Part shown: piece after piece, positions 1 through 37,977 of the stretch
How the letters are laid out: each line of letters opens with the position of its first letter
How positions within the stretch are numbered: position 1 is the stretch's first letter
DNA from: Bacillota bacterium
GTDB lineage: Bacteria > Bacillota > Proteinivoracia > UBA4975
Direction of reading: 5' to 3'
Assembly: GCA_012523545.1 (NCBI GenBank)
Contig: JAAYIH010000036.1
Coordinates: forward strand, 1 to 37,977
Length of the DNA stretch: 37,977 nucleotides
Program-made: the position numbers and the translations under genes
The notes under the pieces: generated by a model
Database searches by the model: none
What the model was told of the DNA's origin: nothing
Seen by the model: the letters and a program-made list of their open reading frames with translations, nothing else

Positions 1-2
1 CC

Positions 3-77
3 ACGGCGGCAGGTTTGTTGTGGATACTGGCGTTGTTTTTGCTTTTCTGCTGGGCAGGAGGAGTGCCGCTGCTGTGA
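3..77 (+). CDS. C-terminal end of an unidentified membrane protein (partial)
   Basis: An open frame enters from the left edge and stops at TGA 75-77. Its 24 residues are almost all hydrophobic (Leu, Phe, Trp, Ala), like a final transmembrane helix, and the sequence ends right after the helix. Too little is present to name a family. In relatives, spore maturation genes spmA/spmB often lie upstream of rluB, but that is only a synteny guess and the residues do not prove it. Confidence 0.45.
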   Translation, partial: TAAGLLWILALFLLFCWAGGVPLL

Positions 78-155
78 ACTGAGAGTTTCTATCATTTTTT
101 TCGGCCGGGTTGTTTTGAAGCACGGGTTTGACCGTGGCGCCAGGCCGTCCCTCTG

Positions 156-164
156 TGCTATGAT
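156..164 (+). promoter_or_regulatory. Candidate extended -10 promoter for degV
   Basis: TGTG followed by TATGAT (159-164) gives an extended -10 (TGnTATGAT). No -35 hexamer is present at the normal distance; the TTGACC at 128-133 is 25 bases upstream, which is too far. The element lies about 120 bases before the degV start in an otherwise empty 210-base gap. Confidence 0.4.
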
Positions 165-287
165 ATATGCAAATATTGCCGCCTGGCCGGGAGCGGCACA
201 GGGCGAAATGCGCGGCAGCATAAGCCGGGTCATGCACCGGAATTGGCGGCCGCGTTGCGCCCGGGACGGACTGGAGGAGGTTGAACA

Positions 288-1109
288 ATGGCCGTTAAGA
301 TTGTCACAGATTCGGCATGCGACCTGCCCCCTGCGCTTATCCGGGAGCACGGCATCGAGGTAGTGCCGATCCGGATCAATTTGGGCCGGCAAAGTTATCT
401 GGACGGAGTGGATCTCAATCCCCGGGAAATAAACGCCAAAATCGCACAGTGGGGGGGAGTGCCGACAACTTCCCAGCCGCCTCCCTTTGCCTTTCAGGAA
501 AAATTCGCCGCCTTGCTGGACCAGGGCCACGAGGTGCTGTGCCTCACCATGTCCGCGGCTTTGAGCGGAACTTACCACAGCGCCGTCATTGCCGCCCGGC
601 AACTGCAAGGAGCGGTGGCAGTGGCGGATACCCGTTTGGTTTCCACCGGCCTGGGGCTGCTGGTGACGAGGGCGGCGCACCGGGCCGCCCAGGGCGGTGA
701 TTTGCAGGCGCTGAAGGAGTATGCCGAGGCCGAAGCCAGGCGCATAACCATGTATGCCGTCCTGGACAGCGTCGAGCCGATAGTGCGGGGCGGGCGTCTC
801 AACGTCTTTGCCCGGCACGCCGCCAGCCGGCAGGGCATAAAGCTGCTCTTCGGCCTCAATGAAAACGGAGCGGTGCACATTGTGGAGCGGGTGCGGGGGC
901 GGAACCATTCCCTGGACAGGCTGGCCGAACTGGTGGCCGCCAAAGCGCCCCGGGAGTTTGCCGTTGCCCATGTCGATTGCATAGGCGAAGCCGAGCTGGT
1001 GGCCGGGGCGATAACCAGGCAGTGCGGGGCACCCCCTCTTTATGTCAGCCCCGCCGGCGGGACTGTAAGTACATATGCGGGCAGAGGGGCAATCATAGTT
1101 GCCTGCTGA
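288..1109 (+). CDS. DegV family fatty-acid-binding protein
   Basis: This 273-residue protein belongs to the DegV (FakB-like) family, whose members bind a fatty acid between two alpha/beta domains; some hand it to the kinase FakA for phosphorylation. Family signatures are the N-terminal TDSACDLP (residues about 7-14), TSQPPP in the lipid-site region, LSGTYHSA, the conserved ADTRLVSTG segment and a late RGGRL loop. Length is typical. The ATG at 288 follows GGAGGAGG (273-280) at a good distance, so this start is preferred. No fakA-like partner is in the window. The gene stands alone between a possible promoter at 156-164 and a hairpin at 1112-1146. Family membership is solid; the lipid bound is unknown. 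Confidence 0.92.
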   Translation: MAVKIVTDSACDLPPALIREHGIEVVPIRINLGRQSYLDGVDLNPREINAKIAQWGGVPTTSQPPPFAFQEKFAALLDQGHEVLCLTMSAALSGTYHSAVIAARQLQGAVAVADTRLVSTGLGLLVTRAAHRAAQGGDLQALKEYAEAEARRITMYAVLDSVEPIVRGGRLNVFARHAASRQGIKLLFGLNENGAVHIVERVRGRNHSLDRLAELVAAKAPREFAVAHVDCIGEAELVAGAITRQCGAPPLYVSPAGGTVSTYAGRGAIIVAC

Positions 1110-1111
1110 GG

Positions 1112-1146
1112 GGACAAAGGGAAAGCCTTTGTCCATTGCTTTTTTC
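1112..1146 (+). terminator. Probable intrinsic terminator after degV
   Basis: A perfect 9-bp stem (GGACAAAGG 1112-1120 with CCTTTGTCC 1126-1134) with a 5-base loop begins 3 bases after the degV stop. A run of six T lies a few bases further on (about 1140-1145). The gap between stem and T-run makes it less than ideal. Confidence 0.5.
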
Positions 1147-1193
1147 GAAACCCTTTGGGCTTTTGCACATATGCTGAGATTGGGGGTAACAAT

Positions 1194-1925
1194 GTGGAAC
1201 GGCTGCACAAGGTTTTGGCGGCGGCAGGAGTGGCGTCGCGGCGCAAGTGCGAAGAACTGATTGCGGCGGGGCGGGTCAAGGTCAACGGCAGGGTAGTCAC
1301 CGCTGCGGGGACAAAGGTGTCTCCCCACGACCTCCTGGAAGTGGACAATCGGGTGGTGCGCCGGCCCGCCCGCGTTTATTACCTGCTGAACAAACCGGCC
1401 GGTTACGTTTCCACAGCGGCAGATACCCACGGCCGCCCCAAAGTAACCGATTTGGTACCTCCATGGCCCCGGGTTTACCCGGTGGGGCGTCTGGACCTGG
1501 ATACCCGGGGGCTGCTCCTGCTCACCAATGACGGCGAGCTGACCAACGCCCTGTTGCATCCCTCCAGCCAGGTGGAAAAGGTCTACCGGGTCACCGTGGC
1601 CGGGCGGGTTTCCCAGCAGGATTTGGCGCGCCTGGCCCGGGGCATCGAACTGGATGACGGGCCCACCGCTCCCGCCCGCCTGCGCCTGCTCAGCCTTCGC
1701 GGAGCAGAGACGGTGGTGGAGATGGCCATCCACGAAGGGCGCAAGCGGCAAATCAAGCGGATGTTCCAGGCCGTGGGGCACAAGGTCACCGGCCTGGAGC
1801 GGGTCAGGTTTGCCTTTTTGACCCTGGGCAATCTCAAGCCCGGCCAGTACCGGGAGTTAACCCCCCGGGAAGTGCGGGCGTTAAAAAAATTTGCCCGCAG
1901 GGGAGACAGGATGGCGGGCAAATAG
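1194..1925 (+). CDS. rluB: Pseudouridine synthase, RluB/RsuA family
   Basis: 243 residues. Members isomerise a specific uridine to pseudouridine in ribosomal RNA (23S for RluB, 16S for RsuA). An N-terminal S4 RNA-binding domain (about residues 3-50, LHKVLAAAGVASRR) precedes the catalytic domain. The catalytic Asp lies in GRLDLDTRG (Asp101), followed by LLLLTNDGELT and a C-terminal HEGRKRQIKRM motif typical of the RluB/E/F group. The GTG start at 1194 is preferred because GGGGGT (1182-1187) sits 7 bases upstream and translation then begins at the S4 domain; an upstream TTG at 1155 would add 13 unconserved residues. The rluB assignment rather than another family member rests on similarity and on its common position in Firmicutes. 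Confidence 0.88.
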   Translation: MERLHKVLAAAGVASRRKCEELIAAGRVKVNGRVVTAAGTKVSPHDLLEVDNRVVRRPARVYYLLNKPAGYVSTAADTHGRPKVTDLVPPWPRVYPVGRLDLDTRGLLLLTNDGELTNALLHPSSQVEKVYRVTVAGRVSQQDLARLARGIELDDGPTAPARLRLLSLRGAETVVEMAIHEGRKRQIKRMFQAVGHKVTGLERVRFAFLTLGNLKPGQYRELTPREVRALKKFARRGDRMAGK

Positions 1926-1931
1926 TATAAT
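1903..1931 (+). promoter_or_regulatory. Candidate sigma-A promoter for ccpN-PDRP-ppdK
   Basis: GAGACA (1903-1908) and a perfect TATAAT (1926-1931) are separated by 17 bases. The -35 box overlaps the end of rluB and the -10 follows its stop codon directly. It would drive the three-gene unit that starts at 1977. Confidence 0.6.
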
Positions 1932-1976
1932 ATAGTTGTGGATTTTTGGCGAATTAGTATGTCATAATTGGTGGTG

Positions 1977-2618
1977 ATGGCCATTCGACTCAGCAAACGC
2001 CAAAGGGAAATACTGAAACTGGTCAAAGAGAAGGGGCCGATTACCGGGGACGAAATCGGCGAACACTTTCGCCTTACCCGGGCAACCCTGCGTCCCGATC
2101 TGGCTGTTCTGACCATGACGGGGTTGCTGGAAGCCAGGCCCCGGGTGGGTTATTACTACCCGGGCGCCAAGACGGGGAGTTTGGTTGCCCAGATGCTGGA
2201 GACAATAAAGGTCAGGGATGTCAAGGCCCTGCCCGTTGTCATCCAGCAGGGCAACTCGGCTTATGAGGCCGTCGTCACCCTGTTTTTGGAAGACTCCAGC
2301 ACTTTGTTCGTGGTGGACGGCAAGGGGCACCTGCAAGGCGTGCTGACCAGCAAAGACTTGTTGAAGGTGGCGCTGGGCAAGCCCGACCTGCGGGCGATGC
2401 CGGTGGAAATGGTGATGACCCGTCTTCCTCAGGTAATTTGGGTGGATGAGGCGGATTCCGTCGCCACTGCGCTGGAGAAACTCAAGGAAAGCCAGGTTTC
2501 CTGCCTGCCGGTGCTCAAAGACGGCAAGCGGGCAACGGGAAGATTCGATTTAAGCATCGTACTGAAATTGCTGGATGAAATGGCGCAAGGCTACTTTGAG
2601 GAAGGTGAGATTTTGTGA
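1977..2618 (+). CDS. ccpN: CcpN-like transcriptional repressor (HTH plus CBS pair)
   Basis: 213 residues. The N-terminal winged helix-turn-helix (residues about 3-60) carries KRQREILKLVKEKGPITG and the hallmark LTRATLRPDLAVLTM and EARPRVGYYY motifs seen in Bacillus subtilis CcpN, the repressor of gluconeogenic genes. Two CBS repeats follow (about 75-205), which in this family sense nucleotides. The ATG at 1977 is chosen because the protein then aligns with CcpN; in-frame TTG 1968 and GTG 1971/1974 are possible and no classical ribosome site separates them. It is the first gene of an operon with the PPDK regulatory protein and ppdK, so it probably controls PEP/pyruvate metabolism. Its stop overlaps the next start. 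Confidence 0.9.
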   Translation: MAIRLSKRQREILKLVKEKGPITGDEIGEHFRLTRATLRPDLAVLTMTGLLEARPRVGYYYPGAKTGSLVAQMLETIKVRDVKALPVVIQQGNSAYEAVVTLFLEDSSTLFVVDGKGHLQGVLTSKDLLKVALGKPDLRAMPVEMVMTRLPQVIWVDEADSVATALEKLKESQVSCLPVLKDGKRATGRFDLSIVLKLLDEMAQGYFEEGEIL

Positions 2619-3442
2619 AGGACCAGGACAGAAAACCCGTGGTTTATATACTCTCGGATTCCATCGGAGAAACCGCCGAGCTGGTGGCCAAAGCCGCCAT
2701 CAGCCAGTATAACGGCAACAGTGCGGAAATCCGCCGCGTTCCCTATGTCAACGATGAGCAAACCGTCGCCGAAGTGGCAGAAGAAGCCCGGGATACCGGA
2801 GGCATTATTGTCTACACCGTGATAATGCCGGAATTGCGCCGGCTGGTGAAAAAATACGCCGAACTATACGGGATTCCCCACGTGGACATCATGGGGCCGA
2901 CCATGGAGGCCTTGTCACGGGTTATGCCCGGCGAGCCCCGCCTGGAGCCCGGCCTGGTGCGCAGGCTGGATGCCCAGTATTTCAGGCGGGTGGAGGCCAT
3001 TGAGTTTGCCGTCAAATACGACGACGGCAAAGATCCCCGGGGGCTGGCCCTGGCCGACCTGGTTCTCATCGGGGTTTCCCGCACTTCCAAGACGCCCCTG
3101 AGCATGTACCTGGCCCACAAGCAGATCAAAGTGGCCAACGTGCCTTTGGTTCCGGAAATCCAGCCGCCGGAAGAATTGTTCAGGCTCGACCGCACCAAAG
3201 TAGTGGGACTGACCATCTCTCCCAACCAGCTTTACGAAATCCGCAAGGAACGGCTGCTGTCTCTGGGCTTGCATCATCAATCCGCCTACGCTTCTCTGGA
3301 GCGGATTCTGGAAGAGCTGGAGTATGCCGAAGGGATAATGAAGAAAATCGGTTGCCCCATCTTTGATGTAACCAACAAGGCAGTGGAAGAAACAGCCGGC
3401 AAATTACTAGAACTGATAAGGAGGCAAAGAGAAGATGAGTAA
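2615..3442 (+). CDS. Pyruvate, phosphate dikinase regulatory protein (PDRP)
   Basis: 275 residues, YqfL/PDRP family (DUF299). The bifunctional enzyme inactivates PPDK by ADP-dependent phosphorylation of a Thr next to the catalytic His and reactivates it by phosphate-dependent dephosphorylation. Visible marks are the N-terminal ILSDSIGETAE motif, a P-loop-like GVSRTSKT (about residues 154-161) and a C-terminal NKAVEETAGKLLELI helix. GTG 2615 overlaps the ccpN stop (GTGA) and follows GAAGGTGAG. The gene overlaps ppdK by 8 bases, so all three are probably co-transcribed. A PEP synthetase regulator is the alternative, but the adjacent ppdK settles the target as PPDK. Confidence 0.95.
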   Translation: MKDQDRKPVVYILSDSIGETAELVAKAAISQYNGNSAEIRRVPYVNDEQTVAEVAEEARDTGGIIVYTVIMPELRRLVKKYAELYGIPHVDIMGPTMEALSRVMPGEPRLEPGLVRRLDAQYFRRVEAIEFAVKYDDGKDPRGLALADLVLIGVSRTSKTPLSMYLAHKQIKVANVPLVPEIQPPEELFRLDRTKVVGLTISPNQLYEIRKERLLSLGLHHQSAYASLERILEELEYAEGIMKKIGCPIFDVTNKAVEETAGKLLELIRRQREDE

Positions 3443-6068
3443 CTTTGTCGCGCCCTTCAGTGCAGGTAGCGCTGAAGACAGAGAACTGCTGGGGGGAAAG
3501 GGGGCCAACCTGGCGGAAATGACACGCCTGGGCCTGCCCGTCCCGTCGGGGTTTACCATCAATACCCGGGCGTGCCGGCGCTACTACGACGAGGGACGCC
3601 AGCTGTGGCCGGAGCTGCTCACTGAAATCCGGCAAGCAGTGGCGGAGCTGGAGGCCAGGACGGGCAAGCAGTTCAACAGCTCGGATAATCCCCTCCTGGT
3701 CTCAGTGCGCTCCGGGGCCCCGGTTTCCATGCCCGGAATGATGGATACCATCCTCAACCTGGGTTTAAACGATACCACGGCGGAGGCCCTGGCCAGGGTC
3801 ACCGGCGACCGCCGCTTTGCCCTGGACTGCTACCGGCGCTTTATCCAGATGTTTGGCGACGTCGTTATGGGCATACCTCACCACGATTTCGAAAACGAGC
3901 TGAGCAAGCTCAAGCAAAAGGCCGGCGCCGTGGATGACACCCAGCTGGGGGCGGAACATCTGGCCGAGCTGGTCAAAACATATAAGGACATCGTGCTCCG
4001 GCAAACCCGCAAACCTTTCCCCGAAGAGCCCATGGAACAACTGAAGATGGCTGTGCAGGCAGTCTTCGATTCCTGGAATAATAACCGGGCCATAGTATAC
4101 CGGCGCATTAATAAAATCCCCGAGCATTACGGCACGGCCGTCAACGTCCAGGAGATGGTCTTCGGCAACGCCGGCGACGATTCCGGCACCGGGGTGTTGT
4201 TTACCCGCAACCCCTCTACCGGAGAAAAGGTTCTCTACGGGGAGTTTCTCCTCAATGCCCAGGGGGAAGATGTGGTGGCGGGAATCCGGACGCCCAACCC
4301 CATTGCTGAGCTGGAAAGACTGATGCCGGATGCGTGGCGGCAGATCAATGAAATTTGCGCCCTCCTGGAAAACCACTACCGGGACATGCAGGACATAGAA
4401 TTTACCATTGAAAAGGGCAAGCTCTTTATCCTACAGACCCGGGCGGGCAAGCGCACTGCCCGGGCGGCGGTAAAGATCGCCGTCGACATGGTGGCCGAGG
4501 GGCTCATCGACAAAAAAACCGCGCTGTTGCGGGTGGATGCAGCACAGCTGGACAGCCTCCTTCACCGGCAGGTGGCCCCCGAGGCCAGGCTGGACATCAT
4601 CGCTACAGGCCTGCCGGCTTCGCCCGGCGCCGCCTGCGGCAAGATAGTCTTCGATGCCGACGAGGCGGAGCGGCTGGGCGCCCAGGGTGAAAAGATCATC
4701 CTGGTCCGGCCGGAAACCACCCCCGACGACATCCACGGCATCGTCGAGGCAGTGGGCATTCTCACCTCCCGGGGGGGCATGACCAGTCATGCCGCCGTGG
4801 TGGCCCGGGGCATGGGCAAGCCCTGCGTGTGCGGGTGCGAAGCCCTGAAAATTGACCTCAAGGCCGAGACCGTCGAGGTTGGAGACCTGGTCCTGAAAAA
4901 GGGCGACGAGATTTCCATCGACGGCGCCACCGGCCGGGTTATCCGCGGCCAGGTGCCCCTCATCGAACCGGTCCTCAGCCCCGAGTTCAATACCTTGCTG
5001 CAATGGGCCGACGAGGTCAGGACGCTGGGCATCAGGGCCAATGCCGATACTCCCGAAGATGCACGCAGGGCCAGGGAGTTCGGCGCAGAGGGTATCGGCC
5101 TTTGCCGCACCGAGCACATGTTTATGGCCACCGACCGTTTGCCCATCGTGCAGGAAATGATCCTGGCGGATACCCAGGAACAGCGCAAGGCGGCCCTGGC
5201 CAGGCTGCTGCCCATCCAGCAGGAAGATTTTTACGGCATTTTTAAAGCCATGGCCGGCATGCCCGTCACTGTCCGTCTGCTGGATCCCCCGCTCCACGAG
5301 TTCCTGCCTTCGGCGGAAAAACTGGCGGTGGAAGTTGCCCTGCTGGAAGCCGGGCACGGCGATGCCGACAAGCTGGATGAGACCCGCCGGCTGTTGCGCC
5401 GGGTGAGAAACCTGCAGGAAGCCAACCCCATGCTGGGCAACCGCGGCTGCCGTCTCGGCCTGCTCTACCCGGAAATTTACCTGATGCAGGTTGAGGCCAT
5501 CCTCAATGCTGCCGTACAGTTGCTGGAAGAAGGGGTTGAGGTCAAAGCAGAAATCATGATTCCCCTGGTTTCCCACAGCAACGAACTGGAGCGGATGCGG
5601 GCGCTGGTCAGTGAGACCCGGGACCGCATTGCCCGGGAGACCGGCCGCGCGCTGGACGTCCTCATCGGGACCATGATTGAATTGCCCAGGGCCTGCGTCA
5701 CCGCCGACGAAATTGCCCAACACGCAGATTTTTTCTCCTTTGGCACCAACGACCTCACCCAGACTACCTTCGGTTTCAGCCGCGACGATGCCGAGGGCAA
5801 GTTCCTCCCCGCCTACCTGGCGGAAAAGCTCCTTCCCGACAACCCCTTTGCCGTCCTCGACCGCCAGGGCGTCGGCAAGCTGATGGAGATTGCCGTCAAC
5901 CTGGCCCGGGGCAAAAAGAGCAACCTCAAGATCGGCATCTGCGGCGAGCACGGCGGCGAACCCAGCTCCATCCAGTTCTGCCACAGCCTCAAGATGGACT
6001 ACGTCAGCTGCTCGCCCTATCGAGTGCCGGTGGCCCGCCTGGCCGCCGCCCAGGCAGCGTTAAAGTAA
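3435..6068 (+). CDS. ppdK: Pyruvate, phosphate dikinase
   Basis: 877 residues, the usual length. The enzyme interconverts pyruvate + ATP + phosphate with PEP + AMP + pyrophosphate. The N-terminal ATP-grasp domain shows LGGKGANLAEM and SVRSGAPVSMPGMMDT. The swivelling phosphohistidine domain shows GGMTSHAAVVARGMGKPC with catalytic His452; Thr450, two residues earlier, is the position PDRP phosphorylates. The C-terminal TIM barrel ends with GICGEHGGEP, where Cys836 is the expected acid/base. The ATG at 3435 follows GGAGG (3420-3424) and overlaps the PDRP gene. The operon pairs the enzyme with its own switch and a CcpN-type repressor. A strong terminator follows. Confidence 0.97.
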   Translation: MSNFVAPFSAGSAEDRELLGGKGANLAEMTRLGLPVPSGFTINTRACRRYYDEGRQLWPELLTEIRQAVAELEARTGKQFNSSDNPLLVSVRSGAPVSMPGMMDTILNLGLNDTTAEALARVTGDRRFALDCYRRFIQMFGDVVMGIPHHDFENELSKLKQKAGAVDDTQLGAEHLAELVKTYKDIVLRQTRKPFPEEPMEQLKMAVQAVFDSWNNNRAIVYRRINKIPEHYGTAVNVQEMVFGNAGDDSGTGVLFTRNPSTGEKVLYGEFLLNAQGEDVVAGIRTPNPIAELERLMPDAWRQINEICALLENHYRDMQDIEFTIEKGKLFILQTRAGKRTARAAVKIAVDMVAEGLIDKKTALLRVDAAQLDSLLHRQVAPEARLDIIATGLPASPGAACGKIVFDADEAERLGAQGEKIILVRPETTPDDIHGIVEAVGILTSRGGMTSHAAVVARGMGKPCVCGCEALKIDLKAETVEVGDLVLKKGDEISIDGATGRVIRGQVPLIEPVLSPEFNTLLQWADEVRTLGIRANADTPEDARRAREFGAEGIGLCRTEHMFMATDRLPIVQEMILADTQEQRKAALARLLPIQQEDFYGIFKAMAGMPVTVRLLDPPLHEFLPSAEKLAVEVALLEAGHGDADKLDETRRLLRRVRNLQEANPMLGNRGCRLGLLYPEIYLMQVEAILNAAVQLLEEGVEVKAEIMIPLVSHSNELERMRALVSETRDRIARETGRALDVLIGTMIELPRACVTADEIAQHADFFSFGTNDLTQTTFGFSRDDAEGKFLPAYLAEKLLPDNPFAVLDRQGVGKLMEIAVNLARGKKSNLKIGICGEHGGEPSSIQFCHSLKMDYVSCSPYRVPVARLAAAQAALK

Positions 6069-6082
6069 GTCCCGTACATGGC

Positions 6083-6116
6083 GCGGGGTTGCCCATTGGC
6101 AACCCCGCAATTTTTT
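6083..6116 (+). terminator. Strong intrinsic terminator after ppdK
   Basis: An 11-bp perfect GC-rich stem (GCGGGGTTGCC 6083-6093 with GGCAACCCCGC 6098-6108), a CATT loop and a TTTTTT run at 6111-6116. It lies 14 bases after the ppdK stop and closes the ccpN operon. Confidence 0.93.
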
Positions 6117-6228
6117 GTATTTTGCGCGGACACGGTGGAGAGGGGGAAAATAATGGGTTATAATGGCATTGACCGACCGGGTTTTGCGACCTCTTTTGGA
6201 GACAACTGATTGGGGAGGGAGCGCCGGA

Positions 6229-6735
6229 ATGGAGATTGTACGCGCGACGGCGGACAGGGCTGAAGACATCGGTTACGTCCACGCCATGTCCTGGCATGCG
6301 GCCTACCACGGCCTTGTTCCGCAGGAGTTCCTGGATAATTTTACCCCGGAAAAACGGGCAGAGATGTTTCGCACCACCATACCCGCCAGCGCCGAAGAAT
6401 ACTATATAGCTTACCTGGACCGGCAACCGGTGGGCATGCTGGCGCTGGGCAATTCCCAGGACGACGATGCCGACGCCAGCGTCGGCGAAATCCATGCCAT
6501 ATACGTGCTGGCCGAGTACTGGGGCCGGGGGTACGGCAAAAAGCTTATGGATTTTGCCGTTAACAGGCTCAGAGAATTGTCATGCCGCACCGTCACCCTT
6601 TGGGTTATGGCCGAGAACACCAGGGCGAGAAGGTTTTACGAAATATACGGTTATGTTTGGGACGGCGCCACCAGGGAAATAAACCTGGGCGGCAAACCCT
6701 TTGTCCTGGTCAGGTATGTTTTTGCCCTTGAGTAA
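6229..6735 (+). CDS. GNAT family N-acetyltransferase
   Basis: 168 residues with the Gcn5-related fold: MEIVRATADRAEDI at the N-terminus, a beta-4 segment EIHAIYVLAEYWGRG and the acetyl-CoA pyrophosphate loop GRGYGKKLM (about residues 101-109), then LWVMAENTRARRFYEIYGY near the end. The closest general type is the RimI/ribosomal-protein-like single-domain GNAT; the substrate cannot be deduced. ATG 6229 follows GGGGAGGGA (6212-6220) with 8-base spacing and is preferred over an in-frame ATG at 6163 that has no ribosome site. A lone TATAAT at 6159-6164 may be its -10, without a clear -35. The gene ends at a terminator shared with dacF on the opposite strand. Confidence 0.9.
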   Translation: MEIVRATADRAEDIGYVHAMSWHAAYHGLVPQEFLDNFTPEKRAEMFRTTIPASAEEYYIAYLDRQPVGMLALGNSQDDDADASVGEIHAIYVLAEYWGRGYGKKLMDFAVNRLRELSCRTVTLWVMAENTRARRFYEIYGYVWDGATREINLGGKPFVLVRYVFALE

Positions 6736-6756
6736 CCGGGCGCGGGCGACTGCAAC

Positions 6757-6787
6757 AAACAGAGCGGACAAGTGTCCGCTCTGTTTT
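6757..6787. terminator. Bidirectional terminator between GNAT gene and dacF
   Basis: AAACAGAGCGGACA (6757-6770) is the exact reverse complement of TGTCCGCTCTGTTT (6773-6786), with T runs on both strands. It sits between two convergent genes and can end both transcripts. Confidence 0.88.
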
Positions 6788-6803
6788 GTGCAAGGCCTGG
6801 CCT

Positions 6804-7994
6804 CTAATCCAGCAGGCCCAGTATCCATTTGCCCAGGTCGGCGAAAACGTCGCTGAGGAAGCGCAGGGAGCGCACCAGGAAGTTGGCTTTGCCCACGTCC
6901 TGTTGCACCACCAGGTCGACGGAGGCCACCTCTTCTCCGTTCCGGGTGTAGGTCAGGGTCCCGACCGCATCGCCCTTGTTTAATGGGGCTTTTAATCCGG
7001 GCCGGATGGATACCTGGCGCTCAAAGTCTGCTTCGGTCATGTCCCGGCGCATGACCAGGGTGACATCCTGTGCCGGTACCAGCGGCTGGTTCATAACCTT
7101 GGCGTTTTTTATTTTAATGGTTTCAATAACGTCGTCGCTGCTCAGCACTTTCCGGGGCGCATAGTGGTCCAGGCCCAGGCTCAGCAGTTCTTTGACCTTT
7201 TGATCCCGGGCGGCGGTGGTTTCGGCCCCCATGACCACGGCGATGTACCTGCGTCCGTTTTCCTCGGCAGTTACGACAATGCAGCGTTTGGCTTCCGGGG
7301 TCCAGCCGGTTTTCAGGCCGTCGAGGCCCCGCCAGCCGATGAGGCCGGCAAAGGTGGAGGGCATGTCGAAGTAGCCCTGGCGCACATAGCGTTTGTCCCG
7401 CTCCAGGCGCACGAATTTAATTGAAGAGTAGTCCAGGATTTCGGGGTAACTCATAATCGTTGCCCGGGTCAGGATGGCGATGTCCCGGGCCGACATGACG
7501 TGGTCGGGATGGTGCAGGCCGTGGGAATTGACAAAAGTGGTATTGGCCATGCCCAGCTCCCGGGCTTTTTCATTCATCATGGCGACAAAGGCGCTTTCGC
7601 TGCCGGCGATGTGCTCGGCCAGGGCGGTGCCCGCATCGTTGGCGGAGATGGTAGCCACCGCCTTGAGCAGCTCTTCCACCGTAAGCACTTCGCCGGTACC
7701 CAAAAAGATCTGGGATTCGTCGGGGGCGAAGTTGGAGGCGTTGGCGCTGGCTTTAACTTCATCGGCCAGGCTGATTTGGCCGTTGGCCAGGGCCTCAAAG
7801 ACCAGGTGCATGGTCATGAGCTTGGTAATGCTGGCGGGCGGCAGCGCTGCGTCGATGTTGTATGCCTCCAGGACTTGTCCAGTTTCAAAGTCCATTAACA
7901 GATATGCGCTGCATCCTTCCGGTTCCGGGCCGGCTGCTGCATAGGTTGTGCACAATATCAGGACTGCGGTTAAAAAGGCGAAAATTTTTTTCAA
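6804..7994 (-). CDS. dacF: D-alanyl-D-alanine carboxypeptidase, DacF/PBP5 type
   Basis: 396 residues, exported. It trims the terminal D-Ala from peptidoglycan stem peptides. A signal peptide (KKIFAFLTAVLILC, cleavage near residue 21) precedes the peptidase S11 domain with active-site SxxK (Ser55-Ile-Thr-Lys58), SAN (117-119) and KTG (228-230). A C-terminal beta domain and a final amphipathic helix (RSLRFLSDVFADLGKWI) match the membrane anchor of PBP5-like enzymes. The TTG start at 7994 follows GAGGTGG (8001-8007); reading further upstream would place 24 unlikely residues before the signal peptide. A sigma-A promoter at 8032-8060 precedes it. dacF rather than dacA/dacB is a best guess from family similarity. 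Confidence 0.92.
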   Translation of the reverse strand: MKKIFAFLTAVLILCTTYAAAGPEPEGCSAYLLMDFETGQVLEAYNIDAALPPASITKLMTMHLVFEALANGQISLADEVKASANASNFAPDESQIFLGTGEVLTVEELLKAVATISANDAGTALAEHIAGSESAFVAMMNEKARELGMANTTFVNSHGLHHPDHVMSARDIAILTRATIMSYPEILDYSSIKFVRLERDKRYVRQGYFDMPSTFAGLIGWRGLDGLKTGWTPEAKRCIVVTAEENGRRYIAVVMGAETTAARDQKVKELLSLGLDHYAPRKVLSSDDVIETIKIKNAKVMNQPLVPAQDVTLVMRRDMTEADFERQVSIRPGLKAPLNKGDAVGTLTYTRNGEEVASVDLVVQQDVGKANFLVRSLRFLSDVFADLGKWILGLLD

Positions 7995-8031
7995 ATTGTA
8001 CCACCTCAGCCAAGGAATACTATTAGTATTA

Positions 8032-8060
8032 AGTATATAGAAGATTATTGGGACGGGCAA
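8032..8060 (-). promoter_or_regulatory. Candidate sigma-A promoter for dacF
   Basis: On the minus strand TTGCCC (8060-8055) and TATACT (8037-8032) are 17 bases apart, with a predicted start about 30 bases before the TTG start of dacF. It looks vegetative; B. subtilis dacF is instead read by sigma-F. Confidence 0.6.
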
Positions 8061-8134
8061 TGGCAATTAGTTGAATTGGGGCGCGGAAGGAATACCGCCG
8101 GAGTTGTTGAAATAAATAGACGGGGGTGATAAAA

Positions 8135-9106
8135 TTGCGTCTGGCTCAGGAAGAATGGGAAAGGAAATATTTATCTCCCCGGGCGACTTTGAGCAGCGCC
8201 AGCAAGGGCCGGCAAGTTCCCGAAGAACCATGTGCCATCCGCACCGACTTCCAGCGGGACAGGGACAGGATCACCCACTGCAAGGCCTTTCGGCGCCTCA
8301 AGCACAAGACCCAGGTCTTTATTGCTCCCGAAGGTGATCATTACCGCACGCGTCTTACCCACACTTTGGAAGTGGCTCAAATCTCGCGCACTGTGGCCAG
8401 GGCGCTCAGGCTCAACGAAGACCTTACCGAGGCCATTGCCCTGGGCCATGACCTGGGACATACTCCCTTTGGCCATGCCGGAGAAGACGAACTGAACAGG
8501 ATTCATCCCGGCGGCTTTCGTCACAACCAGCAGAGCCTGCGGGTGGTGGACCACCTGGAAAAGCTCAACCTGACCTGGGAAGTGCGGGACGGGATTCTCC
8601 ACCATTCGGGGCCGGGAATGCCCCAGACTTTGGAAGGGCAAATTGTGCGGATTTGTGACAGGGTGGCGTACATCAACCACGACATCGACGACGCATTGCG
8701 GGCGGGCATCATCACGCCGGCAGACCTGCCCCGGCATTGCATCAAGGTCTTGGGCGATACCAATTCGCAACGCATCAATGCCATGGTCACAGCCCTCATT
8801 GCCAACAGCCAGGAAGGCGGTATATCCCTGGGCGCCGAAATGGCCGAAATCCTGGACTGCCTGCGCAACTTTATGTTCGACAACGTCTACGTCGGTTCCA
8901 GTCCCAAACTGGAAGAGGGCAAAGCAAAACACGTCATAAACCAGGTCTACCATTACTTTGTGGACAACCCCCAGGAATTGCCGGAAGTTTACCGCCAGGA
9001 CGACATCCGCCAGGGAATATGCGATTACATCGCCGGGATGACCGACCGCTATGTGGTTGCCGTCTACAAACGCCACTTTTTGCCCACTCCGTGGCAATTG
9101 CTGTGA
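8135..9106 (+). CDS. dgt: Deoxyguanosinetriphosphate triphosphohydrolase-like protein
   Basis: 323 residues, HD-domain dNTPase family (dNTP to deoxynucleoside and triphosphate). The HD signature is clear: [17 protein letters not shown] contributes the first His and [16 protein letters not shown] the HD pair and following His; [21 protein letters not shown] is the conserved N-terminal block. The TTG at 8135 is preferred because GGGGGTGA (8122-8129) sits a suitable distance upstream; the GTG at 8126 lies inside that ribosome site. In many clostridia dgt is followed by dnaG and rpoD. Here rpoD follows directly and dnaG is absent. Confidence 0.93.
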
Positions 9107-9159
9107 GTATAATTTACTAAATATTGTCGATAATAGATGTGAATTTTTTTTTTGCAGGA

Positions 9160-9187
9160 GCAGGATATACTGATTGTGAAAGCGAAT
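9160..9187 (+). promoter_or_regulatory. Candidate sigma-H promoter 1 upstream of rpoD
   Basis: GCAGGATAT (9160-9168) matches the Bacillus sigma-H -35 consensus RNAGGAWWW completely. AGCGAAT (9181-9187) matches the -10 RNNGAAT completely, with a 12-base spacer. Assignment to sigma-H is by consensus only. Confidence 0.55.
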
Positions 9188-9227
9188 TATGATAATGACC
9201 ACTGCCTGGAAAAGTTTTTTGCAAAAG

Positions 9228-9254
9228 GCAGGAGTTTTTGGCTTTGCACCGAAT
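9228..9254 (+). promoter_or_regulatory. Candidate sigma-H promoter 2 upstream of rpoD
   Basis: GCAGGAGTT (9228-9236) matches RNAGGAWWW at 8 of 9 positions and ACCGAAT (9248-9254) matches RNNGAAT, with an 11-base spacer. The predicted start is about 45 bases before the rpoD ATG. The overlapping TATAAT at 9254-9259 lacks a proper sigma-A -35. The B. subtilis sigA operon also has a sigma-H promoter close to sigA. Confidence 0.55.
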
Positions 9255-9308
9255 ATAATCTAATCTGTGACCCAATATCCACTCTCCGGGAAGGGGGGAC
9301 ATGATATA

Positions 9309-10394
9309 ATGACCAGCCAATGGGAAAAACTCAATGAATCTCAGCAGGCACTTATCTCCCGCGGCAAGAAGCGGGGGATATTGACCAATAAAGAAATTAT
9401 GGATGAACTGCACGAATTTGACATGAGTCCCACCGAGATAGAAGCTTTCTATGAAAAGCTGGCGGCACTGGGCATCGACATGGTGGACAGCGACGAAACT
9501 CCCGATGTCGACGATGAGGGCAAGCACGAAGAAGACGATTTGGATTTTGCGCTTCCCGACGGCATCAGCGTCACCGACCCGGTGCGCATGTACCTCAAAG
9601 AAATAGGCAGGGTCCCCCTGCTCACTGCCGATGAAGAAATTGAGCTGGCCAAGGCCATGGAAGCCGGAGACGAAAATGCCAAGCGGCAGTTGGTGGAGGC
9701 CAATTTGCGCCTGGTGGTCAGCATTGCCAAGCGCTACGTGGGCCGGGGCATGTCCTTTCTGGACCTGATCCAGGAGGGCAATTTGGGCCTGATGCGGGCG
9801 GTGGATAAATTCGACTACCGGCGCGGCTTCAAATTCAGCACCTACGCCACCTGGTGGATCCGCCAGGCCATTACCCGGGCCATCGCCGACCAGGCGCGGA
9901 CCATTCGCATTCCGGTGCACATGGTGGAGACCATCAACAAGCTGATTCGCGTGTCCCGGCAACTGGTCCAGGAATTGGGACGGGAACCCACGGCTGAGGA
10001 AATTGCCGAACATATGGATATGACTCCCGACAAGGTCCGGGAGATTTTGAAAATATCCCAAGACCCAGTATCCCTTGAAACCCCCATTGGCGAAGAGGAT
10101 GACAGCCATCTCGGGGATTTCATCGAAGACCAGGAAGCTTTGGCGCCTTCCGATGCCGCTGCCTTTGAACTGCTCAAGGAACAGCTGGAAGACGTTTTGC
10201 ATACCCTGACTGACAGGGAGGAAAAGGTGTTGCGCTTGCGCTTTGGTCTCGACGACGGCAAGCCGCGCACGCTGGAAGAAGTTGGCAAAAAGTTTAATGT
10301 CACCCGCGAACGCATTCGGCAAATTGAGGCCAAAGCTTTGCGCAAGCTCAGGCATCCCAGTCGCAGCAAGCGTTTAAAGGATTACCTGGAATAG
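9309..10394 (+). CDS. rpoD: Primary RNA polymerase sigma factor RpoD (SigA)
   Basis: 361 residues, the usual length for Firmicutes SigA. A short region 1.1 (residues 1-60) leads through an acidic linker to region 1.2 ([16 protein letters not shown], from about residue 89). Region 2 contains [38 protein letters not shown] split over conserved blocks; regions 3 and 4 end with the helix-turn-helix [17 protein letters not shown]. It directs transcription from housekeeping promoters. ATG 9309 follows an AAGGGGGG site (9291-9298) and is preferred over GTG 9267, which lies upstream of that site. Two sigma-H-like promoters lie in the 200-base gap before it. The end of the gene overlaps the promoter of the tRNA cluster. 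Confidence 0.97.
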
Positions 10395-10398
10395 GGTC

Positions 10399-10427
10399 TT
10401 GACTAAAACTTTTAAAACGAGTATAAT
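10399..10427 (+). promoter_or_regulatory. Sigma-A promoter of the tRNA-Asn/CAT/Glu cluster
   Basis: TTGACT (10399-10404) and TATAAT (10422-10427) are 17 bases apart, starting just after the rpoD stop. The predicted start lies about 10 bases before tRNA-Asn. Confidence 0.82.
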
Positions 10428-10444
10428 TGCTAATGTCATGGCAT

Positions 10445-10519
10445 TCCTCAGTAGCTCAACGGTAGAGCAACCGGCTGTTAACCGGTAGGTTGCAGGTTCG
10501 AATCCTGCCTGGGGAGCCA
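10445..10519 (+). tRNA. tRNA-Asn (GTT)
   Basis: A full cloverleaf with acceptor TCCTCAG paired to CTGGGGA, D stem GCTC/GAGC, anticodon stem ACCGG/CCGGT with loop CTGTTAA (anticodon GTT at 10477-10479), T arm GCAGG-TTCGAAT-CCTGC, discriminator G and encoded CCA. Confidence 0.95.
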
Positions 10520-10525
10520 TTTTTT

Positions 10526-10602
10526 GGGCCTATAGCTCAGCTGGTCAGAGCAACCGGCTCATAACCGGTCGGTCCCTGGTTCGAATCCAGGTGGGCCCAC
10601 CA
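10526..10602 (+). tRNA. tRNA with CAT anticodon, probably tRNA-Ile2 (lysidine type)
   Basis: Cloverleaf with acceptor GGGCCTA/TGGGCCC, anticodon loop CTCATAA (CAT at 10560-10562), T arm CCTGG-TTCGAAT-CCAGG, discriminator A and encoded CCA. The acceptor stem and the CTCATAA loop resemble bacterial tRNA-Ile2, whose C34 is changed to lysidine by TilS, more than elongator tRNA-Met. It lacks the unpaired first position of initiator tRNA. Identity from sequence alone is not certain. Confidence 0.8.
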
Positions 10603-10609
10603 ACGGAAT

Positions 10610-10686
10610 GGCCCCTTGGAGAAGTGGTTTAACTCACCAGCCTTTCACGCTGGCATTCAGGGGTTCGAATCCCCTAGGGGTCACCA
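10610..10686 (+). tRNA. tRNA-Glu (TTC)
   Basis: Acceptor GGCCCCT/AGGGGTC, anticodon stem CCAGC/GCTGG with loop CTTTCAC (anticodon TTC at 10644-10646), T arm AGGGG-TTCGAAT-CCCCT, discriminator A and encoded CCA. It closely resembles Bacillus tRNA-Glu. Confidence 0.95.
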
Positions 10687-10690
10687 TGAA

Positions 10691-10718
10691 AAAAACACTG
10701 CCCAGGCAGTGTTTTTTT
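10691..10718 (+). terminator. Terminator of the three-tRNA cluster
   Basis: AACACTGCC (10694-10702) pairs with GGCAGTGTT (10705-10713), followed by a T run to 10718. It lies 8 bases after tRNA-Glu. Confidence 0.88.
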
Positions 10719-10814
10719 GCTTGTAAAAGGAATTTACCGGATGTGTATGGAAATATACTATATAACAGGTCTTGTCTTGGGTATACCAGCTTGAAGGCGA
10801 GCGGGGTGTTCAGA

Positions 10815-11501
10815 ATGAAGCTGACGCCAAGGCTGCAGGCCATTGCCGATAAGATTCCGCCGGGCTCTGCAGTGGCAGATATTGGCAGCGACCACGCGTA
10901 TATACCCGTTTATTTGCTGGTTAACCGCCTGGCCAGGCGGGTTATTGCCAGCGACAACAATAAGGGGCCGCTGACTGCAGCAGCTCAAACCCTTAAGCTT
11001 TTTAATCTGGAGAAAGCCGTGGACCTGCGCCTGGCCGATGGTCTGGAGGCCATAAAACCTGAAGATGATGTGGACACGGTGGTCATCGCCGGCATGGGAG
11101 GCGAAACCATCTGTTCCATCCTGGCCAGGGGCAAGGACATTATTTCTGCCGCTGTCTCCCTGGTGTTGCAGCCCATGACCGACGCCGGTCTGGTCAGAAG
11201 GTGGCTGGCCGACAACGGGTTTGCCATTGTCGATGAAGACATAGCCCAGGAAGGCGCCAGGTTTTATGAAATTATCGTTGCCCGGCGGGGACAGGGGATG
11301 GAACGGCAGGATTTTTCCGATGAAATAGGGCCGGTTTTGCTGGCGAAAAAGCATCCCCTGTTAAAGCCCATGCTGGAACAGCGGCTCCGGCGTTTGCGCA
11401 AGGCCGCGGCCTACGCCAGCCATTCCGCTGCGGCCCGGGAGCGGGTGAGGCAACTGGAAGAGAGAGCCAGGTATCTCGAGGAGGTGTTGTCTTGGCTGTA
11501 A
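10815..11501 (+). CDS. trmK: tRNA (adenine-22 N1) methyltransferase TrmK
   Basis: 228 residues, TrmK/YqfN family (DUF633), which methylates A22 of bacterial tRNAs using S-adenosylmethionine. The Rossmann motif I is VADIGSDHAYIPVYL (about residues 19-33) and the family-specific VIAGMGGETI follows (about 92-101). The ATG at 10815, after GGGGTG (10803-10808), gives the conserved MKLTPRLQAIA start; the long open frame further upstream runs through tRNA-Glu and is not coding. The next gene starts inside its 3' end. The order rpoD, trmK, nif3-like, zinc ribbon is conserved in many clostridia. Confidence 0.93.
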   Translation: MKLTPRLQAIADKIPPGSAVADIGSDHAYIPVYLLVNRLARRVIASDNNKGPLTAAAQTLKLFNLEKAVDLRLADGLEAIKPEDDVDTVVIAGMGGETICSILARGKDIISAAVSLVLQPMTDAGLVRRWLADNGFAIVDEDIAQEGARFYEIIVARRGQGMERQDFSDEIGPVLLAKKHPLLKPMLEQRLRRLRKAAAYASHSAAARERVRQLEERARYLEEVLSWL

Positions 11502-12625
11502 CGACCGGACAAATTATCTCTGTCCTGGAAACTTTGGCGCCTGTTGAAATCCAGGCGGATTGGGATAATTCCGGCCTGCAGGCGGGCAGCCGGCAGCAAC
11601 CGGTGGAAAAAATCCTCCTGACTCTGGACGTTACGGCGGAAGTTCTGCAATATGCCGCCGACAACGGCTATGGCCTGGTCGTAGCCCATCATCCTTTCCT
11701 CTTTCATAAATTGAGCAGGGTCGACCTCGAAACCCCCGCCGGCAGGATTCTGGAACTGGCCCTGGCCAACAAGATTTCCATTTACGCCATGCATACCAAT
11801 TTGGACATGGTTCAGGGCGGGGTATCCGACGTCCTGGCCCAATTGCTGGGCCTGGAAGATGTGGAAGTGCTGGACCCCCAGAAGGGCCATTACTTTAAAC
11901 TGGCGGTGTTTGTGCCTCTGACCCACCTGGACCAGGTGCGGCAGGCTCTGGGCGATGCCGGCGCCGGCTGGATCGGCAACTATTCCCACTGTACCTTTGC
12001 CGCCCCGGGCACAGGGACGTTTCTGCCCCGGGAAGGGGCAAATCCCTGGATGGGGGAACCGGGCAAACTGGAGCAGGTGGAAGAAGCCCGGCTGGAAACC
12101 CTGGTGCCGTCCTACCGGCTGGAGGCAGTTTTGGCGGCCATGCGGTCGGCGCATCCCTATGAAGAGATTGCCTACGACCTGTTCCCGCTGGCCATGGATG
12201 CCAGCTTCGGCCTGGGGCGCCTGGGCGTATTGCCGCAAACCATGAACCTCGGGGCCTTGGCCCAAAAGGTGGCCCGGGTTCTCCACTGCGCCCAGCTTCG
12301 GATCTGCGGAGATGTGGACAAACCGGTGCGCAGGGTGGCTCTTTGCGGCGGCAGTGGCGGGCGGTATGTGGACCTGGCCCGGCGCCGGGGAGCAGACGTC
12401 CTGATTACCGGGGACATCGACCACCATCAGGCCCTGGATGCCCAGCAAACGGGTCTGGCCTTAATCGATCCCGGCCACTATGCCAGCGAGTATCCCGTTT
12501 TATACAAAGCAGAAGCCCATTTGCGGAGCAACCTTCCCGGGGAAATAGTGATAACCCGTTATCCCGGCAGCACCAACCCAATGCGTTGGCAGAGCTGCAC
12601 ATTTTGCGAGGGAGAGGGGGACTAA
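11492..12625 (+). CDS. Nif3-like dinuclear metal centre protein (YqfO type)
   Basis: 377 residues, Nif3/DUF34 family. The two Nif3 halves carry metal-site motifs VAHHPFLFH and HTNLD in the first half and GDIDHHQALDAQ with DPGHYASE in the second. An inserted middle domain (about residues 130-235) matches the PII-like insertion of the long Bacillus YqfO proteins. Biochemical function is not established; a GTP cyclohydrolase-type hydrolase activity has been suggested for the family. Start is TTG 11492, inside trmK, preceded by GAGGAGGTG (11479-11487). Translation is probably coupled to trmK. Confidence 0.92.
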   Translation: MAVTTGQIISVLETLAPVEIQADWDNSGLQAGSRQQPVEKILLTLDVTAEVLQYAADNGYGLVVAHHPFLFHKLSRVDLETPAGRILELALANKISIYAMHTNLDMVQGGVSDVLAQLLGLEDVEVLDPQKGHYFKLAVFVPLTHLDQVRQALGDAGAGWIGNYSHCTFAAPGTGTFLPREGANPWMGEPGKLEQVEEARLETLVPSYRLEAVLAAMRSAHPYEEIAYDLFPLAMDASFGLGRLGVLPQTMNLGALAQKVARVLHCAQLRICGDVDKPVRRVALCGGSGGRYVDLARRRGADVLITGDIDHHQALDAQQTGLALIDPGHYASEYPVLYKAEAHLRSNLPGEIVITRYPGSTNPMRWQSCTFCEGEGD

Positions 12626-12627
12626 GC

Positions 12628-13356
12628 GTGGAGTGCCTCAAGGATATGTGGGAACTGCAAAATACTGAAATTGAAATGGTCAAGCTGCGTCGGGAATGGG
12701 CCCAACTCAAGGAACTGCTGGCCAGGGACAAGGACGACGAACTTGCCGCAATCCAAAAAAGCCTGAACGAGGCCCGGGAGCAGTGGCGAACGGCCAAAAA
12801 AAATCACGACGAAACCGTGGCTGAGATCGAGCAGATATCCCGTAAATTGGAACAGCTTAACTGCCAGTTGTATGAGGAAGGCGGGCAGAGCAAAGAACTG
12901 ATTTCCATCCAGCAAAACATTGAACAACTGGAAAAGAGAAAAGCAGTTTTAGAGGACAGGCAGTTGAGCACCATCGAGGAACTGGACCAACTGGAGCAAA
13001 GGATTGCCGATGAGACCCGCCGCTTTCAGCGCCTGGAAGAACAAAAGCGCTCCCGCAACAACCGCATGAACCTGCGTCTGGAGGAAATTCGCGCAGCCTA
13101 CGGGGATTTAAAACAGAGGCGGGAAGAGTTGCGGGCCATCATTCCCAACTACATGATGGCGATTTACAACGACCTGGTAGCGCAAAAAAAGCGGCCCATG
13201 GCAACGCTTAAAGGCGATTGCTGCAGCGGTTGCGGAATGACGCAAACGGTGCTTAATGTCAATGCTCTGAAAAAGGGCGGACAATATACCCGTTGCAGCA
13301 GTTGCGGCAGAATACTGGTTTTGGCGGAAGCAGTAAATAAAGGACAAGGAGATTAG
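12628..13356 (+). CDS. Coiled-coil protein with C-terminal C4 zinc ribbon (COG1579)
   Basis: 242 residues. Residues about 10-185 are charged heptad-rich sequence typical of a long antiparallel coiled coil. The end carries a zinc ribbon with CCSGC...CSSC (about residues 197-227). This architecture is that of COG1579 (DUF164) proteins, often called putative nucleic-acid-binding proteins; the true role is unknown. GTG 12628 follows GGGAGAGGGGG (12610-12620), 2 bases after the Nif3-like stop, and is preferred because the frame upstream overlaps the Nif3-like gene. It sits in the trmK-nif3-murG operon. Confidence 0.88.
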   Translation: MECLKDMWELQNTEIEMVKLRREWAQLKELLARDKDDELAAIQKSLNEAREQWRTAKKNHDETVAEIEQISRKLEQLNCQLYEEGGQSKELISIQQNIEQLEKRKAVLEDRQLSTIEELDQLEQRIADETRRFQRLEEQKRSRNNRMNLRLEEIRAAYGDLKQRREELRAIIPNYMMAIYNDLVAQKKRPMATLKGDCCSGCGMTQTVLNVNALKKGGQYTRCSSCGRILVLAEAVNKGQGD

Positions 13357-13357
13357 T

Positions 13358-14482
13358 ATGCCTGAGAAAAGCGTCAAGGTATTGCTGACCGGCGGGGGAA
13401 CCGGCGGGCACGTCTTTCCCGGCATCGTCATCGCCGAGGAAATTCGGCGCAGGGAACCTAACGCCAAAATATTGTTTGTCGGCACCCGCCGCGGGCTGGA
13501 GAGCAAAGTGGTGCCCCGGTTGGGTTACGAGATTGAGTACGTGGATGTGCGCTATTTTGAGCGCAGTTTTTCGCCGCGTAATATCGTCACTGCTTATAAG
13601 GCGTTTGCTTCGGTGCTGGGCGCCCGCAGGATAATCAGCCGGTTCAAGCCCGATGTGGTGGTGGGCACCGGCGGATATGTTTCCGGGCCGGTGGTGCTGG
13701 CTGCTTCGCTGGCCCAAATACCCACTCTCATCCATGAGCAGAATGCCTTCCCTGGCTTGACTACCAGACTGTTGGCGCGGCGGGTGGACATTGTGGCGGT
13801 GAGTCATAGCGAAGCCGTGGCCCGGGTTGGAGCCGCTGCCAAGGCTGTGGTTACCGGCCATCCCGTGCGCCGTGAGTTTTTTGAGACTTCGCGCGCTGAG
13901 GCGCGCCGGTCCCTTAATCTTAAAGCCAAAGACAGATTGGTACTGGTGGTGGGCGGCAGCGGCGGGGCGGAAAAGATTAACCAGGTAACCCTGGAAGCGG
14001 CGCCTGCCATTGTCGGCAGGCCCGGGATTATTTTGATGCACGTCACCGGCAGCCGCTATTATGACTGGGTAAGCCGGGAGAGGGAAAAGCTGCCATTGCG
14101 CCCAGAGCAGGCGCAACGCTATCAACTGGCGGATTTTATCCATAACATTCCCGTTGCCATGGCTGCCTGCGACCTCATTGTGGCCAGATCCGGCGGCATG
14201 GTGCACGAAATTACCGCCGCGGGACGTCCGTCCCTGTTGATTCCTTCTCCCAATGTCACCGACGATCATCAGTTGCACAATGCCCGGGCCATGGCCGCCC
14301 AGGGCGCCGCCATCGTAGTGGAAGAGAAGGATTTAAATGCACAAAAGTTTGCCCGGGAAATTTTGGCTGTGCTGGAAGATGCCCGGCGTCTGGACGACAT
14401 GGCGGCGGCAGCCAAAAATATGGGCAGACCCGAAGCGGGCAGCAAGCTGGCGGAACTGATTCTTAAAATGGCAAAAAAATAG
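13358..14482 (+). CDS. murG: MurG-type UDP-GlcNAc:lipid I N-acetylglucosaminyltransferase
   Basis: 374 residues, glycosyltransferase family 28. MurG adds GlcNAc to lipid I at the cytoplasmic membrane to make lipid II. Signatures are LTGGGTGGHVFP (residues 10-21), GTGGYVSGPV, HEQNAFPG, VTGHPVR, VVGGSGGAEKIN and the donor-site RSGGMVHEITAAGRPSLLIP...DDHQ block. Start is ATG 13358, one base after the upstream stop, with AAGGAG (13346-13351). Its position outside a mur/dcw cluster is unusual; it may be a second copy. No mur or fts genes are in the window. Confidence 0.9.
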   Translation: MPEKSVKVLLTGGGTGGHVFPGIVIAEEIRRREPNAKILFVGTRRGLESKVVPRLGYEIEYVDVRYFERSFSPRNIVTAYKAFASVLGARRIISRFKPDVVVGTGGYVSGPVVLAASLAQIPTLIHEQNAFPGLTTRLLARRVDIVAVSHSEAVARVGAAAKAVVTGHPVRREFFETSRAEARRSLNLKAKDRLVLVVGGSGGAEKINQVTLEAAPAIVGRPGIILMHVTGSRYYDWVSREREKLPLRPEQAQRYQLADFIHNIPVAMAACDLIVARSGGMVHEITAAGRPSLLIPSPNVTDDHQLHNARAMAAQGAAIVVEEKDLNAQKFAREILAVLEDARRLDDMAAAAKNMGRPEAGSKLAELILKMAKK

Positions 14483-14507
14483 CATAATCTTTTGACAGTG
14501 TTTGCCT

Positions 14508-14536
14508 TTGACCGGGACTGACGAATATGGTAAAGT
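14508..14536 (+). promoter_or_regulatory. Sigma-A promoter of rnpB
   Basis: TTGACC (14508-14513) and TAAAGT (14531-14536) are 17 bases apart and place the start within a few bases of the RNase P RNA 5' end (14547). A second TTGACA at 14492-14497 is not correctly spaced. Confidence 0.75.
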
Positions 14537-14546
14537 AGTAGCGACA

Positions 14547-14903
14547 GAAGTTGAGCAAGCTGGGCAGCCGCGACTTTTTTAAGTTGAGGAAAGTCCGGGC
14601 TCCGCAGGGCAGGGTGCTGGAAAACGTCCAGTGAGGGCGACCTCAAGGAAAGTGCCACAGAAAACAAACCGCCTTTTTTTAAAGGTAAGGATGAAACGGT
14701 GCGGTAAGAGCGCACCAGCAGCCTGGCGACTGGCTGGCTTGGTAAACCCCACCCGGAGCAAGACCAAATAGGAGGGATTAAGGATGGCCCGTCCGCCCCT
14801 CGGGTATGGTCGCTGGAGGTGCCAGGCAACTGGCATCGTAGATAGATGGCTGCCACTCCTGCACAGGAGTACAGAACCCGGCTTACACGCTTGCTCGGCT
14901 TCC
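14547..14903 (+). ncRNA. rnpB: RNase P RNA (rnpB)
   Basis: The catalytic RNA that removes 5' leaders from tRNA precursors. The ends form a 14-bp P1 helix (14547-14560 with 14889-14902, two G-T wobbles). Conserved core elements are GAGGAAAGTCCGGGCTCC near the 5' end, GGTAAACCCCACCCGGAGCAAGACCAAATA split across the CR-IV/P region, and the 3' CAGAACCCGGCTTAC. The layout with a short GC hairpin series fits type A rather than the Bacillus type B, judged by eye. Length of about 356 bases is normal. Confidence 0.95.
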
Positions 14904-14910
14904 CGCTAGC

Positions 14911-14939
14911 AACACTGCCAAAAGGCGGTGTTTTTATTT
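14911..14939 (+). terminator. Terminator of rnpB
   Basis: AACACTGCC (14911-14919) pairs with GGCGGTGTT (14924-14932) around an AAAA loop, followed by TTTATTT. It lies 8 bases after rnpB. Confidence 0.88.
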
Positions 14940-15013
14940 AGCTTCAGTTGTGAAGCAGGGTATTATCGCATACTGTAGCTGGGGTTGTCAATTTATCGGG
15001 ATGAGGTGTTGGA

Positions 15014-16027
15014 ATGGACCGGAAAGCGGTCGTAGTGTTGCGGGGGCTGACAGTGCTGGGCGCATTGTTTCTGTTGCTGGAGTACGGCAGGACCATTGCC
15101 TCTCTGCTGACGCCGGTAATGATTGCAGTTCTCCTGACTCTGTTGCTCATGCCCCTGGTGGATTTATTACATAGGAAGGTCAAATCCAGAATGCTCGCCA
15201 CTTTGATGGTGACCATTCCCGCGTATGGTCTGCTGGCGGGGGCAATCTGGTGGAGCATTCACCGCCTGTACCGGGAGGCCGAAGGCTTTGTGGGCAACTT
15301 TTCCACCCTGGTTGCCACTTTACAAAACCTGTTTAACGAAAAGATTTGGCCGCTGGTCGAGGGGACGGCATACGAAGAATCTTTTTCGCTTATCCTGGAC
15401 GAGGTTATCCTGCGGGGCATTCAGACTTTGCAGGAAGTGGCCAAGACTGTCATCAGTTCGGGGTTGTCCCTGTTGGGCACTTTGCCCGGCGTCTTTGTGG
15501 CTTTTTTGGCCACTCTCATCCTGACTTTTTACCTGCTCTACGACAAGAAGTGGGTGCTCAATTTGGTACCCCGGGCCGCCGAAAACGTCGACAAAGTTAT
15601 CAGGTCAATCCACGGTTACATCAAGGCCCAGTTCTTCCTGATTACCATTACCGCTGCCATCTGCATGCTGGCCTTTGCCCTTCTGGGAGTTCCTTATATT
15701 TTGGTCTACGGCGCCCTTATTGCCATCTTCGATTTGTTGCCCATACTCGGCGCCGGAACCTTGTTGGTGCCGATGATAATATGGTATTTTATAGCCGGGA
15801 AATTTTTCATCGCCATAATGTTGGCGTTGCTTTATGCCGTTATTCTCATCGTGCGGCAAATTGTGGAACCCAAACTGCTTTCCCGCAATCTCGGCATTCA
15901 TCCCATTGTAGCTATACTGGCTGTCTTTTTCGGCCTGAAACTGTTCGGCCCCATCGGCCTCATCCTGCTGCCGCTGATGGCGTCCATAGCGGCAGGTTTT
16001 CCGCGGTTTCGCTGGCTGCGGAGATAG
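15014..16027 (+). CDS. AI-2E family permease, YtvI-like
   Basis: 337 residues with about seven to eight membrane segments. The family (UPF0118/AI-2E exporters) includes proteins linked to autoinducer-2 export, Na+/H+ exchange and, for YtvI, sporulation. Visible family motifs are TPVMIAVLLTLLLMP near the N-terminus, LTFYLLYDKK, FDLLPILGAGTLLVP and RQIVEPKLLSRNLGIHP. ATG 15014 follows GAGGTG (15003-15008). Substrate is unknown. It is followed after 21 bases by the DRG-like GTPase, and the two are probably one operon. Confidence 0.85.
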   Translation: MDRKAVVVLRGLTVLGALFLLLEYGRTIASLLTPVMIAVLLTLLLMPLVDLLHRKVKSRMLATLMVTIPAYGLLAGAIWWSIHRLYREAEGFVGNFSTLVATLQNLFNEKIWPLVEGTAYEESFSLILDEVILRGIQTLQEVAKTVISSGLSLLGTLPGVFVAFLATLILTFYLLYDKKWVLNLVPRAAENVDKVIRSIHGYIKAQFFLITITAAICMLAFALLGVPYILVYGALIAIFDLLPILGAGTLLVPMIIWYFIAGKFFIAIMLALLYAVILIVRQIVEPKLLSRNLGIHPIVAILAVFFGLKLFGPIGLILLPLMASIAAGFPRFRWLRR

Positions 16028-16048
16028 AATTGGCTTAGGAGGGATACT

Positions 16049-17032
16049 GTGCCTGCTAATCTTACTCAGCAATACCACGCTGCCGAAGAAGCATACCGAA
16101 AAGCGACTACCTACGAAGAAAAGCTGGCTGCGCTGGAAGAGATGCTGGCCACCATCCCCAAGCACAAAGGAACCGAAAAGCTGCAGGCGGATATTAAAAA
16201 GCGCCTGGCGCGGTTGCGCAGAGAAGGGGAAAAGCCCAAAGGCGGAGGCAGCCGCCAGGAAGATCCTTTTCTCATTGAGCGCCAGGGCGCAGGCCAGATT
16301 TTCCTGCTGGGCTGGCCCAACGCCGGCAAGTCGGCCCTGGTCGGCGCCTTGACCAACGCCCGGGTTCAGGTGGCGGAATATCCCTTTGCCACTGCTCTGC
16401 CGGTCCCGGGCATGATGCAGTTTGAAGACGTGGGCATTCAGCTGGTCGACGCTCCGCCTTTTATGCCCGAAGGCATATCGGGCAATTTTACCGCTGCTTT
16501 GCGCAACAGCGACATGCTCCTGCTGGTGGTGGACCTGTCCGATCACGACTGTGTCGAACACCTGGATGCCATGTTAAAGTTTCTGCAGGAAAAGCGAATC
16601 CTCAGGGACGAAGTGCCTCCGGGCGTGCGGGCTTTAACCCGGGACAAGGTGCTGGTTTTGGGCAACAAGTCCGATTTGGCGGACAGTGCCGAGATGATCG
16701 GGCTGATCCGGGAATTGGTGCCCGATTGTCCCGACATTCTGCCGGTTTCGGCCAGCACCGGGGAAAACCTGCAGCAAATCGGCCCCTTGTTGTTCCGGCG
16801 CCTCCAGGTTATTCGTGTCTACACCAAGAAGCCGGGGAAAAAGCCCGACCTCGACCGGCCCTTTATCCTGCCCCAGGGCAGCACGGTGTACGATTTGGCT
16901 GAATCCATCCACAAGGACATCGCCGAAAACCTGCGCACCGCCAGGGTGTGGGGTTCCGCCAAATTTGACGGTCAGGCCGTCAACCACGATTACGTCCTGT
17001 CGGATCGGGATATCGTCGAGCTCAACGGTTAA
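16049..17032 (+). CDS. DRG/OBG-like GTPase with C-terminal TGS domain
   Basis: 327 residues. An N-terminal helical part (residues 1-60) carries IPKHKGTEKLQADIKKRLARL, like the NKATE...LKAKLAKLR segment of DRG GTPases. The G domain has the P-loop GWPNAGKS (88-95), a G3 motif changed to DAPP, and NKSD for guanine recognition. A TGS domain (about 270-327) contains RPFILPQGSTVYDLAESIHKDI and NHDYVLSDRDIVEL. DRG and OBG relatives associate with ribosomes or translation factors; a similar role here is inference. GTG 16049 follows TAGGAGGG (16036-16043). A terminator follows. Confidence 0.85.
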   Translation: MPANLTQQYHAAEEAYRKATTYEEKLAALEEMLATIPKHKGTEKLQADIKKRLARLRREGEKPKGGGSRQEDPFLIERQGAGQIFLLGWPNAGKSALVGALTNARVQVAEYPFATALPVPGMMQFEDVGIQLVDAPPFMPEGISGNFTAALRNSDMLLLVVDLSDHDCVEHLDAMLKFLQEKRILRDEVPPGVRALTRDKVLVLGNKSDLADSAEMIGLIRELVPDCPDILPVSASTGENLQQIGPLLFRRLQVIRVYTKKPGKKPDLDRPFILPQGSTVYDLAESIHKDIAENLRTARVWGSAKFDGQAVNHDYVLSDRDIVELNG

Positions 17033-17049
17033 AGGCAAATTATATATTG

Positions 17050-17079
17050 AAAGCAGGTCCAAAAGGGGACCTGCTTTTT
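17050..17079 (+). terminator. Terminator after the DRG-like GTPase gene
   Basis: AAAGCAGGTCC (17050-17060) pairs with GGACCTGCTTT (17067-17077) around a 6-base loop, followed by Ts. The flanking A run may let it also work for the convergent DUF1540 gene. Confidence 0.88.
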
Positions 17080-17086
17080 ATTGAAT

Positions 17087-17257
17087 CTAGTGTTTAGGTG
17101 AAAATGTTGCGCAGTCAGTTTGTTCGGTATCGTTGGCATTGGGGGGCTGAATTTCGATTTGCGAGGCCAGGCAGTGGTCGCCGCTGCTGTAATAACGGCA
17201 GGTGTTGACGACGCACTTGACCCGGGGAATAGCACTGTCGCTTTTGTTTACGCGCAA
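17087..17257 (-). CDS. Small Cys-rich DUF1540 protein
   Basis: 56 residues, easily missed because it starts with TTG. A strong AAAGGAGGAGG site (17276-17266) lies 8 bases before the TTG at 17257. The protein has four Cys (15, 20, 29, 49) in the DUF1540 pattern: VKCVVNTCRYYSSGDHC followed by ASQIEI and a final TDCATF. Members are small, probably metal-binding proteins common in spore-forming Firmicutes; function is unknown. It lies 61 bases downstream of leuS in the same direction and converges on the GTPase gene. A GTG at 17266 is a less likely alternative start. Confidence 0.85.
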   Translation of the reverse strand: MRVNKSDSAIPRVKCVVNTCRYYSSGDHCLASQIEIQPPNANDTEQTDCATFSPKH

Positions 17258-17318
17258 GATTTTCACCTCCTCCTTTATAGTATTGGAGGCGCGGTGAAAG
17301 CTATACCCGTTATAATTT

Positions 17319-19754
17319 TCATTTTACCACCAGGTTAATCAGTTTATCCTGCACCCAAATCACTTTAACTATTGTTTTATTTTCCAGCAAACTGCAGATT
17401 TTGCCGCTTTTTTGCGCTTCGGCTACGGCTGCGTCCTGGCTGAGGCCGGCGGGAACAGTGATGGTGTCCCGCAGCTTGCCGTTGATTTGCACGGGGATTT
17501 CAACGGTATCTTCGACCAGCAACGCCGGGTCATACTGGGGCCAGGACTGGAGGTGAATGCTCTGTTTGTATCCCTGCCGGTGCCAGAGTTCTTCGGTCAG
17601 GAAGGGCGCCACCGGCGCCAGCAGGAGCAACAGGGTATCGATGGCCTGTTTCCACAGCGCGCTGCCGCAGATATTGGACCCCTGGTGCCGGGACAGGTGG
17701 TTGGTGAATTCCATCAGGGCCGAGATCATGGTGTTAAACTTAAATTTTTCCATGTCGCTGGTAACCCGGTGGATTGTCTTGTGGATAATGCGCTGGAAAT
17801 CGGTTTCGGAGATGGGTTCGGGCTTGCGCCCGGACGGTTCGCCGCTGACCAGGCGCCAGACCCGGTTGAGGAACCTGGCGATGCCGCCGATGCCCTCGCT
17901 GCTCCAGGGACCGCCCAGCTCCCACGGCGCCATGAACATCAGGTAAGTGCGCACCACATCGGCGCCGTACTTCTCCACCAGGTCGTCGGGGGCCACGACG
18001 TTGCCCCGGGATTTGCTCATCTTTTCCGAGTCCTCGCCCAAAATGGTGCCCTGGTTGAAGAGGGCGCGCATGGGTTCAGAAATGCTGGTCAGACCCATAT
18101 CCCGCATGGCCTTGGTAAAGAAGCGGACGTAGAGGAGGTGCATGGTGGCGTGTTCGATGCCGCCGGTGTACTGATCCACGGGCAGCCAGTATTCCGCTTC
18201 CCGGGGGTCAAAGGGGCGCCGGTCGTCCCGGGGGCTGAGGTAGCGGTACTGGTACCATGAGGAATCGAAGAAGGTGTCCATGGTGTCGGTTTCCCGCTCT
18301 GCATCGGCGCCGCACTGCGGGCACTGGGCGTGCAGAAATTCCTTGTGGAAGCGCAGCGGCGACTCGCCGGTGGGACTGAATTCGGCATCTTCCGGCAGCA
18401 GTACCGGCAACTGGTCCTCGGGCACGCCCACCGGACCGCAATGGGGGCAATGGATGATGGGGATGGGGGTGCCCCAGTAGCGCTGACGGCTGATCAGCCA
18501 GTCCCGCAAGCGGTAGTGTACCTTCCTGCAGCCGATGCCCCTGGCTTCAATGTCGTCGGCTATTTTTTTCATGGCCTCCTGGTTGTCCAGGCCCGACCAG
18601 GGTCCAGAATTGGCCAGCGTGCCCGGTCCCGTCCAGGCTTCGGCCAGGGGGTCGGGGAGGCCCTGGGGCGGAACTATCACTGCCGGAATGGGCAAGTTGT
18701 ACTTGCGGGCGAAGTCGAAATCCCGCTGGTCGTGGGCAGGAACGGCCATGATGGAACCGGTGCCGTAGCTCATCAAGACATAGTCGGCGATGAAAATGGG
18801 GATGTCCTCGCCGGTGTAAGGATGGACGGCATAAGCTCCGGTAAATACCCCGTCCTTTTCCTTGGCGGTGCTGAGGCGTTCAATTTCTGTGCGCCTGGTT
18901 GCTTTGCGGACATAGTCTTTTACCGCCGCCAGGCAATCTGGACTGGTGATTTTTTCCACCAGGGGATGTTCCGGGGCCAGGACCACAAAAGACATGCCGA
19001 AAATGGTGTCGATGCGGGTGGTAAAGACCGAAAACTTTTCTTCCGTTCCCTTGACCTGCATGGTAAACTCCACGCCCTGGCTGCGGCCAATCCAGTTGGT
19101 CTGCATGGTTTTAACCCGCTCCGGCCAGTCTATGCCGCTGAAATCCAGGAGCTCGTCGGCGTAGGCGGTGATTTTCAGGAACCATTGATTGAGTTCCCTT
19201 TTTTCCACCGGGGTGTCGCACCGTTCGCAGACCCGGTCTTCGCCTACCACCTGCTCCCGTGCCAGGGTGGTGTTGCAGGTGGGGCACCAGTCCACCGGGG
19301 CAAATTTTTTGTAGGCCAGACCGTGTTCAAAGAATTTCAGGAACAGCCATTGGTTCCACTTGTAGTACTGGGGATCGCAGGTGATTATCTCCCTGCTCCA
19401 GTCAAACATGGCGCCCATGGAGCGCAGTTGTTTGCGCATCCGTTCTATGTTGGCGTAGGTCCACTTTCCCGGGTGGATATTGTGCTTGATGGCGGCGTTT
19501 TCGGCGGGCAGGCCAAAAGCGTCAAAGCCCATGGGAAAGAGGACGTTGTAACCCCGCATGCGTTTGTACCTGGCCCGGGCGTCGGAGGGGACCATGGCGT
19601 ACCAGTGCCCGATGTGCAGGTCGCCGCTGGGATAGGGGAACATGGTCAGCGCGTAGTATTTTTCCCGGGCAGGGTCTTTTTCAGTTTTATAGAGCTGCTG
19701 CTCTTCCCAGGCTTTCTTCCATTTTTCTTCAATTGCTTTGAAATCGTAACTCAC
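17319..19754 (-). CDS. leuS: Leucyl-tRNA synthetase
   Basis: 811 residues, normal for a bacterial LeuRS, which attaches leucine to tRNA-Leu. The class I catalytic signature HIGH is at residues 47-50 (YPSGDLHIGHWYAM) and EKMSKSRGN lies in the second half. The CP1 editing domain shows TTRIDTIFGMSF and the GTG...VPAHDQRDFDFA block. A Zn-binding CPTCNTTLA...CERC stretch and an anticodon-binding C-terminal domain are present. GTG 19754 follows AAGGAG (19767-19762). A T-box leader with a CTC specifier precedes it, so expression should rise when tRNA-Leu is uncharged. Confidence 0.97.
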   Translation of the reverse strand: MSYDFKAIEEKWKKAWEEQQLYKTEKDPAREKYYALTMFPYPSGDLHIGHWYAMVPSDARARYKRMRGYNVLFPMGFDAFGLPAENAAIKHNIHPGKWTYANIERMRKQLRSMGAMFDWSREIITCDPQYYKWNQWLFLKFFEHGLAYKKFAPVDWCPTCNTTLAREQVVGEDRVCERCDTPVEKRELNQWFLKITAYADELLDFSGIDWPERVKTMQTNWIGRSQGVEFTMQVKGTEEKFSVFTTRIDTIFGMSFVVLAPEHPLVEKITSPDCLAAVKDYVRKATRRTEIERLSTAKEKDGVFTGAYAVHPYTGEDIPIFIADYVLMSYGTGSIMAVPAHDQRDFDFARKYNLPIPAVIVPPQGLPDPLAEAWTGPGTLANSGPWSGLDNQEAMKKIADDIEARGIGCRKVHYRLRDWLISRQRYWGTPIPIIHCPHCGPVGVPEDQLPVLLPEDAEFSPTGESPLRFHKEFLHAQCPQCGADAERETDTMDTFFDSSWYQYRYLSPRDDRRPFDPREAEYWLPVDQYTGGIEHATMHLLYVRFFTKAMRDMGLTSISEPMRALFNQGTILGEDSEKMSKSRGNVVAPDDLVEKYGADVVRTYLMFMAPWELGGPWSSEGIGGIARFLNRVWRLVSGEPSGRKPEPISETDFQRIIHKTIHRVTSDMEKFKFNTMISALMEFTNHLSRHQGSNICGSALWKQAIDTLLLLLAPVAPFLTEELWHRQGYKQSIHLQSWPQYDPALLVEDTVEIPVQINGKLRDTITVPAGLSQDAAVAEAQKSGKICSLLENKTIVKVIWVQDKLINLVVK

Positions 19755-19784
19755 CTTCTCACTCCTTCACAGTTGTCCGGATAA

Positions 19785-20008
19785 CAAAAAACCCCCGTCA
19801 GGGACGAGGGTTCCCGCGGTACCACCCTGGTTGCATAAAAATGCCAACTCTGCGGCGTTAACGGAGCCACCGGGCAAAATTGCTACCTTTTGCCGGCTCA
19901 GGGCTGAGTTCACGGGCAGCCAGTACCGGCCTCGCAGCCCAGGGCCGGCTCTCTGCTACTGACGTTCCCGCTACTGCTTCCCGTCACAGCCTTTAATCTC
20001 TCATTTGT
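19785..20008 (-). promoter_or_regulatory. T-box leader of leuS (Leu, specifier CTC)
   Basis: The minus strand carries the invariant T-box sequence AGGGTGGTACCGCG (19828-19815). A terminator follows: AACCCTCGTC paired with GACGGGGGTT (19812-19803 with 19799-19790), then a T run at 19790-19785. In the stem I region a GAACTCAG stretch gives a plausible specifier codon CTC (19908-19906), which codes for Leu and agrees with the gene downstream. Uncharged tRNA-Leu would pair with the specifier and with the TGGN bulge to favour antitermination. Confidence 0.93.
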
Positions 20009-20014
20009 TGGTAT

Positions 20015-20043
20015 ATAATAAGACAAAGCTGAACGGATGTCAA
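20015..20043 (-). promoter_or_regulatory. Sigma-A promoter of the leuS T-box transcript
   Basis: On the minus strand TTGACA (20043-20038) and TATTAT (20020-20015) are 17 bases apart. The same AT block read on the plus strand contains TATAAT (20014-20019), a possible -10 for the divergent ytpB-like gene, though without a good -35. Confidence 0.82.
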
Positions 20044-20061
20044 GGATGGGAGCGCATAAAT

Positions 20062-21072
20062 ATGCTTATTGCCCGCATGTTGGCCAACTTCCCCAAAGTG
20101 CGCAGGCAATTGAAGGAGTACAGAAATTTTCTGGCCGGTTGCCCCGGCCCTTTGGCCCGGCAGGCCCTGGACAGCATCCGGGACAAGGAATTCCACTGCC
20201 TGGGAGGCAGCGTCTACGCTCTGCTGGCCGGGCGGGACAAAGAAGACGACGCCTTGCGGTTTATCGTCGCCTTTCAGACCATCAGCGATTATCTGGACAA
20301 TTTGTGCGACCGCATGGGGGTGCAATCGGAGCCGGCCTTTCGCCGTCTCCATGCTTCTATGCTGGACTGTCTGACAGACCGTCCTCTCCAAAGCGGCGAT
20401 TACTATGCCCTCTTTCCTGAGGGCGGGGACGGCGGGTACCTGCGGCGCCTGGTGGACGATTGCCGGGCGGCGCTGGCGCAAATTGGCCTGGATGAGCGGC
20501 GCCGGCGTCAGGCACAGCAATTGACCCGGCTGTATATAGATCTGCAGAGTTACAAGCATTTGCGCCGGAAGACAGGAGAAGAGAAGCTGGCGGGGTTGTA
20601 TCGGCGCCATGCCGCGGCAATGCCCGGCTTGTACTGGTGGGAATTCGCCGCCGCCTGCGGTTCCACCCTGGGTGTTTTTTGCCTGGCGGCGGCGCCGGAC
20701 TGCCGGGGCGTTTACCGGGCCTACATGCCTTGGGTATGTGGCCTGCACATTCTCCTGGATTATTTCATCGACCAGGAAGAGGACGAAGCTCACGGAGACA
20801 TGAACCTGGTTTCGTACTACAGCAGTGAAGAAATGCAATTGCAGCGCCTGCTCTTGTTTTATGCCCGGGCCCGGGAGGAGGTAAAACACCTGGCCAACAG
20901 TGCATTTCACACCATGGTGGCAGACGGTTTGCTGGCGCTGTATTTGTCCGATCCCAAAGCTCGTTCCCCGGTCCTGCGGGACACCGGCCGCCGGCTGCTA
21001 GCGGAGGCGGGGTTGCGCCCCCGGGTGCTCTGCGGGCTGGCCAGGGTGTTGCGGCGGGCCGGAGTCCTGTGA
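20062..21072 (+). CDS. ytpB: YtpB-like tetraprenyl-beta-curcumene synthase (DUF2600)
   Basis: 336 residues. YtpB of B. subtilis cyclises heptaprenyl (C35) diphosphate to tetraprenyl-beta-curcumene, a sesquarterpene precursor. The family's Asp-rich motif appears as DYLDNLCD (residues 76-83), and a second acidic stretch DYFIDQEEDEAHGDMN lies near the family's typical position. ATG 20062 follows GGATGGGAG (20044-20052) and is preferred over an upstream TTG/GTG frame extension. Its last 75 bases overlap, tail to tail, a polyprenyl diphosphate synthase gene that could supply its substrate. The chain length used here is inferred. Confidence 0.83.
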   Translation: MLIARMLANFPKVRRQLKEYRNFLAGCPGPLARQALDSIRDKEFHCLGGSVYALLAGRDKEDDALRFIVAFQTISDYLDNLCDRMGVQSEPAFRRLHASMLDCLTDRPLQSGDYYALFPEGGDGGYLRRLVDDCRAALAQIGLDERRRRQAQQLTRLYIDLQSYKHLRRKTGEEKLAGLYRRHAAAMPGLYWWEFAAACGSTLGVFCLAAAPDCRGVYRAYMPWVCGLHILLDYFIDQEEDEAHGDMNLVSYYSSEEMQLQRLLLFYARAREEVKHLANSAFHTMVADGLLALYLSDPKARSPVLRDTGRRLLAEAGLRPRVLCGLARVLRRAGVL

Positions 21073-22038
21073 AAACCGGTCGCATTTCTCCTGCAACCAG
21101 GCGGCAAGGTTTTTCAGGGCGCGGACCTGTTGCGTGTCGGGGAAGACAGCCAGTTTTCCCAGGGCCTGCTGTATGTAGCGACTGGCGGCCCGGGCGGACT
21201 TGGCCAGGGCCCCGGTTTCTCTCAGCTCCCCGGCCAGCATTTCCGGCGCCAGTTGCCTCTTTTGCCGCAGAAGTTCCAGCACGCGTCCGCGGCTGCGGGG
21301 GTTGGCCAGCAAGTGCATGAGGGGCAGGGTAATGATTCCGTGTTTAAGGTCGTTGCCGCGCGGCTTGCCCGATTCGTCGTGGCCCAGGGCGTAGTCGCTG
21401 ATGTCGTCGATGATTTGGTACGCGATGCCCAGGTGGAGCCCAAAATCCCGAAGCGCCGGTATTTTCGCGGCGGGCATGGCGCTGACGAGGCCGCCGCACT
21501 GGCAACAGGCGGCCAGGAGGCTGGCAGTCTTTCCGATAATGCTCCGCACGTACGTTTCCGGCGTTATATCGGGGTTAAAATGGGAGTGGAGCTGGAGCAA
21601 TTCTCCTTCGGACATGGCTGCGACAGCTTCTGCCATTGCATCCAGAGCCTGGGGATAGGTGCAGAGCAGGGAAAAGGCCCGGGCGAATAAAAAATCGCCC
21701 GCCAATACGCTGGTAGAGTTGCCCCACCTGCGGTTGACGCTGGGCCGGCCCCGGCGCAGCGAAGCAGCGTCGACGACGTCGTCATGGAGGAGGGAGGCGG
21801 TATGGATCAGTTCTGCTGCCGCGGCGATATCAATGCGCGCAGCCTGGCTGCCCGGATAGATGCCCGAGCACAACAGGACCAGGAGGGGGCGGATGCGTTT
21901 GCCGCCCAAACTCAGGATATATTCGGCAATGGCCTGCAGCGGGGGCGGACAGCGGAGAATTTCCCGCATGCGCTTTTCCACCAGGGCCAATTCTGGCGCC
22001 GCCACAGATTGCAAGCGTTGCTCTTTTGCGTAAGACAT
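20998..22038 (-). CDS. Polyprenyl diphosphate synthase (heptaprenyl-type, HepT-like)
   Basis: 346 residues, trans-isoprenyl diphosphate synthase family. It elongates an allylic diphosphate with isopentenyl diphosphate units. Signatures are GGKRIRP (45-51), the first Asp-rich motif DDVVD (86-90) and the second DDISD (211-215). ATG 22038 follows GGGGTGAG (22050-22043); a longer frame upstream overlaps the LysR gene. The last 20 or so residues (Pro/Gln-rich) extend past the usual family end and are antisense to ytpB. Product length is not readable with certainty; C35 is inferred from the ytpB neighbour. It may also feed quinone side-chain synthesis. Confidence 0.9.
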   Translation of the reverse strand: MSYAKEQRLQSVAAPELALVEKRMREILRCPPPLQAIAEYILSLGGKRIRPLLVLLCSGIYPGSQAARIDIAAAAELIHTASLLHDDVVDAASLRRGRPSVNRRWGNSTSVLAGDFLFARAFSLLCTYPQALDAMAEAVAAMSEGELLQLHSHFNPDITPETYVRSIIGKTASLLAACCQCGGLVSAMPAAKIPALRDFGLHLGIAYQIIDDISDYALGHDESGKPRGNDLKHGIITLPLMHLLANPRSRGRVLELLRQKRQLAPEMLAGELRETGALAKSARAASRYIQQALGKLAVFPDTQQVRALKNLAAWLQEKCDRFSQDSGPPQHPGQPAEHPGAQPRLR

Positions 22039-22078
22039 TTGCTCACCCCGGCTTAGTATGTCCGGAAAAAAAAGAAAG

Positions 22079-23017
22079 TCAGCAATCTGTAGCGCCGACT
22101 TCGCGGTTTGCGGACAGATTTCCCAGCTGCAGGCTGGCGATGAGGTCCTGGACTCCGGAGGTGTTGGCCAGGGCGGAACGGACCAGAAGGTTAATGGGGA
22201 CAAAAATGTTTAAACCCTTAATCTCGACTGTTTCCAGCTGGCCGATGTCGAAGCAGGCCAGGCGGGGGACCAGGCCGATGCCGGCATCGGCCTTGACAGC
22301 GCTAATGACGGCGGCGCAGCTTTCCATCTCCATGACAATGCGCAGCTGGGCAGACAGGATGTTGTGCTGAGCAAGGCCCAATTCAACGGCGGCCCGGCAA
22401 CCGAAAGATTTGCTTAACAAAATGAGCGGCAGACCGGGCAACTGCTCAATGCTGTATTTTTTCCCCGCCCAGGGGCTGTGCTTGTGACAGACGGCGACAA
22501 TTTCATCATAGCCCAGGCAATAGCAGTCGATTTTTTCGTTTTCCAGGGCGCTCTTGCTTCCTGGGGGAGGGGGCCCGGAAATAATCCCAATATCTGCGGT
22601 TCCGTCGACGAGATTTTCAATCACCTGTTCCACCAGGGCGATGTTCAGGGCAAAGTGTCTTTCCGGGTGAGCCTTGGTAAATTTCAGCATCTTGACGGGC
22701 AGGATGTACGAGGCGGGGTAAGGGGAAGCGGAGATTTTTAAACTGCGGCTGGCCGGGTTGTGCATTTCTTTGAGGTCCTGTTCCATGGCTTCGACGATCT
22801 TGAGCAATCTCTGGCCATGCAGGTAGACGATTTCACCGGCCGGAGTCAGCCTCACCCCGCGGTTAGTCCTCTCAAGCAGCTTGGCGCCCAGTCGGCTTTC
22901 CAGGCAGTTGATCTGCAGACTGAGGGCTGGTTGGCTGAGGTGCATTTCCCGGGCAGCTCTGGTGATTGATTTCACTTTCACAACCTTGCAGAAAGACCGT
23001 ATGTAGTCCAGATGCAT
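22079..23017 (-). CDS. LysR family transcriptional regulator
   Basis: 312 residues. The N-terminal winged helix-turn-helix (residues 1-60) shows SITRAAREMHLSQPALSLQINCLESRLGAKLLERT, the classic LysR pattern, followed by a periplasmic-binding-like effector domain (about 90-295). It is of the CysL/CbbR-like general type, but the effector is unknown. ATG 23017 follows GGGGGAGGGG. It lies 111 bases downstream of a Tm-1-like gene and 40 bases upstream of the polyprenyl synthase gene, all on the minus strand; what it controls is not clear. Confidence 0.93.
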   Translation of the reverse strand: MHLDYIRSFCKVVKVKSITRAAREMHLSQPALSLQINCLESRLGAKLLERTNRGVRLTPAGEIVYLHGQRLLKIVEAMEQDLKEMHNPASRSLKISASPYPASYILPVKMLKFTKAHPERHFALNIALVEQVIENLVDGTADIGIISGPPPPGSKSALENEKIDCYCLGYDEIVAVCHKHSPWAGKKYSIEQLPGLPLILLSKSFGCRAAVELGLAQHNILSAQLRIVMEMESCAAVISAVKADAGIGLVPRLACFDIGQLETVEIKGLNIFVPINLLVRSALANTSGVQDLIASLQLGNLSANREVGATDC

Positions 23018-23128
23018 TTGTTCCCCTCCCCCTTGACCCTGGTTGTGCCTGTCAATATCTAGTATACAATAAATACTGCCTCAGTGGGCGGTAAAGCCAA
23101 TAGATATAAAAAATGCAAATACCTGCAG

Positions 23129-24010
23129 TCAGTTGAGCAATTTTTGTAAAGTTTTAGCAGCGTAAAGGTAAAAAGCCTGGCTTCCATAGCGGAGCGGCGC
23201 CGCTGCCGGGTTCCCGGCGTCAAGGCAGGAGGGCTGCGGGCTGACGGTGACGACGTAGGGCTTGTTTATTAAGGCTGCCAGGGGACCAGAGGAGTCCGCG
23301 GGATTTTTGCACAAGAGGACGGTGGGGATTTCCCGGGCCAGGGCAATTTCCAACAGGGCATCCAGCCCGGCCAGAGTATCTTCTGCTGCCAGACCCTGGC
23401 AATAGCCCTGGCGCAGCAACCCGAGGAGGCGCCGGTCGATTTGGGGAAAGGAGAGATAGTTGACGCCCAGTTGGGTCAGGGCCGGTTCCAGGCCTGGACA
23501 ACAGCAGGCCACTGTGGGAATGGAGGAGCAATAACTGGCAGCGCTGCACAGGGTCATTCCGCGCAGGGCGAAGGCCGCATTGCCCAGGCAAATCTTGATA
23601 ACGGGATTGAGCCGGTTGTACCGGCCGGGCAAACGGATGCAGGCGACGTCATCGGCGCTTTGCCAGGCACAGTCCGCGCTGAGCACGGCAAGTTTGGGCG
23701 CGCCGTAGGGCAGGGCCGCAAAGGCCGCTTCTGCTGCCGAGCAGTGCTGAGGTTCATTGCCCAGAATGCACAGCAGCCCGTCGGCGATGCCCTGAATGTA
23801 CAGCCGGGCGATGGCGGCAGCGACGCTCTGCTCCCGGGTCAGGCCGGGAAAAAGCCTGTGCACTTCCCGCATGTTGAGATCAGCCCGGCCCGGTTTGTCG
23901 GAAATGTTCACGGTAATAACCCGGGCCGCCGCCAGGTGCAGCATGTCCGTCAAAAACTCCATCTCGTGTCCCCACTGAAACGTGTCCCCCATTACGATTA
24001 CCTGTTTCAC
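23129..24010 (-). CDS. Divergent Tm-1-like/UPF0261 domain protein
   Basis: 293 residues. The first half resembles the N-terminal ATP-binding domain of Tm-1/UPF0261 proteins: an initial IVMGDTFQWGHEMEFL in place of the usual GTFDTKGEE, a REQSVAAAIARLYIQGIADGLLCILG segment, ALPYGAPKLAVLSA, and NPVIKICLGNAAFALRGM. The second half is shorter than the TIM-barrel domain of the family (about 400 residues in full), so this may be a reduced variant. GTG 24010 follows GGAGGGG. Function is unknown. The LysR gene downstream could be co-transcribed and might regulate it. Family assignment is from pattern recognition. Confidence 0.6.
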   Translation of the reverse strand: MKQVIVMGDTFQWGHEMEFLTDMLHLAAARVITVNISDKPGRADLNMREVHRLFPGLTREQSVAAAIARLYIQGIADGLLCILGNEPQHCSAAEAAFAALPYGAPKLAVLSADCAWQSADDVACIRLPGRYNRLNPVIKICLGNAAFALRGMTLCSAASYCSSIPTVACCCPGLEPALTQLGVNYLSFPQIDRRLLGLLRQGYCQGLAAEDTLAGLDALLEIALAREIPTVLLCKNPADSSGPLAALINKPYVVTVSPQPSCLDAGNPAAAPLRYGSQAFYLYAAKTLQKLLN

Positions 24011-24065
24011 ACTGTTCCCCTCCCTGAGTACATATGTTTATGCCGTGGGGAGGGGGGGTATACAT

Positions 24066-24099
24066 AAAAAAAGACACATCCGGAGGATGTGTCTTTTTA
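24066..24099. terminator. Bidirectional terminator at the end of cysS
   Basis: GACACATCC (24073-24081) pairs with GGATGTGTC (24085-24093) and is flanked by A5-7 and T5 runs, so it works on both strands. The TAA stop of cysS (24099-24097) lies inside the flanking T/A tract. Confidence 0.9.
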
Positions 24100-25473
24100 T
24101 GCGGGCGGGTTGTATTCCCATACCGTGCCTTCCTTGGTGTCCTTAACGGTGACCCCGCGGCGGGCCAGTTCATCCCGCAATGCGTCTGCTTTGGCCCAAT
24201 TCCTGGCCGCCCGGGCCTGGTTGCGCTCTTCCAGCAGCCTGGCCAGTTCCGGGGGCAGTTCCTTCGCCACCTGAGGCGCGTTGAGGTTGAGGCCAAGGAC
24301 TGCATCGAAGCGGTCCAGCAAGGCTTTGGCGCCGGGTGAGGGAGAACGCACTGCCTCCCAGGCGTAAGCCAGGGCCAGGGGCACGTTGAGGTCGTCGTTG
24401 ATGGCGCGATGGAACCTTTCCAGCATTTGGGGAGGTGCGGGTTGTCCGTCGTCGGGCAGGTTGTTATAGCCCTGCCGCAGCCGTTCCAGAGATTTCTGGG
24501 CGGCGGCGATGCCGTCCCAGGTAAAGTTCAGGGGCGTGCGGTAATGGGCATTGAGGCAGAAATACCGGAAGGCCAGCGGCTCTATATTACGCTCCTGCAG
24601 GGTGGCAAGGGTATAAAAGTTATTCAGGCTCTTGGACATTTTGCCGCCATCCACCTGCAGAAATTCGCCGTGGAGCCAGTACCTGACCCAGGGCTTGCCT
24701 GTAAGGGCTTCGGACTGAGCAATTTCATTTTCGTGGTGAATGGGGATGTGGTCGATGCCGCCGGTGTGGATATCGATTTGCTTGCCCAGGTATTTCATGG
24801 CCATGGTGGAGCATTCGATATGCCAGCCGGGATAACCGGGTCCCCAAGGACTGGGCCACTGCATTATGTGCTCTGGCGGTGCGTCTTTCCACAGGGCAAA
24901 ATCGGCAGGGTGACGCTTGCGTTCGTCCACCGCCACCCTGGCGCCGGCTTGCAGATCCTCCAGGCGATTGCCCGACAGTTTGCCATACTCGGGGAATTTG
25001 CTGACATCAAAGTAGATGCCCTGGCCTTCAATGCGGTAGGCATAGCCTTTTTCCAAAAGCCCCTGGGTAAACTCGATCATCTCCCGGATATGGTCGGTGG
25101 CTTTGCACACTATGGTGGGTTTCTTGAGGTTGAGCAACTCCATGCTGTTCATGAAATCCCGGGTGTAAAATTCCGCCAGTTCCCAGGGCGTCTTTTTTTC
25201 CCGGCGGGCGCTTTCGGCCATCTTGTCTTCCCCTTCGTCGGCATCGGAGACCAGGTGCCCCACATCGGTGATATTCATCACGTGGGTTACTTCGTAACCG
25301 TTGTATTCCAAAACCCGGCGGAGCAGGTCGGCGAAGATGTACGAGCGCAAATTGCCGATGTGGGCATAGTCATATACGGTGGGACCGCATACGTACATGC
25401 CCGCTTTTCCCGGTTCCAGGGGAATGAACTTTTCCTTGGACCTGCTCAGGGTGTTGTAGAGCATTAAATCCAT
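24097..25473 (-). CDS. cysS: Cysteinyl-tRNA synthetase
   Basis: 458 residues, class I synthetase charging tRNA-Cys. [13 protein letters not shown] supplies the zinc-ligand Cys29 and the HIGH-like HIGN (38-41). PGWHIECS and HHENE supply the remaining zinc ligands. KMSKS is at 278-282. The C-terminal DALR/anticodon part is complete and ends in a basic tail. ATG 25473 follows GGAGGTG (25486-25480) after a 33-base gap from glycerate kinase, so the pair is likely an operon driven from the promoter at 26694-26722. No cysE or cysteine T-box is visible. Confidence 0.96.
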
Positions 25474-25506
25474 AAGTACACCTCCTTGAGCCCTTATTAT
25501 AAGTTT

Positions 25507-26646
25507 TTAGCAGTCCTTTGGCAAGGTCAGCAGCAGGCGCAACACCCGGGCTGCCGTTTCTGTCAGAAGTTGCCGGGCGTTGGCCATGGCTTCTTCCCGG
25601 GTCATGGGGCCGGACACAATGGGAACTGCCGCCTGGATTCCGGCGGCATGCACCGCCTGGTACCCTTCGCCCAGGGCGCCGCAAAGGGCAATGACGGGCA
25701 CTCCCCTTTCCCGGGCCGCTCTGGCTACGCCGGACAAAGCTTTGCCCATGACCGACTGGGCGTCAATTTTTCCCTCGCCGGTGATGACCAAAGCGGCGTT
25801 TTTAAGATGTTCCGGAAACTGGAGGGTCTCCAGGACCAATTCAATGCCGGGGCGCAGGTTGATCCGGGCGACGAGGCTTAAACCCGCCGCCAATCCCCCT
25901 GCAGCGCCGCTGCCGGGAAAGGAGGAAATGTCCTTGCCCAAATCCCGGTGGGCAATCCTGGCCAGGTTGTCCAGGGCCTTTTCCAGGACTTCCACCATGG
26001 CGGCATCGGCGCCCTTTTGGGGGGCAAAGACCCGGGAAGCGCCCCGGGGTCCCAAAAGCGGGTTGTCGACATCGCAGGCCACGTCCACAACCACATCAAC
26101 CAAACGCGGGTCGACGCCGGAAATGTCCAGTTTGGCCAGTTCCAGCAATCCCCGGGGGGTTGGGGGCACAGTCCGGCCCCGGGCGTCCAGGAATTTAACG
26201 CCCAGGGCGGCAAGGGCGCCGGCCCCGCCGTCGTTGGTAGCGCTGCCGCCAAGGCCGAGCAAAATGCGGGGACAACCCTGGTCCAGGGCGGCTATTATCA
26301 GCTCGCCGGTGCCCAGGGTGCTGGCATCCATGGGGTTGCGCTGCTGAGGCGGAACCAGGGGCAAACCGGAAGCAGCGGCCATTTCCAGTACGGCGGTGCC
26401 ATCCCGGAGAATTCCCCAGGAGGCGCGGACGGGATCGCCCAAAGGCCCGGTTACTTCGGTGCTCATTACCTGGCCCCGTCCATCCCGGACCAGGGCGGCG
26501 ACGGTGCCTTCACCGCCGTCGGCGATAGGCAACAGCATAACTTCAGCCCCGGGCAGCACGGCCTTTATGCCCTGGGCGATGGCCTGAGCTGCTTCCGCGG
26601 CACCCAGGCTTTCTTTAAAGGAATCCGGGGCGACGATAATTTTCAA
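25507..26646 (-). CDS. Glycerate kinase (GarK/GlxK family)
   Basis: 379 residues, glycerate kinase type 1. It phosphorylates D-glycerate with ATP, giving 2- or 3-phosphoglycerate depending on subgroup. Motifs are IVAPDSFKESLGAAEAAQAI at the N-terminus, LPIADGGEGT (residues about 40-49), LGLGGSATNDGGAGALAALG and VITGEGKIDAQS. TTG 26646 follows GGAGGAG (26658-26652), giving the conserved N-terminus. It is the first gene of the operon with cysS; a link to cysteine charging is not obvious, while serine and glycerate metabolism may be the common ground. Confidence 0.94.
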   Translation of the reverse strand: MKIIVAPDSFKESLGAAEAAQAIAQGIKAVLPGAEVMLLPIADGGEGTVAALVRDGRGQVMSTEVTGPLGDPVRASWGILRDGTAVLEMAAASGLPLVPPQQRNPMDASTLGTGELIIAALDQGCPRILLGLGGSATNDGGAGALAALGVKFLDARGRTVPPTPRGLLELAKLDISGVDPRLVDVVVDVACDVDNPLLGPRGASRVFAPQKGADAAMVEVLEKALDNLARIAHRDLGKDISSFPGSGAAGGLAAGLSLVARINLRPGIELVLETLQFPEHLKNAALVITGEGKIDAQSVMGKALSGVARAARERGVPVIALCGALGEGYQAVHAAGIQAAVPIVSGPMTREEAMANARQLLTETAARVLRLLLTLPKDC

Positions 26647-26693
26647 GATACTCCTCCTCTGCCTAATCCGAGTCAGTCACTATGCTTTAGCTG

Positions 26694-26722
26694 ATTATAA
26701 CAATGAAGGATTTTTCTGTCAA
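26694..26722 (-). promoter_or_regulatory. Sigma-A promoter of the glycerate kinase-cysS operon
   Basis: On the minus strand a perfect TTGACA (26722-26717) and a perfect TATAAT (26699-26694) are separated by 17 bases. Confidence 0.87.
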
Positions 26723-26736
26723 TAAACCGCCTTCCG

Positions 26737-26764
26737 TTGAATTCAGTCCTGCTTTTTGTATAAT
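26737..26764 (+). promoter_or_regulatory. Sigma-A promoter of the membrane-anchored hypothetical gene
   Basis: TTGAAT (26737-26742) and TATAAT (26759-26764) are 16 bases apart, about 70 bases before the coding start. It is divergent from the glycerate kinase promoter. Confidence 0.72.
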
Positions 26765-26840
26765 GATAAAGGGTTTAAACGCCGTTTGTCGAATTAACTT
26801 GTAAATATCATTTGTTTGCAGCGAAGAGGGGATGAAAGGG

Positions 26841-27263
26841 ATGTCCAAACGCAAATATCTGTTTATAGCCCTGGGCGGGGTCGTTGTGCTGGCCCTGGTT
26901 GCAACGGCAGTTTGGCTGACTTCAGAGCGGTCGCCGGAAGAAACCGTGGAAATTTACCTGCGCGCCCTGAAAAAAGGGGATGCCGCCAAGGTGGTCAGTC
27001 TGGCTGACCCGCAATATTTGAAAAATGTCGCTGAAATTTATGAAATGGAGCTCAGGGAATATAAGCAGTATATCATACGGAATTTCGACAGTGCATACTG
27101 GCAGGTAGATTTCCACTGGGAAATCGACGAGGCCAAGATTACCGGCGATCAAGCCTGGGTTTCTGGGACGGTGTTTGTCGGCGAGAAAGACTCAGCTGAG
27201 TTCAATGTGCATCTGGTTAAGCGCGGAAGAAAATGGTATCTGGATCCAACAGGGGTACAGTAA
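26841..27263 (+). CDS. Membrane-anchored hypothetical protein
   Basis: 140 residues. A short basic N-terminus (MSKRKY) is followed by one membrane helix (about residues 6-25), then an extracytoplasmic domain beginning SPEETVEIYLRALKKGDAAKVVSLADPQYL, which resembles NTF2-like/DUF4878 proteins (helical start, later beta strands such as GDQAWVSGTVFVG and FNVHLVKRGRKWYLD). No lipobox Cys is present. ATG 26841 has GAGGGG (26826-26831) at good distance and is preferred over ATG 26832, which overlaps that site. Single gene with its own promoter and terminator; function unknown. Confidence 0.8.
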   Translation: MSKRKYLFIALGGVVVLALVATAVWLTSERSPEETVEIYLRALKKGDAAKVVSLADPQYLKNVAEIYEMELREYKQYIIRNFDSAYWQVDFHWEIDEAKITGDQAWVSGTVFVGEKDSAEFNVHLVKRGRKWYLDPTGVQ

Positions 27264-27331
27264 TCTGACCTTGTATCCGATTGCCGCGAGTGGTGACAGC
27301 GGCAGTATGTAATGGAAAAGGTGTCAGCATC

Positions 27332-27358
27332 AGCGCCCGGGAGGCCCGGGCGCTTTTT
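27332..27358 (+). terminator. Strong intrinsic terminator
   Basis: AGCGCCCGGG (27332-27341) pairs perfectly with CCCGGGCGCT (27345-27354) around AGG, followed by a T run. It lies about 70 bases after the hypothetical gene; the rest of the gap up to tRNA-Val shows no gene. Confidence 0.92.
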
Positions 27359-27483
27359 CAACGGTCGCCGCCAGACTGTTAAATTCTGCCGGGGGAGGAT
27401 ATTAACTGTTGCCGGCAAAGGAAAAGACAATCGGCGGACAGTGGCCGCAGCGGTGCAAAAAGGAGTATCCAGGCAAAGACATC

Positions 27484-27513
27484 TTGAATTCATGATTCCG
27501 GTGGTGGTATAAT
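27484..27513 (+). promoter_or_regulatory. Sigma-A promoter of tRNA-Val
   Basis: TTGAAT (27484-27489) and TATAAT (27508-27513) are 18 bases apart, with the -10 ending 9 bases before the mature tRNA. Confidence 0.72.
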
Positions 27514-27521
27514 ATTGCCAC

Positions 27522-27596
27522 GGGGTTGTAGCTCAGCGGGAGAGCGCTTGACTCACATTCAAGAGGCCGCAGGTTCGAACCCTGCCAGCCCCACCA
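27522..27596 (+). tRNA. tRNA-Val (CAC)
   Basis: Acceptor GGGGTTG/CAGCCCC, D arm GCTC/GAGC, anticodon stem CTTGA/TCAAG with loop CTCACAT (anticodon CAC at 27554-27556), T arm GCAGG-TTCGAAC-CCTGC, discriminator A and encoded CCA. No repeat of its 3' end was noticed further right, so there is no sign that it serves as an attachment site. Confidence 0.95.
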
Positions 27597-27601
27597 TTAG
27601 T

Positions 27602-27645
27602 AAATAAAGCCGCAGGATATTTCACCGCTGCGGCTTTATTTATTT
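27602..27645 (+). terminator. Terminator of tRNA-Val
   Basis: AAATAAAGCCGCAG (27602-27615) pairs with CTGCGGCTTTATTT (27628-27641) around a 12-base loop, followed by Ts. Located 5 bases after the tRNA. Confidence 0.85.
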
Positions 27646-27656
27646 GTGATTCTTAA

Positions 27657-27705
27657 AGACTCCCGGAATCCTGTATAAAAAACTGTTTTCCCATTGCGGG
27701 AGTCT
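27657..27705. repeat. 9-bp inverted repeat before the sigma gene
   Basis: AGACTCCCG (27657-27665) and CGGGAGTCT (27697-27705) are exact reverse complements with 31 bases between them. A TATAAA at 27674-27679 lies inside. It may be an operator or a hairpin in the leader of the ECF sigma gene; nothing proves either. Confidence 0.45.
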
Positions 27706-27741
27706 AATAGGTTAAAGAAGAGAAAGGGTGAGGAGCAGGCA

Positions 27742-28261
27742 GTGGATACGGTTAGTTTGGTGAGCAGCGCGCGCCGCGGCAACGACGACGCATTTTACCA
27801 GCTGATTGAACAACGCAAGCATTTACTGTACAGGACGGCATATGCCTATGTGAAAAACCGCGAAGATGCAATGGATATTGTCGGCGATACCGTGTACAAA
27901 GCATACAAATCCCTGCGGAAGCTGAAAGAGCCGGCTTTTTTCAACACCTGGCTGACCAGAATTTTGATTAACTGCTGCCTGGACCACCTGAAAAAAACAG
28001 AGACCCGCATCACTGGTTCTGGAGATTGCCGATGTCGCGGAGCCGGTTGCGGATTGTGCCGAGAAAATCGACCTGCGTCGGGCTGTCGATAACCTGGACG
28101 CCAAGTGCCGGACGGTAATAATCCTAAAGTACTACCACGATCTAACCATCAGGGAAGTGGCGGAAGTAATGCAATGCCCTCAGGGCACTATTAAGACATG
28201 GCTCCACCGGGCGCTGGACAATCTGCGTGCGGATTTAAAGGAGGATTGGCTCAATGTCTAA
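27742..28261 (+). pseudogene. ECF sigma factor gene (SigV/SigX-like), frameshifted
   Basis: The GTG at 27742, after GTGAGGAG (27728-27735), opens a sigma-70 region 2 (RGNDDAFYQLIEQRKHLLYRTAYAYVKNREDAMDIVGDTVYKAYKSL and a region ending in LKK, residues about 10-85). After an A7 run (27991-27997) the frame is lost and ends at 28092. The +1 frame then encodes a complete region 4: NLDAKCRTVIILKYYHDLTIREVAEV followed by a CPQGTIKTWLHRALDNL helix-turn-helix, stopping at 28259-28261. Removing one A from the run restores a continuous 172-residue protein. This may be a true mutation, slippage at the A7 tract or a sequencing error. The adjacent anti-sigma gene is also damaged, which favours real decay. 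Confidence 0.85.
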
Positions 28262-28642
28262 TGCTCTCAGGAAAGAGTTGGAAAATATCCCGGTTCCCCA
28301 TGAGCTGGATATGAAAATCGAGCAGGCCATCCGCAGGGGGAAAAGGGCCATGACAACCGGCCGGATTCTTAAGCCATTGGCTGCGGTTATTCTGCTTATC
28401 TTCTGGCGGAAACTGCAGAAGTGGGGGATGAGCAATTTTTGTGGATGGAGCACACTGTTCATGACCTGTCAGGCAACCCTTATAAAGTTACAACAGGACA
28501 CATCGATCAAGAGGGACGAAGCAAGCGATACAGCATCGGCTTTGATGCCGGGCAGGATGTCCCTTCGGTGGTTAAGGTCAGCGTCATGGGGATATCCAGG
28601 GGCATTATGAAACCGGTTCAGGTACAATTGAAAATGAAATAG
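28254..28642 (+). pseudogene. Remnant of an anti-sigma factor (DUF4179-like)
   Basis: ATG 28254 overlaps the sigma stop and follows AAGGAGG (28238-28244). The first 50 residues (RKELENIPVPHELDMKIEQAIRRG and then a membrane helix LKPLAAVILLI) look like the cytoplasmic anchor of DUF4179-type anti-sigma factors. Near 28405 the sequence jumps: another frame encodes GDEQFLWMEHTVHDLSGNPYKVT...VQLKMK, like the end of the extracytoplasmic domain, stopping at 28640-28642. Full-length relatives have several hundred residues, so most of the middle appears deleted and the ends are out of frame. A nonsense tail of the first frame runs to 28610. Confidence 0.65.
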
Positions 28643-28893
28643 ATGCAGATGCGGGACGGGTTGCTCCGCGCCTGGCAATACTGTTCATTAACCCAAATCA
28701 GCTTACAGATGAACAGCCGCACTAAATTTGAGGCCGTTTGGTCCTTTCTAGTCCGCGACCGGGCTCCGGATGTGGTAAGGCGTGGTGTGCCGCGCCCATT
28801 CCGCAATCTCCCAAGGATACGTGTTTTTGCGTCACACCTCCTTTATCTGCAGTCGCATATAGTACGTACAGACTACAGGAAAGGAGAGAGCTG
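28643..28893 (+). other. 250-base gap without a convincing gene
   Basis: No frame has a clear ribosome site plus a family signature. An 83-codon frame covers the gap but reads as Arg-rich and unconserved. A short stretch in another frame, RLAILFINPNQLTDEQPH, ending at about 28718, could be a gene fragment. The gap may be debris of the deletion that damaged the anti-sigma gene. Confidence 0.4.
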
Positions 28894-29316
28894 ATGCTGA
28901 GTTCTGACAGACGGAAGCAGGACTATGGGCCGCATCCTTTTGTAACCAATATCCGTGAGGCTGCAGTCCGGAATGACAATTACCGCACTGCCCTGTGGAC
29001 GGGGACCCACCTGCAACTTACCCTGATGAGCATCAATGTGGAAGATGATATAGGGTTGGAGATGCATCCCGACGTCGACCAGTTTATTCGCATTGAACAG
29101 GGCGAAGGGTTCGTCGTCATGGGGGACAGCCCCGACAATTTGAATTTTCGGCACTGGGTTAGCGATGATGATGTCATCTTGATACCGGCCGGGCAGTGGC
29201 ATAACCTGATTAACACAGGCCGCGTGCCCCTTAAGCTTTATTCCATCTACGCGCCGCCCGAGCATCCCCACGGCACGGTCCATGAGACAAAAGCAGACGC
29301 CCAGGAAAACCAATAA
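28894..29316 (+). CDS. Cupin domain protein
   Basis: 140 residues, single cupin barrel. Motif 1 is GLEMHPDVDQFIRIEQGEGFVVMG (split over residues about 50-73) and motif 2 is IPAGQWHNLINTG; the first metal motif is unusual (H-P-D-V-D instead of HxH), while the second keeps G(x)2H(x)3N. After the barrel comes YAPPEHPHGTVH, a common end in this subgroup. It resembles cupins annotated as mannose-6-phosphate isomerase-like, but no substrate can be assigned. ATG 28894 follows AAAGGAGAGAG (28879-28889); upstream extension in frame has no support. Confidence 0.88.
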   Translation: MLSSDRRKQDYGPHPFVTNIREAAVRNDNYRTALWTGTHLQLTLMSINVEDDIGLEMHPDVDQFIRIEQGEGFVVMGDSPDNLNFRHWVSDDDVILIPAGQWHNLINTGRVPLKLYSIYAPPEHPHGTVHETKADAQENQ

Positions 29317-29321
29317 TTATG

Positions 29322-29356
29322 AGCCATGAGTGCAGCTCTGCACATCATGGCTTTTG
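29322..29356 (+). terminator. Probable terminator after the cupin gene
   Basis: AGCCATGA (29322-29329) pairs with TCATGGCT (29345-29352), extended inside by GTGCAG/CTGCAC, and is followed by four Ts. Confidence 0.65.
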
Positions 29357-29465
29357 TGCTCAATCGGGGGATTCAGTGGGGGAAAAGGGTGATTAATTAT
29401 ACGGATTGTTTCTGGCGGAGGGCGAATAGTATTCAACAGCAGGGCGCGCCGGTTGCAGGGTGATT

Positions 29466-29491
29466 GCCCTGGTGGCGGGCCCTGGTGGCGG
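29466..29491. repeat. 13-bp tandem duplication
   Basis: GCCCTGGTGGCGG occurs twice in direct succession (29466-29478 and 29479-29491) in the 320-base gap between the cupin and the BrxF-like gene. Its role is unknown. A 7-bp inverted repeat CAGGCAG/CTGCCTG (29516-29522, 29536-29542) follows. Confidence 0.7.
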
Positions 29492-29575
29492 GGAGCGAAT
29501 ATGAGGGGCGATAGTCAGGCAGGAAGTGGAAAAATCTGCCTGCGGGATTTTTCGCCAATTATTCTTTGCCGAATT

Positions 29576-29603
29576 AAAGGAATAAGAGGAGGCAAGGGCG
29601 AAT
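29576..29603 (+). promoter_or_regulatory. Candidate sigma-H promoter of the BrxF-like gene
   Basis: AAAGGAATA (29576-29584) matches RNAGGAWWW completely and GGCGAAT (29597-29603) matches RNNGAAT completely, with a 12-base spacer. The predicted start is about 25 bases before the TTG start. Confidence 0.55.
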
Positions 29604-29636
29604 ACTGTACTAACCAAGTATGGGAGGTGTTGCGGG

Positions 29637-30095
29637 TTGCACTCTAAAACGCTGCAAGACAGTATCACTCACTCTTTTGCGGCTGACCGCAGGGTGGTCC
29701 TGCTGGTTGGCCCGCCAGGTTGCGGAAAAAGCCGGTTTTTGCGGGAACTTCCGGACGTCAGCATCGTCAATGTGGGCAAAGATTTGCCCCGGGAACTGAT
29801 TCCGATTCCCGAGGCAGAGCGGGGAGAAAAGGCTGTGGCTGTGCTTACGGAACTGATTGCCAACCTTGCCCATCCGGTTGTGGTATTGGATAACATCGGG
29901 CTGTTGCTGAACCCCCGCCTGAATTTGGACATCTGGGCCGTTCTGGACCAACTCAGCGCTGTCAAGCGGCTGATTGTAGCCTGGACGGGAAAGGTGGACG
30001 GCGATAGAATTCAGTGGGGTGAACCCGGAGTTCCAGGGCATCTGGTCATGAGTTTGGAGAACTGTCCTGCCAGCATCGTGGAGATGAAAGTCTGA
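29637..30095 (+). CDS. BrxF-like small P-loop NTPase (stand-alone)
   Basis: 152 residues. A Walker A VGPPGCGKS (residues 24-32) follows 20 N-terminal residues. SIVNVGKDLPRELI (42-55) and the Walker B VVVLDNIGLLLNP (81-93) come next, then LSAVKRLIVAWTGKVDGDRIQWGEPGVPGHLVM. This succession (INV, LDNIE-like, VAWTG, PGHP-like) and the length match BrxF, the small ATPase of type 3 BREX phage-defence systems. No brxC, pglX, pglZ or other BREX gene lies in the window, so it may have a different role. TTG 29637 follows GGGAGGTG (29622-29629). A sigma-H-like promoter precedes it and two hairpins follow. Confidence 0.7.
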   Translation: MHSKTLQDSITHSFAADRRVVLLVGPPGCGKSRFLRELPDVSIVNVGKDLPRELIPIPEAERGEKAVAVLTELIANLAHPVVVLDNIGLLLNPRLNLDIWAVLDQLSAVKRLIVAWTGKVDGDRIQWGEPGVPGHLVMSLENCPASIVEMKV

Positions 30096-30110
30096 GATAT
30101 TTATATACAG

Positions 30111-30174
30111 GGGCGGAGCTTTTCCGCCCGTTATGTTGCATGTCCGGCCGCGGTTTTAACCGTGGTTTTGTTTT
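30111..30174 (+). terminator. Two hairpins after the BrxF-like gene
   Basis: First hairpin GGGCGGA/TCCGCCC (30111-30117 with 30123-30129) has a poor T tail. The second, CCGCGGTT/AACCGTGG (30148-30155 with 30158-30165), is followed by TTTTGTTTT (30166-30174) and is the more credible terminator. Confidence 0.6.
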
Positions 30175-30242
30175 ATGTTGCGGGGAGAAGGTAAAGGCCG
30201 GAGGAGACTTGGCCTCCATTTTCCATAATTGCTGCCCGGAAG

Positions 30243-30269
30243 GCAGGGAAATATTGCCTGAGCGAGAAT
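30243..30269 (+). promoter_or_regulatory. Weak sigma-H-like promoter before the kinase-like gene
   Basis: GCAGGGAAA (30243-30251) and CGAGAAT (30263-30269) are 11 bases apart; each half has one mismatch to the sigma-H consensus. A TATTAT overlaps downstream, so a different sigma factor is possible. Confidence 0.3.
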
Positions 30270-30308
30270 ATTATAAGGGTGGCGACAGTTGGATGGGGGT
30301 GCAGACAA

Positions 30309-31136
30309 GTGAGCATGCCGGCACTGCTAAGGGTATACAGGGACTACATCCGCCAGGCGGGCTTTGTTCGGTTTGAGCAGCCCCATTGCACTGTGTACGT
30401 TGCGCCTGCGGCAAAGCCTTTGCTCCGCCAGCACAAGGCTATGGAGTTGTTGCGCCATCTGGACGTGGCTCCCCGGCCGGGCAGGATCCAGCCCCTGCGG
30501 GGCCTTTGGGTCATGACGGCTTGCCACCGCAGGCTTTCCGAGCTCATGCCGGTGTGGCAGAGGCAGAGCCGGCAGGGCAAGATAGAGCTGATCAGGCGCC
30601 TGGGGGCAACGTTGGGGATGGTCCATTCCCAGCGTCACTCGGGAACCGGCGACATTGTCGCGCCGGGCACCCGGCCCATTGGTCATTACCTGTTGGGCCT
30701 GGCGCGCAAATACCATGCCCTGGCGCGGGGAGAACGGGCGCCTTTTCAGGTGCGGGAAATTGCCGCCGCAATAACCGGCCTTTGGGATAACGGAGGCGGC
30801 ACGCTGACGGGCAACTGGCGAGGTTTCCCGCCGGTGCGGATTTGGGACAGCGGACTCATGATTATGGATTTGTCCCGGGCCAGCTACTCGGAACCCCTTT
30901 TGGATTTGGTAAATCTCCGTCCCCAGGTCATAGGCCTGGACGATATCGCATTCTTCTGGGAATACTTTCTGCAGGGCTATTGCGCCACCGGCGAACTGCC
31001 CGCCAACTGGCGGCAAAAGCTTGAGGTGCTCTACAAGCTCAAAGTTCTCCAGGCACTGGCCGAGGGCCGTTACCGCAAAGAAGCCATGGATGACTGGCAG
31101 AGCCGGTGGTGGGAGCAATACGACAACTACATTTAA
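30309..31136 (+). CDS. Degenerate kinase-like (APH/CotS fold?) protein
   Basis: 275 residues. The pattern recalls aminoglycoside phosphotransferase/CotS-type kinases: an N-terminal lobe with RQHKAMELLRHLDV, a central IRRLGATLGMVHSQRHSGTGD where a catalytic-loop neighbourhood would be, and MIMDLSRASYSEPLLDLVNL resembling the DFD-like metal motif with its downstream Asp. The canonical HGDLHxxN catalytic loop is not visible, so it may be an inactive member. CotS-type proteins occur in spore coats, but that role is only a suggestion. GTG 30309 follows GGGGGT (30295-30300); an earlier GTG at 30279 overlaps its own ribosome site. Confidence 0.55.
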   Translation: MSMPALLRVYRDYIRQAGFVRFEQPHCTVYVAPAAKPLLRQHKAMELLRHLDVAPRPGRIQPLRGLWVMTACHRRLSELMPVWQRQSRQGKIELIRRLGATLGMVHSQRHSGTGDIVAPGTRPIGHYLLGLARKYHALARGERAPFQVREIAAAITGLWDNGGGTLTGNWRGFPPVRIWDSGLMIMDLSRASYSEPLLDLVNLRPQVIGLDDIAFFWEYFLQGYCATGELPANWRQKLEVLYKLKVLQALAEGRYRKEAMDDWQSRWWEQYDNYI

Positions 31137-31180
31137 GTGCATACAGCGAAATATGTACCTTGGAGAAATGAGGTGAAAGG

Positions 31181-31678
31181 GTGCGTTGCCCTTTTTGTAC
31201 TTATCCGGAAAGCAAGGTGGTGGATTCCAGGCCCACCGAGGATGGGCGCGAAATACGCCGCCGCCGGGAATGCATCAAATGCGGCATCCGGTTTACCACC
31301 TATGAAAAGGTGGAAAAACTGCCTCTGGTTGTGGTCAAGAAAAGCGGAGGCAGGGAGCTTTTTGACCGCAGCAAAATCTTAAACGGATTGGTCCGGGCCA
31401 GTGTCAAACGGGCCATTCCCCTGGAAAAGCTGGAACAGCTGGTGGACGATGTGGAAACCCAGCTGCGCAACAACCTGGACCGGGAAGTCAGTACAAGTCT
31501 TATTGGCGAGCTGGTGCTGGAGCGCCTGCGCCAACTGGACGAAGTGGCCTATGTGCGCTTTGCTTCGGTGTACCGCGAGTTCAGCGATGTGGGCAACTTT
31601 TTCAAAGAGCTGCAAAAGCTGACGGACCGCAACAGTGACAGTGCTGAATTAAATGAGGATGACAGGGAGCAAAGATGA
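31181..31678 (+). CDS. nrdR: Transcriptional repressor NrdR
   Basis: 165 residues. NrdR represses ribonucleotide reductase genes and senses ATP/dATP. The N-terminal zinc ribbon has CPFC (residues 3-6) and CIKC (31-34) around the VVDSRPTEDGREIRRRREC block. An ATP-cone follows (about 46-136: LPLVVVKKSGGRELFDRSKIL). GTG 31181 follows GAGGTGAAAGG (31170-31180) and is conserved as the start before RCPFC. It overlaps the next gene by 4 bases. No nrd genes or NrdR boxes were seen in the window. Confidence 0.96.
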   Translation: MRCPFCTYPESKVVDSRPTEDGREIRRRRECIKCGIRFTTYEKVEKLPLVVVKKSGGRELFDRSKILNGLVRASVKRAIPLEKLEQLVDDVETQLRNNLDREVSTSLIGELVLERLRQLDEVAYVRFASVYREFSDVGNFFKELQKLTDRNSDSAELNEDDREQR

Positions 31679-32280
31679 ACAACTTGAAATTAGCGCAGGC
31701 AGTGATTGGGCTGGCGATTTTGGCTTTGGGCATCACCCTGACAATTGCCGTCGAAGGCCCTGATCCCTGGGGCCTTTTTATCTTGGCCCTCCACAGACGC
31801 CTGCCCCTCAGCCTGGGCGTCACCACCCAGGTGGGCGGCCTGATGCTGGTCGCCGTCAACTGGGTGTGGGGCAGACGCCGTCCCGGTGTGGCCACGATAA
31901 TGTCCATGGTATTGGTCGGGCTGTTCATAGATTTGTACAACGGCATAATGGGCCTGGAAGCCATTGACGGTTTGGGCGTCCGGGTCGTTGTTCTGGCGGC
32001 CGGCATAACGGCCCTGGCGCTGGGAATATCTGTTTACGTCCGGGCGGGACTGGGGGAAGGCCCGGTGGAAGGTATGATGTTTGTCCTCAGCAATAAACTG
32101 AGGCTGGGCGTAGGGCCGGCCAAGGTCGCCCAGGACCTCAGCTTTTTGGTTTTGGCCTGGGTGCTGGGGGTGTTGCCCCGGTGGGGAACTGTAGTGACGG
32201 CCCTCAGCGTCGGTCCCCTGACCCAGGGATTTTTGCGCTTGTTTTCGGGAATGAAAAAGGCGCCGGAGGCGCCAAAATAA
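31675..32280 (+). CDS. YczE/YyaS/YitT family membrane protein
   Basis: 201 residues, five predicted membrane helices. The family's features are present: ALGITLTIAVEGPDPWGLFI in the first helix region and GISVYVRAGLGEGPVEGMMF with the conserved GxGPxxxxM-type stretch later. Function is unknown for the family (YczE is linked to surfactin production in Bacillus). ATG 31675 overlaps the nrdR stop (ATGA), so the genes are translationally coupled. The C-terminus is a short basic tail. Confidence 0.85.
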   Translation: MNNLKLAQAVIGLAILALGITLTIAVEGPDPWGLFILALHRRLPLSLGVTTQVGGLMLVAVNWVWGRRRPGVATIMSMVLVGLFIDLYNGIMGLEAIDGLGVRVVVLAAGITALALGISVYVRAGLGEGPVEGMMFVLSNKLRLGVGPAKVAQDLSFLVLAWVLGVLPRWGTVVTALSVGPLTQGFLRLFSGMKKAPEAPK

Positions 32281-32363
32281 GGAGAGTGGTTGTATAGACA
32301 GCTTTGCCCGGGAAACTTAGAAATATACGACGGACATAGTTTATACATATGGGAGGTGCAGTC

Positions 32364-33755
32364 TTGCTTACCAAAAGTCAAGCCGAAGAAATATTGGCTG
32401 CCGCGCTGGAAAAGGGCGGCGATTTTGCCGAACTGTTCTGCGAGGACACTTACAGCACCAACCTGGGCATGGTTTCGGGCCGGGTTGAGACGGCGGTTTC
32501 GGGCAGGGATTACGGCGTGGGTATCAGGATATTTTCCGGTTTTAATTCTGTTTACGCCTATACCAGTGACGTCAGCCGGGAAAACCTGATCCGGGTGGCC
32601 CGGGATGCCGCCTCTGCTCTGAACGACAACGCCGGCGCGGTCTGCAAAGATTTGCAGATGGCGGTGCGGGCCAGTGCCCACCCCATCGCCATTTACCCTC
32701 ACCAGCGCGACAAGCAGTTCAAGGTGGACTTGATGCGCCTGGCCTACGAAGAGGCGAAAAATTTTGCCCCGGTCATTGAGCAGGTGCGCATCAGCTTCTG
32801 GGATGAAGATCAGAAGGTGCTCATCGTCAACAGCGAAGGGGTTTTTGCCCAGGACCGCCGGGTTCGCACCCGGATGAAGATTGAGGCCGTGGCGGCCAGG
32901 GGTTCGGAAAAACAGTCGGGATTCTACGGCCCCGGCGCCCATATGGGGCTGGAGTTCTACGAAAAAATCGACATCAGGGACTATGCACGGGAGGCGGCCA
33001 GAATAGCTGCCACCATGATCGATGCAGATTTTTGCCCCAGCGGGCAGTTCCCGGTGATTATTGACAACGAATTTGGCGGGGTTATTTTCCACGAAGCGTG
33101 CGGTCACAGCCTGGAGGCCACATCGGTGGCCAAGAAGACCTCGGTTTTTGCCGACAAACTGGGGCAGCAAATTGCTTCGGAACTGGTCACAGCATACGAT
33201 GACGGCACCATCCCCAACGCCTGGGGTTCTGCCAACATCGATGACGAAGGGACGCCCACCCAGCGCACGTTGCTTATTGAAAAGGGCATTCTCAAGGGAT
33301 ACCTGGTGGACAAACTGAACGGGCGCAGAATGGGCATGCCTTCCACCGGTTCGGGCCGGCGCCAGTCGTACCGTTATGCCCCCACTTCCCGGATGTCCAA
33401 CACCTTTATCGCCGCCGGCAATTCGACGCCTGAGGAGATCATCGCCAACACCGAGTTCGGCATATATGCCAAGTACATGGGCGGCGGTTCCGTCAACCCC
33501 GCCACAGGGGATTTCAATTTCGCCGTCAACGAAGGTTACCTTGTCGAAAACGGCAAAATTACCAAGCCGGTGCGGGGCGCCACACTGATCGGGCGCGGTT
33601 CGGAGATACTGAAAAAGATCGACATGGTGGCCAACAACCTGGCTCTGGGCCAGGGCATGTGCGGCTCGGTCAGCGGCTCCATCCCTGCCAATGTCGGCCA
33701 GCCCATGATCCGGGTTGCGGAGATTACCGTGGGCGGCAGAAAGGGGAGAGAGTAA
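32364..33755 (+). CDS. tldD: TldD-type zinc metalloprotease subunit
   Basis: 463 residues. TldD and TldE form a heterodimeric protease that cleaves unfolded peptides, for example precursors of modified peptides (microcin B17) and antitoxins. The catalytic metal motif HEACGH is at residues 243-248. Family blocks include GSANIDDEGTPTQRT, MPSTGSGRRQSYRYAP and GSVNPATGDFNFAV. TTG 32364 follows GGGAGGTG (32351-32358); the ATG at 32349 lies upstream of that site and is less likely. The gene overlaps tldE by one base, so the subunits are coupled. Confidence 0.93.
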   Translation: MLTKSQAEEILAAALEKGGDFAELFCEDTYSTNLGMVSGRVETAVSGRDYGVGIRIFSGFNSVYAYTSDVSRENLIRVARDAASALNDNAGAVCKDLQMAVRASAHPIAIYPHQRDKQFKVDLMRLAYEEAKNFAPVIEQVRISFWDEDQKVLIVNSEGVFAQDRRVRTRMKIEAVAARGSEKQSGFYGPGAHMGLEFYEKIDIRDYAREAARIAATMIDADFCPSGQFPVIIDNEFGGVIFHEACGHSLEATSVAKKTSVFADKLGQQIASELVTAYDDGTIPNAWGSANIDDEGTPTQRTLLIEKGILKGYLVDKLNGRRMGMPSTGSGRRQSYRYAPTSRMSNTFIAAGNSTPEEIIANTEFGIYAKYMGGGSVNPATGDFNFAVNEGYLVENGKITKPVRGATLIGRGSEILKKIDMVANNLALGQGMCGSVSGSIPANVGQPMIRVAEITVGGRKGRE

Positions 33756-35104
33756 TGGATTTGATGGAATTCAAGGACCTGGTATTCCGCAAAGGCCGGG
33801 CGGCCGGGTTTACCGACATGGAAATTTTCCAGCAGAGTTCCGGCAACCTGTCCATCAAAGTCTTCCAGGGCGAGGTGGACAGCTATACCCTGGCCGAAGA
33901 CAGGGGCTATTCCTTCCGCGGCAAGTACAAGGGCCACATGGGGTACGCCTATACCGAAATCCTGGACGCCGAGTCGGCGGACAGACTGGTGCGGGATGCC
34001 CGGGAAAACGCCGAGGTCATCGACGAAGAAGAACAGCCGGAAATCTTTGCCGGATCCCCCGGCTATCAGGCAGTTGCCGGTATCAGGCCCGGCCTCAGGG
34101 ATGTTACTCCCCAGCAGATGATCGAACTGGCCAAGGCCATGGAAGCCAAGGCCCTGGCCATGGACCCGCGGGTCAGGGCGGTGAATTATTGTCTGCTGGC
34201 GGCGGGCGACAGCCAGGTGAGCATAATCAATACCAAGGGCCTGGATTTGCAACACCGCGCCAACAGTGCCATTGCCTATCTTTCTGCCGTGGTCAGCCAG
34301 GATGATGACACCAAGACCTTTGGCAATTTTGCCGTCATCGACGATTTTGTCACATTTGACGTCGATGCACTGGCCCGGGGAGCGGTGCAGGAAGCCCTGG
34401 CCCTGCTGGGCGCTCAGCCGGTGCCCTCGGGCAGTTACCCGGTGATTCTGCGCTGGGAGGCTGCTGCCGCTTTGCTGGGAACCTTTGCCGGCATCTTCTG
34501 CGCCGACAATGTGCAAAAAAACCTCTCACTGCTCAAAGGAAAAGTGGGCGAAATCATCGCTGCCCCGTCCATAACCATCGTCGACGATCCCCTGATGGCC
34601 AGAGGACTGTACTCGGCTCCCTTCGACGCCGAAGGGGTGGCCACCAGGACCAAGACGGTGGTGGAGCAGGGCAGGCTCAACACCTTTTTGCACAATTTAA
34701 AAACTGCCGCCAAAGACGGTACAGAATCCACCGGCAACGCCGCCAAGAGCTACAAATCCAGCGTTGGGGTGGCTCCCACCAACATGTTTATCAAGGCCGG
34801 TGAGGCCAGTTTGCCGGAAATGATTGCCCAAATGGGCGACGGTTTGGTTATCATCGATGTGCAGGGCCTGCACTCGGGGGCCAATCCTGTCTCGGGAGAT
34901 TTTTCCCTCAGCGCCATGGGTTACCTGGTGGAGAAGGGGGAGATTACCCGGCCCGTCAACCAAATTACCATTGCCGGCAATTTCATTGCCATGCTTAAAG
35001 ATGTGGTTGCAGTGGGCAGCGACCTGAATTTCGGCCTGCCCCAGGGCAGCCATTTTGGGGCGCCGTCCCTCCTCGTCAAAAGCCTGGCGGTGGCCGGCAC
35101 ATAG
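33755..35104 (+). CDS. tldE: TldE/PmbA, partner subunit of TldD
   Basis: 449 residues, same fold as TldD but without the HExxxH motif, as expected for TldE. Blocks such as GYSFRGKYKGHMGYAYTE near the start, IINTKGLDLQHRANSAIAYL, SSVGVAPTNMFIKAG and GLHSGANPVSGDFSL are typical. ATG 33755 shares its first base with the tldD stop (TAATG), with AGGGGAGAG (33742-33750) upstream. A substrate peptide gene was not recognised in the neighbourhood. Confidence 0.92.
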   Translation: MDLMEFKDLVFRKGRAAGFTDMEIFQQSSGNLSIKVFQGEVDSYTLAEDRGYSFRGKYKGHMGYAYTEILDAESADRLVRDARENAEVIDEEEQPEIFAGSPGYQAVAGIRPGLRDVTPQQMIELAKAMEAKALAMDPRVRAVNYCLLAAGDSQVSIINTKGLDLQHRANSAIAYLSAVVSQDDDTKTFGNFAVIDDFVTFDVDALARGAVQEALALLGAQPVPSGSYPVILRWEAAAALLGTFAGIFCADNVQKNLSLLKGKVGEIIAAPSITIVDDPLMARGLYSAPFDAEGVATRTKTVVEQGRLNTFLHNLKTAAKDGTESTGNAAKSYKSSVGVAPTNMFIKAGEASLPEMIAQMGDGLVIIDVQGLHSGANPVSGDFSLSAMGYLVEKGEITRPVNQITIAGNFIAMLKDVVAVGSDLNFGLPQGSHFGAPSLLVKSLAVAGT

Positions 35105-35132
35105 GGCCTGTCGCCCGAAGGAGGGGCGGACC

Positions 35133-36164
35133 ATGAAGGTGCTGAGGGGAAATTTGCACATCCATTCGGATCAGTCCGACGGCACCCTGCCTGTGCCGGA
35201 AATTGCCGGGATAGCGCAACGATGCGGGTTGGATTTTATCGGCATCAACGACCACTATGCCGTCCGGCAGGACCATCAGTACATAGGCGGCGTCCTGGTG
35301 CTGATGGGCACTGAACTCAATCGCCGGCACAGCCATTATTTAGCATACAACGCTCCGGTGCAGCTGCCCCCTGACCAGCAGGACGGCGCTGTTGTGGTCA
35401 AGGCTGTGCGGGATTGCGGAGGGGTGGGCATAATTGCCCATCCCTTTGAAAAAGGGTCGCCGGTTATCAGCAGAGGCAGGCATTATCCCTGGAAGAATTG
35501 GGCGGTCCGGGGTTTTGACGGCATTGAGGTGTGGAACCTTACTTCCCAATGGCGGGATGCCGTGGCCGGTTATGTTCAGGCATTGCTAATGTGGCTGTGC
35601 AATAAGTACATGCCCTTTTACAGCGGACCCTGCCCCGAAGCCCTGGCCAAGTGGGACGAACTCTGCCAAACCGGGCATGTCACCGGAGTGGCGGGCAGCG
35701 ACCTCCACGCTCCCCAGCGGCGGGTGCTGGGGATAACTTTCCGCATTTTGGACTACCCCCTGCTTATGTCTGCCGTCAATAATTACGTTTTGGTGCAGGA
35801 ATTGCAGGGAGACGCCCGGGCCGATGCCTGCGCCGTCCTTGGCGCATTCAAAAGAGGGCGGTGCTGGTTTGCCTTCGACAAACTGGCCCCGGCCCGGGAA
35901 TTTTCCTTTGTCGCCCTGGGGCGGGAGGAAGGGACGCTGGGCGATGTGGTGCAGCGCCGGGGGAGCAGGGTGCGGCTTAAAGTCGCCAGTCCCCTCCCCG
36001 GCCGCATCAGCGTATTGCGCAACGGCCTGCCGGCTCTTGCCAAAGAGGGACAACGCCTGGAGGCGAATGTGGCGGAACCCGGCGTATACCGGGTTGAAAT
36101 CAAGCTGCGCCGCCGGGGGCGCTGGTTGCCCTGGCTGTATTCCAATCCCCTGTATGTAAAATAA
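35133..36164 (+). CDS. PHP-domain metal-dependent phosphoesterase-like protein
   Basis: 343 residues. The PHP domain fills residues 1-250: metal ligands appear in NLHIHSDQSDGT (His9, His11, Asp13), GINDH, MGTELN, IIAHPF and AGSDLHAP. A C-terminal beta-rich domain (about 265-343) with REEGTLGDVVQRRGSRVRLKV is seen in a subset of stand-alone PHP proteins. Such proteins hydrolyse nucleotide or sugar phosphates; the substrate is unknown. ATG 35133 follows GAAGGAGGGG (35117-35126), 28 bases after tldE, and may be in its operon. Confidence 0.88.
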   Translation: MKVLRGNLHIHSDQSDGTLPVPEIAGIAQRCGLDFIGINDHYAVRQDHQYIGGVLVLMGTELNRRHSHYLAYNAPVQLPPDQQDGAVVVKAVRDCGGVGIIAHPFEKGSPVISRGRHYPWKNWAVRGFDGIEVWNLTSQWRDAVAGYVQALLMWLCNKYMPFYSGPCPEALAKWDELCQTGHVTGVAGSDLHAPQRRVLGITFRILDYPLLMSAVNNYVLVQELQGDARADACAVLGAFKRGRCWFAFDKLAPAREFSFVALGREEGTLGDVVQRRGSRVRLKVASPLPGRISVLRNGLPALAKEGQRLEANVAEPGVYRVEIKLRRRGRWLPWLYSNPLYVK

Positions 36165-36179
36165 AAAGAGAGCAAAGGG

Positions 36180-36365
36180 CTACTCTCCGGGATATATTCC
36201 TTCCACTTGATGACTGCTGCGTTCGTGCCTGGTCGGGGTGCGTTGTTCCCGCAAACTGGCACGGATGGGCTCTACAAATTCCTGGGCAAATTCTTCGTCG
36301 TTGAAGCGGCGGCCGATATCTTTATTTCTTGGCCTGCGCCTGGCATAGGTTCTGTAGCGGTTCAT
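36180..36365 (-). CDS. Small Arg-rich hypothetical protein
   Basis: 61 residues, basic at the N-terminus (NRYRTYARRRPRNKD) and acidic in the middle (RFNDEEFAQEFVEP). No family recognised. GGGGAGG (36378-36372) lies 6 bases before ATG 36365, which supports real translation. The frame converges on the PHP gene; a GAGAG/CTCTC hairpin followed by five Ts on the minus strand (about 36187-36164) could be its terminator. Could be a spore- or nucleic-acid-associated small protein, but that is conjecture from charge alone. Confidence 0.6.
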   Translation of the reverse strand: MNRYRTYARRRPRNKDIGRRFNDEEFAQEFVEPIRASLREQRTPTRHERSSHQVEGIYPGE

Positions 36366-36489
36366 TGCCTGCCTCCCCTTTGTATTTGCCCTTAGTATGC
36401 GCCCAGGCTTCTGCGGTTATGAGACAAGGCCAATTTTTTTGCAAAATGGGGCAAACTTAGACTGGACTTCGTGCAAGGGGATGCGGAAG

Positions 36490-37188
36490 ATGACTGAACA
36501 CCTGATTATTGTCTACAGAACCGTCGTCCTGTACTTCCTGGTTCTGGTTCTGATGCGCATAATGGGGAAAAGGGAAGTGGGTCAGCTGTCCCTCTTTGAC
36601 CTGGTGGTGGCCATCATGATTGCCGAGCTGGCCGCTATCCCCATGGAAGATACGTCGATAGAGTTGCACCACGGCGTTGTGCCCATCGTCGTTTTGGTTT
36701 TTCTGGAAGTGGCCCTTTCCTTTTTAACCCTGAAGAGCCAGCGGGCGCGGCGCATTATCGAAGGGACCCCCAGCATAATCATTGAAAAAGGCCGGGTGCT
36801 GGAAAATGAAATGCGCCGTTTGCGCTATAATATGGATGACATGATGGCCCAGATGCGGGAGCAGGGGGTCTACAACATCTGCGATGTGGAGTACGCTATT
36901 TTGGAAACCAACGGCAAGCTCAGCCTCGTTCTCAAAGCGGCCAAGAGGCCGGTAACCCCTGAAGATCTGGGCCTCGACCCGGGTTACGAGGGATTGCCCA
37001 TTCCCCTGGTTTCTGACGGCAAGCTTCTGGGCGAGAACCTGGCCTTGGCGCAAAAGACCGAGGCCTGGCTGAAGCAGGCGCTGGCCAGTTCTCACCAGTG
37101 TACCATTGCCGACTGCCTCTATTGCGCCCTGGACAGCAAGGGGCAATTGCTGGTTTTTAAAAAAGGCGAAACAAAAAAAACGCCCTGA
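36490..37188 (+). CDS. DUF421 membrane protein, YetF family
   Basis: 232 residues. Two to three N-terminal membrane helices (VVLYFLVLVLMRIMGKREVGQLS, then FDLVVAIMIAELAAIPM, then PIVVLVFLEVALSFL) precede a cytoplasmic domain with the family motifs GTPSIIIEKGRVLENEM and LRYNMDDMMAQMREQGVYNICDVEYAILE. Members are found near spore genes in Bacilli and Clostridia; function is unclear. ATG 36490 has AAGGGG (36475-36480) at good spacing, better than ATG 36481. The gene's last bases form part of the terminator of the opposite tRNA-Arg. Confidence 0.92.
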   Translation: MTEHLIIVYRTVVLYFLVLVLMRIMGKREVGQLSLFDLVVAIMIAELAAIPMEDTSIELHHGVVPIVVLVFLEVALSFLTLKSQRARRIIEGTPSIIIEKGRVLENEMRRLRYNMDDMMAQMREQGVYNICDVEYAILETNGKLSLVLKAAKRPVTPEDLGLDPGYEGLPIPLVSDGKLLGENLALAQKTEAWLKQALASSHQCTIADCLYCALDSKGQLLVFKKGETKKTP

Positions 37189-37194
37189 GGCGTT
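37173..37194 (-). terminator. Terminator of tRNA-Arg, inside the end of the DUF421 gene
   Basis: On the minus strand AACGCC/GGCGTT (37194-37189 with 37184-37179) and a T8 run (37180-37173) follow tRNA-Arg by 11 bases. The loop contains the complement of the DUF421 stop codon (37186-37188). Confidence 0.85.
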
Positions 37195-37205
37195 GCTGAC
37201 AAAAA

Positions 37206-37280
<75 letters not shown>

Positions 37281-37293
37281 AAGTTACACTGTG

Positions 37294-37322
37294 ATTATAG
37301 CAACTGGCGCCGAATAAATCAA
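37294..37322 (-). promoter_or_regulatory. Sigma-A promoter of tRNA-Arg
   Basis: On the minus strand TTGATT (37322-37317) and a perfect TATAAT (37299-37294) are 17 bases apart, directly after the end of the transporter gene. Confidence 0.82.
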
Positions 37323-37323
37323 G

Positions 37324-37767
37324 TTATTTGTGGATTGCCATCCGCATGCCGACCAGCATCAGGATGACGCCGATAATGCGCATCCAGGAAAGGGGAATTT
37401 TTTCCAGAGAAAAAATACCAAAATGATCCAACACCACCGCTGTGGTCAACTGGCCGAAAAGTATGGCGGAAATTCCCGTAGTGGCCCCTGTTTTGGCGAT
37501 GGCATAGGCTACGCCGCCAATGATGGCCACGTTGATGACTCCGCCCAGGTAAGCGTACGGCGGGGCGCTTTTAAACTCACTTAACCTGGGCATGCCGGTG
37601 CAAAACAAAACTACAGCCAGGCTGACAATTAACCCCAGGAGATGGACTGTCAGTGACATGGGAGCCACGCCGATTTTCTCCTTCAACGCGGCGTTGATGG
37701 CGCCCTGAAAGGTCATGGCCAGGCCGCTGAGGGCAGCTACAGCTAACGGCAACAGCAGTTTGAACAA
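37324..37767 (-). CDS. DMT-type membrane transporter, YdcZ/DUF606 family
   Basis: 147 residues with about five membrane helices and the DUF606 pattern: LAMTFQGAINAALKEKIG near the N-terminus, PPYAYLGGVINVAIIGGVAYAIAKTGAT in the middle and ISAILFGQLTTAVVLDHFGIF later. The family belongs to the drug/metabolite transporter superfamily; the substrate is unknown. TTG 37767 follows GAGGTGA (37778-37772) and starts right at the first membrane helix. Upstream in-frame ATG 37809 lacks a good site. Confidence 0.85.
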   Translation of the reverse strand: MFKLLLPLAVAALSGLAMTFQGAINAALKEKIGVAPMSLTVHLLGLIVSLAVVLFCTGMPRLSEFKSAPPYAYLGGVINVAIIGGVAYAIAKTGATTGISAILFGQLTTAVVLDHFGIFSLEKIPLSWMRIIGVILMLVGMRMAIHK

Positions 37768-37832
37768 AGTATCACCTCGCTTGTTAGTATAAGCATTTAG
37801 TGCAGACAATATTTTGGGAGGGAAAAGTGAGG

Positions 37833-37977
37833 ATGGAAGTAAAACTCACACTCAACAATTCTTTTTTTGAAGGGACTAATGCCAGGGGCGCCCGCATCAA
37901 GCTGGGTCCGGGGCTGGATGACGGCGTTTCGCCCATGGAGGCTGTGCTCCTGGCCGCCGGGGGCTGTTCGGGACTGG
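37833..37977 (+). CDS. OsmC-family protein, N-terminal part (truncated by window end)
   Basis: 48 codons are visible: MEVKLTLNNSFFEGTNARGARIK, then GLDDGVSPMEAVLLAAGGCSG, which is the OsmC signature where the first reactive Cys lies near the start of the central helix. OsmC/Ohr proteins reduce peroxides with two Cys; the second is outside the window. GGGAGGG (37816-37822) serves either ATG 37833 or the in-frame GTG at 37827. Confidence 0.85.
   Translation, partial: MEVKLTLNNSFFEGTNARGARIKLGPGLDDGVSPMEAVLLAAGGCSGL

Follow-up and report, generated by a model that had tools for sequence, protein, structure and literature searches.

The window analysed here, a 37,977-nucleotide stretch of a 1.73 Mb, 96% complete Bacillota genome, carries a lone brxF gene. 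Rather than a relic, this is a conserved unit of one gene, preceded by a sigma-H-type promoter. We draw this conclusion because the gene belongs to one clade of stand-alone relatives, has retained an intact Walker A motif, its promoter and a downstream hairpin, is under purifying selection, and occurs in genomes that encode both SigH and Spo0A. It is probably put to a use other than BREX, and we favour, with reasonable though not high confidence, an origin as the survivor of a BREX-3 operon, with a product that now serves some host partner as an ATP-dependent switch or adaptor.

The gene and its predicted product

The 152-residue ORF (Table 1) scores 86.5 bits against the NCBIfam model NF033453 (BREX_3_BrxF), for which the curated cut-off is 50 bits, with residues 5–141 aligned to positions 3–142 of the 149 in the profile, while the next-best family reaches 17.8 bits. 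The PADLOC BrxF profile gives 2e-21, Pfam returns only generic AAA models, weakly and below cut-off, and the protein is 35% identical to a BREX-linked Halomonas BrxF, sharing W116, G118 and the P130–P133 region with the BREX proteins. Together with the predicted fold, these scores bear out the family membership proposed in the initial annotation. Of the motifs named there, Walker A (GPPGCGKS, residues 25–32), Walker B (VVVLDNIG, residues 81–88, with D85 intact) and VAWTG (residues 114–118) all stand, but the "PGH" motif does not: it sits at residues 133–135 and is misplaced, since the histidine found in 32/43 BREX-3 proteins aligns to residue 132, which is V in the window protein and V or R in the lone genes, so that PGH is not the BrxF GHP motif.

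Table 1. Positions of the lone brxF gene and its flanking signals in the window
Feature	Position	Strand	Details and evidence
-35 element, sigma-H-type promoter	29576..29584	+	AAAGGAATA; consensus match, arrangement shared by orthologues
-10 element, sigma-H-type promoter	29597..29605	+	GGCGAATAC; 12-nt spacer from -35
Ribosome-binding site	29622..29629	+	GGGAGGTG; sequence
Lone BrxF-family gene	29637..30095	+	TTG start, 152 aa; NF033453, PADLOC BrxF, AlphaFold model
Terminator-like hairpin 1	30111..30129	+	8 pairs; fold -14.5 kcal/mol, z -3.4
Terminator-like hairpin 2	30146..30177	+	9 pairs (30146-30167) plus T-rich tail; fold -12.8 kcal/mol, z -2.8

The best of five AlphaFold models has a pLDDT of 89 and a pTM of 0.84 (the other four: 56–71). 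In it, helices 46–54 and 59–75 follow strand 2 of the P-loop core, a long strand 4 runs into a small antiparallel sheet (strands 111–121, 124–127 and 136–139) that forms a cap-like insert at about residues 119–139, and the last strand, 146–149, is followed by no further helix and no C-terminal helical bundle. As modelled, this is the fold published for BrxF (iSTAND): a five-stranded P-loop core with an HEH insert after strand 2, a three-stranded cap after strand 4 and no lid (NAR 2026 gkag035, PMC12839542). Among solved structures, Foldseek similarity is confined to generic AAA+ and RecA-like folds with low TM. An AlphaFold model of Halomonas BrxF reached a poor pLDDT of 70 and was left out of the comparison. 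BrxB of BREX type 1 has the same inactive-STAND fold with a cap-like sheet (PMC12839542) but lacks the Walker motifs, whereas Walker A is intact in lone BrxF.

The lone protein resembles BREX-3 BrxF in length, P-loop position, LDN Walker B and AW-x-G sensor region and, by prediction, in the helix-extension-helix after strand 2, the cap-like sheet after strand 4 and the missing C-terminal lid. It differs in forming its own one-gene unit with no BrxC, methyltransferase or PglZ partner (searched genome-wide for BrxC and PglZ), and in several residues: in the joint alignment S32, R33, R36 and W127 are invariant in the lone clade, residue 127 being Y in 42/43 BREX-3 BrxFs, where residue 132 is mostly H. 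Walker A is intact in 12/12 lone genes of the two stand-alone groups in the tree described below, compared with 22/43 BREX-3 BrxFs. This conservation, together with D85, supports ATP binding. ATP hydrolysis is doubtful, because Walker B of the window protein ends in DN rather than DE and because E88, present in 7/8 relatives, is G in this copy. We found no report of a function for BrxF, even inside BREX.

Absence of a BREX system

In BREX-3 architecture brxF is directly followed by brxC (DUF6079, about 1230 aa), and BrxC adjoins brxF in our 43 control loci. These are genuine BREX-3 systems: in public plasmids the gene adjoining brxF is annotated as a DUF6079 BrxC, and the fourth gene of one locus (L037) is a BREX-3 PglZ at 706.6 bits. 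A BREX-3 system also comprises BrxA, BrxHII and the methyltransferase BrxXI; as the genome-wide test we took BrxC and PglZ, the shared core, to be enough. PglZ (PF08665, curated cut-off) is absent from the window genome and from ten further genomes, and BREX-3 BrxC is absent from the window genome, from all eight other genomes bearing an orthologue and from four that hold a second stand-alone group. In 6/6 control BREX-3 genomes the BrxC search was positive. The earlier observation that the window holds no other BREX gene thus extends to these two genes across the genome, and on this ground we reject the idea that the gene is left over from a BREX locus close by.

No recognised defence gene lies beside brxF in the window, where the gene is followed by a 285-aa ORF and then nrdR. 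A phage or plasmid origin was also rejected: there is no phage record and no close plasmid copy, only distant BREX-3 copies on plasmids, and of the matches on viral contigs one (L119) is a BREX-3 operon and three others are unrelated P-loop proteins.

Promoter and terminator

Sigma-H promoters are normally used as cells prepare to sporulate. The element AAAGGAATA-N12-GGCGAATAC upstream of lone brxF matches the published sigma-H consensus RMAGGRWWW-N11/12-RRMGAAW (PMC4754846) with 0 mismatches, and 0/2000 Markov shuffles gave a match as good; a sigma-70-type site was looked for upstream of the gene in the window and none was found. For the pattern RNAGGAWWW-N12-RNNGAATW, the window contains three sites with at most one mismatch compared with 0.40 expected by chance, and just two perfect ones, one of which is the lone brxF promoter. 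The other perfect site (GCAGGATAT-N12-AGCGAATT, 9160–9188) precedes the rpoD ORF (9267) by about 80 nt. It parallels a promoter of the B. subtilis rpoD operon that SigH is known to use (Carter et al. 1988, as cited in PMC5325327), and serves as an internal control.

The same arrangement is found in the orthologues. Searching for RNAGGAWWW-N11/13-RNNGAATWW with at most one mismatch, we find a site upstream of 8/8 lone genes that have upstream sequence, compared with about 2/103 of the other ORFs in these loci. In five of the genes (the window and four orthologues) the site stands at -60 to -62, and in the three g60 genomes at -107 to -141; shuffle P values for individual sites range from 0.003 to 0.072. 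Under the stricter PMC4754846 consensus the sites of genera g2 and g60 carry one or two mismatches, or are surpassed by another site, so the promoter claim rests on position and conservation. SigH is encoded in the window genome (TIGR02859, 370.5 bits for a cut-off of 294.8), and all genomes of the lone clade encode both SigH and Spo0A. From these sequence data we infer that lone brxF is transcribed by SigH. A possible Spo0A box, TTCGACA, is conserved upstream of the gene in three g2 genomes alone and is absent in the window, so we do not claim it.

Downstream of the gene stand two terminator-like hairpins (Table 1), and a G+C-rich hairpin follows 8/8 lone genes; four orthologues likewise have GGAGGTG ahead of their TTG start. 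The gene neighbourhood differs between the window, genus g2, G006 and genus g60, on which ground we reject an operon with the neighbours. The single-gene unit with a sigma-H-type promoter that was proposed at the outset is supported.

Two further features of the window may be recorded. A 13-mer, GCCCTGGTGGCGG, is tandemly duplicated at 29466–29491, between a cupin gene and the promoter. The ORF at 27694–28092, upstream of an apparent anti-sigma-like ORF, encodes sigma-70 region 2 only and looks like a truncated or frameshifted sigma factor.

Conservation, distribution and selection

The lone gene is present and open in nine genomes, most of the genomes compared being drafts. The closest stand-alone orthologues, 60–66% identical, are in four genomes of the same family (G001, G002, G004, G005) and one of the same order (G006); distant ones, 34–39% identical, come from another class, where each of the three genus g60 genomes has the gene. 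In an unrooted tree of 57 BrxF sequences, the full-length lone genes, eight in number, form one clade with support 98/98, apart from the 43 BREX-3 BrxFs; the ninth lone gene, that of G004, was left out because a contig end truncates it. The profile scores are likewise bimodal, 187–282 bits for the full-length lone genes and at most 108 for the BREX-3 BrxFs. Within the lone-gene groups dN/dS is about 0.06–0.25, and the suggestion of a retained, "domesticated" lineage is supported by this and by the clade.

The distribution is patchy: the gene is missing from one same-family genome, from G007 and from the five other genomes of the class, and in the class of G067 it occurs in one genus only. This pattern is as compatible with horizontal transfer as with inheritance. 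Synteny around the gene is constant across genus g2, and in one g60 genome (G401, L099 4397–8475) a germination-receptor-like gene cluster with a GerAC domain sits immediately upstream of the gene.

A second stand-alone brxF-like group (L030, L084, L086 and L088, in genomes G081, G299, G380 and G118) resembles the window's gene in exceeding the cut-off of the BrxF model (99.9–100.9 bits for the two tested), in its intact Walker A and in residing in genomes without BrxC. It differs in that its genomes lack Spo0A, its genes lack a sigma-H-type site and its neighbours are others; in genus g73 the gene lies between uppP and the gene for a putative secreted protein that comes after lysS. A sister relation to the window's clade is weakly supported (87/42).

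Sigma-H-type sites in true BREX-3 operons

Sigma-H-type sites are also common in front of brxF in genuine BREX-3 loci. Using the PMC4754846 consensus and allowing up to one mismatch within 250 nt, we find a site in 16/42 distinct Bacillota loci (L032, L034, L036, L040, L078, L079, L081, L085, L090, L093, L094, L102, L103, L104, L106 and L110), compared with about 0.8 expected from shuffles and with 8/87 other intergenic-led ORFs (Fisher P 1.5e-4), although some loci are related, so that the effective number is smaller than 42 and the counts are not phylogenetically independent. Further BREX-3 loci have a site in 3/7 cases (L125, L128, L129). By these sequence matches, BREX-3 may be timed by SigH in Bacillota. 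Because the site is common before BREX-3 brxF and brxF is first in the operon, the lone gene may have inherited its promoter from the old operon rather than newly acquired it as a developmental signal. In a literature that we could cover only incompletely, we found no published report of a stand-alone BrxF or of SigH control of BREX.

Broken copies also occur. G001 has a truncated 71-aa brxF fragment (L028 8447–8662) alongside its intact lone gene, and G056 has a decayed BREX-3 locus (L031 9542–10838) in which brxF lacks its brxC and the short ORFs after it resemble later genes of BREX-3.

Origin and role

The explanation we consider most likely has the following steps, of which the derivation from a BREX operon, the switch action and the host partner are all inferred. 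The product would be a minimal STAND/ORC-Cdc6-type P-loop protein without the C-terminal lid. Its gene, directly behind the promoter as the first gene of a BREX-3 operon, would have been the promoter-proximal survivor of that operon, and selection would since have kept it as a one-gene transcription unit behind the sigma-H-type promoter. Expression would come at the end of exponential growth or the onset of sporulation, and the protein, with ATP binding retained, would by itself serve a host partner as an ATP-dependent switch or adaptor. We can also extend this reading, though only tentatively: in some spore-forming Bacillota a phage-defence ATPase could have become a sporulation-entry factor of the SigH regulon, and more broadly BREX-3 could be SigH-timed in the phylum, with defence and developmental entry sharing one switch and lone brxF as the remainder once defence was shed.

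The main rival, which we hold to be rather unlikely, is that the product is still an immunity protein that works alone or with a non-BREX partner in phage defence or surveillance at stationary phase or sporulation. Sigma-H timing would suit defence too, given how often real BREX-3 operons of the phylum have this promoter type, and the BrxF family is otherwise described from defence loci only (PMC12839542). However, the genome has neither of the BREX partners searched for, the window shows no defence gene adjoining brxF, plasmid and phage records hold no close copy, and the surroundings are constant across genus g2, where defence genes usually vary.

It appears improbable that the lone gene came first, as a housekeeping ATPase under sigma-H control that BREX-3 later took up as its first gene. 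The tree is unrooted, so the direction from BREX to lone gene is presumptive, and both the Walker A motif, kept in all lone genes and lost in about half of the BREX-3 BrxFs, and the second, possibly sister, group in another lineage agree with such an ancestor. The lone genes are nevertheless very narrowly distributed, while BREX-3 brxF extends to Pseudomonadota (Halomonas L073, and Roseomonas and Roseicitreum plasmids).

A decaying, functionless remnant of a lost BREX-3 locus is very improbable and already disfavoured: the fragment in G001 and the broken locus in G056 show that such remains occur, but the lone gene is open in all nine genomes with low dN/dS and with Walker A, promoter and hairpin all kept, and in G001 it is the other brxF copy that is broken. 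Least credible of all is another small AAA/P-loop protein merely resembling BrxF, since the generic Foldseek and sub-threshold Pfam matches that might suggest one include no better profile and no close fold among solved structures, and the BrxF models lead every other model by over 15 orders of magnitude; the identity to Halomonas BrxF and the shared residues also speak against it.

The automatic name "BREX-3 system protein BrxF" is no proof of a BREX system. With its intact Walker A and defined promoter, lone brxF would offer a one-gene system for isolating the biochemical activity of BrxF, and the frequent sigma-H-type promoters before BREX-3 operons would tie defence to the switch from growth to stationary phase.
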